From Flavobacteriales bacterium (GTDB lineage Bacteria > Bacteroidota > Bacteroidia > Flavobacteriales_D > JAHECK01): a DNA stretch of 55,990 bases. A program made the position numbers and the translations under genes. This document shows, piece by piece, positions 1-55,990 of the stretch (positions are counted from its first letter, which is position 1; the number at the start of each line of letters is the position of its first letter). Location of the stretch: NCBI GenBank assembly GCA_024641785.1, contig JAHECK010000004.1, positions 1 to 55,990 on the forward strand. The letters are read 5' to 3'. Below the pieces are notes generated by a model that was not told the origin of the DNA, did not search any database, and was given only the letters and a program-made list of their open reading frames with translations.

Positions 1-1561
1 TGAAGAAGATAACCAATATGAACTGACTAAGTTTGTAAGTGTGGTCTCTTCTTTAAATCACCCACCAAAAGAACATTTTGATATTCTCGCTGAAAATATC
101 AGAATTGCCAGAGCCGAAGGTTTTGAAAGTTTACTTTCTAAGCATCTTGTTAAATGGGAAGAAAAATGGAATTGGAGCGATATTTTGATCGAAGGTGATA
201 TTAGCGCTCAACAAGGAATTCGCTTTAATATCTTTCAATTGAATCAAACCTATACAGGTGAAGATGCCCGATTAAATATAGGCCCAAAAGGGTTTACAGG
301 AGAAAAATATGGAGGCTCTACCTATTGGGATACTGAAGCCTATTGCATTCCTTTCTACCTTAGCACATCCGATTCCAGTGTCGCCAGAAATCTCGTCCTT
401 TATCGCTATAATCATCTTGAAAAAGCGATAGAAAATGCAAAAAAATTAGGCTTTTCAAATGGAGCCGCACTATATCCAATGGTAACGATGAATGGCGAAG
501 AATGCCATAACGAATGGGAAATTACCTTCGAAGAAATTCATCGGAATGGAGCCATCGCACATGGAATTTATGATTATATACGCTATACGGGAGACGAAAA
601 CTATTTAGTTGATTTCGGCTTAGAAGTTTTAATTGGAATTGCCCGATTCTGGTCTCAGCGTTTTAACTGGTCCAAAGATAAAAAGGCCTTCGTAATGCTT
701 GGAGTTACCGGTCCGAATGAGTACGAAAACAACGTAAACAATAATTTTTACACCAATTATATAGCGCGATGGTGTTTAAAATATACCCTGCAAAGTATTG
801 ATAAATGTCAAATTCTGGATGCTAATAAAACAAAAGCCCTTTTCAAAAAACTTTCCTTTACGGATGAAGAAGTTAAGCAATGGAATTCGATTATAAAGGC
901 CGTTTATTTTGCCAGAGATGAGAAAAATGACCTTTTTTTACAGCAAGAAGGCTTCCTTGATAAGGAAATCATCCCTGTATCAAATCTTGATTCGTCTAAC
1001 CTTCCTCTTGTCGACCATTGGTCATGGGATCGTATTTTAAGATCCTGTTATATTAAGCAAGCGGATGTGCTTCAGGGAATGTACTTTTTTGAAGATGAAT
1101 TTGAAGTGGAAACGATCAAACGTCATTTTGATTTTTATGAACCAATTACCGTTCATGAATCTTCCCTTTCACCTTGTGTCCACTCCATCATCGCGGCTAA
1201 AATCTCTTATCCTGATAAAGCATACGAATTCTATTTGCGAACCGCACGCTTGGATCTTGACGATTATAATCACGATACGGATGACGGCTGTCACACGACT
1301 TCAATGGCCGGTACTTGGATGTCGATCGTTCAAGGATTCGGCGGAATGAGAATCGGTGAGAATAAAGTGATTTTCAATCCATTTTTGCCAAAAGAATGGA
1401 CTTCCTATCGATTTCATGTTGTTTATAGATCGACACGATTAAGAGTTGAAGTCAATAAAAATGAAAGCAAAATAAGTCATTTAGCAGGTCCTGAAATAAG
1501 CATCGTTTTACATAATAAAGAACACACACTTTCTCAAAATGCTGTGATCCTTTCAAAATAA
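1..1561 (+). CDS. Glycoside hydrolase family 65 phosphorylase (maltose phosphorylase-like), 5' end missing
   Basis: The open frame is already running at base 2, so the true start lies left of the window; about 520 C-terminal residues are present, against roughly 750-770 for a complete GH65 enzyme. The family splits maltose, trehalose or kojibiose with phosphate into glucose and beta-glucose-1-phosphate in the cytoplasm. The sequence shows the (alpha/alpha)6 barrel core, including the GPNEYENNVNNNFYTNY segment (bases 709-759) that holds the catalytic acid Glu of GH65, the DLDDYNHDTDDGCHTTSMAG segment around base 1254 that lines the phosphate and sugar site, and the small C-terminal beta-sandwich domain. 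No signal peptide can be judged because the N terminus is missing. The next gene, a surface amylase, starts 7 bases after the stop, so they are one operon, and maltose is the most likely substrate. Confidence is high for the family and moderate for the substrate. Confidence 0.92.
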   Translation, partial: EEDNQYELTKFVSVVSSLNHPPKEHFDILAENIRIARAEGFESLLSKHLVKWEEKWNWSDILIEGDISAQQGIRFNIFQLNQTYTGEDARLNIGPKGFTGEKYGGSTYWDTEAYCIPFYLSTSDSSVARNLVLYRYNHLEKAIENAKKLGFSNGAALYPMVTMNGEECHNEWEITFEEIHRNGAIAHGIYDYIRYTGDENYLVDFGLEVLIGIARFWSQRFNWSKDKKAFVMLGVTGPNEYENNVNNNFYTNYIARWCLKYTLQSIDKCQILDANKTKALFKKLSFTDEEVKQWNSIIKAVYFARDEKNDLFLQQEGFLDKEIIPVSNLDSSNLPLVDHWSWDRILRSCYIKQADVLQGMYFFEDEFEVETIKRHFDFYEPITVHESSLSPCVHSIIAAKISYPDKAYEFYLRTARLDLDDYNHDTDDGCHTTSMAGTWMSIVQGFGGMRIGENKVIFNPFLPKEWTSYRFHVVYRSTRLRVEVNKNESKISHLAGPEISIVLHNKEHTLSQNAVILSK

Positions 1562-1568
1562 GCTCAGT

Positions 1569-3947
1569 ATGAAAATTAAAATACTCTTATTTCTATTTGT
1601 CATTCAAACACTGGCCTGCAATCCGGTTAAAAAAGAGTATTTAATTGGAATACCGGAATCTCCGGCGATCATAGGATTAGCTAGTCCATTTCAATTAGGA
1701 GGAGATCGATCTTATTTTCTCCAAAGCGAGTATTTTATTCCTTCCATGGCGGATAGTTTAATAGCACCTGAAGGCATTTCTATTCTTCTGAAAGGAGATA
1801 CGGTTTTCTTAGAGGGAAATATCATCGATGCCATTTCGGGAATGAAGGCATATAAAGATGGATTTTCCTATTTCATTCCTCTATTAAAATCAAAGAAGGT
1901 CAATTTCCACTATACTTTTAAAGCTGCTGAAAACGAATACCAAAAAGTAACTATAAGAGGGAGTTTTAATGCCTGGAATGGAGAATCCACGCCACTAAAA
2001 TTTAATAATGGGATTTGGGAAGTAGATCTCTCACTTTCCCCGGGCGAATATGAATATCTTCTGGTGGTCGATGGAAAGGATCTGATCGATCCGAATAATG
2101 GTGTAAAAAAAGACAATGGAATTGGAGGATTTAATTCGATAATAAATATAAAGCAAGAGGATCCCAACAAAATTCCAAGTTTACTCACTTCAAATTTTAG
2201 TGAAGATCAAATAAGCTTAGTTAATTCCATTCCGGGGGCAAAGATCATTGGGCTTTGGGAGAATTTTCAAATTGAAAATTCAAAAATCGAAGTGAAAGGC
2301 GATATAATCACTGTTGAAATTCCTGAAGAAGCAAAACAAATGAATCGATCGGTTTTAAGAATATGGGCTTATACTGATGAAGGTCTTTCAAATGATATTT
2401 ATATTCCACTAAGCAAGGGTAAACCTATCGTAGCCGCAGATCAACTTCAACGTATGGACAAGCATGCAATGATGATGTATTTTCTATTAATTGATCGTTT
2501 TAGTGACGGAGATTCGACAAATGATTTTCCGGTAGATGATCCTTCGATTCTAGCAAAAGCAAACTATTATGGAGGTGATCTGCAGGGAGTCATCGACAAT
2601 TTGAATTCAGGTTATTTTGAAGATCTGGGGATAAATACAATCTGGTTATCTCCCATTACATTAAACCCCGAGGGAGCTTATGGACTATATCCCACTCCTT
2701 ATACAAAATTTTCGGCCTACCATGGTTATTGGCCTATTCGTTCTACAGTAGTCGATTATCGTTATGGGACTATGGATTTGCTTAAAGAACTCATAAAACT
2801 AGCTCACGAAAAAGAGATGAATGTATTGATCGATTATGTAGCGAATCATGTTCATCAGGAACATCCGATCTATATAGAACACCCCGATTGGGTAACCGAT
2901 CTGTATTTACCCGACGGAAGTTTAAATACCGAACGCTGGGATGATCATCGTCTTACCACCTGGTTCGATACCTTTTTACCTACCCTTGATCTAAGTCGGA
3001 TGGAAGTAGTCGATCCGATGACTGATTCTGCACTTTTTTGGTTAAAAGAAGCTGGTTTAGATGGATTTCGACACGATGCGACCAAGCATATTCCGGAAAT
3101 TTTTTGGGAAACGCTTACCCATAAAATAAAAACAGAGATCATCATCCCGGAACAAAGAGACATTTTCCAGATTGGGGAAACTTATGGAAGTAAGGGTTTA
3201 ATAAATAGCTATATCGGGACAGGAAAACTCGATGCTCAATTTGATTTTAATGTCTATGATGATGCCGTGGTCACTTTTGCACGAAAAGACCTCCCTTTTG
3301 ATCGCTTGGAAAAAGGACTTAAAGAAAGCTTTTCAATTTATGGTTACCATAATTTGATGGGATATATCTCCGGAAATCAAGATCGAAGTCGTTTTATTTC
3401 TTTTGCATCCGGTGACATTCGCTTTGATGAAAATCAAAAATTAGCCGGTTGGACCCGGGATATTACGATCACTGATTCATCTGCATTTGACCGATTGGAT
3501 CTACTTCTTGCATTCATTAATACGATACCTGGAATTCCTGTCATTTATTATGGGGATGAGATCGGGTCACCGGGTGCAGGTGATCCTGATAACCGAAGAA
3601 TGATGAAATTCGAGGGATTAAACCAGAGAGAATTAAATCTAAGAAATCATGTGTCTGAACTCTTTCATTTCAGAAAAAACAATCCTTCATTAATCTATGG
3701 TGATACTCGTTTTTTATATAAAAGCGATGATCAGTGGGCATTTGTGCGTTCATGGTTTGGAGAAAATGCCTTAGTTATCTTCAATAAATCCGATAAAGAA
3801 TCATCTCTTAAAATAGATCTTCCAGGTGAAATCAAAGGAAATATAGAGGCGAGTATCAACAATAATCAAAGTATTAAAAAAGAGAAGCAGCAAATCACTA
3901 TTGATCTGGCTCCTTTATCATTCGAAATAATAATTATCAAATCATGA
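1569..3947 (+). CDS. GH13 alpha-amylase family lipoprotein with N-terminal CBM48-like domain
   Basis: A 792-residue glycoside hydrolase of the alpha-amylase family, probably surface- or periplasm-exposed and cutting alpha-1,4-glucans or cyclic or branched maltodextrins. Residues 1-17 are a lipoprotein signal peptide ending in a lipobox (TLAC, Cys17). Residues about 105-200 (around GSFNAWNGE and SPGEYEYLLVVDG) look like an early-set/CBM48 glycan-binding domain. The GH13 barrel follows: DRFSDGD near 310, region I DYVANH near 420, region II GFRHDATKH near 500 with the nucleophile Asp, region III QIGETYG near 537 with the acid Glu, and region IV GNQD near 602, where the usual NHD has Gln for His. 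The stop overlaps the start of the next GH13 gene (ATGA), indicating translational coupling. It resembles neopullulanase/cyclomaltodextrinase relatives; the exact specificity is inference. Confidence 0.9.
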   Translation: MKIKILLFLFVIQTLACNPVKKEYLIGIPESPAIIGLASPFQLGGDRSYFLQSEYFIPSMADSLIAPEGISILLKGDTVFLEGNIIDAISGMKAYKDGFSYFIPLLKSKKVNFHYTFKAAENEYQKVTIRGSFNAWNGESTPLKFNNGIWEVDLSLSPGEYEYLLVVDGKDLIDPNNGVKKDNGIGGFNSIINIKQEDPNKIPSLLTSNFSEDQISLVNSIPGAKIIGLWENFQIENSKIEVKGDIITVEIPEEAKQMNRSVLRIWAYTDEGLSNDIYIPLSKGKPIVAADQLQRMDKHAMMMYFLLIDRFSDGDSTNDFPVDDPSILAKANYYGGDLQGVIDNLNSGYFEDLGINTIWLSPITLNPEGAYGLYPTPYTKFSAYHGYWPIRSTVVDYRYGTMDLLKELIKLAHEKEMNVLIDYVANHVHQEHPIYIEHPDWVTDLYLPDGSLNTERWDDHRLTTWFDTFLPTLDLSRMEVVDPMTDSALFWLKEAGLDGFRHDATKHIPEIFWETLTHKIKTEIIIPEQRDIFQIGETYGSKGLINSYIGTGKLDAQFDFNVYDDAVVTFARKDLPFDRLEKGLKESFSIYGYHNLMGYISGNQDRSRFISFASGDIRFDENQKLAGWTRDITITDSSAFDRLDLLLAFINTIPGIPVIYYGDEIGSPGAGDPDNRRMMKFEGLNQRELNLRNHVSELFHFRKNNPSLIYGDTRFLYKSDDQWAFVRSWFGENALVIFNKSDKESSLKIDLPGEIKGNIEASINNNQSIKKEKQQITIDLAPLSFEIIIIKS

Positions 3948-5308
3948 AAAAAATTCTGAGTTACCTCATCATAGCTACCTTTCTATTTTCCTGTGCCCCT
4001 ACTGAAGAAAATAAATCAGTCGATGGAGAAATTTTTAAGGGAAAATTACATCATGTAGATTGGAGTAAAAATGCGACCATTTATGAGGCTAATATTCGGC
4101 AAATGACTCCGGAAGGAACATTTAAAGCACTTGAAGCCCGTTTAGGCGACATTAAAAAGCTTGGTATTAAAATTATATGGCTGATGCCAATTCAACCCAT
4201 TGGAGTACTGAATAGAAAAGGAGGTTTAGGTAGTTACTATTCTGTGAAAGATTATAAAGCGATAAATCCGGAATATGGAGACCTTGAAGATCTTAAATCC
4301 CTGGTTAAAACGGCACACGAAATGGATATGAAGATCATACTCGACTGGGTAGCAAATCATACAGCCTGGGATCATCCATGGACGATCACAAATCCTGAAT
4401 GGTATACTAAAGACTCCTTAGGAAACTTTATGCCACCTGTACCTGACTGGTCTGATGTGATCGATCTTAATTATGACAATGAGGAGATGCGGATTGCGAT
4501 GATCGATGCGATGAAATATTGGATAACAGAAGTGGATGTTGATGGATATCGCTGTGATGTAGCCTATAATGTTCCTAATGATTTCTGGAATAGACTTAGG
4601 AAGGAGTTAGATGAAATCAAACCTGTATTTATGCTTGCAGAAGCAGATCAGGAAGATCATCATTATGAAGCATTTGACATGTCATATGGCTGGGAATTAA
4701 TGCATATCATGAATCATGTTGCGTCTGGCGATTCAAGTTTACAATCCATCGATAGCTACATGGGACGTGAGCAAAAAAGATATGCTAAAAATGATTATCG
4801 AATGTATTTCCTGACAAATCATGACGAGAATTCATGGAATGGAACCATAGAAGAGCGATTTGGAAATGCTGAAAAAGCATTTGCAGTATTGGCTTATACC
4901 ATTAATGGAATGCCTTTGATCTATTCGGGTCAGGAATATGGGAATAATAAAGCACTGGCTTTTTTCGAAAAGGATCAGCCAAATTATGAGCATCCTGAAA
5001 TTTTCGATTTCTATAGTAAATTAATGCATTTGAATAAAAATAATAAAGCATTATGGAATGGTAATTTCGGAGGTTCCTATAAACGCTTATCGACAACAAA
5101 TGATGATGCTGTTTTTGCTTTAAAGCGAGAAATAGATGACAATATGGTTATCTCAATGGTTAATTTTACGAATGAGGAAGTCACTTTTATGCTTTCAGAT
5201 GATGAGTCATATTCGATGGTTGATCTTTTCTCAAATGAAGAAATTGAATTAACAAATAACCTTGAAATTACATTAGCACCTTATGGTTATTTAGTAAAGT
5301 TTAAATAA
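3944..5308 (+). CDS. GH13 alpha-amylase family lipoprotein (short form)
   Basis: A 454-residue second alpha-amylase family enzyme, again with a lipoprotein signal peptide (FLFSC, lipobox Cys near residue 17). It lacks the extra N-terminal domain and goes straight into the TIM barrel: region I LDWVANH near 133-139, region II GYRCDVAYN near 199-207 (nucleophile Asp), region III MLAEAD near 230 (acid Glu) and region IV NHDEN near 291 (transition-state Asp). All three catalytic carboxylates are present. The compact C-terminal beta domain ends at LAPYGYLVKF. It overlaps the preceding GH13 gene by four bases and lies in the GH65 operon, so it probably trims maltodextrins to maltose for the phosphorylase. 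Substrate preference cannot be read from the sequence. Confidence 0.9.
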   Translation: MKKILSYLIIATFLFSCAPTEENKSVDGEIFKGKLHHVDWSKNATIYEANIRQMTPEGTFKALEARLGDIKKLGIKIIWLMPIQPIGVLNRKGGLGSYYSVKDYKAINPEYGDLEDLKSLVKTAHEMDMKIILDWVANHTAWDHPWTITNPEWYTKDSLGNFMPPVPDWSDVIDLNYDNEEMRIAMIDAMKYWITEVDVDGYRCDVAYNVPNDFWNRLRKELDEIKPVFMLAEADQEDHHYEAFDMSYGWELMHIMNHVASGDSSLQSIDSYMGREQKRYAKNDYRMYFLTNHDENSWNGTIEERFGNAEKAFAVLAYTINGMPLIYSGQEYGNNKALAFFEKDQPNYEHPEIFDFYSKLMHLNKNNKALWNGNFGGSYKRLSTTNDDAVFALKREIDDNMVISMVNFTNEEVTFMLSDDESYSMVDLFSNEEIELTNNLEITLAPYGYLVKFK

Positions 5309-5370
5309 CCATAATTTATTGATTGAAAGTATTTATTAATACGAAATTTGCATTTTAATCTTGGAATACA

Positions 5371-5742
5371 ATGTATAGAATTGCAGTGATTGCACATGAT
5401 GGTAAAAAAGCAGAGATGGTTCAGTTTCTAATGCAACATCTTGATGTTTTTAAACAAAATAATATTGATCTTGTAGCAACCGGCACTACAGGTAAAAACG
5501 CTCGAAAATCCGGACTTGAAGTAGAATGTCTTTTATCAGGTCCGTTGGGAGGTGATGCACAAATAGCAGCTCAAGTAGCAGAAGGAAAGATAGACATGGT
5601 CCTTTTCTTTAGAGATCCACTCGATAAACATCCTCATGAACCGGACATTCAAATGCTAATGAGAATTTGTGATGTTCATAATATTCCAATAGCAACAAAT
5701 CCTGCTACAGCTTCCTCATTAATAAAAAGTCTTGAAAAATAA
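5371..5742 (+). CDS. mgsA: Methylglyoxal synthase
   Basis: A cytosolic enzyme converting dihydroxyacetone phosphate to methylglyoxal plus phosphate, a bypass relieving sugar-phosphate build-up. At 123 residues it is a compact form (E. coli MgsA is 152). Visible motifs are the N-terminal IAVIAHDGKK phosphate-binding strand and loop, ATGTTG, SGPLGGDAQIA with Asp62 matching the catalytic aspartate, and FFRDPLDKHPHEPD with Asp82 and His89 matching the active-site Asp and His of the family, then CDVHNIPIATNPATA. The gene lies 62 bases after the second amylase on the same strand. A near-consensus -7 element (gaaatttg at 5343-5350) in the gap could give it its own promoter, so shared transcription with the amylases is plausible but not certain. 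Confidence 0.95.
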   Translation: MYRIAVIAHDGKKAEMVQFLMQHLDVFKQNNIDLVATGTTGKNARKSGLEVECLLSGPLGGDAQIAAQVAEGKIDMVLFFRDPLDKHPHEPDIQMLMRICDVHNIPIATNPATASSLIKSLEK

Positions 5743-6140
5743 CCTGTCTTCAACATAAAACCACCTTCATTTCATAAGTGATAGACAATTAGTTAGAAAT
5801 GAAAATCATCTGACTTGTTTTATGTATAAATTAGGATGATGGACCGGACATTAAACGGAAGTCTTCCTTAATTTAATTCATGCTTCCTTCTACGCTGAAC
5901 TTCGGAAGACAAGTTTAAGCGCTTTTGCATTCATTCATTTTAGACCTTAGGTATCCCATAAACGAAATCAGGAAAATCCTTAAAGATCTTTTCTTTTTCG
6001 AAGCTAATTATTGTGCTTAAATAGATCTGTTTTTCCTCATTTATTCGTACCTTTAGAATAGGTGCATTTGAATGATTGTATCCTGAATATGTTCATTGTT
6101 TTGTGCTCCTAATTGATATATACTATCTAAAATTGAAGCC
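5743..6140. other. 398-base intergenic gap without a gene
   Basis: No open frame longer than about a dozen codons was found here on the plus strand. It contains a perfect 5-bp inverted repeat (GGAAG-T-CTTCC, 5857-5867) and a longer-range 7-bp match, GTCTTCC at 5861-5867 against GGAAGAC at 5904-5910, which could form a hairpin with a large loop. Two imperfect -7 elements lie upstream of the stress-protein gene: TACCTTTA at 6048-6055 and TTGTTTTG near 6098. I see no tRNA-like or other recognisable RNA shape. Confidence 0.5.
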
Positions 6141-7307
6141 ATGAAATTACTGGAGAAAATACTTATAGCAACAGATCTTGGACCTGCCTCTGAAGAGATT
6201 ATAAAGAATGGAAGTGATCTTGCCAAACTACTTGGTGCAAAGGTCGTGCTTCTTTATGTTTTAGATCTAACAAATGAAAATCCTAAAATTCAGGAATTCA
6301 TATTAAAAGCAACAAATACTCAACTTCATCGAATCAAAGATGAGATCATCAATAAAGGAGTAGAATGTGAAGAACCTATCATAGCAAACGGAAGTTCTTA
6401 TAATGAGATCGTCAAGGAAGCGAGTATTAATGATGTCAATCTTATTTTTATTGGTTCCGGAAATGAAACCGGGAAACCTACCTATTCTTTAGGTTTAAAT
6501 GCAAAAAAAATTATCCAAAAAACGAAAATTCCGGTTTGGGTAAATAAACCCAATTCAACTTTAAAGATCAAAAACATCCTTTGTCCGATCGATTTTTCAG
6601 ACTCTTCTGCTCTTGCATTAAAAAATGCGATTGTATTGAGCAAAAAATTTAATGCAAAACTTTCCATTTTGAATGTGTATGAATCTGTGCATCCTGTCGA
6701 TTATTTGGACATCCATTATCTTGAAAAGGAAATTGAAAATGAAAGGAAAATCAATGAAAGTGATTTTCATGATTTTCTCTCTCAAATTGATTTTAGAAAT
6801 ATAAAATTTGAAACCATTCTATTAAGTGGCTTTCCTGATGTTGAGATCCTTAACGCTATTAAAGAAAGAAAAATTGATCTGCTAATAATGGGAACCACCG
6901 GTAAATCGGGTATTGCTAAATTATTTTTAGGAAGTACAACTGAAAAAGTAATTCGTGAGCTTCCATGCTCTTTTATAACGACTAAATCGAAAGATTTAAT
7001 CAAATTGGTTATTGAAACTAAAATGAACGATATCGATACCCATTTTCGAGAAGCGGAATTACTATTTAATGATGGTTTTTTTGAAAAAGCTTTACAAGAG
7101 TATAATTTATGCCTGGATATTGATCCAATGCATATCCGTTCATTAAAAGGAATCGCTTCTGTTTATGATGTAATAGGTGATAAAAAGAAAGCTAAATATT
7201 ATCTTAATCTGGCTGATGAAGTTTACAAGCATATGTGGGATGAGAAAATTGAAAAAGAAGTTCGGAAAAATTACCAGGTAAAAGGAGACTTCCGTTTACA
7301 TCATTAA
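6141..7307 (+). CDS. Tandem universal stress protein with C-terminal TPR-like tail
   Basis: A 388-residue cytosolic protein of two UspA folds in tandem (about 1-135 and 145-285) plus a helical tail. Domain 2 has the intact ATP-binding signature G-x2-G-x9-G-S (GTTGKSG through LFLGST), so it probably binds ATP; the matching stretch of domain 1 (GSGNETGKPTYSLG) is degenerate. From about residue 300 the sequence (FREAELLFNDGFFEKALQEY, then IDPMHIRSLKGIASVYDVIG) reads as two tetratricopeptide helical pairs, an uncommon addition to this family. The role is presumably stress signalling, with the TPR as a docking arm; this is inference. It stands alone, behind a 398-base leader gap and 4 bases from the convergent transporter gene. 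Confidence 0.88.
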   Translation: MKLLEKILIATDLGPASEEIIKNGSDLAKLLGAKVVLLYVLDLTNENPKIQEFILKATNTQLHRIKDEIINKGVECEEPIIANGSSYNEIVKEASINDVNLIFIGSGNETGKPTYSLGLNAKKIIQKTKIPVWVNKPNSTLKIKNILCPIDFSDSSALALKNAIVLSKKFNAKLSILNVYESVHPVDYLDIHYLEKEIENERKINESDFHDFLSQIDFRNIKFETILLSGFPDVEILNAIKERKIDLLIMGTTGKSGIAKLFLGSTTEKVIRELPCSFITTKSKDLIKLVIETKMNDIDTHFREAELLFNDGFFEKALQEYNLCLDIDPMHIRSLKGIASVYDVIGDKKKAKYYLNLADEVYKHMWDEKIEKEVRKNYQVKGDFRLHH

Positions 7308-7311
7308 TTGA

Positions 7312-8844
7312 TCAATGTGCCCAAAGAGGGAGAATGGTCGCATCATAATCGAATACGAATGGTGCCCAAAAGTAGGTAAGAATTGTAATTAGCAGGATTC
7401 CAATTAAATTCAATATTAATCCGGTTTTTGCCATATCCAAAATTCGTATCTTATTTGTTCCGAAGATAATAGCGTTTGGTGGAGTCGCTACGGGAAGCAT
7501 AAATGCCATCGAGGCACTAATTGTTGCCGGGAGCATTAATAAAAGCGGATTAACGCCTATCGTTAAAGCTAATCCTGCCAGCACAGGGAGTAAGATCTCT
7601 ATCGTAGCGGTATTAGATGTGAATTCCGTTAAAAAAGTAACGACAAATGAAATTATTAAAACAATTACAATGGGGTGCAAACTCTCAATAGAACTCAATT
7701 GCTCTCCAAACCAAATGGAAAGTCCTGATTCTTTAAAGCCACTCGCCAAAGCAAATCCTCCTCCAAATAGCAATACGATATTCCATGGTAAACGCGAAGT
7801 TGTCTTCCAATTCATGATCATTTTACCCTTCTTCTCCCGACTTGGAATTAAAAAGAGAATAATGGCAAGCGCTATTGCTACCGTTCCATCATTAATATAG
7901 TTTGGCTGGGCAAATAGATCTCCCCATCCGGGTATACTGAAATTTCCAAGATCTAAACCATTTCTCGTCAACCACAGAACAATCAATGCAATAAATACAC
8001 TTAGGATGCTCCGTTCTTCAAAGCTAGCTTTTCCAAGCTTTTTATACTGATCTTTAAAGGCGACACCACTCATGACTCCTTTACTGATCTTAGGCCTAAA
8101 TCGATGTTTTAGATATAACCAGGTGATGATAAAAAAAACGATACTAAGCGGCATTGCAAAAATAAACCATGATGAAAAATTGATCTCCGGTGCTTCAGGA
8201 AACATGATCTGCATGATCCTTACAAAGGACAAATTTGGAGGGGTTCCAACTAAAGTAGCAATCCCTCCTATGGATGATCCATAAGCCACTCCTAATAAAA
8301 GCCCGATCGAATACTTACGGAGATCTTCAGGCTCCAAAATATCTTCTAATTTAACGATGATCGATAACAGAATGGGAACCATCATCATGGCGGTAGCCGT
8401 ATTAGATATCCACATAGATAAAAAAGCAGAAGCCAGCATAAAACCTAATAAGATCTTTGAAGGACTACTACCTGTAAACGAAAGGATTTTAAGCGCAATT
8501 CTTTTATGTAGATCCCATTTTTGCATCGCAAGGGCAACGATAAAGCCTCCGATAAATAAGAAAATAACATGATTAAAATAAGCTGAAGAAACATCCTTAC
8601 CATCCATAACACCCAATAAGGGGAACAAAACAATCGGCAAGAGTGAAGTAATAGCAATCGGAATCACTTCGGTGATCCACCACAAAGCCATCAGTATTGC
8701 AACCGCTAAGGTGTAAGTGACAGAAGGATTAGTAGGCTCAAGCTCAACAAAGAAAACAATGTAAATGAACAAAGCCGGTGCTATGTAAAGACCTATAATT
8801 CTTTTAAAATCAAAATTCCTTTTGATATTAACTACATCACTCAT
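7312..8844 (-). CDS. DASS/SLC13 family sodium-coupled anion transporter
   Basis: A 510-residue inner-membrane protein with a dozen or so hydrophobic helices. The two SNT signature motifs that form the sodium and carboxylate sites of the divalent anion:sodium symporter family are intact: SNTATAMMMVPI near residue 150 and SNTATIEILLPV near 415, each followed by a conserved GTPPN or ATPPNAI segment (GTPPNLS, VATPPNAIIFG). The family imports C4-dicarboxylates, citrate or sulfate with sodium; which one cannot be told. The gene is monocistronic and convergent with the stress-protein gene, with only four bases between the stops. A 7/8 match to the -7 element (TAACTTTA on the minus strand) lies about 25 bases before the start. 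Confidence 0.93.
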   Translation of the reverse strand: MSDVVNIKRNFDFKRIIGLYIAPALFIYIVFFVELEPTNPSVTYTLAVAILMALWWITEVIPIAITSLLPIVLFPLLGVMDGKDVSSAYFNHVIFLFIGGFIVALAMQKWDLHKRIALKILSFTGSSPSKILLGFMLASAFLSMWISNTATAMMMVPILLSIIVKLEDILEPEDLRKYSIGLLLGVAYGSSIGGIATLVGTPPNLSFVRIMQIMFPEAPEINFSSWFIFAMPLSIVFFIITWLYLKHRFRPKISKGVMSGVAFKDQYKKLGKASFEERSILSVFIALIVLWLTRNGLDLGNFSIPGWGDLFAQPNYINDGTVAIALAIILFLIPSREKKGKMIMNWKTTSRLPWNIVLLFGGGFALASGFKESGLSIWFGEQLSSIESLHPIVIVLIISFVVTFLTEFTSNTATIEILLPVLAGLALTIGVNPLLLMLPATISASMAFMLPVATPPNAIIFGTNKIRILDMAKTGLILNLIGILLITILTYFWAPFVFDYDATILPLWAH

Positions 8845-8976
8845 TTACTTTTAAGCTTGAATGAATAAAGTTAAAATAATTGAAATGCCGTCCAAGAGAA
8901 GCAGGGATGAAAATATAAACAAGGGTGAATATTAAATGTAAGATTATGGAAGCGACTTTCGTATAAAAAGAACTTT

Positions 8977-9726
8977 TTACTTCTTAAGAAACTGCCCCAG
9001 TTTAGACAAAGGTTTTTTTATCAGGGTAAAAGGAGCCGGTTTAAGCCCGTTTACAAGCCATGCTTTTTTATCTTCCCTATTAGCTTTTAAACGATTGATA
9101 AGACTGGCATTACTTTGGCCTCCTTGTCTCATTTTTACCATTATTTCCGGTAAGTAGCTCAATTTAATTTTATGCTTATGAATAAAGCGGAGCATGATCT
9201 CATAATCTGCTGCTGAATTAAACTCTAGGTTAAATGAAGAAAATGCATCATAGATCTTTTTTCTAACATAGAATGTGGGATGTGGGGGCATCCAGCCTTT
9301 TAAAAAAGCACCTTCCTTATATTTTCCGGAGATCCATTTCCGCTTAACCTTGCTTAGATCAATTCGATCAACATATTCCAAATCGCCATAAACAGCATCG
9401 ATTTCAGGATCTTCGAAAGCTTTGCAAACCTTTCCTAAAATCTCATCATTAGTAAAAACATCATCCGAATTCAGGATTCCGATTACATCACCGGTCGCTA
9501 ATTGAATGCCTTTATTCATGGCATCGTAAATACCTTTGTCTTTTTCAGATAAGAATACAGCTATTTTACTTTTATAAGCTTCAACGATATTTAGGGTTTT
9601 GTCGGTAGAGGCTCCATCAATAAGAATATATTCAAGATCGATGTTTTTTTGAGCTAAAACAGATTGAATGGTTTCTTCAATCGTTTCTTCGCTATTATAG
9701 GATACCGTAATAAGTGAAATTTTCAT
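8977..9726 (-). CDS. Family 2 glycosyltransferase
   Basis: A 249-residue cytosolic GT-A glycosyltransferase resembling colanic-acid-type GT2 enzymes (WcaA/WcaE-like). It begins ISLITVSYNSEETIEETIQS, the GT2 nucleotide-binding start, then IDGASTDKT and the metal-binding NSDD (DXD equivalent, near residue 87), and GWMPPHPTFYVRKKIYD, a segment typical of this subgroup. It should add one sugar from a nucleotide donor to a lipid-linked repeat unit. It is the last gene of the minus-strand cluster 13304 to 8977, 8 bases after the acetyltransferase gene. Donor and acceptor are unknown. A short A/T-rich hairpin (AAAAAG-TT-CTTTTT) at the stop codon could be a weak terminator. Confidence 0.9.
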   Translation of the reverse strand: MKISLITVSYNSEETIEETIQSVLAQKNIDLEYILIDGASTDKTLNIVEAYKSKIAVFLSEKDKGIYDAMNKGIQLATGDVIGILNSDDVFTNDEILGKVCKAFEDPEIDAVYGDLEYVDRIDLSKVKRKWISGKYKEGAFLKGWMPPHPTFYVRKKIYDAFSSFNLEFNSAADYEIMLRFIHKHKIKLSYLPEIMVKMRQGGQSNASLINRLKANREDKKAWLVNGLKPAPFTLIKKPLSKLGQFLKK

Positions 9727-9734
9727 CTTAAGTC

Positions 9735-10292
9735 CTAAGTCTCTATTATTCTTTCTTTTACTTTTTGTGCCGGATTTCCCTGATAAATCATATAGGCCTC
9801 AAGGTCTTTAGTAGCAACAGAATTTACGCTAAGCACTGAATGACTAAAACAATTTGTACCCGGTGTAACAATTGCTTTTGCACCGATCCAAACACCTTCT
9901 TCGAGAACGATCTCTCCAACCATAAGATCAAAAGTGCTCAATTTATAATTATGGTTTCCGGTAAGTAAAAATGCCCCTTGAGAGATGCAAACATTATCTC
10001 CTATCGAAACAAAAGCAAGATTATCGATCCAAACCTTTTCACCAATCCAACAATGATCTCCAATTTTTATATTCCATGGATATTTAATATTTACACTAGG
10101 CTTGATCACGACGCCTTTTCCAATTTTTCCTCCAAATGACCTCAACAAAATTATTTTTAGTCCGTTAAAGGGAAATAAACCCGACTGAAAAAATAGTAGA
10201 TTAGTAAAATACCACAGGCCGATCTTAATACCCGATGCTCCTGGTTTATACCAGGAATTAGAATACTTTGAAAGTCGAGTTGTTATTTTCAT
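9735..10292 (-). CDS. WcaF-like sugar O-acetyltransferase (left-handed beta helix)
   Basis: A 185-residue member of the hexapeptide-repeat acyltransferases, closest by eye to the colanic acid acetyltransferase WcaF. Imperfect hexapeptide turns run from about residue 55 to 165 (GVVIKPSVNIKYPWNIKIGD, IGDNVCISQGAFLLTGNHNY, then VWIGAKAIVTPGTNC). The His of TGNHNY is at the position of the catalytic His in this family. It would move an acetyl group from acetyl-CoA to a sugar of the polysaccharide made by the neighbouring transferases. It overlaps the upstream GT4 gene by four bases, consistent with translational coupling. Acceptor sugar unknown. Confidence 0.9.
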   Translation of the reverse strand: MKITTRLSKYSNSWYKPGASGIKIGLWYFTNLLFFQSGLFPFNGLKIILLRSFGGKIGKGVVIKPSVNIKYPWNIKIGDHCWIGEKVWIDNLAFVSIGDNVCISQGAFLLTGNHNYKLSTFDLMVGEIVLEEGVWIGAKAIVTPGTNCFSHSVLSVNSVATKDLEAYMIYQGNPAQKVKERIIET

Positions 10293-11437
10293 GAGAACAA
10301 TTTACGATAAGCTATTTTAATATCAGTTCTGTGGATATGCTCATAGGCGTATAATGAAGCCCTTTCGCTCATTTGAAGGTATTCATTTTCATCCATATCG
10401 ATACATTCTTTAAAAACAGAAATAAATAGTTCGGGTTTATCTAGCGGAAGATCCCATCCGATCTGTTCTTTTTCCAGATTTCTCCATGGAGTGCGCTGAC
10501 TGATAATTATAGGACAAGCATAACTCAAAGCTTCTATGATGGCATGTCCATAGTTTTCATGTCGTGTAGGTAAACAGAAAAAATGAGCTTTTGCGAAAAT
10601 GATCGCTAATTCAGAAGGAGGAATCGCAGATTCAATTCTAATATTCGGACTTTTATCGATCATTAACTTCAATTCACTATAATATTCCTGATCCTCGATC
10701 GTCCCAATAATATCGAGTTGAAAATTGCTTCTTTCAGTTGCCACGTATAAAAACCATTCAATAAGCTTTTCTACATTCTTTTTTCTGGAAATTCTACTCA
10801 CAAATAAAAAGCGCTTCCTCTCAAAATCCATGGTTTTGAATTCTAAAATTTCCTGAAAAGAGAACTGCGGAGCGGATGCTATATTATCTGCAATAACGAC
10901 CTCATGCTTTGAACTGAAATTATTTTCGATTTCTGATTTTTCCTTTTCATTGGTTGCATGCCAAACAATGCCTCTGTATAATTTTATCAATCTGGCAAGA
11001 CCAATAAAGACTTCTTTTTTCTTCTTTTTTATTTCAAGCGCTCCTCTTCCCAACATCCCTCTTGGTGCCAAAATAAATTTGATCTTTGGAAATCGCTTAT
11101 TTAACCATAAAGGTAAAAGGGTGAAATTGAAAGAGAATAAACTGTTTAAATAAATAAACTGTGGGTCTATTTCAAGAATTAATTCTTTGAAATTTTTTAA
11201 TTTATGGTTCTCCGGAGTGAGGTAGATCACCTTTGCCTTATCTACTTGACACCATTCATTAAGCTCCAGATTTGGTAGGGCTTTATCATCTCCCAGATCG
11301 CGATCACCGGTAATGATATAGAAATCATATTCATCAGCGAGCCGCTCAACCAAATTCATTACTGATCGAATGGGCCCGCCAGCCTTAAAAGCCGGAATAT
11401 ACCAATCGACAAATACTAATATTTTCTTTTTACTCAA
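10289..11437 (-). CDS. Family 4 glycosyltransferase (GT-B fold)
   Basis: A 382-residue GT-B glycosyltransferase for surface polysaccharide assembly. The N-terminal Rossmann half opens KKILVFVDWYIPAFKAGGPIRS with the acceptor-side glycine-rich loop. The C-terminal half starts near FLFVSRISRKKNVEKLIEWF (the RxxxxKN donor-binding stretch, about 220-240), followed by FFCLPTRHENYGHAIIEALSY near 285-305, the E-x7-E motif that binds the nucleotide-sugar. It overlaps asnB upstream by 8 bases and the acetyltransferase downstream by 4, so all are co-transcribed. Retaining stereochemistry is expected for the family; donor and acceptor are not predictable. Confidence 0.9.
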   Translation of the reverse strand: MSKKKILVFVDWYIPAFKAGGPIRSVMNLVERLADEYDFYIITGDRDLGDDKALPNLELNEWCQVDKAKVIYLTPENHKLKNFKELILEIDPQFIYLNSLFSFNFTLLPLWLNKRFPKIKFILAPRGMLGRGALEIKKKKKEVFIGLARLIKLYRGIVWHATNEKEKSEIENNFSSKHEVVIADNIASAPQFSFQEILEFKTMDFERKRFLFVSRISRKKNVEKLIEWFLYVATERSNFQLDIIGTIEDQEYYSELKLMIDKSPNIRIESAIPPSELAIIFAKAHFFCLPTRHENYGHAIIEALSYACPIIISQRTPWRNLEKEQIGWDLPLDKPELFISVFKECIDMDENEYLQMSERASLYAYEHIHRTDIKIAYRKLFS

Positions 11438-13304
11438 TACCGTTTTTTTCTAACCAGTTTCCTAATACTACCATCGGCCATATCCTACTCCAGGATACCC
11501 GCGGATCACCATTTAAAAATTGTGACCAAATTTTATCTATTGCTTGCGGATTAAATTCAGATCTATTCTTTAATTTATTTAAACCAACAACTACAAAATC
11601 ATTAAGTTCATTTTTTAACCATTGTTCCCAAGGAAAAACAAAACCCATTTTCTTTCTATTCACTATTTCACTCGGAAGCAGATCCGAAAAACTATCTACT
11701 AATAATTGTTTTGGAGTAGAGGGATATTTTATTTCATCTCTCAAACCCATAACAAATTCGATCAACTTATGATCGAGAAAAGGCACCCGAACCTCTAACG
11801 AATGAGCCATGCTCATTTGGTCTGCATCTCTTAATAATACATTCTGCATATAGGTATTCATTTCTGCCCATGAAACCCTGCTTAAAGGTGATAATACATA
11901 GCCTTCACTATCATAGCCCACATTGTTATGAACTATTTCGAATACACTTTTCGAAGGTAGTGATGTTTTATTAAGTAATCCCTCTACTTGGTCGTCGAGT
12001 AAAACTTGTCTGTCGAATTGATAGATGTTTTCTAAATCAAATAATTCTTGATTTATTATTCTAGCAATTTTTTCAGAAGCCACTCCCGGACGGACTTTTT
12101 TTAACATTGAAGCGACAAGTCTTCTTAACCCAAAAGGAAATGACAAGATCCATTTTTGATCCATTAATTGAACATACCTTTTAAAAATAGGGTATCCTCC
12201 AAATAATTCATCTCCTCCCAATCCCGAAAGCGCCATCGTTATTCCTGATTCCCTCGTTACTTTTGATACCAACCAAGTATTAAATCCATCACCACTTGGA
12301 TGATCCATGTCGTCCATTGCATCCGGGATTATAGAAAGAAAATCATTTGGCTTAAGCTTTATTTCGTTATGATCGGTCTTAAATTTTTTACTTATGACCT
12401 GAGCATATTTTGCCTCCGAAAATTCCGACTCATCAAAACTGATGTTAAAGGTTCGAACAGGATTATCTAATATTCCACTCATTACCCCTACTACTAAACT
12501 GGAATCGATCCCACCGGATAAAAAGGCACCAAAAGGCACATCTGCGATCAGTCTCTTCTCAACAGCCTCAGTAAATAAGGTTCTTACTTTCTTTTGAGCT
12601 TGCTCCTTTGTTTGATACTGACCCAACTTATCATAATTACTCCGTATATCCCAGTATGGAAGCATTTGAGTTTCATCATCACTTATCTTCAAATAAAAAC
12701 CCGGCATTAATTGATTTACTCCTTCAATTATTGTTTTAGGAGCATGAACCGTTTGATAGCGTAAATAATCTACCAAAGAATCTGAATCCAACTTCGCTTT
12801 AAATAGTTTGGAATGAATAATTGGTCTTATCTCAGATGAAAAAAGTAAAAGATCGTCTTTCTGATAATAATAGATGGTTTTTATCCCTAATCGGTCTCTC
12901 CCTAAGATCAATTCTCTTTTTTGTTTATCCCAAATTGCAAAAGCAAATTGTCCTTCCAACTTATTGATCGCTTCTTCTCCATATTTATGGTAAGCTGCTA
13001 GGATCACTTCCGAATCTCCACTTGTTTTAAAAGGGTAATCTGCTAATTCGGCTTTTAATTCTCTGTAATTAAAGATCTCACCATTAAAAACCAATACAAA
13101 TCGATCAAACGCACAGGTCATGGGTTGATTTGATGCGTCAGAAAGATCGATGATCTTAAGTCGGGTATGACCTAATACAATGTCTTCATCCTCATAAATA
13201 CCATCCGCATCCGGACCCCGATGCTTTAATTTATGATTCATAGTACTTATGATATTCCTTCGATCAATTTTATCTCTGGAATAGATGCCATTAATTCCGC
13301 ACAT
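11430..13304 (-). CDS. asnB: Glutamine-hydrolysing asparagine synthetase-type amidotransferase
   Basis: A 624-residue two-domain enzyme. The N-terminal class II glutaminase domain begins MCGINGIYS with nucleophile Cys2, followed by HRGPDADG, RLKIIDLSDASNQPM and FNGEIFNYREL. The synthetase domain has the pyrophosphate loop SGGIDSS near residue 265 and LSGLGGDELFGGYP near 360. Chemically it makes an amide from a carboxylate using glutamine and ATP. Because it heads an operon of glycosyltransferases and an acetyltransferase rather than standing alone, it may amidate a uronic acid or other carboxyl group of the polysaccharide instead of making asparagine; such homologues are common in O-antigen and capsule clusters. 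A perfect -7 element lies 20 bases before the start, giving a very short leader. Confidence 0.92.
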   Translation of the reverse strand: MCGINGIYSRDKIDRRNIISTMNHKLKHRGPDADGIYEDEDIVLGHTRLKIIDLSDASNQPMTCAFDRFVLVFNGEIFNYRELKAELADYPFKTSGDSEVILAAYHKYGEEAINKLEGQFAFAIWDKQKRELILGRDRLGIKTIYYYQKDDLLLFSSEIRPIIHSKLFKAKLDSDSLVDYLRYQTVHAPKTIIEGVNQLMPGFYLKISDDETQMLPYWDIRSNYDKLGQYQTKEQAQKKVRTLFTEAVEKRLIADVPFGAFLSGGIDSSLVVGVMSGILDNPVRTFNISFDESEFSEAKYAQVISKKFKTDHNEIKLKPNDFLSIIPDAMDDMDHPSGDGFNTWLVSKVTRESGITMALSGLGGDELFGGYPIFKRYVQLMDQKWILSFPFGLRRLVASMLKKVRPGVASEKIARIINQELFDLENIYQFDRQVLLDDQVEGLLNKTSLPSKSVFEIVHNNVGYDSEGYVLSPLSRVSWAEMNTYMQNVLLRDADQMSMAHSLEVRVPFLDHKLIEFVMGLRDEIKYPSTPKQLLVDSFSDLLPSEIVNRKKMGFVFPWEQWLKNELNDFVVVGLNKLKNRSEFNPQAIDKIWSQFLNGDPRVSWSRIWPMVVLGNWLEKNGIE

Positions 13305-13324
13305 AGCCGTTTTTTAAAATCGCA

Positions 13325-13332
13325 CAAAGGTA
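13325..13332 (-). promoter_or_regulatory. Predicted promoter -7 element of the polysaccharide operon
   Basis: On the minus strand this reads TACCTTTG, an exact match to the Bacteroidota -7 consensus TAnnTTTG, 20 bases before the asnB start codon. No clear TTG at the -33 distance is visible. The predicted transcription start is near 13322. Confidence 0.5.
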
Positions 13333-13478
13333 CATATTCATGCTTATAAAATAGCCGAATAAGAAATTTCATATGGGATAAAATAAATTGGACATCCGCC
13401 TTTTCACGTAGATAGAATCCTCATTTCACCCTATGGATTTTCTTTTTTGGATTCTCCAACTTTATAAAAAAAATCTTA

Positions 13479-14279
13479 ATGAAATTCTTTTTTATTATCG
13501 CTTTACTATTTCTTCATCATAATGTTAATTCCCAATTGCTTGGTGCGCGCAACCTTGCATTGGGGAATTCATTTTTAACACAAGAGGATCTATTATCCTC
13601 TCAGGCAAATATTTCAAAACTTGCTTCTATAAGCGGATTTTCAACAGCAATCTCCTCCTCTAATCAATTTATGCTAAAAGAATTACAACAATCCTTAATG
13701 GCTATTGGATTTCCATTATTAAGAGGAGGTCTCACCCTGACCATGGGACATTATGGATTTAGTTTATACAATGAAATTCAATTTTCTATCGCCTATTCTA
13801 TCTCTTTAAATCCGACTTTCTCATTGGGAATAAATATAAATTATCACAAACTAAGTATTGCTGATGATCTAAAATACAATGCTTCGATCTATCCCAATAT
13901 TGGATGCAATTATAAATTTAATGAAGCACTGCAAATAAGCGTGCTACTCACAAACCTCACTTTATCAAAGGTAAATACTTATGGAAATTCAACCATTCCA
14001 ATTACTTTCCAGGGAGGCTTGCTTTATAAATTAAATTCAAAGGTGAACATGTATTTAGAAAGCGCCTTAGACTTGGAATATACCATCCAATTTCGATATG
14101 GAATTGAATATACCATATTGAAAAACCTTAACATAAGAACCGGAATTTCTACTAATCCCGGATCCTTTTCAATGGGCTTGGGATATGCTCTCAAAAACAT
14201 AATTATAGATGCATCTTCTAGTTATCAAGCCACATTAGGTTTTAGCCCTGCTATTTCCATTCGCTATGAAGCTAAATAG
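13479..14279 (+). CDS. Predicted outer-membrane beta-barrel protein, PorV/PorQ-like
   Basis: A 266-residue protein with a signal peptide (about residues 1-18, cleavage after NVNS). The mature part starts LLGARNLALGNSFLTQEDLLSSQANIS, the pattern by which PorV/PorQ-like barrels begin (gene product, aligned 'ARALGMGNA'-type motif, then an N-terminal asparagine-rich turn). Alternating hydrophobic/polar strands follow to the end, and the last residues (ISIRYEAK) are strand-like. It is shorter than PorQ (about 330-350 residues). It overlaps the next gene by 14 bases, so the two are translated together. The function is not known; a role as an outer-membrane partner of the downstream protein is inference. 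Confidence 0.75.
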   Translation: MKFFFIIALLFLHHNVNSQLLGARNLALGNSFLTQEDLLSSQANISKLASISGFSTAISSSNQFMLKELQQSLMAIGFPLLRGGLTLTMGHYGFSLYNEIQFSIAYSISLNPTFSLGININYHKLSIADDLKYNASIYPNIGCNYKFNEALQISVLLTNLTLSKVNTYGNSTIPITFQGGLLYKLNSKVNMYLESALDLEYTIQFRYGIEYTILKNLNIRTGISTNPGSFSMGLGYALKNIIIDASSSYQATLGFSPAISIRYEAK

Positions 14280-16299
14280 ATTCATCATCAAAATAATATT
14301 AATCTTAAGCTTTTCGCCTTTGTTAAGTCAGGAAAATGCGATCGATAACTTAATGCAGATAATTGTTGATCAATCGCTTAGCAATGAAGATGAAGAAAAT
14401 TTTCAATTCGATCAGATCCGGGATGAATTAGAAAAGATATACCTCCATCCTATTAATATTAATTCAAAAGAGTTTGAAGTTTTTCTAAGAACAGGAATTA
14501 TAAATAGTAGTCAATACGCTGCAATTGAAGATCACATTTTAAAATATGGGCGAATCATTGCGATCGAAGAATTGGGCCAAATCCAAGAACTTGATAAAGA
14601 ATTCATTCTTCTAATCAAACCCTTTATCCATTTCGAAAATCTGGCTGCCTTACCTGAATTAAAAAACGCAGCACTTTTCAATGATCTTAAAAGTGACCTC
14701 ACTATTCATTATCAGCGAACGCTTCAAAGCAGAGAAGGCTACAAAGGGAAAGATCCATTTTATCAAGGTGATCCTTCAAGAATGATGATTAAATATTCTT
14801 CTCGATTTTATAAAAAATGGCGACTCGGAATAAACCTTGAAAAAGATGCAGGAGAGGCGATGCAGTTTAATTTAAATAAATCAAAATATGGCTTTGATCA
14901 GATTTCCGCTTTTCTAATGTATTCCGGAAGTGGAAAACTCAAAAGCCTTATCGTTGGGGATTATCAAATTGGATTTGGTCAAGGCCTTACTTTTTGGCGG
15001 GGCTTTAGCTTTGGAAAATCTTCAAACACGGTTCCTGTGAGGAAGGTTAATGCCGGAATTAAAGCCCATACTGGACTAGACGAATTTAATTATCTCCGCG
15101 GATTAGCATTTACACTTTCGAATTCTCATTTTACTCTTATCTCTTTTTTTTCTTACCGCAAGCTGGATGCAAATGCGATCGACTCCACCTATAGCGTTTT
15201 CAGTTCGCTTATCGAATCAGGCTACCATCGAAGTTTGTCTGAATTAGACAATGAAGGAAGATTAGGTGAGGTTTTATGGGGAAGTCATTTAAAGTATCGA
15301 AGTCGACTTTTTGATTTTGGAATTTCTTATGCAAATCAAAACCTTAGCGCCAAAATTGCTCCAAATCCGAATTTATATGCCGTAAATTACTTTTCAGGAA
15401 ATACAAATACACTTATTGGAATGGATGCTGATCTTTCATTTAATAATGGTCACGCTTTCTTTGAAATATCCAGAAGTGCAAACAATGCCTATGCATTTCT
15501 AGCCGGTATGGTTATTACGATGGATCCTAAGTTCTCGTTTTCTCTAATCCACCGATCTTATTCTTCCGCTTTCCAAAGCATCTCATCAAATGCCTTTAGC
15601 GAATCAACTTCTATTCAGAATGAGATTGGAACTTATTTAGGAGCAGAATTAAAAATTTCAAGAAAAACAATGCTCAACGCCTATTTTGACATTTTCAAAT
15701 TTCCATGGATCAAAAGCAGAATACCGTTCCCATCCTCTACAGGCTCGGATTTTCTTCTAAGACTTACTCATAAAGTCTCTAAAAAATTAATAAGTAGTCT
15801 TCGATATCGAGTTAAAACAGATCAACAAAAAGCAACAGGTAGTAATTTGGTTCAGTCCAGAATCAGGCATCAAATTAGATTAGAAAATGAACATTCAATA
15901 AATCGAAATATTAAACTAAGATATCGATTTGAATTCCAAAATTTAGATTTTATCAAAGTCCAAAGCGGTTATTTATTTTTCATAGATATGATCTTTCAAT
16001 CACTCGAAAAACCTTATTCTTTTAGTTTCCGCTATGCCTTGTTCAATACCGATAATTACGATTCGCGGATCTATGCCTATGAACGCGATGCCTATTTTAC
16101 TTATTCTGTAAGGCCCTACTTTTATAGAGGACAAAAGATCTACTTCAATTTCAAATATAGAATGAAACGTTATTTTACTTTTTTCTTTAGAATCAGTCAA
16201 GTCACTTATCCCTTTAACTCAACGATCGGGTCTGCAAATGATCTGATAAACGGAAATCGATTAAGTGAATTTACTTTTCAAATAAGGATCCGCTGGTAA
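14266..16299 (+). CDS. Secreted helix-hairpin-helix domain protein with C-terminal beta-barrel
   Basis: A 677-residue protein with a signal peptide (1-21, ending FSPLLSQ). Residues about 40-130 form ComEA-like helix-hairpin-helix repeats (LEKIYLHPININSKEFEVFL, then YGRIIAIEELGQIQELDKEF), a DNA-binding-type fold. From about 140 to the end the sequence alternates aromatic/hydrophobic and polar residues as in an outer-membrane barrel, with motifs such as GDYQIGFGQGLTFWRGFSFG, and finishes with a strand (FTFQIRIRW) ending in an aromatic residue. Proteins of this architecture are widespread and uncharacterised in Bacteroidota. The gene overlaps the PorV/PorQ-like gene by 14 bases and its last 29 bases overlap the 3' end of convergent aroA. 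What it does is unknown. Confidence 0.8.
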   Translation: MKLNRFIIKIILILSFSPLLSQENAIDNLMQIIVDQSLSNEDEENFQFDQIRDELEKIYLHPININSKEFEVFLRTGIINSSQYAAIEDHILKYGRIIAIEELGQIQELDKEFILLIKPFIHFENLAALPELKNAALFNDLKSDLTIHYQRTLQSREGYKGKDPFYQGDPSRMMIKYSSRFYKKWRLGINLEKDAGEAMQFNLNKSKYGFDQISAFLMYSGSGKLKSLIVGDYQIGFGQGLTFWRGFSFGKSSNTVPVRKVNAGIKAHTGLDEFNYLRGLAFTLSNSHFTLISFFSYRKLDANAIDSTYSVFSSLIESGYHRSLSELDNEGRLGEVLWGSHLKYRSRLFDFGISYANQNLSAKIAPNPNLYAVNYFSGNTNTLIGMDADLSFNNGHAFFEISRSANNAYAFLAGMVITMDPKFSFSLIHRSYSSAFQSISSNAFSESTSIQNEIGTYLGAELKISRKTMLNAYFDIFKFPWIKSRIPFPSSTGSDFLLRLTHKVSKKLISSLRYRVKTDQQKATGSNLVQSRIRHQIRLENEHSINRNIKLRYRFEFQNLDFIKVQSGYLFFIDMIFQSLEKPYSFSFRYALFNTDNYDSRIYAYERDAYFTYSVRPYFYRGQKIYFNFKYRMKRYFTFFFRISQVTYPFNSTIGSANDLINGNRLSEFTFQIRIRW

Positions 16300-17512
16300 G
16301 CGTATCTAAGTCATTCCAAAAAGAAGGATAGGATTTACTCACCACTTCAGGATCTTCAATATCCACATCAATACGTGTTCCTAATAATGCTGCAGCCATT
16401 GCCATTCGGTGATCATTATAGGTAGCTATTTCCGCATTTTTCACTTGAATACTTCCTTTAACAGAAATCGTATCTTCATCTCTTTCAACGTGTAGTCCAA
16501 GCTTTGTCAATTCAGTATACATCGCCTCTATTCTATTGCTTTCCTTATATTTTAGAGTTTCTAAGCCTTTTAGATTAACATCTACTCCTAAGCATACACA
16601 TAAAAAAACCAAGGTCTGTGCTTGATCGGGTATTTCAGAGCAATCGTAAGAGAAATTTGAAGGATTCCTTTTATATTGATCATGATAGATCACGAGATCA
16701 TCATCTTCCCAATAAGATCCAAAAGAAAAATGGCTCATTATTTCAAGAAATTTTTGATCTCCCTGAAAACTTTCTTCTTTCAGCCCTTTTAAAGTCATTT
16801 TGGCATCCAGGATCAGAACCACAAATGCCATCCAATACGCAGCCGAAGACCAATCACCCTCCACTTTATAAGAACTAATCTTAGGATTAGATTCGGGTAT
16901 TTGAATTTCATTTCCTTGCATTTTTACTTCAAAATGCATTTCTTCCATCAAGCCTCTTGTTAGATCGATATAGCTTTGTGAATTCAATTTCCCAAGACGA
17001 TCTATGGTCAATCCATTTTTTAAAAAAGGTGCGATCATCATCAATGCAGAAATAAATTGAGAGGAAGTATTTTGTTCCATTTCAACTTTTCCACCATGCA
17101 TATTTCCTCCTTCTATTTTTATAGGAATTGCCCCTTCTTTTTCCAAATAAGTAATTTTCGCACCTAACTTTCTAAGTGCATCAATCAAAGGACGGATGGG
17201 CCTCTCCTTTAATCGCGGATGCCCGGTGATTACTTTCGTTAGGGGTAAAACAGAGAAGCCTGCACACAGAAATCGCAAAGCTGTACCTGCCATTCCTAAA
17301 TCCACTTCCTGATGATTTGAATTTAAAGCCTCTTGCATCAACAGAACATCATCTGAGTTCCCGATGTTTTCAATTTCAAAAGAATGTTTTGATAATGCCT
17401 GTATGAGAAGCGCTCTGTTTGCTAGGCTTTTTGAGATCTCAAGTTGTATTTTTCCTCTAAAACCTGAAAATAAACTTGGGTGCAAGTTGATCTGCTTTTT
17501 TGACTTCATCAT
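16271..17512 (-). CDS. aroA: 3-phosphoshikimate 1-carboxyvinyltransferase (EPSP synthase)
   Basis: A 413-residue cytosolic shikimate-pathway enzyme joining PEP to shikimate-3-phosphate to give EPSP. Family motifs are visible: EISKSLANRALLIQAL with Lys28, GMAGTALRFLCAG (the PEP-loop equivalent of the usual NAGT), LKERPIRPLIDALRKLGA, NTSSQFISALMM, DWSSAAYWMAFV, IPDQAQTLVFL with the catalytic Asp, KESNRIEAMYTEL and YNDHRMAMAAALLG. It is slightly shorter than E. coli AroA (427). The start overlaps the end of aroB by four bases, so the two shikimate genes form an operon. Its 3' end runs 29 bases into the convergent helix-hairpin-helix gene. The Asn-to-Met change in the NAGT-type loop is shared with many Bacteroidota by my recollection. 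Confidence 0.93.
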   Translation of the reverse strand: MMKSKKQINLHPSLFSGFRGKIQLEISKSLANRALLIQALSKHSFEIENIGNSDDVLLMQEALNSNHQEVDLGMAGTALRFLCAGFSVLPLTKVITGHPRLKERPIRPLIDALRKLGAKITYLEKEGAIPIKIEGGNMHGGKVEMEQNTSSQFISALMMIAPFLKNGLTIDRLGKLNSQSYIDLTRGLMEEMHFEVKMQGNEIQIPESNPKISSYKVEGDWSSAAYWMAFVVLILDAKMTLKGLKEESFQGDQKFLEIMSHFSFGSYWEDDDLVIYHDQYKRNPSNFSYDCSEIPDQAQTLVFLCVCLGVDVNLKGLETLKYKESNRIEAMYTELTKLGLHVERDEDTISVKGSIQVKNAEIATYNDHRMAMAAALLGTRIDVDIEDPEVVSKSYPSFWNDLDTLTSGSLFEK

Positions 17513-18567
17513 TGTGAATATTCTTCCAATCCTGACTTCAGTGCTCTTATAATTTGGTCCTCATTAATTTTAATATCAATTTCAGCACTACCGACCTTTT
17601 TTAGCAATACCATTTTTATACTTTCCCCATCATTCTTTTTATCCTTCAAAACTCTCGACATAATAGCCTTTTGCTCTTTAAAAAGCCATTTTGGAGGAGA
17701 ATAAAGACTGTATAAAAATGAATTGATCTCTTTTCGCGTTTCTTCAGACAATAGGTCCATTTCATGAGATATAGAATTTGCTAAAGCCATTCCGATAGCT
17801 ACAGAATGTCCATGACTTAATGCTTTCCCTTTTTCTATACTCACGGATTCGATCGCATGTCCAATAGTATGACCATAATTTAATTTTTTTCGATCTCCGC
17901 TTTCTCTAAAATCAAGATCAACAATAGAACTTTTAATAGATGCAACAGGCTCAATAAGAACTGAGATCTCATCATGATCATCAGGTGAGATCATCTTCAT
18001 TTTATCCCATAATTCATCATCGTTTATTAAAGCATGTTTTATCATTTCTGCATAACCCGAATGCCACTCCTTATCAGGGAGGCTTTCAAGAAAGGGAATA
18101 TAATTTAATACCACTAGAGGTTTTGTGAAACTTCCAACTAAGTTTTTAATTCCTCCTAAGTTAATTCCCGATTTCCCTCCTAAGGAAGCATCAACCATAG
18201 CTAACAAGGTAGTTGGAATATGAATAAAGTCTATCCCCCGTTTATAATTTACAGCAACCCATGCTCCAAGATCGCAGATCATTCCTCCGCCTAAATTTAT
18301 AAGTAAAGACCTTCGATCTGCATTGAGTTCATTAAGTGCCAGCCATAGTCCGCTTGCTATTTCAATTTCTTTTGATTCTTCTCCCGGATCCACTTCTAAA
18401 ATTTCGACATTCTTTAAGCTGGGAATCGCTTGCAATAAGAGAGGCAGACAATACTGATGCGTATTGCTATCAACTAAAATAAAGACAGAAGACCATTTTG
18501 CATCCTTATTTTCAAAGAATGGAATAAACTTTTTAAAATGATCGCTATAAACTATTTCTGAATTCAC
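17509..18567 (-). CDS. aroB: 3-dehydroquinate synthase
   Basis: A 352-residue NAD-dependent enzyme that cyclises DAHP to 3-dehydroquinate, the second shikimate step. The NAD-binding stretch NLGGGMICDLGAWVAVNYKRG (about 90-110) leads into FIHIPTTLLAMVDASLGGKS (115-135) and the INLGGIKNLVGSF segment. The metal-binding residues appear as Glu in SGYAEMIKHALI (about 170-185), His in LNYGHTIGHAIE (about 230-240) and His in GHSVAIGMA. It is the first gene of aroB-aroA, divergent from proline dehydrogenase with 128 bases between, and that gap contains no clear minus-strand -7 match. Confidence 0.94.
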   Translation of the reverse strand: MNSEIVYSDHFKKFIPFFENKDAKWSSVFILVDSNTHQYCLPLLLQAIPSLKNVEILEVDPGEESKEIEIASGLWLALNELNADRRSLLINLGGGMICDLGAWVAVNYKRGIDFIHIPTTLLAMVDASLGGKSGINLGGIKNLVGSFTKPLVVLNYIPFLESLPDKEWHSGYAEMIKHALINDDELWDKMKMISPDDHDEISVLIEPVASIKSSIVDLDFRESGDRKKLNYGHTIGHAIESVSIEKGKALSHGHSVAIGMALANSISHEMDLLSEETRKEINSFLYSLYSPPKWLFKEQKAIMSRVLKDKKNDGESIKMVLLKKVGSAEIDIKINEDQIIRALKSGLEEYSQ

Positions 18568-18667
18568 TTTATCTTAAATTGATATTGCTTGAATTTAATA
18601 AGATCTCTTTAACGAAAATAGCCATTTCTTCTGATTAATATCATGGATTAGGAATTGAACTTTCTAG

Positions 18668-18675
18668 TATATTTG
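18668..18675 (+). promoter_or_regulatory. Predicted promoter -7 element of proline dehydrogenase
   Basis: TATATTTG, an exact match to TAnnTTTG, lies 20 bases before the proline dehydrogenase start codon in the 128-base divergent gap. No convincing -33 TTG at 19-base spacing. Confidence 0.5.
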
Positions 18676-18695
18676 CAGCACTAAATAGTGTAGAA

Positions 18696-19862
18696 ATGGT
18701 TTCTTTTCAAAATACTCAAATAGCCTTTAGATCTAAGTCGAACGCAGATTTAAAACATGCAAGATTATTATTCAAAATGATGGGGAATGGAACCATTGTC
18801 AAGATAGGAGCTTTCGCTTCAAATTTGGCGCTTAAACTTCACTTACCAATCAATACCATCATTAAAAAAACCATTTATCGACAATTTGTAGGTGGTGAGA
18901 ATATTAGCGAATGTGAATCGACGATTAACTTGCTCTATAAATTTAAAATAGGTACCATCCTAGATTATTCACGAGAAGGGCAAAACGAAGAAAAGGAATT
19001 AGATAATACACGTGATGAAATTTTAGCTACGATCGAACGAGCTAAAGGAAATTTAAAGATTCCGTTTTGTGTTTTTAAACCCACAGGAATGGTCCGTTTT
19101 TCTATCATTGAAAAAATGTCTGAACATCCCTTAAGCATGAGTGAAGATGAAAAAGCTGAATATTTCCGCTTTGTAGAACGTGTTGATGTGGTCTGTAAAG
19201 CAGCTTACGAAAGCGGGACTCCATTATTGATCGATGCAGAAGAGACATGGATTCAGGAGCCTGTGGATAATGTGGTAGATGCAATGATGGCTAAATACAA
19301 CAAGGCCGATTTTATTGTTTACAACACATTGCAGATGTACCGTCATGATCGTTTGGAGTTTTTAAAAAAATCTCATGAAAAAGCAAAAAATGGTAATTAT
19401 AAGTTAGGGATGAAATTAGTGAGAGGTGCCTATATGGAAAAAGAACGTGAGAGAGCTGAAAAAATGGGCTATCCTTCTCCAATCTATCCTGATAAAGCTG
19501 CAACTGACAATGGCTATAACCTAGCTCAGGCATATTGCATCGAAAATATAAATGATATTGCCCTTTTATCAGGTACTCATAATGAAGAATCGATGTATCA
19601 ATTGATCGATCTAATGGAAAAACATGATGTTTCAAAAAATGATAAACGTGTTTATTTCGCTCAATTATTAGGGATGAGTGACCACATTAGTTTCAATTTA
19701 GCCAATGATGGCTTCAATGTAACAAAATATGTTCCTTATGGTCCGGTAAAAGAGGTAATGCCATATCTAATGAGAAGAGCCGAAGAAAATACCGCTGTTG
19801 CTGGTCAGACCGGAAGGGAACTTCGTTTAATTGATGATGAAATCAGTAGAAGAGGTATTTAA
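18696..19862 (+). CDS. Proline dehydrogenase (monofunctional)
   Basis: A 388-residue FAD enzyme oxidising proline to pyrroline-5-carboxylate and passing electrons to the quinone pool, the first step of proline catabolism. The barrel motifs are present: CVFKPTGMVRFSIIEKMSE, LLIDAEETWIQ, KLGMKLVRGAYMEKERERA followed by YPSPIYPDKAATDNGYN (substrate and flavin contacts), and the C-terminal YVPYGPVKEVMPYLMRRAEEN with the proline-binding YxxRRxxE-type segment. There is no aldehyde dehydrogenase half, so the P5C dehydrogenase must be elsewhere. It is followed after 57 bases by a response-regulator gene. Confidence 0.93.
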   Translation: MVSFQNTQIAFRSKSNADLKHARLLFKMMGNGTIVKIGAFASNLALKLHLPINTIIKKTIYRQFVGGENISECESTINLLYKFKIGTILDYSREGQNEEKELDNTRDEILATIERAKGNLKIPFCVFKPTGMVRFSIIEKMSEHPLSMSEDEKAEYFRFVERVDVVCKAAYESGTPLLIDAEETWIQEPVDNVVDAMMAKYNKADFIVYNTLQMYRHDRLEFLKKSHEKAKNGNYKLGMKLVRGAYMEKERERAEKMGYPSPIYPDKAATDNGYNLAQAYCIENINDIALLSGTHNEESMYQLIDLMEKHDVSKNDKRVYFAQLLGMSDHISFNLANDGFNVTKYVPYGPVKEVMPYLMRRAEENTAVAGQTGRELRLIDDEISRRGI

Positions 19863-19919
19863 TTTTTATCACTGCCCTTCTTTTCATAAAAATGCTTTAT
19901 TTTGCTTCATTATATGACT

Positions 19920-20621
19920 ATGAAACAACGTATATTACTTGTCGAAGACGAAGAAGGAATAAGGGAAAACCTTAAACTTAATCTAGAGCTTGAAGACTAT
20001 AAAGTAGTCGCAGTTGAACGTGGTAATCAAGCACTCGAAAAGTTTAAAAGCGAAAAATTCGACCTTATTCTATTAGATGTTATGATCCCGGAGATCAATG
20101 GATTTGACGTTCTTAAGATCATCCGACTCCAAAATACCCAGATCCCTGTTTTGTTTCTGACCGCTAAAAATACTTCGAGCGATATTATTGAAGGCTTAAA
20201 AATCGGTGCCGACGACTATATTACCAAGCCTTTTAATCTGGAAGAATTATTATTACGGGTTCAAAAACTATTGTTTAGAACTCAGCAGGATAAACCCGAA
20301 AGCAAAACAGAAGTACTTAATTTCGGTGCGAATATGGTTAATTTTAAAACTTTTGAAAGTAAAAATTATTTAAATGAGTATAAACGACTTTCAAAAAAAG
20401 AAATTCTTCTATTAAAACTGCTTTCCGATAGTGAAAATGAAGTGGTCTCAAGAAATGAGATTCTTGAAAAAATATGGGGTTATGAAATTTTTCCTTCTAC
20501 CCGAACCATCGACAATTACATTTTAGCATTTAGAAAACATTTTGAAGAAGATGCAAGAAACCCTAAATACTTTTTTAGTATCAGAGGTGTAGGTTATAAA
20601 ATGATTATTCCGAAGGATTAA
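19920..20621 (+). CDS. OmpR-family response regulator
   Basis: A two-component transcription factor of about 233 residues. The receiver domain (1-120) has the acidic pair Glu9-Asp10, phospho-acceptor Asp53 in LLLDVMIP, Thr81 and Lys103 in YITKPFN. The C-terminal winged-helix DNA-binding domain (about 145-233) contains YKRLSKKEILLLKLL, VVSRNEILEKIWG and RTIDNYILAFRKHF, ending GVGYKMI. The frame extends upstream to a TTG (19902) and an ATG (19914), but homologous proteins begin MK-R-ILLVED, and a near-consensus -7 element (ttattttg, ending 19904) would put the transcript start near 19908, which favours the ATG at 19920. No histidine kinase lies nearby. The stop overlaps the stop of convergent nhaA. 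Confidence 0.9.
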   Translation: MKQRILLVEDEEGIRENLKLNLELEDYKVVAVERGNQALEKFKSEKFDLILLDVMIPEINGFDVLKIIRLQNTQIPVLFLTAKNTSSDIIEGLKIGADDYITKPFNLEELLLRVQKLLFRTQQDKPESKTEVLNFGANMVNFKTFESKNYLNEYKRLSKKEILLLKLLSDSENEVVSRNEILEKIWGYEIFPSTRTIDNYILAFRKHFEEDARNPKYFFSIRGVGYKMIIPKD

Positions 20622-21949
20622 TTCTTCTTTTTTTCTAATCCAAAAGACAATAAAACCATTCCTAAAACAGCGGCTAATATCGAAGCCGTCATAATCCCAA
20701 CTTTGGCGATCTGAACATTCTGTTCATTAATAAATGCCAGATCGGAAATAAACATCGACATGGTAAATCCAATTCCAGCCAGCATAGCCATTCCATACAT
20801 CATTTTCCAATTTACGCCTTCTGGCAATGAAGCAAATTTGAAATGTACGAGCAACTTTGTGATTAAAGTGATTCCAACAAACTTACCTCCTACTAAACCT
20901 ATAATAATCCCAATGGATATGGGATGAAATAGCATGTTGATAATACTCCCTTCGATATGAACACCCGCATTTGCTAAGGCAAAAAGGGGTAGAATAAAAT
21001 AGGTTACTATAGGATGCAGCGAATGTTCCAACTGTTGCAATGGTGTATGTGCATCTTTACTTAATCTTAACGTTTCATCGATAAGATGCGCTTCTTTTTG
21101 AGAGTGAAGTGAACTCTGTTTAAGAATTTTTTTCTTAAATCGGCTTACAATACCTTCAAGTTTAATAATGAATTCCTCTTTTGTGATCTTTGTATGTACA
21201 GGAATAGTAAAGGCTATCAAAACACCTGCTAAGGTTGCATGAACTCCTGAAAAAACAAAAGAGATCCACACTCCTAATAGACCAACCACTCCATAAAAAG
21301 TACTGCTTCTTATTCTCATTCTATTTGCAATGATCAGAACTGCTATGAAGATCCCGGCATTTATTAATTCCGTAAAATCGATGCTTTCGGTATAAAATAA
21401 TGCGATTACGATAATGGCTCCTAAATCGTCCGCAATGGCTAAAGCGGTTAAAAAAATCTTTAATTGAATTGGAACCCTATCCCCCAATAAAGATAATAAT
21501 CCAAGGGCAAAAGCAATATCAGTAGCCATTGGGACTCCCCATCCTTTGATATTTTCGGGATTATTATAATTGAAAACAACAAAAAACAATGCAGGTACGA
21601 TCATACCACCTATCGCAGCCATTATAGGTAAAAAAGCTTTTTGTTTAGTAGATAACTCTCCAGCCATCACTTCACGCTTGATCTCTAAACCGATAACAAA
21701 GAAAAACAAAGCCATTAAACCGTCATTGATCCAATGATGCAGGTTAGCTGTTAAATCAATAGTCCCGAATTTTAATGATAGGATCAGATCATGCCATAAA
21801 TAGTGATAGCTATCGTACCAAGGAGAATTAGCCCAAATGATGGCAATTATGGAAACTAATATCAGGATAACCCCGCCAATGGATTCTTCCCCAATAAAAT
21901 TCTTAATACTAAATGAAGATTCTGTGGTGTGTTCTAGGTCGTTTTTCAT
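20618..21949 (-). CDS. nhaA: Na+/H+ antiporter NhaA
   Basis: A 443-residue inner-membrane antiporter exporting sodium for protons, important for salt and pH balance. Key residues are visible: FFVIGLEIKREVMAGEL, GVPMATDIAFALGLLSL (Asp equivalent to E. coli Asp133) and ALAIADDLGAIIVIALFYTE with the paired ion-binding Asp-Asp (163/164 equivalents). It is longer than the E. coli protein (388), mainly through a hydrophilic insert around residues 260-300 (FKKKILKQSSLHSQKEAH). The gene starts 41 bases downstream of the SRP RNA terminator on the same strand; a 7/8 -7 match (CATTTTTG on the minus strand) is just upstream of it. Confidence 0.95.
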   Translation of the reverse strand: MKNDLEHTTESSFSIKNFIGEESIGGVILILVSIIAIIWANSPWYDSYHYLWHDLILSLKFGTIDLTANLHHWINDGLMALFFFVIGLEIKREVMAGELSTKQKAFLPIMAAIGGMIVPALFFVVFNYNNPENIKGWGVPMATDIAFALGLLSLLGDRVPIQLKIFLTALAIADDLGAIIVIALFYTESIDFTELINAGIFIAVLIIANRMRIRSSTFYGVVGLLGVWISFVFSGVHATLAGVLIAFTIPVHTKITKEEFIIKLEGIVSRFKKKILKQSSLHSQKEAHLIDETLRLSKDAHTPLQQLEHSLHPIVTYFILPLFALANAGVHIEGSIINMLFHPISIGIIIGLVGGKFVGITLITKLLVHFKFASLPEGVNWKMMYGMAMLAGIGFTMSMFISDLAFINEQNVQIAKVGIMTASILAAVLGMVLLSFGLEKKKN

Positions 21950-21990
21950 TATTTACTGAAACCTTTTCAAAAATGAAAATACAAAAAAAA

Positions 21991-22088
21991 GGGTAAGTTA
22001 CTTTATTCGCACCGCTACAACCCAATACCCTTGCTTTCTTCCGAACCTGGGGGATTCTCGGGGAGCTGGTCGATAAAGACTTACCCCC
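21991..22088 (-). ncRNA. ffs: Signal recognition particle RNA, small bacterial type
   Basis: On the minus strand the apical part reads CAGGTTCGGAAGAAAGCA, the SRP domain IV hallmark: a GGAA tetraloop closed by UUC/GAA, where E. coli has UCC/GGA (a pair-preserving change), flanked by the CAGG/AGCA internal loop that binds Ffh. The 5' end GGGGGTAAGTC and 3' end ACTTACCC are complementary and close the long hairpin, giving about 98 nt. Eight T residues follow directly (minus strand, 21990 down to 21983), so the closing stem can also act as terminator. The RNA with Ffh targets nascent membrane proteins to the translocon. Confidence 0.92.
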
Positions 22089-22090
22089 TG

Positions 22091-22120
22091 CAAAAGTATA
22101 AAACAGATAATAATAAGCAA
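22091..22120 (-). promoter_or_regulatory. Near-perfect Bacteroidota promoter of the SRP RNA gene
   Basis: On the minus strand TTG at 22120-22118 is followed after exactly 19 bases by TACTTTTG at 22098-22091, matching the -33 TTG / -7 TAnnTTTG consensus of the phylum's primary sigma factor. The predicted start falls on the first G of the RNA at about 22088, which agrees with the start deduced from the folded stem. Confidence 0.8.
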
Positions 22121-22148
22121 CTTTAAGTTAATTTATTAATGACCTTAT

Positions 22149-22156
22149 TATATTTG
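22149..22156 (+). promoter_or_regulatory. Predicted promoter -7 element of the DUF4199 gene
   Basis: TATATTTG, an exact match to TAnnTTTG, lies 23 bases before the start codon at 22180 and is divergent from the SRP RNA promoter. Confidence 0.5.
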
Positions 22157-22179
22157 TTACTCACCAAAACGATTAAACC

Positions 22180-22725
22180 ATGATACATCCTCTATCTTAC
22201 AAGAGCGGATTGATTGCCGCAACAGTAACCATAGCCTATACTTTAATAGCTTATGTTGTTGGTATTGAATTATTTACTAATTTCTGGATACCAATGGTTA
22301 TTATTTTTGGGATATTAATTTATCTAATTTTATCCTTAAAAAAAGTTCGTGAGTCATTAGGAACAATGTCTTTTCAAGAAGGCTTTTTAAACTTTGCTGT
22401 GATGGCTGCTATCTATGTTTTTGTTTCGCAACTGTTTAATTTTTTACTTTTAAACGTAATCGATCCTGAATTCGGAGTAACCGTAAACGATGTTATAATT
22501 GAAAAAGCCATTGGAATGATGGAACGATTTGGAGCACCTGAAAATGAAATAGAAAAAGCATTAGTAGATATGGAAAATGATTTTGAATCTCAAAAATCAT
22601 TCGTAGGAGCTTTGTGGGGTTGGGTCAAATTTTACGGATTTTTTATTATTGTAGGATTAATTGTAGCTGCTGTGATGAAAACAAAAAAACCGGAATTTTC
22701 AATAACTGTAGAAGAAGTTGAGTAA
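22180..22725 (+). CDS. DUF4199 family membrane protein
   Basis: A 181-residue inner-membrane protein with four predicted transmembrane helices: residues about 10-28, 35-52, 70-92 and 148-168. The spacing and the SFQEGFLNFAVMAA segment fit DUF4199, a Bacteroidota family of unknown function often found next to a family 2 glycosyltransferase, as here. The loop between helices 3 and 4 (about 95-145) is acidic. The stop overlaps the TTG start of the transferase gene by 8 bases, so the two products are probably made together and may work together. Function unknown. Confidence 0.85.
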   Translation: MIHPLSYKSGLIAATVTIAYTLIAYVVGIELFTNFWIPMVIIFGILIYLILSLKKVRESLGTMSFQEGFLNFAVMAAIYVFVSQLFNFLLLNVIDPEFGVTVNDVIIEKAIGMMERFGAPENEIEKALVDMENDFESQKSFVGALWGWVKFYGFFIIVGLIVAAVMKTKKPEFSITVEEVE

Positions 22726-23677
22726 ACTAGATATTTCAATTGTTATTCCCCTCTTAAATGAAGAGGAATCTTTAGTCGAATTGGTCCCCTGGATCGATTC
22801 AATATTAATTGAAAATAAATTGAATGGCGAGATCGTATTAGTTGACGATGGAAGCACTGATCATTCATGGGATGTCATTGCGTCATTGAAAACCAAATGT
22901 CAAATAAAAGCCATTCGCTTTAAAAGAAATTATGGGAAGTCGGCAGCTTTAAACACCGGCTTCCAAAATACAAGTGGGAAAGTGGTCATTACCATGGATG
23001 CTGACTTACAAGACTCACCTGATGAAATTCCTGAATTGTATCGAATGATCAATGAGGATGGATATGACATCGTTTCCGGATGGAAGAAAAAAAGATTTGA
23101 TCCACTAACAAAAACCTTACCCACCAAGATCTTTAATGGGGTGAATCGCTGGATGTCCGGAATTGCACTTCATGATATGAATTGCGGATTAAAAGCCTAC
23201 GACAGCAGAGTAACAAAAAACATAGAAGTTTACGGTGAAATGCATCGCTATATCCCTGTCATTGCAAAGAGTAAAGGATATTCTAAAATAGGCGAAAAAG
23301 TAGTCGCACATCAAGCGAGAAAATACGGTAATACTAAATTTGGTATGGAACGATTTATAAATGGCTTTCTTGATCTATTGACCATCACTTTTGTGTCTCG
23401 CTTCAGTAAAAAACCAATGCATTTTTTTGGTGCTTTAGGAACCCTGATGTTTTTTATCGGATTTTTGGTTACCGCTTGGTTGATGATCTCTAAGATCTAT
23501 AGTTTATATCAGGGAAATCCAAATCGATTGATCACCGAAGAACCCGGTTTCTACTTTTCTTTATTCATTATGACCATTGGTACTCAACTATTTCTTACAG
23601 GATTTTTAGCTGAGCTTATCAGTAGAAATGCCCCTGACAGAAATCAATATGATATCGAAGAAACGCTCAATATATAA
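22718..23677 (+). CDS. Membrane-anchored family 2 glycosyltransferase (DPM1/ArnC-like)
   Basis: A 319-residue polyprenyl-phosphate glycosyltransferase. The GT-A domain (1-220) shows IVIPLLNEEESL, VDDGSTDHSWDVI, the metal site MDADLQDSPDEI (about 91-103) and MNCGLKAYD. Two C-terminal transmembrane helices (about 235-258 and 272-296) anchor it, as in ArnC/GtrB relatives that load a sugar onto undecaprenyl phosphate. The start is TTG at 22718: translation from there gives MSKLDISIVIPLLNEEE with the proper GT2 N terminus, and no ATG is available before the fold begins. Sugar donor unknown. It is coupled to DUF4199 upstream and ends 2 bases from convergent ridA-like gene. Confidence 0.9.
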   Translation: MSKLDISIVIPLLNEEESLVELVPWIDSILIENKLNGEIVLVDDGSTDHSWDVIASLKTKCQIKAIRFKRNYGKSAALNTGFQNTSGKVVITMDADLQDSPDEIPELYRMINEDGYDIVSGWKKKRFDPLTKTLPTKIFNGVNRWMSGIALHDMNCGLKAYDSRVTKNIEVYGEMHRYIPVIAKSKGYSKIGEKVVAHQARKYGNTKFGMERFINGFLDLLTITFVSRFSKKPMHFFGALGTLMFFIGFLVTAWLMISKIYSLYQGNPNRLITEEPGFYFSLFIMTIGTQLFLTGFLAELISRNAPDRNQYDIEETLNI

Positions 23678-23679
23678 GT

Positions 23680-24057
23680 TTACTTATACGCGATAAGCGA
23701 GATCTCAATATTTACATTTAAGGGTAAAGCCGAAACTTGAACTGTTTCTCTTGCAGGTGGTTCTGAAGTAAAATAATTCCCATAAACGGAGTTCATTTCT
23801 GCAAAATCTGCCATGTCTTTCAAGAAGATCGAACATTTTACGACATTCGAAAAGCTCATTTCCGATTCTTTTAAAATAGCCGCCAAATTCTCCATTACTT
23901 GTTTCGTTTCGGTTTTAATATCCTGATTATTCAGCTTTCCGGTAGCGGGCACAAGTGCAACCTGTCCACTACAATATAACGTTCCATTAATGAGTACTGC
24001 TTGACTATAAGGTCCAACCGGAGCCGGAGCCAGGTCACTTTTAATTACTTTTTTCAC
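23680..24057 (-). CDS. RidA family protein (enamine/imine deaminase)
   Basis: A 125-residue member of the RidA/YjgF family, small trimeric cytosolic proteins that hydrolyse reactive enamines and imines produced by PLP enzymes. Signature parts are APVGPYSQAVLINGTLYCSGQVAL at the start, LKESEMSFSNVVKCSIFLKDM in the middle and PARETVQVSALPLNVNIEIS, where the Arg of PARE is the substrate-carboxylate arginine of active RidA proteins. Nothing essential looks missing. It is the last gene of a three-gene minus-strand unit, 3 bases after the epimerase. Confidence 0.95.
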   Translation of the reverse strand: MKKVIKSDLAPAPVGPYSQAVLINGTLYCSGQVALVPATGKLNNQDIKTETKQVMENLAAILKESEMSFSNVVKCSIFLKDMADFAEMNSVYGNYFTSEPPARETVQVSALPLNVNIEISLIAYK

Positions 24058-24060
24058 GCT

Positions 24061-25014
24061 TTAATTATTATATAAAATTAACTCGGGTGTTTTTAACATT
24101 TTTTCAATTCCTGCACTCAGACTGATCAAATCCCGGTCTAAAACCTTTCTCATTTTACTATTATCGGGTTGTCTTCTTTTCATATCTCCATCTTCCAATG
24201 GGGCAAGAAAAATAATTTTTGATTTAGAACCTGTAATGGCAATGATCAATTCAGCCAACTCCAAAATAGTGATCACTTCATGACTTCCAACATTAACGAT
24301 CTCATTAACCATCAGATCATTTTGAAAACATTTCAATGTAAAGTCAATATTATCATCGATATAGCAAAAAGTTCTCGTTTGATTACCTTCGCCAAAGATG
24401 GTAATGTCCTCATTTTTCAAAGCAGCAGCTAAAAATTTAGAAATAACAAAATCGCGACTCTGACGAGGCCCGTAAGTATTGAAAAATCTAAAAATGCTGT
24501 AATCCAACCCATATTCCTGTTGGTAGGATTTTAAATAAGCCTCTCCTACATTTTTAACTACTGCATAAGGAACTCTTGAGTTTAAAGGAGTATAGATCTC
24601 ATTCTGTGGAATATGAACCGGTTCGCCATATACTTCAGATGATGAAGAATAATGAACTCGTTTAACCCCTGTATTTTTAGAAAGATCCAAAATATTTCTG
24701 ATGCCTTCGATATCCTTTAAAACCGCTAATGGATTTTCTTGCGTTCTCTGCACGCCTACCATAGCTGCATAATGAAAAACATAATCAAATCGATGGGATA
24801 GCATCACATCAGTGATCTCATCTTTTACATTAACATCCCCTTTAATAAAAGTCCAGTTAGCATTATTTGATGAAGGGAGTTTTTCTTTAGAACCCGTTAT
24901 TAGGTTATCAAATATAACTACCTGGTGATCTTCTGATAAGAGTAAGCCATTTGCAAGTGCACTTCCAATATTTCCAGCTCCTCCTGTGATCAATATTTTC
25001 TTTTTTCTGCTCAT
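24061..25014 (-). CDS. NAD-dependent sugar epimerase/dehydratase
   Basis: A 317-residue extended short-chain dehydrogenase acting on nucleotide sugars. The N terminus has the NAD-binding ITGGAGNIGSALANGLL (GxxGxxG), FDNLITGSKEKLP and GDV. Catalytic residues are Ser-Ser in HYSSSSEVYG and Tyr-x3-Lys in VPYAVVKNVGE. FRFFNTYGPRQ and TRTFCYIDDNIDFT are substrate-domain motifs of the UDP-glucuronate decarboxylase/UDP-glucose epimerase group. It probably provides an activated sugar for a surface glycan; the exact reaction is not predictable. It overlaps the upstream lipoprotein gene by 4 bases and is followed after 3 bases by the RidA gene. Confidence 0.9.
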   Translation of the reverse strand: MSRKKKILITGGAGNIGSALANGLLLSEDHQVVIFDNLITGSKEKLPSSNNANWTFIKGDVNVKDEITDVMLSHRFDYVFHYAAMVGVQRTQENPLAVLKDIEGIRNILDLSKNTGVKRVHYSSSSEVYGEPVHIPQNEIYTPLNSRVPYAVVKNVGEAYLKSYQQEYGLDYSIFRFFNTYGPRQSRDFVISKFLAAALKNEDITIFGEGNQTRTFCYIDDNIDFTLKCFQNDLMVNEIVNVGSHEVITILELAELIIAITGSKSKIIFLAPLEDGDMKRRQPDNSKMRKVLDRDLISLSAGIEKMLKTPELILYNN

Positions 25015-25817
25015 TTAAATAAGTGCATAATAATTGAATACGGAATTAAAATCTCTGAAGGGCCCATAGAGTAGGGAGCAATATCGTAGCTATTGAAATA
25101 AAATAATAAACCTTGGTCGGTGAAAGCAAAATTTGTACTCAATTCAAATACATTATTTTCAAACCAATATCCCATTGAATCAAAAGAAGTCTTCGTCCCG
25201 ATATCATAATTTTTTCTAAATATATTTTCTCCGATTTTAGTCACTTCTTTTAAAGAAGCTTCGTTAAAGATCATGGTCAGACCTAAAGAATCGCCGGTTT
25301 GTGGATCGAAATTTCTTAAATAGATATATTCATTTGGGTGTGCTCCTCCATAAAAACTATTGATGTTACAACTAAAGGATAAAACTCTTTTTTGAATCGA
25401 TAGCCATTCCGCTTCTCTTATGTCATACCATGCTATACTATAATCATCATCTAAGAAAATAGAATCTTTTTTAAAGCTATCATAATCCAATATAAATTGA
25501 TCACAGAGCTCTTTTGGATTGCCCGCTTCTTCTCCTAAAATGATACGATCTATCGATTCGGTGATTTTAGAAAGCACCTCATCCCCTAGCTGATGAGTAA
25601 ATTGAGGGTAGTTTATAGAAATATAGGAGCAGTCTCCTTCATTAATATCACAATCTTTATAAGAACAAAGCACTTCTTTAACTTCAAAATGATAATGTTC
25701 AGCATTAAAATCCGAATCAACTCCTCCTTCACTTTCACAAGAACTTAAAACAATTGCACTTAAAACAAAAACAAGGATAGATAGAGCTCTCAAAATATTA
25801 ATTTTTCTTAAAACCAT
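25011..25817 (-). CDS. Lipoprotein with DUF4163/DUF3298 (RsiV-like) fold
   Basis: A 268-residue predicted lipoprotein: the hydrophobic N terminus ends in a lipobox (IVLSSC, Cys near residue 27). The mature part reads ISINYPQFTHQLGDEVLSKI near 68-88, SCNINSFYGGAHPNEYIYLR near 150-170, then FDPQTGDSLGLTMIFNE and a C-terminal LLFYFNSYDIAPYSMGP. This order matches the DUF4163-DUF3298 pair found in RsiV and in PdaC-type peptidoglycan-associated proteins. The role here is not known; the glycan-associated fold would fit cell-envelope work. It is the first gene of the unit with the sugar epimerase and RidA. Confidence 0.8.
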   Translation of the reverse strand: MVLRKINILRALSILVFVLSAIVLSSCESEGGVDSDFNAEHYHFEVKEVLCSYKDCDINEGDCSYISINYPQFTHQLGDEVLSKITESIDRIILGEEAGNPKELCDQFILDYDSFKKDSIFLDDDYSIAWYDIREAEWLSIQKRVLSFSCNINSFYGGAHPNEYIYLRNFDPQTGDSLGLTMIFNEASLKEVTKIGENIFRKNYDIGTKTSFDSMGYWFENNVFELSTNFAFTDQGLLFYFNSYDIAPYSMGPSEILIPYSIIMHLFK

Positions 25818-25872
25818 GATTCAGAGTAAAAATAAATCAAAATTTCACGTTCTTTGACTATTATTAATAATA

Positions 25873-27819
25873 ATGAGAAAATCTTCATTTCTTTTCATCT
25901 CTTTTATCCTACTTCAATTTTTTTCTTCCAGTCTAAAGGCACAGCGAAATATTGATCTAATGATATTTAAAGCCCAACAAATGATCATGAATAATGATTA
26001 TTTAGAAGCAATTAAAAGTTGCAATGAGATAATAACCGTAAAACCTTATTTATATGAACCTTATTTTTTAAGAGGGGTTTCAAAATTTTATCTAGAAGAC
26101 TTTAAAGGCGCAAACAATGATCTTACAAAGGCAATTGAGATAAAACCAAATAGCACAAGTGCCTACCATTACAGAGCGCTTTCGCGTGAAAGGATTTACG
26201 ATTTTGATGGTTCATTGCAGGATTTTGGGGAAGCTATCAGACAAAGCCCGAATGATCCTCAACTTTACATTAATAGAGCCATCACTTTTTTGTATTTAAA
26301 TCAATATTATGATGCTATTGGTAATTGCAATATTGCCATTCGAATTGATCCCAATATCGAAAATACCTATATGATCAGAGGGGCTGCAAAAACAGGCCTT
26401 GATCATTTTATTGAAGCGCTTGATGATTATAATAAAACCATTAAAATCAATCGATTTAATCATAATGCCTATTTAAGAAGAGGGATGATCCGTTTCGAAC
26501 TTGAAGATATTGATGGTGCTCTTCTCGATTTTAATGAATCGATCGGATTAAACCCTGAAAACTCCTTTGCTTATTTCAATCGGGCAATGGTGTATGCAAA
26601 ACAAAATAATTATGATTCTGCTCTAACAGATCTAAATACTGTTATTAATATCGACCCGAAAAATTCGCTTAGTTATTTCAATCGAGCGATGATCTACACA
26701 GATATGGGCGAGTTGGATAATGCAATATCTGATTATTCAATGGTGGTACAGTACAATAAGGATAATCTGCTAGTCTACTTTAATAGAGGAAATTTATATA
26801 TGCAGAAAAAAGAGTATTCAAAAGCAGTGAAAGATTATAGCGAAGCGATCCGAATTTACCCTGATTTTGCAGATGCTTATGCGAATAGATCTGTTGCGCG
26901 TTCTCAATTAAAACAAAACGATCTGGCAACCCTGGATTATGATATAGCAAGACAATTGAAAGAAGAACACTATTCAAAAACACATGAGGAATTAGTAGCA
27001 GAAGAAGATAAAATTCAAAGCTTGATCGAATTTGAAGCTGAGTTCTTTCAATCAGAAAAAGAAAAACAACAATTACAAAACAAAGAGTTCGAAATTGATC
27101 TGCTTCAAGATTTCAGCATTCTATGGAATATAAAAAATGATGCTTCAGAATATTATGATTTTAGACTAAATCAAATAGGTTCAAAAATGGGAATTAAAAT
27201 AGATGCAAGAATGAACTATAATGAATTATCAGAAAATGATGTCAGAAATAAAATTGATAGTTTGGAAAATGTACTCATTCAATTTCCTGAATCGGTTAAA
27301 GATTGGTACCTGCACGCCGTTCTCAATACAGAAATTAAAAACTACCATGTCGCTATTGGAGATTATGATCAAATAATACAACTCGACAGTAATTTTGCTC
27401 CGGCCTATTTAAACAAAGGTGTAATTCAATCAAAATTGGCCTTAATGTATAATGCTTTTAATAATTCGCAAAGCGGTTCGTTTCTGGTTAAAGATCAACC
27501 GGAATACAGCAGTGAGGGTAATGATGCGTCCAGCATTATAAATAATTTTAAGAAAGCACAACAATTGATTCCCGATCTTCCTTATTCATATTATAATTTA
27601 GCGAATATTTATTGTAAGCAACTCGAATACAATAAAGGCTTGGAATATTATGATAAAGCGATTGAAATCAACCCGGATATGGGCGAAGCTTATTACAATA
27701 AAGGAATTACAATGATCTATTTAGGAGACACTGATAATGGCTGTTTTTATATAGGTAAATCCGGAGAATTGGGCGTTGAAGAAGCCTATTCGGTTTTGAA
27801 ACGATATTGCAATAAATAG
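25873..27819 (+). CDS. Secreted tetratricopeptide-repeat protein
   Basis: A 648-residue protein with a signal peptide (1-23, ending SSLKA) and at least ten TPR units in two blocks, about 28-345 and 475-645, with typical repeats such as AYFNRAMVYAKQNNYDSALT and ADAYANRSVARSQLKQNDLA. The stretch between (about 350-460) is charged and helical (EEDKIQSLIEFEAEFFQ), perhaps coiled coil. TPRs are protein-docking scaffolds; the exported location suggests the periplasm, and no partner can be named. Repeat 'AYxxRAxxY' spacing is 34 residues. The next gene begins 47 bases downstream. Confidence 0.88.
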   Translation: MRKSSFLFISFILLQFFSSSLKAQRNIDLMIFKAQQMIMNNDYLEAIKSCNEIITVKPYLYEPYFLRGVSKFYLEDFKGANNDLTKAIEIKPNSTSAYHYRALSRERIYDFDGSLQDFGEAIRQSPNDPQLYINRAITFLYLNQYYDAIGNCNIAIRIDPNIENTYMIRGAAKTGLDHFIEALDDYNKTIKINRFNHNAYLRRGMIRFELEDIDGALLDFNESIGLNPENSFAYFNRAMVYAKQNNYDSALTDLNTVINIDPKNSLSYFNRAMIYTDMGELDNAISDYSMVVQYNKDNLLVYFNRGNLYMQKKEYSKAVKDYSEAIRIYPDFADAYANRSVARSQLKQNDLATLDYDIARQLKEEHYSKTHEELVAEEDKIQSLIEFEAEFFQSEKEKQQLQNKEFEIDLLQDFSILWNIKNDASEYYDFRLNQIGSKMGIKIDARMNYNELSENDVRNKIDSLENVLIQFPESVKDWYLHAVLNTEIKNYHVAIGDYDQIIQLDSNFAPAYLNKGVIQSKLALMYNAFNNSQSGSFLVKDQPEYSSEGNDASSIINNFKKAQQLIPDLPYSYYNLANIYCKQLEYNKGLEYYDKAIEINPDMGEAYYNKGITMIYLGDTDNGCFYIGKSGELGVEEAYSVLKRYCNK

Positions 27820-27866
27820 CTTGTAGAAAAAGTGCTTGTTTTTGTTCAAAATAGTAAATCAATAAC

Positions 27867-29135
27867 TTGATCGTCATAATTTTACTCTTACTGATCTTTG
27901 CCATCCTCTTTCGCTGGGGGTCGTTTTTCACAGCAAGCAATATCCATTGGATGATATTACTTATTTTATTGCTTTTAAAAACGAGTGTAGGCTATTTATC
28001 TTATTATTATCACAATCATTATTTCGCCGGAGGAGATAGTGCTATCTATTTAAATAGCGCCAAAGATCTTATAAGCTACAGTGGGAATAGTCCGCTAACT
28101 TACTTTAAGTTGTTTTTTAATATAAACAGAGGAATTCCCGAATGGGAAGCAGTATATAGTCAAATTATTTACTGGGATAGCCCATCCAATCTCAATTTTA
28201 TCAATGATAATCGAAATGCCATTCGCATTAACTCACTCGTTAGTCTTTTTAGTTTTAATAATATAGTTGCTCATTTATTGATCCTTAATTTTCTGACCAT
28301 TACAGGACTTACTGCATTTTTTCGTGCAATAAACAAACACTTTTCAAACATCCCTCCTTCTTTCCTGTTTGTCGCCTTGTTTTTAAGTCCCAGCGTTCTA
28401 TTTTGGACCTCAGGAATATTAAAAGAAACAAATACTGTCTTTATACTTGGTCTATATATTTTCTATTTTGAGAAATTCATAGGCGACTTAAGCCTGAAAA
28501 ATGGATTTCTACTGTTGCTCTTTGGGGTAGGACTAATATTAGTCAGAACTTATTTTGCTTGTATTGTACTTTCCATAAGTATGGTTAGTCTCCTCATTCA
28601 TAAGCTTAAAATAACGAAAGTAAGTTATCAGATCCTGATCTTTGCGCTGGGGTTTTCTATCTTCCTGTCTTCCTTTTACTTATTCAAAGTTGATCTGTTT
28701 CAACTCATTTCAGAGAAGCAAGATGCATTTATTAGAATTGGTAGATCCGCAAATTCTTATTTTCAACTGGCAGTATTAGAAAAGCCGCTGGATTTAATCA
28801 TTTATTTTCCACAAGCGATGATGAATGTATTTATTCAGCCTCAGCTTTATACCCTAGACAACTTTCTTTACTTATTTCCAATCATCGAAAATATTGATAT
28901 CCTCTTTTTCTGTGCACTCGCTTTGTGGTTTAGAAAAAAACCGTCCAAAGAAAACAGACTAATCTTAATATCTTTTATTCTTATTTATATTCTAAGCTCA
29001 TGGTTAATTGGGATCACAATACCTATTCAGGGAGCCATATCAAGATATAAAGCAATAAGTCAAATATTCCTTTTGATATTCTTATTTTCTTTCATCGACT
29101 GGAAAAGATTACTAGACAACTATTTTTCAGAATAA
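27867..29135 (+). CDS. Polytopic membrane protein of unknown function
   Basis: A 422-residue protein with about ten hydrophobic helices. It starts at a TTG codon; the first helix (residues 2-16) begins at once, so this start is plausible but unproven. Short motifs visible are YFAGGDSAIYLNSAKDL (about 50-66), NFLTITGLTAFFRAINK and FLSPSVLFWTSGILKETNTVF (about 172-192). A Gly-Gly-Asp early in the first periplasmic loop and a charged LKE motif after a mid-protein helix resemble the layout of GT-C-type lipid-dependent glycosyltransferases or O-antigen polymerases, but I cannot recognise a named family. It follows the TPR gene and its 3' end overlaps the convergent DUF6134-like gene by 16 bases. 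Confidence 0.75.
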   Translation: MIVIILLLLIFAILFRWGSFFTASNIHWMILLILLLLKTSVGYLSYYYHNHYFAGGDSAIYLNSAKDLISYSGNSPLTYFKLFFNINRGIPEWEAVYSQIIYWDSPSNLNFINDNRNAIRINSLVSLFSFNNIVAHLLILNFLTITGLTAFFRAINKHFSNIPPSFLFVALFLSPSVLFWTSGILKETNTVFILGLYIFYFEKFIGDLSLKNGFLLLLFGVGLILVRTYFACIVLSISMVSLLIHKLKITKVSYQILIFALGFSIFLSSFYLFKVDLFQLISEKQDAFIRIGRSANSYFQLAVLEKPLDLIIYFPQAMMNVFIQPQLYTLDNFLYLFPIIENIDILFFCALALWFRKKPSKENRLILISFILIYILSSWLIGITIPIQGAISRYKAISQIFLLIFLFSFIDWKRLLDNYFSE

Positions 29136-29779
29136 AGAGGAAGGTTGTTTTTTTTAAGTCTGAATTCCATGTCCGAAATGAGTGTATTGATCTTAATTTT
29201 AAAGCACCTCCCATCTTCATAATAATAATGGTTAGTACATCCTCCAGGGAAATCTATTTTGTAATTATCTACTCCCTCCTTTTCAATTTTAAAATTATCA
29301 CAAAACCGCTCTGAAAAAACCCAGGCTTCTTTTACAGGTTCTTTAAAATACATTTCCATAGCAGTATGACGGAGAGGGCTATCGATCACCTTTTTGAGTT
29401 TACCTTCTTCATATACATTGAATTTATTGTCTTCACGCAGGACCAGATTAGACTCTTTCTTAGTGTTATTCAAATAATATGAAAATTCAGAAGACTGATA
29501 TTCCCCTTTAGAATCAAAAGAAGTTAAGTAAGAAAATTGGATGTGAAACATAAATAACAATCTATAATCGGCATTACTGCTAGCCACGTAAGAAAAAGTG
29601 GAGTCGCTTTTCATATTTTTTATTACATACATTTCTCCAATTATCTCATTATTCACAAATAGTTCATAGCTTAAAGTATCACTCTTTGATTGCCCATTTA
29701 ATTGAATTGAAAGCAACCCAAAAAGAATTAAACTCGTATATAAAAGAATCGTGTAAGTTACTTTCATTGGATGCCTCAA
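29120..29779 (-). CDS. DUF6134-like exported protein
   Basis: A 219-residue protein with an N-terminal hydrophobic signal (about 8-27, LLYTSLILFGLLSIQLNGQ) and a beta-rich mature part: LSYELFVNNEIIGEMYVIKN, then SSEFSYYLNNTKKESNLVLR and CTNHYYYEDGRCFKIKINTL. This pattern fits the DUF6134 family, a Bacteroidota envelope family without a known role that resembles lipoprotein-carrier-like half-barrels. The start is the first in-frame ATG; one at residue 5 (MKVTY) could equally serve. It is divergent from the DUF6089 gene and convergent with the unknown membrane protein. Confidence 0.7.
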   Translation of the reverse strand: MRHPMKVTYTILLYTSLILFGLLSIQLNGQSKSDTLSYELFVNNEIIGEMYVIKNMKSDSTFSYVASSNADYRLLFMFHIQFSYLTSFDSKGEYQSSEFSYYLNNTKKESNLVLREDNKFNVYEEGKLKKVIDSPLRHTAMEMYFKEPVKEAWVFSERFCDNFKIEKEGVDNYKIDFPGGCTNHYYYEDGRCFKIKINTLISDMEFRLKKNNLPLYSEK

Positions 29780-29872
29780 TTTAGCAATAATTAAAAAATA
29801 TAATAATAATTGGCATTCAATCTGAGCGGTTTATCGATTTTTTATATTTTAGCGAGATATTGTAAGTCCATT

Positions 29873-30790
29873 ATGAAAAGACTATTACCATTAGTAGCCC
29901 TTATGTTTTTTATGCATTCTGCAAGCAGTCAATACAATTGGGAAATTGGCGGAAAACTAGGTGTAGCTAACTATCTTGGCGATATCGGAGGCGGAGAAGG
30001 TAGTGCAAGAGACTGGATATTAGACATGAAATTGGAAGAGACAAAGTACTCTTTTGGTGGTTATACTAGGTATCGTTTTACTCCAAGATGGTCGGCTGTT
30101 GCGAATTTAAACTACAATAGAATCAGTGGAGATGATCATAATTCGTTAAATCCTGGAAGAAGAGGACGTAATTTAAGTTTTCGGAATGATCTTTTTGAAC
30201 TTACTTTAAGAGGAGATTTTGCTGTTTATAATAATTACGATGTTGGAAATAAAGGCTATTACAATCCTGACTTCAAAATCTATTTATTTGCCGGTGCAGG
30301 GGCACTTCTTTCAAATCCAAAAGCAGAATATAATGGCGAGTGGCACAATCTTAGAAAATTAACTACTGAAGGAAAAGAATACTCTCCTGTTCAATTTGTG
30401 CTTCCTGCAGGAGTTGGTGCATTCTTTACTTTTGACCGAGTACATCGAATTGGAATGGAAATTCAATATTCTTTCGCTTTTACTGACTACTTAGATGATG
30501 TTTCAGGAACTTATGCTGATCCTGAATCTCTCCCTAATGATTTATCAAGAACTCTGGCAAATAGAAACCCTGAGTTCATTCCTGATAATCCCGATGATAT
30601 AGTCCCTCACCCAAATAATTATATTGCAGGAAATAAGCGAGGTAATGAAGCCAATTATGATGGTTATTTATTGATCAACTTCACTTATGGATATGTACTA
30701 AGAGGGAAGTCTCAATTCTATAAAAGAGGACACTATAATTTCCTTCATAGGAAAAATAGCAAACGAAGAAAATCGAGAGCTAAGTTCTAA
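29873..30790 (+). CDS. DUF6089 family outer-membrane beta-barrel protein
   Basis: A 305-residue protein. The open frame extends upstream to a TTG at 29810, but the ATG at 29873 gives a clean signal peptide (MKRLLPLVALMFFMHSASSQ) and is chosen. The mature protein begins YNWEIGGKLGVANYLGDIGG, typical of DUF6089, followed by barrel strands such as FGGYTRYRFTPRWSAVANLN and VHRIGMEIQYSFAFTDYLDD. The C terminus is unusually basic (RKNSKRRKSRAKF). The family is common in Bacteroidota envelopes; in several relatives it sits near bamA-type genes, not seen here. Function unknown. Confidence 0.85.
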   Translation: MKRLLPLVALMFFMHSASSQYNWEIGGKLGVANYLGDIGGGEGSARDWILDMKLEETKYSFGGYTRYRFTPRWSAVANLNYNRISGDDHNSLNPGRRGRNLSFRNDLFELTLRGDFAVYNNYDVGNKGYYNPDFKIYLFAGAGALLSNPKAEYNGEWHNLRKLTTEGKEYSPVQFVLPAGVGAFFTFDRVHRIGMEIQYSFAFTDYLDDVSGTYADPESLPNDLSRTLANRNPEFIPDNPDDIVPHPNNYIAGNKRGNEANYDGYLLINFTYGYVLRGKSQFYKRGHYNFLHRKNSKRRKSRAKF

Positions 30791-30946
30791 AGAAGACCGA
30801 AGCACGAAGCGTAGAGATCGAAGTTAAAACCCTTCCAACGAAGTTAATAGGGAGATGATTCATGTCACCCTAAGAGTGCCCATATTAACACTCATTCATC
30901 CTCCTCCACTGGTTTAGGCCAACAGGTTTATTAAATGAAATTACCA
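30791..30946. other. Intergenic stretch with GAAGC-rich segment
   Basis: Between the DUF6089 gene and the lpdA terminator. Bases 30797-30823 carry several close GAAG/CGAAG words, reminiscent of the small dispersed repeats seen between Bacteroidota genes. No open frame or RNA fold stands out. Confidence 0.3.
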
Positions 30947-30977
30947 CAAAAAAAAGGGCTCCTGACCGGAACCCTTT
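30947..30977 (-). terminator. Rho-independent terminator downstream of lpdA
   Basis: On the minus strand AAAGGGTTCC-GGTCA-GGAGCCCTTT forms a 10-bp stem with one G-U pair and a 5-base loop, running into eight T residues. Confidence 0.85.
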
Positions 30978-30996
30978 CTCATATTATATGTCTTTC

Positions 30997-32385
30997 TTAA
31001 ATATGAATCACTTCATCGTAAGCCGCTGCTGCAGCTTCCATTATCGCTTCACTCATAGTAGGATGAGGATGGATCGCTTTGATGATCTCATGACCCGTAG
31101 TTTCAAGCTTACGAACCGCCACCAGTTCCGCTACCATCTCCGTTACATTTGCTCCGATCATATGACCTCCTAAAAGCTCACCATATTTTGCATCGAATAC
31201 CAATTTAACAAAACCTTCTTTCGCTCCAGCTGCACTTGCTTTTCCTGATGCACTAAATGGAAACTTACCGATCTTCACTTCATAACCCGCTTCAATAGCT
31301 GCTTTTTCTGTCATTCCAACAGATGCTACCTCAGGAGAACAATAAGTACAACCTGGGATGTTTCCATAATCAATAGGATCAACATGCATTCCTTTGATCT
31401 TTTCAATACAGGTAATTCCTTCCGCTGAAGCAACATGTGCCAATGCAGGCCCAGGAATCACATCTCCAATAGCATAGTAACCGGGAATATTCGTTTCATA
31501 AAATTCGTTTACCGTGATCTTACCTTTATCTACAATAATTCCCACATCCTCTAATCCAATATTTTCAATATTTGCACTGATACCTACTGCAGATAAAACA
31601 ACATCCGCTTCGATGATCTCTTCACCTTTCTTAGTCTTAACCGTAGCCTTTACACCTTTACCTGAAATATCCACTTTCTCTACAGAAGAATCAGTCATGA
31701 TCTTGATCCCTTGTTTTTTCAAAGAGCGACCTAGTTGTTTTGATACTTCTTCATCCTCTAAGGGAACGATATTAGGTAAAAACTCTACCACCGTAACTTC
31801 TGTTCCTAGAGCATTATATACATAAGCAAATTCGATCCCAATAGCTCCAGATCCAACAACAATCATCTTTTTTGGGAGTTTTTCAAGGGTCATCGCTTTA
31901 CGATAGCCAAATACTTTTTCACCATCCATAGGTAAATTAGGAAGTTCTCTTGATCGAGCACCGGTGGCAATAATAATGTGATCAGCAGTATATTCAGTTG
32001 TTTTTCCGTCCTTTCCTTCCACATCGATCTTTTTGCCGGCTTTTAGTTTTCCATAGCCTTCCAATACATCGATCTTGTTCTTTTTCATTAAGAACTGAAT
32101 CCCTTTACTCATACCATCTGCAACATCCCTACTTCGTTTTACAATATTTGTAAAATTAGGACTAGACTTAGCTACTTCAATACCATAATCTTCAGCATGC
32201 TGAATATATTCGAACACATTAGCGCTTTTAATCAGCGCTTTAGTCGGGATACAACCCCAATTCAAACATACTCCTCCAAGGCTTTCTTTTTCAACAATTG
32301 CTGTCTTAAATCCTAATTGAGAAGCGCGAATAGCGGTAACATATCCGCCCGGTCCACTTCCTAAAACGATCACGTCGTATTTCAT
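30997..32385 (-). CDS. lpdA: Dihydrolipoyl dehydrogenase (E3)
   Basis: A 462-residue flavoenzyme that reoxidises dihydrolipoamide of the 2-oxoacid dehydrogenase and glycine-cleavage complexes with NAD. It has FAD-binding VLGSGPGGYVTAIRA (7-21), redox pair Cys40/Cys45 in GGVCLNWGCIPTK, NAD-binding VVGSGAIGIEFAYVYNALG near 178-195, second FAD contact YYAIGDVIPGPALAHVA near 305-320, and the C-terminal active-site HPHPTMSEA (His-Glu pair) near 440. Length is normal. It is a single-gene transcript with an exact -7 element upstream and a strong terminator downstream. Confidence 0.96.
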   Translation of the reverse strand: MKYDVIVLGSGPGGYVTAIRASQLGFKTAIVEKESLGGVCLNWGCIPTKALIKSANVFEYIQHAEDYGIEVAKSSPNFTNIVKRSRDVADGMSKGIQFLMKKNKIDVLEGYGKLKAGKKIDVEGKDGKTTEYTADHIIIATGARSRELPNLPMDGEKVFGYRKAMTLEKLPKKMIVVGSGAIGIEFAYVYNALGTEVTVVEFLPNIVPLEDEEVSKQLGRSLKKQGIKIMTDSSVEKVDISGKGVKATVKTKKGEEIIEADVVLSAVGISANIENIGLEDVGIIVDKGKITVNEFYETNIPGYYAIGDVIPGPALAHVASAEGITCIEKIKGMHVDPIDYGNIPGCTYCSPEVASVGMTEKAAIEAGYEVKIGKFPFSASGKASAAGAKEGFVKLVFDAKYGELLGGHMIGANVTEMVAELVAVRKLETTGHEIIKAIHPHPTMSEAIMEAAAAAYDEVIHI

Positions 32386-32412
32386 GTCTTTCCTGTTTTT
32401 TTTATATGGCTA

Positions 32413-32420
32413 CAAAATTA
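32413..32420 (-). promoter_or_regulatory. Predicted promoter -7 element of lpdA
   Basis: Minus-strand TAATTTTG, exact match to TAnnTTTG, 27 bases before the lpdA start codon; predicted transcript start near 32409. Confidence 0.5.
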
Positions 32421-32486
32421 GTAAAAAACATTGCTTTTTAAGCTTGTTCTTCACCTTCATTCTATTTCAATAAAATCAAGTGTTAT

Positions 32487-33116
32487 TTATGAAAAAGGAA
32501 TATAAACAACCTTCTTCGTTTCAAAGAATTCTTCATCAAATACTTCCTTAATATCAAAGATCTTAGCCTTCAATTTAATTTCTGATAATTCTTCTTTCAA
32601 ATCGCCCCCTTTTAAATATAAGATCCCATTTTTCAACTTGTTCTTTTGGACCTTCGAGATCTTACCCTTCGTCCATGGTAAAAAATTAACCAATCGACTT
32701 ACAGCCCTTGAGATAATAAAATCGAAATTTCCTGGAATATTCTCCGCTCTTTCATGAAAACCCTTTACATTATTCAATTGTAATTGTTCGGCAATATCAT
32801 TTACTACTTTTATTTTCTTTCCTATTGAATCGACAAGCGTGAATTCTACTTTTGGAAAAAGGATTGCCAGTGGAATTCCGGGAAAACCACCACCCGTTCC
32901 AATATCCAATATTTTAGTGCCTTCAGAAAATGAAATCACCTTGGCAATAGCTAGCGAATGCAGAATATGTCGTTCGAATAAAAAATCCATATCCTTTCTG
33001 GAAACAAGATTCACTTTCTCATTCCATTCCTCAAATAATTTCGAAAAAGCAATAAATTTTGCTTCTTGATTTTTTGAAAGATTTTTGAAATACTTATTAA
33101 TAATGGAATGATCCAT
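32487..33116 (-). CDS. rsmG: 16S rRNA (guanine-527-N7)-methyltransferase
   Basis: A 209-residue SAM-dependent rRNA methyltransferase (formerly GidB) that methylates G527 of 16S rRNA. Motif I is LDIGTGGGFPGIPLAILFP (about 69-87), followed by FTLVDSIGKKIKVVNDIAEQ, then the ISRAV segment near 135 and a lysine-rich KGGDL near 175. The N-terminal FSKLFEEWNEKVNLVSRKDM is the usual family start. It follows the sigma-factor gene by 5 bases and is the last gene of a GT2-sigma-rsmG unit. Confidence 0.95.
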   Translation of the reverse strand: MDHSIINKYFKNLSKNQEAKFIAFSKLFEEWNEKVNLVSRKDMDFLFERHILHSLAIAKVISFSEGTKILDIGTGGGFPGIPLAILFPKVEFTLVDSIGKKIKVVNDIAEQLQLNNVKGFHERAENIPGNFDFIISRAVSRLVNFLPWTKGKISKVQKNKLKNGILYLKGGDLKEELSEIKLKAKIFDIKEVFDEEFFETKKVVYIPFS

Positions 33117-33121
33117 TGGAA

Positions 33122-33748
33122 TTAAGTTTGACTTCGATCGTCGGTTAGCATCTTAGCCAGAAATTCCCTAGCGCGGAAAAGTTGCGCTTTCACCGTACCT
33201 AAAGGCATTTCCATTTCATCAGCAATTTCATCATAACTAAGTTCCTTAAAATAACGAAGCTCTATTAACTGACGATAATGTGGTTTTAATTTTTTAACGA
33301 TCTCCTTTAAATACTTACTGTTTTGTTTTCGTATTGCATTTTCTTCCGGATTAAGCCCATGAGATTCTACCTGAATATATAATTTTTCTCCATTATCATC
33401 ATTAAATGAAAGATCAAGCGAGGTAGTAGAAATCCGTTGCTTACGAATAAAATCGATGCAATTATTAGTTGCAATTCGATATAGCCAAGTGCTAAATGCA
33501 TAGTTAGGCTGGTATTGTTTTAAGTTACTAAATGCCTTACCAAATACTTCAATCGTTAAATCTTCAGCATATTCATTTGAATTTACCATCTTAAGAACCA
33601 GATAGTAGATCGATTCGCGATAGAGATCTAATAGTTGAGAATAAGCCATTTGATCTCCTTTTAGAGCTCGGCTTATTATCTCAAAATCGCGTTGTCCTTT
33701 TTCAGACAAACGACTTATCAGGTCCACTTTGTCGGTTTCTTTAGCCAT
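33122..33748 (-). CDS. ECF-type RNA polymerase sigma factor
   Basis: A 208-residue sigma-70 family factor with only regions 2 and 4. Region 2 runs from about residue 38 to 105 (LDLYRESIYYLVLKMV, YAEDLTIEVFGKAFSNL, FSTWLYRIATNNCIDFIRK), and region 4 from about 145 to 200 (LIELRYFKELSYDEIADEME, then GTVKAQLFRAREFL), the -35 recognition helix. It directs RNA polymerase to a special promoter set. No anti-sigma or FecR-like gene is adjacent, so its control is not evident; it resembles the SigW-like ECFs that lack a neighbouring anti-sigma in Bacteroidota. It overlaps the upstream glycosyltransferase by 31 bases. Confidence 0.93.
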   Translation of the reverse strand: MAKETDKVDLISRLSEKGQRDFEIISRALKGDQMAYSQLLDLYRESIYYLVLKMVNSNEYAEDLTIEVFGKAFSNLKQYQPNYAFSTWLYRIATNNCIDFIRKQRISTTSLDLSFNDDNGEKLYIQVESHGLNPEENAIRKQNSKYLKEIVKKLKPHYRQLIELRYFKELSYDEIADEMEMPLGTVKAQLFRAREFLAKMLTDDRSQT

Positions 33749-34827
33749 GTGCTTATGTAGATCAAAAAGTTTATTAAAAATAATATTAATTCAGTCAATG
33801 GAAAAATTCCGGCATTCTCAATCGTTCCTATTTTCTTTTTTAAAACTATGAAAATAAATGCATGTGCCAAGTATAATATCAAAGCACTTATCAAGAACGA
33901 TATCTTTAAATCCGGGTAATTTAATCCTATGATCAATAGGCTATAATAGCTAATGATCCTTAGAGGCTTAATTCCTATTAAAAATGTTGTTTTCCAACGG
34001 TATTTCACAGAAGTACTCATATGTCTTCTTTTCTGATTATACCATGCTCTGAAATTATCCTTACTTATGCTATAGGTAGTGGCCTCCGGCTGTGCGCAAA
34101 TAGTAGTATTATTTACCGTAGCAACCTGATTTATGAACAGATCATCATCCCCCCATTTAATATGTTGATGTCCTTTAAATCCACTTGCCTCTAGAAAAAT
34201 TTCCTTCGTATAGCCTAAATTTCTACCCACTCCCATATAGGGTTTGCCCCTGGAAGCTAATCCAAGATATTGAATGGCCGTTTGCACTGTATCCATTCGA
34301 ATAAGATAATTTAAGATGCCCTTTGTTTTAAAATACTGTCCAAAACCTAATACAATTTTCTTTGATTCATCGAATTGTGCACTCATAAATCCTAACCAAT
34401 AGGGACTTGCAGGTACACAATCCGCATCCGTGAAAATCAATCTTTCAAATTGCGCTCCTTTAATTCCTAAAGTAATCGCGTATTTTTTACCTCCCTTAAA
34501 AACCTTGGATTCTCGCAAGTTTATTACTTGCAAATGAGGGTACTTTCGTTGATATTCTGCTAATATATATTCTGTATTATCATCAGAACAATCATTTACA
34601 ACAATCACTTCATAGGAATAATGATGCTGTGAAAGCCATATTTCCAAATGTTCTTTTAAATTCTCTTCTTCATCGCGTGCAGCAATAATTACACTAACAG
34701 GGGTTTCGAAATCAGGTTCTTCATTGGAACTATACTGAGCTAAACCACCCCATATCCAGGCTAATTCAAAAAGATAGAGAATACAAGCAAGAATAAAGAA
34801 TACAACTACAATGTAAACGTAGGGCAT
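33718..34827 (-). CDS. Family 2 glycosyltransferase with membrane anchors
   Basis: A 369-residue processive-type GT2. It has an N-terminal transmembrane helix (3-24), a GT-A domain with VSVIIAARDEEENLKEHL, VVNDCSDDNTEYIL and FTDADCVPASPYWLGFM (DXD near 136), WGDDDLFINQV (the ED-type base) and YNQKRRHMSTSVKYRW in the place of the QxxRW motif, then three C-terminal helices (about 285-365). The product is probably a lipid-linked or exported glycan. The last 31 bases overlap the sigma-factor gene, an unusually long overlap for coupled genes. Substrate unknown. Confidence 0.88.
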   Translation of the reverse strand: MPYVYIVVVFFILACILYLFELAWIWGGLAQYSSNEEPDFETPVSVIIAARDEEENLKEHLEIWLSQHHYSYEVIVVNDCSDDNTEYILAEYQRKYPHLQVINLRESKVFKGGKKYAITLGIKGAQFERLIFTDADCVPASPYWLGFMSAQFDESKKIVLGFGQYFKTKGILNYLIRMDTVQTAIQYLGLASRGKPYMGVGRNLGYTKEIFLEASGFKGHQHIKWGDDDLFINQVATVNNTTICAQPEATTYSISKDNFRAWYNQKRRHMSTSVKYRWKTTFLIGIKPLRIISYYSLLIIGLNYPDLKISFLISALILYLAHAFIFIVLKKKIGTIENAGIFPLTELILFLINFLIYISTWLKKPTKWT

Positions 34828-34908
34828 GCATAAAACATTTACTCGAAAAATACTGACAATGCTTTGATTTAATCGCTTAGATAAATGAAGCTTTTAAACA
34901 GTAAATTG

Positions 34909-36099
34909 TTACTGAATAACACCGGATCCGATCAACTCTTCACCATTATACCATGCCACAAATTGTCCGGAAGCTATTCCAATTTGAGCTTCTTCAAATA
35001 TGACAAAGAGATATTCTTTTCCCATATGCAATGTAGCTTTCTGTAAATCTTGTCTATAGCGGATTCTAGCAAGATAATCTATACTTTCTCCTGTTTTAAG
35101 GGCGAGATCTTCCCTTAACCAATGAATATCTTCAATAGCTACTCTCAATCCTCTTCTTTGTAAACCAGGATGCTGACTTCCTTGCCCGGTATAGATCAAA
35201 TTATTTACCGTATCGGTTTCAAGAATAAATAAGGGTTCGGGAGTACCACCAACATTTAAGCCTTTGCGCTGACCTATCGTAAAATAATGTGCACCACGAT
35301 GACTTCCAATCACTTTCCCTTCATTCTTAGTATAGGAATACTTTTCACTCAAAGTCATCAAAACTTCAGGGTCATTAAAGTTCCCTTCAGTCTTATTTTT
35401 TTGAAAAAGGATGTTATTCTGATCGACTTCTATAATATCTCCTGTCTTCGCTTTTAATTGTTGCTGTAAAAAATCGGGGAGCTTAACCTTTCCAATAAAA
35501 CAAAGTCCTTGTGAATCTTTCTTATCGGCTGTTACCAGGTTGAGCTCAGTGGCTATTCTTCTGACTTCAGATTTTTCTAAATGTCCGATCGGAAAAAGTG
35601 CTTTACTTAATTGCTCCTGATTTAACTGGCATAAAAAATAACTTTGATCTTTATTTTTATCCTTACCGGCAAGCAGTTTATAAATAGTCTTACCCTCTTT
35701 TTCGAAGGATTCTTTTTGACAATAATGTCCGGTCGCTACAAAATCAGCATCAAGTTGTTTTGCAGCTTCAAGAAAAACATCAAATTTTATTTCGCGATTG
35801 CAAAGAATATCCGGATTTGGCGTTCGTCCTGCTTCGTATTCTTTAAACATATAATCGACGATCCTTTCCTTATACTCTTCACTAAGATCAATCGTTTGAA
35901 AAGGAATTCCAAGCTTCTGGGCAACAAGCATAGCATCATTACTATCATCAATCCAAGGGCACTCATCAGAAATAGTAACAGAAGTATCGTGCCAGTTCTT
36001 CATGAACATAGCGATCACTTCATAGCCTTGCTCCTTTAATAAGTAAGCGGCAACCGAAGAATCTACTCCACCAGATAAGCCAACAACTACACGTTTCAT
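34909..36099 (-). CDS. mnmA: tRNA 2-thiouridine(34) synthase
   Basis: A 396-residue ATP-dependent thiolase that puts sulfur on U34 of Lys, Glu and Gln tRNAs. The PP-loop GLSGGVDSS (7-15) binds ATP, and the two catalytic cysteines are Cys100 in [13 protein letters not shown] and Cys200 in SQGLCFIGK. The central RKGLNVGG near 275 and a C-terminal barrel complete the family architecture. The insertion [20 protein letters not shown] (residues 36-55) near the front is typical of the Bacteroidota form. The gene is monocistronic; an exact -7 element lies 17 bases before the start. Confidence 0.95.
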
Positions 36100-36115
36100 T
36101 TCTTAAAATAAAATG

Positions 36116-36123
36116 CAAAATTA
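36116..36123 (-). promoter_or_regulatory. Predicted promoter -7 element of mnmA
   Basis: Minus-strand TAATTTTG, exact TAnnTTTG match, 17 bases before the mnmA start codon; predicted transcript start near 36112. Confidence 0.5.
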
Positions 36124-36332
36124 AGAAAGCATTCTTTTTATCAGCGCATTTAAATGATTTAATAAAAAGAAGTCAGGAGTTACAGAAGGTATAGAAGATC
36201 AGAAACTGATTTATGAGCTATTTTACTATCCATGTTTATTTTTAATTAATCATGAACAGTTAGAGATTCGAGAAGGATGAAGTTTTTAGAAAATCATGGG
36301 CATGTTATTTTAATCAATCCTCAAACTAACAA

Positions 36333-37406
36333 TTAAACGATATCCAAATTCAACATTAAGTTTATATTTTTCCTAACAAGGGCACCCATAGAAGTGCATT
36401 CTGAAAAAACCTCGCTCTTATGAAAACGATTTAATTCATTGATCAGCTGTTGTCTTTTTTCAGGAGTTGAAATCAAATCATTCTCCATTACTTTAATTAA
36501 GTGACGATACTGATATTCGGCAAGTGAAATTCGCTTTGCCATTAAAGCCCTTTCTTCTGCCTGATATTGCCGGATCGATTCTTTTGAAAGAAAGTCCAGT
36601 GATAATTTTACATATTGAAAATTCTCTGTAAAAAACTGGGGAAAATAAAATCTTAGGCGGCCTTCATAAGCCTGCTGATCAAAATCGATGGTACGAATAC
36701 GGTATTGGATCTGATCGAAATCGGGTGTCATATCGATTACGAAATTGTAAGAGCGCATATCGCCTAATAAACGAAGAAAGCAACGCTCATTAAATTTTAC
36801 AAATTCCTTCGATAATCGAACTTTATTATGAGGGTTATGCAATAGATCATTCTTTAAAAATTGATCTCCAGGAATTCCCATAATATGTTCTTCTACGAGC
36901 GTATTATTAAAAACGAAGTAGTTTATCTTATTGGGAGAAACGATATGCTCCAATTCTAAACCATAAATTCTAGATGCATCGGCTTGTTTTATATAATAAT
37001 AGTCGTAATTATCATTTACGGTATTTTTTATTTTTATTCTGAATGGATTTGAATTTCCAAATAAGCAATAATCAATACGATCTACCGAAAGGTGTTTGAT
37101 TTGCTCCATGTTTCCATCAGAAGCGAGTAAGACATAAGTTTGAAGTAAGCCGGTATAAATCTCATCCTGATTGCTCGGAGGATAGGAAACGATCATCCAT
37201 AAAGTGTCATTTCCGTCATTATCCAATAATGGAAAGGACATATCATACCTTAATAGATCTTCATAATTAAGAGGGAGATCCTGGCTTCTAAAAAATTTTT
37301 TTAAGTAGTTATGTAATTCTGTTTTAACAGGATAACCGGGCTTTTTCCTTAAATTCGAATCTCTCCCGTCTTCTGGATCTTCGATATGCAGATCATGTAT
37401 TGGCAT
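36333..37406 (-). CDS. Unrecognised protein with kinase-like active-site pattern
   Basis: A 357-residue soluble protein without signal peptide or membrane segment; I do not recognise a named family. The order of motifs resembles a protein-kinase-like fold: a possible beta-3 lysine (Lys140 in YYYIKQADASR), a following acidic helix (ELEH, 151-154), a hinge with VEEHIMGIPG (171-180), LGDMRSYNFVID (214-225) with Asp216 and Asn221 spaced like the catalytic-loop D-x4-N, and IDFDQQ (240-245) in the place of the DFG metal-binding Asp. The C-terminal third is helical and charged. It starts 29 bases after the stop of the giant SprB-repeat gene on the same strand, so they are probably one transcript. 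Kinase activity is inference from motif order only. Confidence 0.75.
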   Translation of the reverse strand: MPIHDLHIEDPEDGRDSNLRKKPGYPVKTELHNYLKKFFRSQDLPLNYEDLLRYDMSFPLLDNDGNDTLWMIVSYPPSNQDEIYTGLLQTYVLLASDGNMEQIKHLSVDRIDYCLFGNSNPFRIKIKNTVNDNYDYYYIKQADASRIYGLELEHIVSPNKINYFVFNNTLVEEHIMGIPGDQFLKNDLLHNPHNKVRLSKEFVKFNERCFLRLLGDMRSYNFVIDMTPDFDQIQYRIRTIDFDQQAYEGRLRFYFPQFFTENFQYVKLSLDFLSKESIRQYQAEERALMAKRISLAEYQYRHLIKVMENDLISTPEKRQQLINELNRFHKSEVFSECTSMGALVRKNINLMLNLDIV

Positions 37407-37435
37407 GGAATAAAAATACTACTTCTGGGTGAAAC

Positions 37436-40400
37436 TTAGCGAAGCAAATTAACGGTTCCGTTTTTTTCAAATAATCGGCCTCCTGAATAATAGCTCACCA
37501 TATAAACATAAACGATAGGCTGCATCGCTGCACCATTATTACTATTCCCATCCCATCCAAGCGATCGATCGAAACTTTGAAAAACCAGGACTCCACTTCG
37601 ATCATAAATACGCATTATAAAACCTTTTTCATCTATCGTAGAACCCTCTACTTTAAATACATCATTGATTCCATCACCATCAGGAGAAAATGAATTTGGA
37701 ATATAGACTCGATGATCTTCTTTTACAGTAATTGATTTTTCATATTCATCTTCGCATCCAAAATCGCTGCTTACACTTAGCACTGCCATATATACTCCAA
37801 AAGACTTATATGTATGTTCAGGAGCGAGCATTTGGCCGCTGGTGAATTCGCCTAAAGCTTGATCTCCAGGAGAACCACTTACAAGGACTCCATCTCCAAA
37901 ATCCCATTCCATAAGGGCTGAGTTTCCACTAAGGTCTGTAAAGATCACTTCCCCTTCTGCCATAGAAACTACATCGTCGCTTACTTCAAAAAAGGCTTCG
38001 ATCACGTTTGGATTTTCAGGAACCATCCATTGAGAAACGAAACAACCATTCGCATCAATAACTTTAAAACGACTTGAAACTTCATTCAAATCACTAAAAA
38101 AGCTTGAAGAAACAGGGTCTTCATCATTCAGAACAAATTGTAAGGGTTCCACTCCACCGGAGACTACCTCCACATTCATCCATAGATCGCTTGGATCGCA
38201 GCTTGGAGAAAAAGGATATAATTCAAATTCGATCTGAGGAGGCTCAGTCGGAGTAACACTTGCTATCGTAAAACAGTTATTGTCAAGACTGTCAATAACC
38301 ATAACACTATAGGTAATTCCAGCCTCTAAATTAGCCTGAGTACTTGTTGTCACATCGTTGGTACTATTGTCCCATTGAAACAAAAACTGACCTGAACCAC
38401 CAGAATATTGAACCGTGGCTACTCCATTATCATCGCCAAAACAGTTTAATTCAACCGCTTCTATAAATGCACTCATGTTCTCAATTTGCAATAATGAAGT
38501 ATCAAGCATTGCAATACATCCATTTGAATCCGTGGTAATAATTTGATAGGATCCAATGGGAAGTCCATCAAAAGAAACGTAAGAACCAAGTTGAGTTGAA
38601 TTATTTAAATCGCTTTGGTATGGTGTACTTCCTCCGCTTATCTCGATATTTATCACACCACTATTAAGATCTGAACAGGTAACAGGATGAATTGAACTGA
38701 CATTGATGATCAGAGAATCCGGTTGAGAGACTACAATTGAAGAATCTTCTATGCATCCATTACTATCTTTTATATATAAAGTATATTCATTTGCGATCAA
38801 TCCGTTAAAAACACCGCTGTTTAACCAAGTGACTTGATCCATTGAAAATGTATAAGAGGGATTTCCACCGGAACCAATGAGTTCAATACTTCCATCATCG
38901 AATCCGAAACATGAAACATCTTCTACAACAGGCACAATAAAAATCTCCAGGGCATTAGGTATAAAAACAAATGTTGAATCGCTGCAACCTAGGCTATCCA
39001 CCCCAAAAAACTGGGTCATACCGGGATAAAGATTGTGAAATGTATCGCTAGTTTGTAATTCGTCAATACTTAATCCATATGTGGTCCCGCCATTTCCACC
39101 ACTTGATCCAACAAGAACAGTTGCCGTAGAATCCCCAAAACAAGCCGGAGGAACGAGGGCTAAAACATCAATATCAAAGGGCTCTGCTTCATAAAGACTT
39201 ACAATTTGTGAGACATTACATCCATACTGATCCGTAATACTTATATAATAAGCTCCATCATTTAAATTGCTGACTATAGTATCAGTAAAATTTCCTATGC
39301 CAGGAATAAAATAGTTATATGAAGGAGTACCTCCGCTCACTGCGATAGAAAAACTTCCATTTGCATCTCCAAAACATGTTGGGTTTGTAGTAAGAATAGT
39401 ATCAATTAGTAAGACTGAAGGTTCGGTGATCTCAAATTCGTATTCGATAGAACATCCCGAAGTATCGCTGATATAGAGCGTATATAAAGCGGAAGCCAAG
39501 TTATTAAAACTGCCAATTGTAGAAATTTCGGAAGTATTAAGCTCATATTCAAGATCACCACTTCCTCCATTTGCATTAAAAAAAGCACTTCCATTGTTAA
39601 ATCCAAAACAACTCACATTAGAAATAATATCATTTTGTAAATAAATACTATCAGGTTCCTCTATTGTAAATGAGAATTCGGCCTGACAATTATTTGAATC
39701 TAGAACCATGATCTCGTGTATCCCTGCATCCAAATTATTTATGAATTGATTTGTTCCATTACTTAGAGTATCAATAAAATAATAGTAGGGTGCGGTTCCT
39801 CCTGAAACGATCACTTCTACAATGGCATTCTCATCTCCAAAGCAATTCAGCGGATTTATTTCATTAATTAAAATTCCTAAGGAAGATGGTGAATTGATCT
39901 CTATGACAGTATCATTCGTACAAAAATTACCATCACTAATGCTAATAGTATAAGTGCCATCGCCCAATCCGGTAAATAATCCATTGGTATTTGAAACCGA
40001 TCCCGGAGATAGGGTATAATTAACTATTCCACTGGTGTTTTCTGCAGATAATGCAATAAAAGCATCGCTCATACCAAAACAACTTGCGAATCCAATTGAA
40101 TCTATGATAATCTGAACCTCCTGAGGATCATTTATTACAAAACTCAAACTATCGTTACAACCTTGAGAGTCTTCAGCATACACATAATGATCTCCGGAAT
40201 ACAAACCCATAAATGTATTTGATACATCAAGTCCACCACCATCTAACGCATATTCATATGGCCCTATACCATTAGAAATTGAAAAAGAAACTACTGCATC
40301 ATCATATCCAAAACAACTTGGAGGACTTATATTGTTCAGTTGCAAATTGAGTTGAGTAAGTAAAAAGATCTCCACTTCCACTTCAGCCATACAACCTGTA

Positions 40401-43400
40401 GCATCCATTACATTTACAATATAAGATCCTTCCTCAAGATTTGTAAACGTATTATCTGCCGAATAATTAATTCCATCGATCGAATACTGATAAGGGCTGG
40501 TGCCTGTTGTTCCATTTACCGTAACACTTCCCAAATTGCCATTATTGCAAAGAATATTCTGTTGAGAATAAATAGATCCTTGAAGTAAACTCTCCTGCAA
40601 TACTGCAACCTCAACAGAGTCAGAACAGCCATCATCATCAATTACCCAGGTTTGATATACTCCATTATCTAATCCTGTTGCATGCCCTCCCGGTATGAAT
40701 GTTCCGTTCACATAAAAATCATAGCCCGGGTCTCCTCCACTTGCACTTAACCAAAATTCTCCGGTCGCATCATCCACACAATTAATATTCATAACTGAAT
40801 CTAATTGAATTTCAAGAGTTTGAACACTATTAAGCAAGCTGGTTATAGTCGCCACACAGCCATTGTCATCTGTAACAAGCACCGTATAGAATCCTTCTCC
40901 TAAATTATTAAAAGAGCCTCCCGCTTGAGGAGGATTTCCATTGAGTTGGAAAGTAAAAGGATATAAACCTGAAATTACCCCAACACTTAAAGCACCATTA
41001 TTCACTGTCTCACAAGATGGTGGTGTTTGTGTTGCCCAAGCTAATGATAGTGGAGATGTAGCAACGATGGAAAAATTTTCACTGCTTGTACAGCCATTTG
41101 CATCTACAACATAAAAAGTATAATTCCCTACACCAAGGTTTGAAAAAAGAGGATTTATTTGAAAATTAATATTATCCAAAGAATACATTTTTGGAGAGGT
41201 CCCTCCTGTTCCGGCTCCGGAAACAGAGCCGTTTGTATCGATCATACATGAAACATTTACCACCCCCATAATTTCGGCGTCCAATGCGAAATTTGGTTCA
41301 TTTACAACTATAATTTCTGTAATGATACAACCATTAGCATCTATAAAATCTATATTATAGGTCCCAGCAAAAAGAGAGGGTATCATTGTATTAGCCGTTA
41401 GCCAGGCACCGCTATTAATTCTGTAATTATAGGGTGATTGCCCTCCGCTAATAGAAAAATAGATAATTCCATTTTCTCCACCATAACATAAAACATCTTG
41501 AATTGAATCGATGGAAACTGAAAATAAAGGGACCCCAATAATATTAACATTTTGAACAGTTTCACAAAGATTTGTATCTACGATCGTTACACTGTAGGGA
41601 CCTGCACTTAAACCAGTATAAAAAGGAACAGACTGCAATGGACCAGCGTTTAATGCGTATTGATAAGGCTCTGCACTTCCATTTGGACTTAAATAAATTG
41701 CTCCATCGCTATCTCCAAAACAAGTGGGTGCTAACAATGAATCTACATTTACAGAGGGTGCAGCAATCGCTTCAATTGTAAAGGTAGAATCATAAATACA
41801 GGCATTTGCATCTTGTATCCAAAAAGTATGGTCCCCCGGAGTTAAGCCACTAAAAATGAAAACCGGTGAATAGGCATTTCCATCTGAGGAATAGCTATAA
41901 GGAGCTATTCCGTCCTGACCTTGAATTTCCAGAGTTCCATTTGGCGAACCCGGACAAAGTGCCGTACTTCCCGATACTAGTTCAATATGAATTTGATTCT
42001 GTTGGGCCAAAGTAATTGTAGTGTCAAAAAGACATCCGTTCTGATCCTGGATCAAGAAAAAATAAGTAGAATCACTAAGACCGGTAAACAAGCCATTGAC
42101 TTCCCAATTTGAACCAAAATCAATCGAATAACTATAAGGTCCGGTCCCATTATTTCCTAATAAATCAATAAGGCCATCCATACTTTGTTCACATATCGGA
42201 TCAACAAGGTTTTGAACTGACGCTCCAACCGAGGAAGATTCAAAAAGATACACACTTGAAACGACGCTGCATCCGAGATCTGATAGAAGCGTAATCGTAT
42301 GAGGACCAATAGAAACATTGCTAAATACATTTGATAATTGCGGAATTCCATTATCTAAAATATATTGATAGGGAGCTACACCACCCGATCCTATCACCGT
42401 AATAGCACCGTCACTCGCTGTGCCGCAGATCGCATCCGTAACAATAAGATCATCGATCAGAAGGTCATTGGTTTCGACTAAATCTATAATAATACTAGCA
42501 GTACATAAATTAGCATCTAAAACATCGATCGTATAGGTGCCGGAAGACAAAGAAGTGAAAAGACCGGTCGACTGATTCGGATTTCCATTGAGGGAATAAG
42601 TATAAGGACCTACTCCTCCACTTGCTCCTACTTCAATTGAACCATTTGATGAAATATCACAATAGACATCTACTTTATTGATCAATGAAATGCTTAAGGG
42701 ACTTTGACTCCCAAGAATATAGGTTAAGGTAAATACACAGCCATTAGCATCTCTAACTTTAAACACATAAGACCCAGAGACCAATCCGGTAAAAATTCCT
42801 GAAATTTGCCATGGATTCGTTCCATTTCTATATTCATAGGGTCCAACTCCACCTGCACCTATCAGTTCAAGACTCCCGTTATTAGCTCCTGAACATAATG
42901 GTATTTGTACGTTTTGAATTTGAAAATATAAGCTATCAGGTTCCTGAATTGTTATAAGACTATCGATTTCACAATCATTATCATCGATGGCAGTAATTTG
43001 ATAATCTCCGGCTCCAAGACTGCCAAAAAAAGGGGTATTTACATCATTTGCTCCATCGAGTTGAAAGGTATAAGGAGGATCTCCTCCAATAACTTCAAAT
43101 GAAATTTCACCACCGGTTCCATTAAAGCAATTCGGATCAATAAGGTTAAAATTAGCCAGATTAAATGGTAATGGTTCAGTAAATAAGAGTGAAATGGAGT
43201 CGGTACACCCGTTCAGATCTTCCAGCCAAAACTGATATTGACCCGCCGTTAGGTTGCTAAATAATCCGCTATCTTGATAAGAAATTCCATCAACGGAAAA
43301 AATATATGGAGAAGTCCCTAACTCCCCAAGTAATTGAACCGAACCTGAAGCGGAACCATAACAGTCGATATTAATCTGATTAATAGCAACAATATTTATT

Positions 43401-43942
43401 TGAGATAGAGCAAGTATTTCAGTATTAACAGTATCCGTGTGACCAACTCCATCGACGGCAATGATCTGATAATTTCCACTTCCTAAATTATAGAAATCTC
43501 CATCCGATTGAAAATTCGCCCCTCCATCAATAGAATACTGAAAAGGAGCACAACCAGATGATGCTGAAACAATAATAAACCCATCTGTATTTCCAAAGCA
43601 AGCTACATCAGCCCATTGGAAAACACTTATGACTAATTGACTAGCTATATCAATGTTAAAATTGATTGTAAAAACAGCATCATTTGCATCGTTAATGACG
43701 ATACTATGATCTCCAACAACTAAATTTAAAAAATCACCATTCGACTGAATGATTGATGCATCAAGTGTATAGGTATATGGAGGAAGCCCATCTAAACCAA
43801 TTACTGATATCGACCCAATAGAAGGAAGTTCACATCCCGGCTGATTTATGGACACAATTTCTCCCGACAGGTCTTGACCTGTTACAAATAATGGAAGCAA
43901 AAGCAACCATAGGAGATACCATTTTTTTAACCCACCCTCCAT
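37436..43942 (-). CDS. Giant SprB-repeat adhesin-like protein with T9SS type B (gliding-associated) sorting domain
   Basis: A 2168-residue secreted surface protein. A signal peptide (about 1-22, LLLPLFVTGQ) is followed by roughly 25 consecutive SprB-type repeats of about 78 residues (about 25-1975), each of the form CFG-x-x-DG, GG-x-x-PY-x-YS, F-x-x-L-x-x-G-x-Y, then D-x-NGC; repeats carry paired cysteines and acidic turns. A PKD-like domain follows (about 1975-2070, MEWDFGDGVLVSGSPGDQ to HTYKSFGVYMAVLSV), and the protein ends with the CHU_C-type sorting domain (YIPNSFSPDGDGINDVFKVE, then YDRSGVLVFQS and NGTVNLLR). It would be exported by the T9SS and carried or anchored at the cell surface, in gliding or adhesion. 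The nucleotide sequences of repeats have diverged, so the array is old. Confidence 0.92.
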   Translation of the reverse strand: MEGGLKKWYLLWLLLLPLFVTGQDLSGEIVSINQPGCELPSIGSISVIGLDGLPPYTYTLDASIIQSNGDFLNLVVGDHSIVINDANDAVFTINFNIDIASQLVISVFQWADVACFGNTDGFIIVSASSGCAPFQYSIDGGANFQSDGDFYNLGSGNYQIIAVDGVGHTDTVNTEILALSQINIVAINQINIDCYGSASGSVQLLGELGTSPYIFSVDGISYQDSGLFSNLTAGQYQFWLEDLNGCTDSISLLFTEPLPFNLANFNLIDPNCFNGTGGEISFEVIGGDPPYTFQLDGANDVNTPFFGSLGAGDYQITAIDDNDCEIDSLITIQEPDSLYFQIQNVQIPLCSGANNGSLELIGAGGVGPYEYRNGTNPWQISGIFTGLVSGSYVFKVRDANGCVFTLTYILGSQSPLSISLINKVDVYCDISSNGSIEVGASGGVGPYTYSLNGNPNQSTGLFTSLSSGTYTIDVLDANLCTASIIIDLVETNDLLIDDLIVTDAICGTASDGAITVIGSGGVAPYQYILDNGIPQLSNVFSNVSIGPHTITLLSDLGCSVVSSVYLFESSSVGASVQNLVDPICEQSMDGLIDLLGNNGTGPYSYSIDFGSNWEVNGLFTGLSDSTYFFLIQDQNGCLFDTTITLAQQNQIHIELVSGSTALCPGSPNGTLEIQGQDGIAPYSYSSDGNAYSPVFIFSGLTPGDHTFWIQDANACIYDSTFTIEAIAAPSVNVDSLLAPTCFGDSDGAIYLSPNGSAEPYQYALNAGPLQSVPFYTGLSAGPYSVTIVDTNLCETVQNVNIIGVPLFSVSIDSIQDVLCYGGENGIIYFSISGGQSPYNYRINSGAWLTANTMIPSLFAGTYNIDFIDANGCIITEIIVVNEPNFALDAEIMGVVNVSCMIDTNGSVSGAGTGGTSPKMYSLDNINFQINPLFSNLGVGNYTFYVVDANGCTSSENFSIVATSPLSLAWATQTPPSCETVNNGALSVGVISGLYPFTFQLNGNPPQAGGSFNNLGEGFYTVLVTDDNGCVATITSLLNSVQTLEIQLDSVMNINCVDDATGEFWLSASGGDPGYDFYVNGTFIPGGHATGLDNGVYQTWVIDDDGCSDSVEVAVLQESLLQGSIYSQQNILCNNGNLGSVTVNGTTGTSPYQYSIDGINYSADNTFTNLEEGSYIVNVMDATGCMAEVEVEIFLLTQLNLQLNNISPPSCFGYDDAVVSFSISNGIGPYEYALDGGGLDVSNTFMGLYSGDHYVYAEDSQGCNDSLSFVINDPQEVQIIIDSIGFASCFGMSDAFIALSAENTSGIVNYTLSPGSVSNTNGLFTGLGDGTYTISISDGNFCTNDTVIEINSPSSLGILINEINPLNCFGDENAIVEVIVSGGTAPYYYFIDTLSNGTNQFINNLDAGIHEIMVLDSNNCQAEFSFTIEEPDSIYLQNDIISNVSCFGFNNGSAFFNANGGSGDLEYELNTSEISTIGSFNNLASALYTLYISDTSGCSIEYEFEITEPSVLLIDTILTTNPTCFGDANGSFSIAVSGGTPSYNYFIPGIGNFTDTIVSNLNDGAYYISITDQYGCNVSQIVSLYEAEPFDIDVLALVPPACFGDSTATVLVGSSGGNGGTTYGLSIDELQTSDTFHNLYPGMTQFFGVDSLGCSDSTFVFIPNALEIFIVPVVEDVSCFGFDDGSIELIGSGGNPSYTFSMDQVTWLNSGVFNGLIANEYTLYIKDSNGCIEDSSIVVSQPDSLIINVSSIHPVTCSDLNSGVINIEISGGSTPYQSDLNNSTQLGSYVSFDGLPIGSYQIITTDSNGCIAMLDTSLLQIENMSAFIEAVELNCFGDDNGVATVQYSGGSGQFLFQWDNSTNDVTTSTQANLEAGITYSVMVIDSLDNNCFTIASVTPTEPPQIEFELYPFSPSCDPSDLWMNVEVVSGGVEPLQFVLNDEDPVSSSFFSDLNEVSSRFKVIDANGCFVSQWMVPENPNVIEAFFEVSDDVVSMAEGEVIFTDLSGNSALMEWDFGDGVLVSGSPGDQALGEFTSGQMLAPEHTYKSFGVYMAVLSVSSDFGCEDEYEKSITVKEDHRVYIPNSFSPDGDGINDVFKVEGSTIDEKGFIMRIYDRSGVLVFQSFDRSLGWDGNSNNGAAMQPIVYVYMVSYYSGGRLFEKNGTVNLLR

Positions 43943-44071
43943 AATTCTAGGTTTAATCTACTGATTTTGAAGATTATAATGTGTTTTATTAAGCCGTGCT
44001 ACTCAGGCCTTGGTTCAGGTTCTAAGAGGCTTTCAATAATACGAAATTTTATCTAATCTGAGGATAGAGTC

Positions 44072-44102
44072 AAAAGCAAAAGACCCGTAAATACGGGCCT
44101 TT
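44072..44102 (-). terminator. Rho-independent terminator downstream of the Asp-box T9SS gene
   Basis: On the minus strand AAAGGCCCGTA and TACGGGTCTTT pair over about 11 bp with one G-U, followed by a T-rich tail interrupted by GC. It separates this gene from the SprB-repeat gene. Confidence 0.75.
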
Positions 44103-44123
44103 CAACAACTTACAAATAACCTT

Positions 44124-46046
44124 TTATCTATTGATAAATAATTTTTTACTCAATGCATTTCCATTCACAGCTATTTCAACAAAATAAATTCCATTATTAA
44201 AACCGGAAGTATTTAATATATATTGATGTGAACCACTATATAAGTTAGCTTTAGCAAGATCTGCCACTTTTTGACCAAGTGAATTAAACACAGAAATTGT
44301 AACATGAGATTCCTCAAGCATTGTAAATTTTATTAAGGAATAATCTTGAGCCGGATTAGGCATTATATTAAATGAAGTTACATTTTGTTCGATATCATTA
44401 ACAGACATAGGTATAAATTCAGATTCATCGAATCCAATTCCCTTTACATAAGCAAAATTAGTAATCGCTAATTCCCCCGAAAAATCAGGTACACATACGT
44501 AGGGTAATTCATAGTCAAAATCATCTCCTCCCGTTATACAAACCGGAGACATCGTTGCATAAATAGCCACCGTTTCAACATCGGTATCTAGGGTAAGATT
44601 TTTTACTTCTGTCCAGGTGTTATTTGTTACATCAATACCCCTTCCAAAAATGTCTGGTAGTTCATTATCTATCTCATCAACAGAAGTTAACCAACAGAAA
44701 AATAATTTTTCTCCATCTTCACTAACAGCAGCCTGTACATGGGTATATAGATCCTGGAAACTTGCTGCATCAAGAAATAGACCGGGACCTGAATTTTCAA
44801 TCGTTCCTATGATCATATCAGACCAGGTATTATCAGCATTACTTAGTGTATAATCCACTAAATAGCCCTCATAAAAGAAGCCCGTAAGATCTTCCGCATA
44901 CTGCATCACCTCACCTAAAACATGAAGGTCTCCATTGAGATCAACCACCGCATCAAAATCTCTGAAATAAGGCAAATTATTTAAAGCCGTACCTGAATTA
45001 GAATTTGCTATATCCAGTTCAGCTTGCAAAATCCATGACGCTCCATTATCCGTTGTTTTATAAACCACTGGCCGTTCTAATTCTCCATCATACTCATTTA
45101 AACAACCTCCAATGATCATATAACCAACACTTCCATCACTACTAAACGCACTGTTTATATTTCCATTTACAATAGGGAATCCTCCCGATAACTTAAAATC
45201 GGGTACAACAGCAGTATATTCCCAATCGAGTTCTTCGCTGCTTTCATTTATACTTCCTTTCCAAAAAGCATACTGCGTTAAATTTGTAATTTGATCTCCC
45301 GTCCAATTTGTTGAAATCGCATAGAAATCATCTCCTCCAACAACTAAACTACGACCCTGATAATCGACATTATATATTCCATTATCAGAGTCATTCAATG
45401 CTTGCAGAACTTGTTCATCGGCAGGTTCGCTTCCATCCATCTTTTGAGATCCAAAAAAAGTATGTGTCCAAATGGAATAGGCTCCACCAACCGAAACACA
45501 TGGTCCCATAGCGGCATAATAAGAATCATCCATAGTTCCACCTGCAGGAGTTAATAGTGCTCCCGAAGGATAACGATATCCATAAACGATAACTTCACCG
45601 TCGGGTGTTGCAAAATGAAGTCCATCATCACTTCCTCCAGTCGAATTTGAATCGACCATCATTGGGGTCAGCAGCTCATCGATTGTCCATGTAGCACCTC
45701 CATCAGTAGAGATATCATAACGCACGACTCCAGACCCTCCCAAACTAGGGAAAATGGAGACATCTTGTCTGTGAATAAAGCTAACGGCATCGAGTGCAGG
45801 ATTATAATGAACTTGATTTTGACTTGCATCGAGAATGGTATAAATATTAGAAGCGGTTCCAATGTAGATCGTTTCATTCATTTGTGATTTATCGATCACA
45901 GATCCAGAATTCGATTCATTTATTAAATGGTTATCTGAAGCAGTAGCTTCGTTCGATCTGGGAATGAGTTGCGATTGACTTGAAGATTGCGCAAAAAGCG
46001 TTGAAGCTGATATACAGATCAGCCCAATAAGTAAACGTTTTTTCAT
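44124..46046 (-). CDS. Asp-box (BNR) propeller protein with T9SS type A sorting domain
   Basis: A 640-residue exported protein with a signal peptide (1-19, ASTLFAQ). The body looks like a sialidase/sortilin-type beta-propeller with Asp-box turns: YDISTDGGATWTID near 110 and YKTTDNGASWILQ near 330, and further propeller-like strands to about 545. The C-terminal 85 residues (MPNPAQDYSLIKFTMLEESH, VFNSLGQKVADL, SGFNNGIYFVEI, LFINR) are a T9SS type A sorting domain, so it is secreted and probably attached to lipopolysaccharide. Catalytic residues of sialidases are not evident; it may bind rather than cut. Its transcript ends at its own hairpin terminator. Confidence 0.85.
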   Translation of the reverse strand: MKKRLLIGLICISASTLFAQSSSQSQLIPRSNEATASDNHLINESNSGSVIDKSQMNETIYIGTASNIYTILDASQNQVHYNPALDAVSFIHRQDVSIFPSLGGSGVVRYDISTDGGATWTIDELLTPMMVDSNSTGGSDDGLHFATPDGEVIVYGYRYPSGALLTPAGGTMDDSYYAAMGPCVSVGGAYSIWTHTFFGSQKMDGSEPADEQVLQALNDSDNGIYNVDYQGRSLVVGGDDFYAISTNWTGDQITNLTQYAFWKGSINESSEELDWEYTAVVPDFKLSGGFPIVNGNINSAFSSDGSVGYMIIGGCLNEYDGELERPVVYKTTDNGASWILQAELDIANSNSGTALNNLPYFRDFDAVVDLNGDLHVLGEVMQYAEDLTGFFYEGYLVDYTLSNADNTWSDMIIGTIENSGPGLFLDAASFQDLYTHVQAAVSEDGEKLFFCWLTSVDEIDNELPDIFGRGIDVTNNTWTEVKNLTLDTDVETVAIYATMSPVCITGGDDFDYELPYVCVPDFSGELAITNFAYVKGIGFDESEFIPMSVNDIEQNVTSFNIMPNPAQDYSLIKFTMLEESHVTISVFNSLGQKVADLAKANLYSGSHQYILNTSGFNNGIYFVEIAVNGNALSKKLFINR

Positions 46047-46126
46047 AGTAGTTAATTAGGTTAAACAATAGTTTTTTAAATATAATAAATCCTAATTAAT
46101 TAAATTTCACTCTTTTATAAAAATAA

Positions 46127-46158
46127 AAAAGCCGTCCCGAAAATTCGGGACGGCTTTT
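46127..46158 (-). terminator. Rho-independent terminator downstream of the first PA-domain T9SS gene
   Basis: A 13-15-bp perfect stem (AAAAGCCGTCCCGAA and its complement) with a tiny A/T loop, followed on the minus strand by T residues. The A/T flanks on both sides would allow it to work in both directions. Confidence 0.88.
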
Positions 46159-46176
46159 CAATAAAATTAATGATTC

Positions 46177-47916
46177 TTATTTAGAGATCACAACATTAAA
46201 GTTACTTACATTACCATTTGCGTAACGAAGACCAAAAGTATACATCCCTTTATCAAGATTTGATACATTTACTTTAAGAATTTCACCAGTACTAACACTA
46301 ACAGATTGTGTTTCAACTAATTTTCCGCTAATATCAAATATATTAATGGTAGTTAAACCAGAAACATTTTTCAAAGGAATACTAATGAAATCATTAGCAG
46401 GATTAGGGTATGGAGTAACGTCGATCACATTACTTACTTCATTAATTGAATTAGCATTTGCATCGAAAAAATGAACGGCAATACCAGGACAAATTTCTGT
46501 TCCAAATCCATTAGTATACCATGCTGTACCTTCTGAATTTGGGAAAATTGGTTGTAAATAATGGTTCTGAGTTGTCGAATAATCCAATTTAGAAGAGTTG
46601 AATCCTGTGAAAATATCGTCACTTTCGTAAGCGATACAGAATAAATATCTTGCGTCATCATCAAGAATAATAGTTTCTTCAAAAGGAGCATAAACATTTA
46701 CCTCATCCATATCTTCACCAACATATTCATAAACTCCTGAAGTTAAAAGATCAAGATCTACTTCATCAACACCTGTAAAAGCGGCATCATCTAGATCATC
46801 AAATTGAAGTGTCCATTCATAAGCATAAACAGAAATTACTTCTCCATCTATTGCTACTCCATTAGTACTAGTAGCAGCAAATGTTATCCCTTTTACTCCA
46901 ACACGACTTGCATTTGGATCTTGGAAAGCAACACATATCTGAATTTCACCATCAGGAGTAGAAGGTCTGTAATAAGTAATATTATCAGGTCCTTCAGCTT
47001 CACTTGGAATGTTAGCGTATGAAAATAAGGAATCACTCATTGAAAATGGAGCATCAAACATATCATCACTTGGAAAATCATCCGGAGTTCCAGAACTAAC
47101 GGAATAAACTAATTCATATACACCATTACCGTAAGAAGATTGACTAAAAGAAGGTAATTCAACAAACACGCTATCACCAGAAAGAACTTCAACAGGGACA
47201 GATGATTCACTGTAAACACTATTTCCATCGAAAGTAATATCAGCTGTTAACACAACATCTGATTGATCATTAACACCAAAATTAGTTACCCATACTCCAA
47301 GGTCTGGAGCAAACTCAGAAGCATCTTGCGAAAGTAATTGAATACTTGAAGCTTGAGGTGCTCTAATAACATCACTTGGCTTAATACCTAGGTCATTATC
47401 AAAATAACCAGTTTTATTACCAATAAAAACAAATAATCCACCTGCTTCAATTTCAGGTCGTAAACTTTCACCGGCAATTCGAGTGATCATAACTACAGGG
47501 ATCGTTACTTCAGCTCCAACAGCTCCTCCTCCCATTGCAATAGGATCTTGATCAGCGTAGGTAATGATAACAACGGCAACTGCTCCAGCTTCTTGACAGG
47601 CCAGTGCCTTTGCTCCAAATTCGCAAACACCTCTATAAAGTACTGCTACTTTTCCATCAACATCACTAATTACAGGAGGCTCACATACCAATGAATCAGC
47701 AGTTGCTGATCCATCATATGCCATTGCCATCTCAGCAAGTACAGCATTTGCAGGATTCAATAAATCTGGAACACTCCAGTCGGTACTAGCACTATCAGCA
47801 TACGTCATAACGTAATTTCCTTCAAGAGGAGAGGGTGCTTGAATATAAAATACAACCTGCGCCTGAGCAAAGGTGTAGCTTAAGGCAAAAAATAATAATA
47901 GTAAATTTCTTTTCAT
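46177..47916 (-). CDS. Secreted PA-domain protein with T9SS type A sorting domain (copy 1)
   Basis: A 579-residue exported protein. The start at 47916 gives signal peptide MKRNLLLLFFALSYTFAQAQ; an earlier in-frame ATG at 47970 would add 18 residues and spoil it. Residues about 65-175 form a protease-associated (PA) domain (VAVLYRGVCEFGAKALACQ, then AGAVAVVIITY and IPVVMITRIAGESLRPEIEAG), here without any attached peptidase. The middle, about 190-490, is beta-rich and unrecognised. The last 75 residues (YPNPANDFISIPL, FDISGKLVETQ, LDKGMYTFGLRYANGNVSNF) are a T9SS type A sorting domain. It is a tandem paralogue of the next gene, about 85% identical over the N-terminal third and in the sorting domain, and clearly lower in the middle. 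Role unknown. Confidence 0.88.
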   Translation of the reverse strand: MKRNLLLLFFALSYTFAQAQVVFYIQAPSPLEGNYVMTYADSASTDWSVPDLLNPANAVLAEMAMAYDGSATADSLVCEPPVISDVDGKVAVLYRGVCEFGAKALACQEAGAVAVVIITYADQDPIAMGGGAVGAEVTIPVVMITRIAGESLRPEIEAGGLFVFIGNKTGYFDNDLGIKPSDVIRAPQASSIQLLSQDASEFAPDLGVWVTNFGVNDQSDVVLTADITFDGNSVYSESSVPVEVLSGDSVFVELPSFSQSSYGNGVYELVYSVSSGTPDDFPSDDMFDAPFSMSDSLFSYANIPSEAEGPDNITYYRPSTPDGEIQICVAFQDPNASRVGVKGITFAATSTNGVAIDGEVISVYAYEWTLQFDDLDDAAFTGVDEVDLDLLTSGVYEYVGEDMDEVNVYAPFEETIILDDDARYLFCIAYESDDIFTGFNSSKLDYSTTQNHYLQPIFPNSEGTAWYTNGFGTEICPGIAVHFFDANANSINEVSNVIDVTPYPNPANDFISIPLKNVSGLTTINIFDISGKLVETQSVSVSTGEILKVNVSNLDKGMYTFGLRYANGNVSNFNVVISK

Positions 47917-47937
47917 AGTATAAAATTTTAGTTTAAA
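47917..47937 (-). promoter_or_regulatory. Conserved leader of PA-domain gene copy 1
   Basis: These 21 bases directly before the start codon are identical to 49781-49801 before copy 2, and a shared TATATTTA-type (7/8 match) -7 element lies a little further upstream in both. The shared block is probably part of the 5' leader. Confidence 0.45.
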
Positions 47938-48000
47938 AAATTGAGTAGGTGGTAAATATAATACATTCAATGTAATTATTTTTCAAACTTTTTTAATAAA

Positions 48001-48029
48001 AAAACCGCTTCACAATGTGAAGCGGTTTT
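48001..48029 (-). terminator. Rho-independent terminator downstream of the second PA-domain T9SS gene
   Basis: AAAACCGCTTCACA and its complement form a stem of about 12-13 bp around a 3-base loop, followed on the minus strand by seven T residues. Confidence 0.88.
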
Positions 48030-48046
48030 TAATAAGTCTAATTTTC

Positions 48047-49780
48047 TTACTTAGAGATCACAACATTAAAGTTACTTACGTTACCATTTGCATAACGAAG
48101 ACCAAAAGTATAAATCCCTCTATCAAGATTTGAAACATCATATTTTACAACTTCTCCAGGAGTAACAGTAATTGATAAAGTCTCAACTAATTTTCCGCTA
48201 ACATCAAATACTTGAATGGAAGTCAAACCAGTTACATCTCTTAATGGAATTTGAATAAAATCTCTTGCTGGATTAGGATAAGGAGTAATATCGCTAGCAA
48301 CATTCACTTCATTTATTCCTACAGCATTAACATCTACCATTTTTACAGCAAGCCCTGGCACCATATCAGTACCAAATCCATTTACATACCAAGTTTGCCC
48401 ATCATAATTTGGATACATTGCTTGTAAATAAACATCCTGAGTTGCGCCATAATCCACTTTAGAAATATCATATCCAAATCTCACAACATCACTATCAAAA
48501 GCTACACAGAAAAAATAACGAACATCATCTTCTAATTCGATTTCATCTTCGAATGGAAGATAAATATTTTCTGCTGATAAGTCATCTCCAACATATTCAT
48601 AAACTGCTGATGACAATAGATCTAGATCAACATCACTAATTTCGACAAATGCAGGATCATTCAAATCTTCAAATTGAAGTGTCCATTCGTAAGCATAGAT
48701 TGAAATTACCTCACCATCTAAACCTTCTCCAAATGTAGACATAGCGAATGTCATCCCAAGTGGTGTTACTCTACTTCCATTTGCATCCTGAAATACTACA
48801 CAACTTTGATTTTCTCCAAACGATTCTCCTGCTGAAGTAAATTGTGCATTTACTGGACCGGTAGCTACATCAGGAACTTGAGCATAAGAAAATGTATTCT
48901 CACTCATCCTGAAATCAGCTAAAAATAGATTATCTGCAGGAAAATCTTCCGTGGCTGCACTTTCTGTTGTATAAGACATTTCATACATCCCTAATGGATA
49001 GTTTGCTTGACTAAAAGTTGGTAAAGCAAAATACGCACTGTCACCTGATAAAATATCCATTGGATCAGAAACCTCATTATATAAATTATCAACACCCAAA
49101 TTAATATTCGCAGTTAAAGTAACGCCTGTTTGATCATTCGATCCGAAATTAGTCACCCATGCTCCAACTTGAACATCAAATTCTGAATCATCTTGAGATA
49201 ATAATTGAATATTAGATGCGAATTGGGCACGTACAACATCATTGTTTTTTAAACCCAAATCATTTTCATAATACCCAACCTTATTACCGATAAAAACAAA
49301 GGTTCCACCAGCTTCAATTTCCGGTCTTAAATTATTACCTGCAATTCGAGTAATCATTACTACAGGGATCGTTACATCGACTCCAACAGCTCCTCCACCC
49401 ATTGCAACAGGGACTTCTCCTTCATAAGTAATAATAACAACAGCAACTGCACCTGCTTCTTGACAAGCTAAAGCCTTTGCTCCAAATTCGCATGCCCCTC
49501 TAAAAAGTACGGCTACTTTTCCATCAACATCACTAATTACAGGAGGCTCACAAATCAATGAATCAGCAGTTGCAGATCCGTCATAAGCCATCGCCATTTC
49601 GGCAAGAACAGCATTTGCTGGATCTGTTAAATCTGGAACACCCCAATCAACTCCAACATCAGCATAACTTAAAGTGTAGTTTCCTTCTAGTGGCGAAGGC
49701 GCCTGAACATAAAATACAACCTGCGCTTGCACAAATGTGTAGCTTAAGGCAAAAAATAACAATAGTAAATTTCTTTTCAT
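48047..49780 (-). CDS. Secreted PA-domain protein with T9SS type A sorting domain (copy 2)
   Basis: A 577-residue tandem paralogue of copy 1, same layout: signal peptide (MKRNLLLLFFALSYTFVQAQ), PA domain (about 65-175, VAVLFRGACEFGAKALACQ, VVIITYEGEVPVAMGGGAV, VMITRIAGNNLRPEIEAG), beta-rich middle with acidic patches (AFVEISDVDLDLLSSAVYEY), and T9SS type A domain (YPNPARDFIQIPL, VFDVSGKLVET, GIYTFGLRYANGNVSNF). The N-terminal third and the C-terminal end match copy 1 closely even at the DNA level, whereas residues about 200-480 differ much more. Each copy has its own leader and terminator, so they can be expressed separately. Function unknown. Confidence 0.88.
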   Translation of the reverse strand: MKRNLLLLFFALSYTFVQAQVVFYVQAPSPLEGNYTLSYADVGVDWGVPDLTDPANAVLAEMAMAYDGSATADSLICEPPVISDVDGKVAVLFRGACEFGAKALACQEAGAVAVVIITYEGEVPVAMGGGAVGVDVTIPVVMITRIAGNNLRPEIEAGGTFVFIGNKVGYYENDLGLKNNDVVRAQFASNIQLLSQDDSEFDVQVGAWVTNFGSNDQTGVTLTANINLGVDNLYNEVSDPMDILSGDSAYFALPTFSQANYPLGMYEMSYTTESAATEDFPADNLFLADFRMSENTFSYAQVPDVATGPVNAQFTSAGESFGENQSCVVFQDANGSRVTPLGMTFAMSTFGEGLDGEVISIYAYEWTLQFEDLNDPAFVEISDVDLDLLSSAVYEYVGDDLSAENIYLPFEDEIELEDDVRYFFCVAFDSDVVRFGYDISKVDYGATQDVYLQAMYPNYDGQTWYVNGFGTDMVPGLAVKMVDVNAVGINEVNVASDITPYPNPARDFIQIPLRDVTGLTSIQVFDVSGKLVETLSITVTPGEVVKYDVSNLDRGIYTFGLRYANGNVSNFNVVISK

Positions 49781-49801
49781 AGTATAAAATTTTAGTTTAA
49801 A
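49781..49801 (-). promoter_or_regulatory. Conserved leader of PA-domain gene copy 2
   Basis: The 21-base block adjoining the start codon, identical to 47917-47937, preceded by a TATATTTA -7-like element on the minus strand (7/8 match). Confidence 0.45.
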
Positions 49802-49915
49802 TATTAGTGTAATGTATAAATATAATGAAATGAATCCCTATCCCATAATATTATACTAACATTTTTTAAAATTATAAGAGGCAAAAGCAAAGGTAGTTCT
49901 GACCAACTAGTGAAG

Positions 49916-50578
49916 CTATATATCAATAGAATATGAAATTCCTAGAATAAAATTCTGAGCAGGAGCAACTGCATTTAATTGTTGCTGATAACGATAATAA
50001 GCGCTAATACTTTGCTTCTTAGAAATGGAATAATCTAAGCCTGCATCTATTCGCTGCTGTGAAAATCTACGGTCCTGATAATTAGTTCTATAATACAATT
50101 CATAAGCTAAATATGGATCTAGAGGAAATTTACGAGTTCGGTATTTCACCTTGATCTTATTTCTAAAATTTGCAGGCAGCTCTTTGATCTCCCCATTAAA
50201 ATTATAATCATAACGTATTCGATATTGAAAACGAAAGCGGTCTGCTTCAAACTCAAATTTTGCATAAGCAAATAATCGATTTACTAATGCTTGATCATAC
50301 CAACCACTTAATCGGTAGCCCCCTGAAAAAACCAAAAATTTTAAAGGGTCGGTCTGCGCTTGAACTTCAATATAATTTTCATTAATATCAGCCAAATTGT
50401 TCTCCCTTCGATAGGCAGCTTCAAACAAAAGGTCAAACTTCTTATTTACCTTATATTTAAATCCTGCATCAAGCCACAATTGAAAGTCTTTTTGCCCTAT
50501 CGGACTTGATCCCATTTCTTGCGCAAAGAAAGATGACGAAAATAGAATTAAGATAAAAAGAAGTAGGTATTTTTTCAT
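49916..50578 (-). CDS. DUF2490-like outer-membrane beta-barrel protein
   Basis: A 220-residue protein. The frame opens at a TTG (50596), but the ATG at 50578 gives the good signal peptide MKKYLLLFILILFSSSFFAQ and is preferred. The mature protein has the DUF2490 form: DFQLWLDAGFKYKVNKKFDL, EAAYRRENNLADINENYIEV, then repeated strands such as FRFQYRIRYDYNFNG and LAYELYYRTNYQD, ending in the aromatic-rich strand FILGISYSIDI. It lies 11 bases after the small lipoprotein gene, the third of a three-gene unit starting with an acyl-CoA synthetase. The family's function is not established. Confidence 0.85.
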   Translation of the reverse strand: MKKYLLLFILILFSSSFFAQEMGSSPIGQKDFQLWLDAGFKYKVNKKFDLLFEAAYRRENNLADINENYIEVQAQTDPLKFLVFSGGYRLSGWYDQALVNRLFAYAKFEFEADRFRFQYRIRYDYNFNGEIKELPANFRNKIKVKYRTRKFPLDPYLAYELYYRTNYQDRRFSQQRIDAGLDYSISKKQSISAYYRYQQQLNAVAPAQNFILGISYSIDI

Positions 50579-50589
50579 TTTTCTAGTGC

Positions 50590-50991
50590 TTACCAATTCT
50601 CAATTACAAGATCTTCGAGAACTGCACTGTCCCCATTTTTTGAAATATTTACTTCCATTATCACCGTCTTAACACCTGAATCACATGGATCGATCGGACT
50701 GCATTCGGTATAGGTATAAACAGTATATTTTCCTGCATATAAATATGAGAATTTATACTTACCATCCGGATCTGTTTTTACTTCATCTCCATAAAAATCC
50801 TCATCTCCAAATACAATATAAACACGCTGTTCGGGCTTATAATATTCGCTCTGAAACTGACCGGAGTTATTATAATCTTTTTCTAATACATAGCCATAAA
50901 TAGTGCTTTTCCCACCATATCCTTCTTGCTTGGTACATGCACTTAGAATTACAAACAACATTAATAAAATGCTGAATTTTTTGATGATCAT
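50590..50991 (-). CDS. Small lipoprotein with carboxypeptidase-regulatory-like (transthyretin-type) fold
   Basis: A 133-residue lipoprotein. Two upstream in-frame ATGs (51018, 51006) lie inside the preceding gene; the ATG at 50991, directly after that gene's stop and preceded by GAGGAAT, gives signal peptide MIIKKFSILLMLFVILSAC with lipobox Cys. The mature domain (STIYGYVLEKD, then KTDPDGKYKFSYLYAGKYTV) has the DG-x-Y-x-F and G-x-Y-x-V pattern of beta-sandwich CarboxypepD_reg-like domains. It is preceded by the acyl-CoA synthetase gene and followed by the DUF2490 barrel. Function unknown; the pairing with an outer-membrane barrel suggests an envelope assembly. Confidence 0.8.
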   Translation of the reverse strand: MIIKKFSILLMLFVILSACTKQEGYGGKSTIYGYVLEKDYNNSGQFQSEYYKPEQRVYIVFGDEDFYGDEVKTDPDGKYKFSYLYAGKYTVYTYTECSPIDPCDSGVKTVIMEVNISKNGDSAVLEDLVIENW

Positions 50992-50992
50992 T

Positions 50993-52774
50993 TTATTCCT
51001 CTCCATTATTTTCTTCATAAATTTTACTTACTAGTGTAGCGTATTTTTCTAAGATCGCTTTTCTTTTTAATTTTAAAGTTGGAGTTAATTCTCCTCCGCC
51101 TATTGTAAAGGGGGCACTTACAAATTCATACTTTTTTATTTGTTCCCATTGTCCGAATCCTTCATTATAATGAGCGATTATCTTTTCCATTTTTTTTATA
51201 AGAAGTTCATCCATTAATACCTCTTTATCTCCCGGATACGGCTTTTGTTTATGGGAATAGTATTCTTTTATATGTGAGAAATCAGGAACGATTAATGCAG
51301 CTGGATGCTTTCTATTCTCTCCTATGACCATGATCTGCTCTATAAATGTAGATGCCTTAAAGGTGTTTTCCATCAATTGCGGTGCTACATATTTACCCCC
51401 TGAGGTTTTGAACATTTCCTTCTTCCTATCGGTGATCTTTAAAAAGCCTTCAGAATCAATTTCTCCTATATCTCCGGTATGAAACCATCCGTCATCCGAA
51501 AGCACTTCCTTGGTTTTCTCTTCATTTTTAAAATAGCCCATCATCACATTCGGACCTTTACATAATACTTCTCCGTCCTCAGCTATTTTTATTTGCACTT
51601 TATCAATGGCCTTTCCAACGGTTCCAATTTTAAAATACCGATCCGCCATCATATTAACAGTAATCACAGGCGAGGTTTCAGTAAGCCCATAACCTTCCAT
51701 TACCGGCACTTGCGCTGCGTTATATATTCTCGCAAGTCGTGGTTGCAATGCCGCACTTCCGGAAGCAACTACTTTTACATTTCCTCCTAAAGCTTCTCTC
51801 CATTTACTAAAAATGAGTTTATTGGCGATCTTTAATTTAAATTCATACCATGCTCCATTCGCCTGATAAGGTTCATATTTTTTCGCCAGTTCTAGTGCCC
51901 AGAAAAACAATCCTCTTTTAATGCCTTTTAACTCGCTTCCTTTTAAAACGATCTTATCATAGATCTTTTCGAGTAAACGAGGAACTGCTGAAAATCCATT
52001 AGGCTTAACCTCTTTTAAATTATCACTGATAGTATCAATAGACTCAGCATAATAAATTGAGACCCCAACATATACGTACAGATACGTTAAAATTCGCTCG
52101 TAAACATGGCATAATGGGAGAAAACTTAAAGCCTTATTACCCGCATCTAGGGGTAATCTCTTTTGACTTGCGAGTACATTACTCACTAAATTATTATGAG
52201 AAAGCATCACTCCTTTTGGAACTCCTGTGGTCCCTGAAGTATAGATCAGCGTAGCTAAATCCTCATTTTTCACATCATTCTTAATCATTTCGACCTTCTC
52301 TTGATACTCTACGTCTCCTAATTCCATCAGGTCCGTCCATCTTCTCACCCCTTCTATTTGATCAAAAGAAAAAATCTCCTGAAGCGATTCAACCTTATCG
52401 AAGATGGCATTTACTTTATCATAAATCTCTTTATCTGATACAAAACAAAATTTTATCTCTGCATTATTAAAGATATACTCATACTCTGAAGAGGAGATGG
52501 TTGGATAGATCGGAACATTTACCGCTCCGATTTGAAGAACCCCCAGATCTACGATATTCCATTCCGGACGATTATTGGAAACTAATCCTATTTTGTCACC
52601 CGGTTGAACACCTAAAGATAAAAGTGCTCTACTCAATTTATTACCCAAACTGATATATTCTTCTGTCGAATACTTTATCCATTCGCCTTTTACTTTTCCA
52701 GCTAAAGAAACATCAAGAGGATAATGTTCTTTTTGATAATGAATAAAATCAAATAATCGTGAAATCTTTTCCAT
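50993..52774 (-). CDS. Long-chain acyl-CoA synthetase (AMP-forming)
   Basis: A 593-residue enzyme of the ANL superfamily that activates fatty acids with ATP and CoA. The phosphate loop LIYTSGTTGVPKGVMLSH (about 175-192), the YGLTETSPVITVN motif near 360, the WFHTGDIGEIDSEGFLKITD segment near 430-449 and DRKKEMFKTSGGKYVAPQLM near 449-468, with the terminal catalytic Lys of the family near KLKRKAILEKY, are all present. It is a FadD/FACL-type protein with a family-typical length. Its stop is one base before the start of the small lipoprotein gene, so it shares an operon with two envelope proteins. Confidence 0.93.
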   Translation of the reverse strand: MEKISRLFDFIHYQKEHYPLDVSLAGKVKGEWIKYSTEEYISLGNKLSRALLSLGVQPGDKIGLVSNNRPEWNIVDLGVLQIGAVNVPIYPTISSSEYEYIFNNAEIKFCFVSDKEIYDKVNAIFDKVESLQEIFSFDQIEGVRRWTDLMELGDVEYQEKVEMIKNDVKNEDLATLIYTSGTTGVPKGVMLSHNNLVSNVLASQKRLPLDAGNKALSFLPLCHVYERILTYLYVYVGVSIYYAESIDTISDNLKEVKPNGFSAVPRLLEKIYDKIVLKGSELKGIKRGLFFWALELAKKYEPYQANGAWYEFKLKIANKLIFSKWREALGGNVKVVASGSAALQPRLARIYNAAQVPVMEGYGLTETSPVITVNMMADRYFKIGTVGKAIDKVQIKIAEDGEVLCKGPNVMMGYFKNEEKTKEVLSDDGWFHTGDIGEIDSEGFLKITDRKKEMFKTSGGKYVAPQLMENTFKASTFIEQIMVIGENRKHPAALIVPDFSHIKEYYSHKQKPYPGDKEVLMDELLIKKMEKIIAHYNEGFGQWEQIKKYEFVSAPFTIGGGELTPTLKLKRKAILEKYATLVSKIYEENNGEE

Positions 52775-52845
52775 GGAATAAAAATGTGTTTTAATGCATT
52801 AAATATAAGTTTTTAGCGCAAATCAAAATCTAAAAAAGCACAAAA

Positions 52846-52893
52846 CTCAAAATACAAAATCCTAAAAGCTCAAAATACAAAACTCAAAATAAG
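52846..52893. repeat. Short direct repeat CTCAAAATACAAAA
   Basis: CTCAAAATACAAAA occurs at 52846-52859 and 52869-52882, followed by a partial third copy CTCAAAATAAG at 52883-52893. It lies in the 195-base gap between the acyl-CoA synthetase and amidohydrolase genes. Period is 23 then 14 bases. Confidence 0.7.
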
Positions 52894-52969
52894 CATAAAT
52901 TTTAGTATTTGAACATTTGAATTTATCCTCCTTCGTTGCATTATGGCGGACTGGATTAGAGATTCAGAT

Positions 52970-54619
52970 CTATTTCCTTTTATAAACTACTTCTCCGTTA
53001 ACATAGGTCGCCATTACTTTAATTTCAGGAATATGAATTTCGTCAACGCTCATTATATCCTGTTCTAAGATTACGAAATCGGCAAATTTTCCAAGTTCTA
53101 AACTCCCTTTTTCCATCTCTTCAAAGTTCGATAAGGCTGCCCAAATGGTCATTCCCATCAGGGCTTCTTTTCTGCTTAACTTTTGTTCCGGTAAAAAGGA
53201 TCCTTCAGGATAGCCTTTCAGATCTTTTCGAGCAACCGCAGCATAAAAGGTTTTTAATGGGTCGATATCTTCCACCGGAAAATCGGTTCCAAGCGCAACC
53301 AGACCATTTGCTTTTAATAGCGATTGATACGGGTAAGCCTCGTTCATACGCTCCATGCCTAAGCGTTCTTCAGCCCAATACATATCCGATGTAGCATGGG
53401 TTGGTTGTATGGAGGGGATGATGGAAAAATCTTTAAATTTCTGAATATCAATTTCTGTAACGATCTGGGCGTGTTCAATTCTCCATCTTAGATCATTTGT
53501 ACCACCCAATACTTTTGCATACACATCTGTAAGATAACGATTGGCCGAATCGCCGATACAATGTGTATTAAGTTGGAATCCATTCTTATAGCAGGATGCC
53601 GCAAGACTATCATAATGATCAAAACTTGCTAAAAGGAAACCCCATTCTTCAGGTTTATCTGAATAAGGTTCTAACAATGAAGCGCCTCTGGAACCAAGCG
53701 CTCCATCTGCATAAACTTTTACCGATCTCACATTTAGACGATCTGTTTTAACAGGTCCATTCGAAAAATAATAATCGAGATTATCCGGATGATCAGCGAT
53801 CATAGCGTACACTCTCATTTTCAAACTCCCTTCCTTTTGCATCGCATCAATAAGTTCAATTTGAGATCGATCAAGTCCCGCATCATCAACGGTAGTTATT
53901 CCAACTTCAAAGCAATTTTTTTGAGCCTTTAGCAAACCATTTTTTATATCATCGTCATTCATATAGGGAGCTAAAATTTCTTCAATTAAGTCCATCGCAT
54001 TATCTATTAAGATCCCGGTTAATTTACCATTCTTAAGCTCAACGATTCCTCCCTCCACAATTTGACCTACTTCAATATTTGCCATTTTTAAAGCAAAATC
54101 ATTTACGATAACTGCATGCCCATCAATCCTTCTTAAGATCACAGGTCGATCAGGAAATAATTCATTTAATCGTGTATTATCAGGAAACTCCTCTACTTCC
54201 CAGTCATTTTGATCCCATCCTATACCATATAATAGCGCTTCATTAGTGCCCAAAGAAAAAATTTGCATTCTTTCAAGAACATCATTCCATGATGTTGTCC
54301 CTACCAGATCAGCACTGGTTAATCCAAGCCCATAATAAAGAAAATGACAATGCGCATCGATAAAACCAGGATATACAAATTGCTTCTTAGCATCGATTAC
54401 ATTTTCTGATCTATACTTATTCATTATTGCCCTTTCGGCTCCTAATTCCACTACTTTTCCATCTTTTATGGCAAAAGCCTCAGCAATACTAAATTCTTCG
54501 TCGACCGTATACACTTTCGCATTATGCACAATCATGTCTACTTCTATATTTTTATAGTTACAGGATACCAGACTTAAAATCACTAACAGGGAAAAGGTCG
54601 CTCGAAACATCTTGATCAT
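52970..54619 (-). CDS. YtcJ-like amidohydrolase lipoprotein
   Basis: A 549-residue metal-dependent hydrolase of the amidohydrolase superfamily, YtcJ-like group. The lipoprotein signal peptide ends in a lipobox (LSLVSC, near residue 20), so it is exported and envelope-attached. Metal and active-site motifs are FVYPGFIDAHCHF near 87-99, YADGALGSRGASL near 300, NTHCIGDSANR near 350, IEHAQIV near 380 and LGTDFPVEDIDPL near 455. The frame has two candidate starts three codons apart (54619, 54610). Members are annotated as amidases or formamidases of uncertain substrate. It is divergent from the SCO gene. Confidence 0.88.
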   Translation of the reverse strand: MIKMFRATFSLLVILSLVSCNYKNIEVDMIVHNAKVYTVDEEFSIAEAFAIKDGKVVELGAERAIMNKYRSENVIDAKKQFVYPGFIDAHCHFLYYGLGLTSADLVGTTSWNDVLERMQIFSLGTNEALLYGIGWDQNDWEVEEFPDNTRLNELFPDRPVILRRIDGHAVIVNDFALKMANIEVGQIVEGGIVELKNGKLTGILIDNAMDLIEEILAPYMNDDDIKNGLLKAQKNCFEVGITTVDDAGLDRSQIELIDAMQKEGSLKMRVYAMIADHPDNLDYYFSNGPVKTDRLNVRSVKVYADGALGSRGASLLEPYSDKPEEWGFLLASFDHYDSLAASCYKNGFQLNTHCIGDSANRYLTDVYAKVLGGTNDLRWRIEHAQIVTEIDIQKFKDFSIIPSIQPTHATSDMYWAEERLGMERMNEAYPYQSLLKANGLVALGTDFPVEDIDPLKTFYAAVARKDLKGYPEGSFLPEQKLSRKEALMGMTIWAALSNFEEMEKGSLELGKFADFVILEQDIMSVDEIHIPEIKVMATYVNGEVVYKRK

Positions 54620-54719
54620 TTTAATTTTTTAAGGTTACAGCGAAAATGCGAATTTTTGGGGGTTTTTTCTTCATTATTTTTAATGTTAAAAATGTCACTT
54701 CCAAATAAGGATGCTTGCT

Positions 54720-54727
54720 TACATTTG
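54720..54727 (+). promoter_or_regulatory. Predicted promoter -7 element of the SCO gene
   Basis: TACATTTG, exact TAnnTTTG match, 13 bases before the start codon at 54741; no clear -33 TTG at the ideal distance. Confidence 0.5.
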
Positions 54728-54740
54728 CTAAAAAAAATTA

Positions 54741-55403
54741 ATGCCAGAAAAGAAAAAATTTCCCACTACTGTTCTTACGTTTTCTATCATATTCATAATA
54801 GGGGTTTTTATCGCTTATTTCATTCAAAAGAAAGATCGATTACCAATCTATAATCCCGCAGATATCAATCCGAGTTTGGTTGATGAATCCATTCGGAATG
54901 TGGATCATGATCATCGAATTCAATCATTTTCATTGATAAATCAACTCGGAGATACGATCACTGAAAGTACTTTTGAAGGAAAGATCTATGTCGCGGATTT
55001 TTTCTTTACTACCTGTATGAACATTTGTCCGAAGATGTCGAAACAAATGGATCGTGCTGCCGAAGAATTTAAAGCTGATGAAGAAGTGATGTTTATTTCT
55101 CATTCTGTTACACCTGTTTCAGATTCAGTTCCGGTTCTGGCAGCCTATGCCGAATTATATGGAGCAGATCCAACTAAATGGATGCTTGTAACAGGAGATA
55201 AAAAAGAAATTTATGGTCTGGCCCGAAAATTTTACTTTGCGGTAACGAGTAATGGCAAAGGAGACAGCACTGACTTTATCCATACCGAAAATTTTGTGTT
55301 GATCGATAAGGAAAAAAGGATCAGAGGTTTTTATGACGGAACTTCAAGCAAGGAAGTAGATCAACTTATTGATGATATTCGAATTCTTCAAAAGGAGTAT
55401 TAG
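54741..55403 (+). CDS. SCO1/SenC family copper chaperone
   Basis: A 220-residue membrane-anchored thioredoxin-like protein. One N-terminal transmembrane helix (about 10-29, VLTFSIIFIIGVFIAYFIQ) holds it at the periplasmic face. The copper ligands are complete: Cys92 and Cys96 in TTCMNICPKM and His181 in IHTENFVLI. The family delivers copper to the CuA site of cytochrome c oxidase, or acts as a thiol reductant there. Its start lies 13 bases after a good -7 element. It is convergent with the TonB-dependent receptor gene. A respiratory role fits an aerobe. Confidence 0.94.
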   Translation: MPEKKKFPTTVLTFSIIFIIGVFIAYFIQKKDRLPIYNPADINPSLVDESIRNVDHDHRIQSFSLINQLGDTITESTFEGKIYVADFFFTTCMNICPKMSKQMDRAAEEFKADEEVMFISHSVTPVSDSVPVLAAYAELYGADPTKWMLVTGDKKEIYGLARKFYFAVTSNGKGDSTDFIHTENFVLIDKEKRIRGFYDGTSSKEVDQLIDDIRILQKEY

Positions 55404-55433
55404 TTTAAAAAGAAAGTCAGAAGATCAATAACA

Positions 55434-55500
55434 GGTACCGCAAATAGCGCTAAGTACCGCAAATATTTTTAGCGCTTTTTCCGCGCTTTCTGCGCCTTTG
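55434..55500. repeat. GC-richer intergenic repeat block with GTACCGCAAATA units
   Basis: GTACCGCAAATA occurs twice 19 bases apart (55435-55446 and 55454-55465), followed by AGCGC-rich words up to 55500. It resembles the dispersed CGC/CAAA-type intergenic repeats seen in many bacterial genomes, sits between two convergent genes and is more GC-rich than its surroundings. Confidence 0.6.
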
Positions 55501-55503
55501 TTT

Positions 55504-55990
55504 TTAAAAATGAGCCACAATGCTTGCTTTTACATTCATTCCGGGTCCGGTGATCCCACTCGAATAAGATCGGTATCTTTCATTTAAAATATTTTCAAGT
55601 CCTAAGTCTAAACGCACCGAACTAGAAATAAACCAAGACCCTTGAAGATTTAGTACATACCAATTTGGAGAATAAGGATTCCCATTTTCATCTTTTGCAT
55701 AGAGGTATGCTTTCTCTCTTTCCGAAGGTGCCAACATATTATAATTGATACTTCCATTATAAACACCATTTAAGTCAACTCTAAATAATTTACTTTGATA
55801 TACCAGATGAAGCGCAGTCATTAATGGAGTTACATGGCGCAATTGGTCACCATTACCATCTTCTCCTCTTGTGTATACCAAATTCCCGATCACATTAAAG
55901 TTGTTTCCCAGAGCCCAATTAATTGATGACTCAATCCCATATACCCAACCATTTCCGAGGTTTTGAATCGCCTCTACCTTGCTTAGTTCT
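55504..55990 (-). CDS. TonB-dependent receptor, C-terminal fragment
   Basis: The gene enters from the right edge: the minus-strand frame is open from 55988 to the stop at 55504, so only the last ~160 residues are present and the start is outside. They contain outer-membrane barrel strands (WVYGIESSINWALGNNFNVI, TALHLVYQSKLFRVDLNGVY, then WYVLNLQGSWFIS and LDLGLENILNERYRSYSSG), where LENILNERY is the typical TonB-receptor motif 'V-x-N-L-x-N-x-x-Y', ending in the aromatic terminus (SIVAHF). It would import a siderophore, vitamin or glycan across the outer membrane. The ligand cannot be told from this end. Confidence 0.88.
   Translation of the reverse strand, partial: ELSKVEAIQNLGNGWVYGIESSINWALGNNFNVIGNLVYTRGEDGNGDQLRHVTPLMTALHLVYQSKLFRVDLNGVYNGSINYNMLAPSEREKAYLYAKDENGNPYSPNWYVLNLQGSWFISSSVRLDLGLENILNERYRSYSSGITGPGMNVKASIVAHF

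Follow-up and report, generated by a model that had tools for sequence, protein, structure and literature searches.

A conserved family of predicted kinase-fold proteins in Bacteroidota with a possible role at the pyruvate-phosphoenolpyruvate node

What is the protein encoded directly behind an SprB-repeat adhesin gene in this Flavobacteriales genome, and on what might it act? The original prediction for this locus was of a protein with a kinase-like active-site layout, belonging to no recognised family, that modifies or controls an envelope or surface protein. The window (the whole 55,990-nucleotide stretch of DNA that was analysed) contains the corresponding open reading frame, which has an ATG start and encodes 357 amino acids. 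Its placement behind the adhesin gene was borne out by the coordinates: both genes are on the minus strand, with 29 nt between the stop of the SprB-repeat gene and the kinase-like gene (37407-37435). The mnmA gene follows on the same strand, 233 nt downstream. These 233 nt (36100-36332) hold no listed open reading frame, and in a sister genome of the genus the corresponding stretch between the kinase-like gene and mnmA holds a thioredoxin-like gene (L141:7999-8328). Two more cargo proteins of type IX secretion, both of the Por_Secre_tail kind and one of them with a PA domain, are encoded at 44124-47970, upstream of the SprB-repeat gene and on the same strand. No signal peptide, membrane helix or hydrophobic N-terminus was found in the 357-residue protein, whose 19-residue hydropathy maximum is 0.77, and the protein is probably cytosolic.

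The residues from which a kinase-like layout had been proposed were all found at the positions given for them: Lys140, EEHIMGIPG (172-180), Asp216-x4-Asn221 and IDFDQ (240-244). When the protein is shuffled, a loose version of this motif spacing arises in 5% of cases, so the bare spacing is weak evidence; it is the invariance of the residues among homologues that places the motif set beyond chance. All of 110 homologues share K140, E153, E172, H174, D216, N221, D241 and D243. In a wider set of 150 homologues, which extends to other classes of the phylum and to a divergence of ~45% identity, the same residues together with D143 and R146 are identical in every sequence, and identity reaches 98.5% or more at 52 positions. 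Lys140, Asp216, Asn221 and Asp241, the four residues on whose conservation the original prediction had staked its case, are thus all invariant (150/150). The loop GNSNPFR, between the first two strands of the N-lobe, occupies the P-loop position, from which we infer a role in nucleotide binding (Table 1).

Table 1. Positions in the window of the kinase-like gene, its two neighbours and the putative active-site elements of its product.
Feature	Position	Strand	Evidence
357-aa protein, unnamed kinase-fold family (predicted)	36333..37406	-	ORF, conservation, AF2 model, Foldseek
SprB-repeat protein, 2168 aa, CHU_C type IX secretion signal	37436..43942	-	Pfam PF13573 and PF13585
Downstream neighbour MnmA, tRNA 2-thiouridylase	34909..36099	-	Pfam PF03054, PF20259, PF20258
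Loop between first two N-lobe strands, GNSNPFR, codons 117-123	37038..37058	-	N118, P121 and R123 invariant
Lys140, predicted equivalent of the kinase beta-3 lysine	36987..36989	-	150/150; ends strand 133-141 (model)
Glu153, candidate alpha-C glutamate pairing with Lys140	36948..36950	-	150/150; helix 144-156 (model)
Putative interlobe hinge EEHIMGIPGD, codons 172-181	36864..36893	-	E172, H174, G177 and P179 invariant; D181 149/150
Putative catalytic loop DMRSYN, codons 216-221	36744..36761	-	Asp216 and Asn221 150/150; aligned by hhalign to HxD....N of Bacteroidota kinases
Putative metal-binding motif DFD in place of DFG, codons 241-243	36678..36686	-	D241 and D243 150/150; aligned by hhalign to DFG

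The structure of the whole protein was predicted using AlphaFold2 with 67 sequences (pLDDT 92.3, pTM 0.89). In the model, K140 stands at the end of a strand (133-141) and E153 in the next helix (144-156), the hinge comes after strand 169-173, D216 and N221 lie just before strand 222-229, and the DFD motif lies just after strand 232-239. The order of the conserved residues relative to the predicted secondary structure is as in a kinase. A Foldseek search of the PDB with this model returned 74 matches at E<=1e-3, and the best 50 of the 74 all have the kinase fold; PI3K-delta, LegK4, Vps34, Bud32, Eph and JAK2 JH2 are among the matches listed. A second AlphaFold2 model, of the core (residues 100-357) and built from a trimmed alignment, has a pLDDT of 91.5 and 299 PDB matches at the same threshold, of which the best 50 are all protein kinases. 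The listed PDB matches of the two models have E-values on the order of 1e-5 to 1e-3 (down to 3e-5) and Foldseek probabilities of 0.91-1.00. The top matches in a viral library were mostly Ser/Thr kinases. Global TM-scores are just 0.2-0.4, however, and the rmsd is large in all matches. The whole chain therefore superposes poorly on solved kinases, and the protein would be a remote member of the kinase fold. Profile comparison using hhalign of the family against 36 alignments ranked a set of Bacteroidota kinases first, with the hinge, D216/N221 and the DFD motif in register, but its P-value of 0.014 is near background, the best of 30 unrelated controls having reached 0.033.

The low TM-scores, the large rmsd and the near-background hhalign scores are what would be expected if the protein did not have a kinase fold at all and the Foldseek matches reflected local similarity. 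We give this very little credence, as every listed PDB match of both models is a kinase-fold protein at the probabilities given above, the conserved residues fall at kinase positions in the order of the secondary structure, and modelling the core by itself leads to the same fold. The structural comparison that had been proposed as a check thus returned a predicted fold that is kinase-like and not an unrelated one.

Taken together, the fold and the residues suggest how the enzyme may work. Lys140 and Glu153 would position ATP, Asp216 would act as the catalytic base, and Asn221 would hold metal ions with Asp241 and Asp243. Going by established kinase biochemistry, an invariant residue set of this kind should bind Mg-ATP and transfer phosphate. 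It is very probable that the protein is a divergent, catalytically intact protein-kinase-like (PKL) phosphotransferase, that is, a new family of a known fold with a predicted activity. The same fold could instead serve a transfer other than that of phosphate, such as the AMPylation carried out by SelO or the glutamylation carried out by SidJ, or the protein could be a nucleotide-binding pseudokinase scaffold. PKL proteins with non-phosphate transfer activities are known (PMC10870513), and a DFD in place of DFG and a P-loop that is not rich in glycine would be compatible with such a departure. The full Lys/Glu/Asp/Asn/Asp set is nevertheless invariant in the family. Pseudokinases by definition do not keep the full catalytic set, and we consider both of these readings improbable.

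The protein had been described as belonging to no known family, which is right for Pfam, NCBIfam, PADLOC and PHROGs. It has no match in Pfam or PADLOC even at an E-value of 10; a match to MobA in NCBIfam (18.7 bits against a cut-off of 182) and a match in PHROGs (E 0.41) were ignored. A scan of 67 homologues against Pfam gave just scattered weak matches to unrelated families, and a search of the open-access literature found no paper on the family. Catalogues of the PKL superfamily, such as that of KINtaro, comprise ~72 families, and Pfam misses many (PMC10870513). Judged by the libraries searched, the family is an undescribed one with a known fold, and it may already be among those catalogued there.

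A scan of contigs from one genome per species recovered at least 583 confirmed loci of the family. Of 100 genomes in a panel of the window's order, 38 carry the gene; of 396 from the phylum, ~99 do, with very few exceptions in single copy. About 70 of these ~99 carriers belong to the window's class, and most sampled genomes of the class carry the gene. No copy was found in plasmid or phage records. The distribution is chromosomal and mostly single-copy across Bacteroidota. Among the best loci are three from MAGs that carry the labels Verrucomicrobia, Opitutia and Fibrobacteres (taxa are bin labels as given). One genome (G188) has two divergent copies (L172 and L173), one of them directly behind a malic enzyme gene. 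Another (G347) retains no more than two short fragments interrupted by stops (L181, G347:C1:3158148-3158407), a decayed copy, and still has pyruvate carboxylase. Apparent domain fusions in long reading frames (L168, L169 and L171) were rejected, being extensions before the family start in GC-rich DNA or overlaps with a neighbouring gene.

The position of the gene within the window raises the possibility that its product acts on the adjacent SprB adhesin, or on type IX secretion, by modifying or controlling it. The two genes are on the same strand and 29 nt apart, the sister genome keeps the order of SprB gene followed by kinase-like gene with a gap of 18 nt, and nearly all carriers in a panel of 198 genomes (52 of 53) have SprA. 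Across ~180 loci, however, an SprB-type gene adjoins the kinase-like gene only within the window's genus, plus once elsewhere on the opposite strand, and the protein has no export signal. SprA is found in 154 of the 198 genomes, most of which do not have the kinase-like gene, so that many genomes with type IX secretion do without it; the overlap between the two reflects taxonomy. The single carrier without SprA (G101) is a complete, single-contig genome. This genome apparently has no type IX secretion (no SprA match), and the other panel genomes of its class have SprA. The SprB adjacency is local, at the level of the genus, and the adhesin is probably not functionally linked to the gene. We rejected a link to type IX secretion or gliding on the basis of the neighbourhoods and of G101, and consider control of the adhesin very unlikely. 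While the kinase-like layout of the original prediction has gained a predicted fold and a set of invariant residues, its proposal that an envelope or surface protein is modified or controlled is not supported, given the neighbourhoods, the missing export signal and G101.

In most cases the neighbours differ from lineage to lineage, and in 54 of 127 loci the gene has no close partner on its strand. Among the neighbours that recur are several enzymes of central carbon metabolism. A PEP synthase gene (ppsA; TIGR01418) is directly upstream in three genomes of the order, two from family f4 (G022, with a 4 nt overlap, and G035) and one from family f7 (G031, with a 3 nt gap). A pyruvate carboxylase gene (pyc; TIGR01235) is 8-28 nt upstream in three others, G086 and G098 from family f3 and G090 from family f8. 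The two ppsA-linked groups belong to different supported clades of the gene tree, as do the two pyc-linked groups, and each linkage was therefore made or kept at least twice. Two further loci have a gene for a MaeB-type malic enzyme immediately upstream, many Chitinophagaceae-like loci have an FBP aldolase gene on the downstream side, and in family f19 the gene comes after a PFOR operon. In other lineages, the neighbours are BshA, LpxA, an ABC transporter or a response regulator.

We compared the presence of the kinase-like gene with that of the two enzymes. In the panel of the order, PEP synthase occurs in 8 of 100 genomes, pyruvate carboxylase in 13 and either one in 20. The kinase-like gene is present in 18 of these 20 genomes and in 20 of the 80 others (Fisher P 1.2e-7; 1.2e-4 when stratified by family). 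When the six genomes with adjacency were left out, the family-stratified P-value was 0.011. Both assemblies that have an enzyme and no kinase-like gene are fragmented (G005, 91% complete, and G050, 87%). By the models used, neither enzyme is encoded in 20 of the genomes of the order that carry the gene. In the wider class, the gene is present in 19 of 22 genomes with pyruvate carboxylase and in ~51 of 73 without it, which is not significant (P ~0.07-0.21, a range that depends on the approximately known size of the class). Phylum-wide co-occurrence is strong but confounded by class. Note that the link to this node was noticed before it was tested, and that the presence data are only partly independent of the adjacency. 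Co-occurrence and adjacency together are suggestive of a link between the gene and the pyruvate-PEP node.

Other neighbourhoods would fit an active enzyme of the kinase fold that works elsewhere, for instance by phosphorylating a small molecule in envelope precursor, thiol or sugar metabolism, with the PEP and pyruvate genes as incidental neighbours. In nine loci from other classes of the phylum (L157, L169, L175, L176, L307, L309, L310, L327 and L328), the gene is directly behind bshA (TIGR03999), which encodes the first bacillithiol enzyme. This order is kept across several families, and a metallo-hydrolase gene is usually found downstream of the kinase-like gene on the other strand. In some f3 genomes (L145, L150, L253 and L254), the kinase-like gene immediately follows lpxA within a lipid A operon (lpxC/fabZ-lpxA-gene). 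Small molecules are the substrates of many PKL families, and the conservation along the whole chain is consistent with one fixed substrate. However, bshC is present in 196 of 198 genomes of the phylum panel and the kinase-like gene in ~1/4, so its presence does not track bacillithiol synthesis. We rejected a bacillithiol link on this ground, bshC being nearly universal and hence uninformative. The arrangement with lpxA is restricted to a single family of the order, whereas adjacency to ppsA and to pyc is each found in two separate clades of the gene tree. A job away from the pyruvate-PEP node is on balance unlikely, although it deserves more weight than the readings set aside above.

We favour a cytosolic kinase at the pyruvate-PEP node, which would follow a logic comparable to that of AceK or PpsR. 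Such a kinase would most likely phosphorylate, and so switch, a central-carbon enzyme or metabolite at this node, a step suggested by the neighbourhoods and the co-occurrence and less certain than the active site. Given that the protein is a phosphotransferase, we put a metabolic role at this node at close to even odds. The whole explanation, of an active, cytosolic, ATP-dependent PKL phosphotransferase acting at the pyruvate-to-phosphoenolpyruvate node, has in our estimate a probability of roughly 0.48. More tentatively still, the family may comprise Bacteroidota-centred regulators of pyruvate entry into gluconeogenesis, whose phosphorylation target would be PEP synthase, pyruvate carboxylase or an enzyme downstream of both. 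This is an unusually conserved, mostly single-copy family with an apparently intact kinase active site, present in most sampled genomes of the window's class and neither named nor modelled in Pfam or NCBIfam. In Bacteroidota of soils and aquatic habitats it may account for a major phosphorylation activity that has so far escaped characterisation, and its neighbour genes supply a specific and testable pathway hypothesis.

The family can be compared with the PKL superfamily as a whole (Pfam clan CL0016). It has the two-lobe layout in the predicted models (TM 0.2-0.4), the beta-3 lysine, the catalytic aspartate and asparagine of the D-x4-N loop and the metal-binding aspartate (K140, D216, N221 and D241, each 150/150), together with an invariant candidate alpha-C glutamate and a D-F-D at the metal motif. 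It differs in having a non-glycine P-loop (GNSNPFR), DFD and not DFG, an N-terminal elaboration of ~100 residues and a low global TM-score, and in having no credible match to a Pfam member of the clan even in the family-wide scan. Searches using five kinase profiles (PF07804, PF06293, PF01636 for APH, PF00069 and PF00454) gave no match in the window's genome, and hence none of them detects the gene. Four of these find proper members in relatives; PF00454 gave sub-threshold matches only. The protein accordingly does not match the profile of canonical protein kinases (PF00069).

HipA (PF07804) is likewise bacterial and has a D-x4-N loop, but its hhalign alignment with the family is out of register. 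The HipA_C search finds HipA in 15 of 30 genomes and not in the window's, and there are no plasmid or phage copies; on these grounds a HipA-type toxin was rejected. No antitoxin partner was seen. Membership among the LPS/Kdo kinases (PF06293) was also rejected, as the profile finds other kinases in relatives and not this family. As for the PI3/PI4 kinases (PF00454), PI3K-delta is the top PDB match of the whole model by E-value, Vps34 also ranks high, and K-x2-D-x2-R after beta-3, GD-x4-N and IDF[DG] can be matched by eye. The core model favours protein kinases, however, the hhalign comparison with the PI3K-alpha core is not significant and PF00454 has no match, so we treat this as resemblance only and rejected membership. 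Fam20 and HopBF1 are absent from the Pfam matches and from the best 50 PDB fold matches listed. The Lani_1194/NoeA family is a recently recognised PKL family that is likewise frequent in Flavobacteriales (PMC9758233); Lani_1194 has a fused methyltransferase and an arginine in place of the beta-3 lysine, whereas the window's family keeps the lysine and has no second domain in the loci examined.

The closest parallels to the proposed logic come from two systems of other families. AceK, the bacterial isocitrate dehydrogenase kinase/phosphatase, has the kinase fold and, through isocitrate dehydrogenase, controls a central-carbon branch point (PMC3747045, PMC6591243). It differs from the window's family in sequence (no match) and in neighbours, and there is no sign of a phosphatase activity in the window's family. 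PpsR (DUF299), a kinase/pyrophosphorylase, controls PEP synthase (PMC2817694), the enzyme whose gene lies directly in front of the window's family in two clades; PpsR is an ADP-dependent enzyme of another family, and DUF299 is not matched by the protein. If the proposed role is true, a kinase-fold family would do in Bacteroidota what PpsR and AceK do elsewhere among bacteria.
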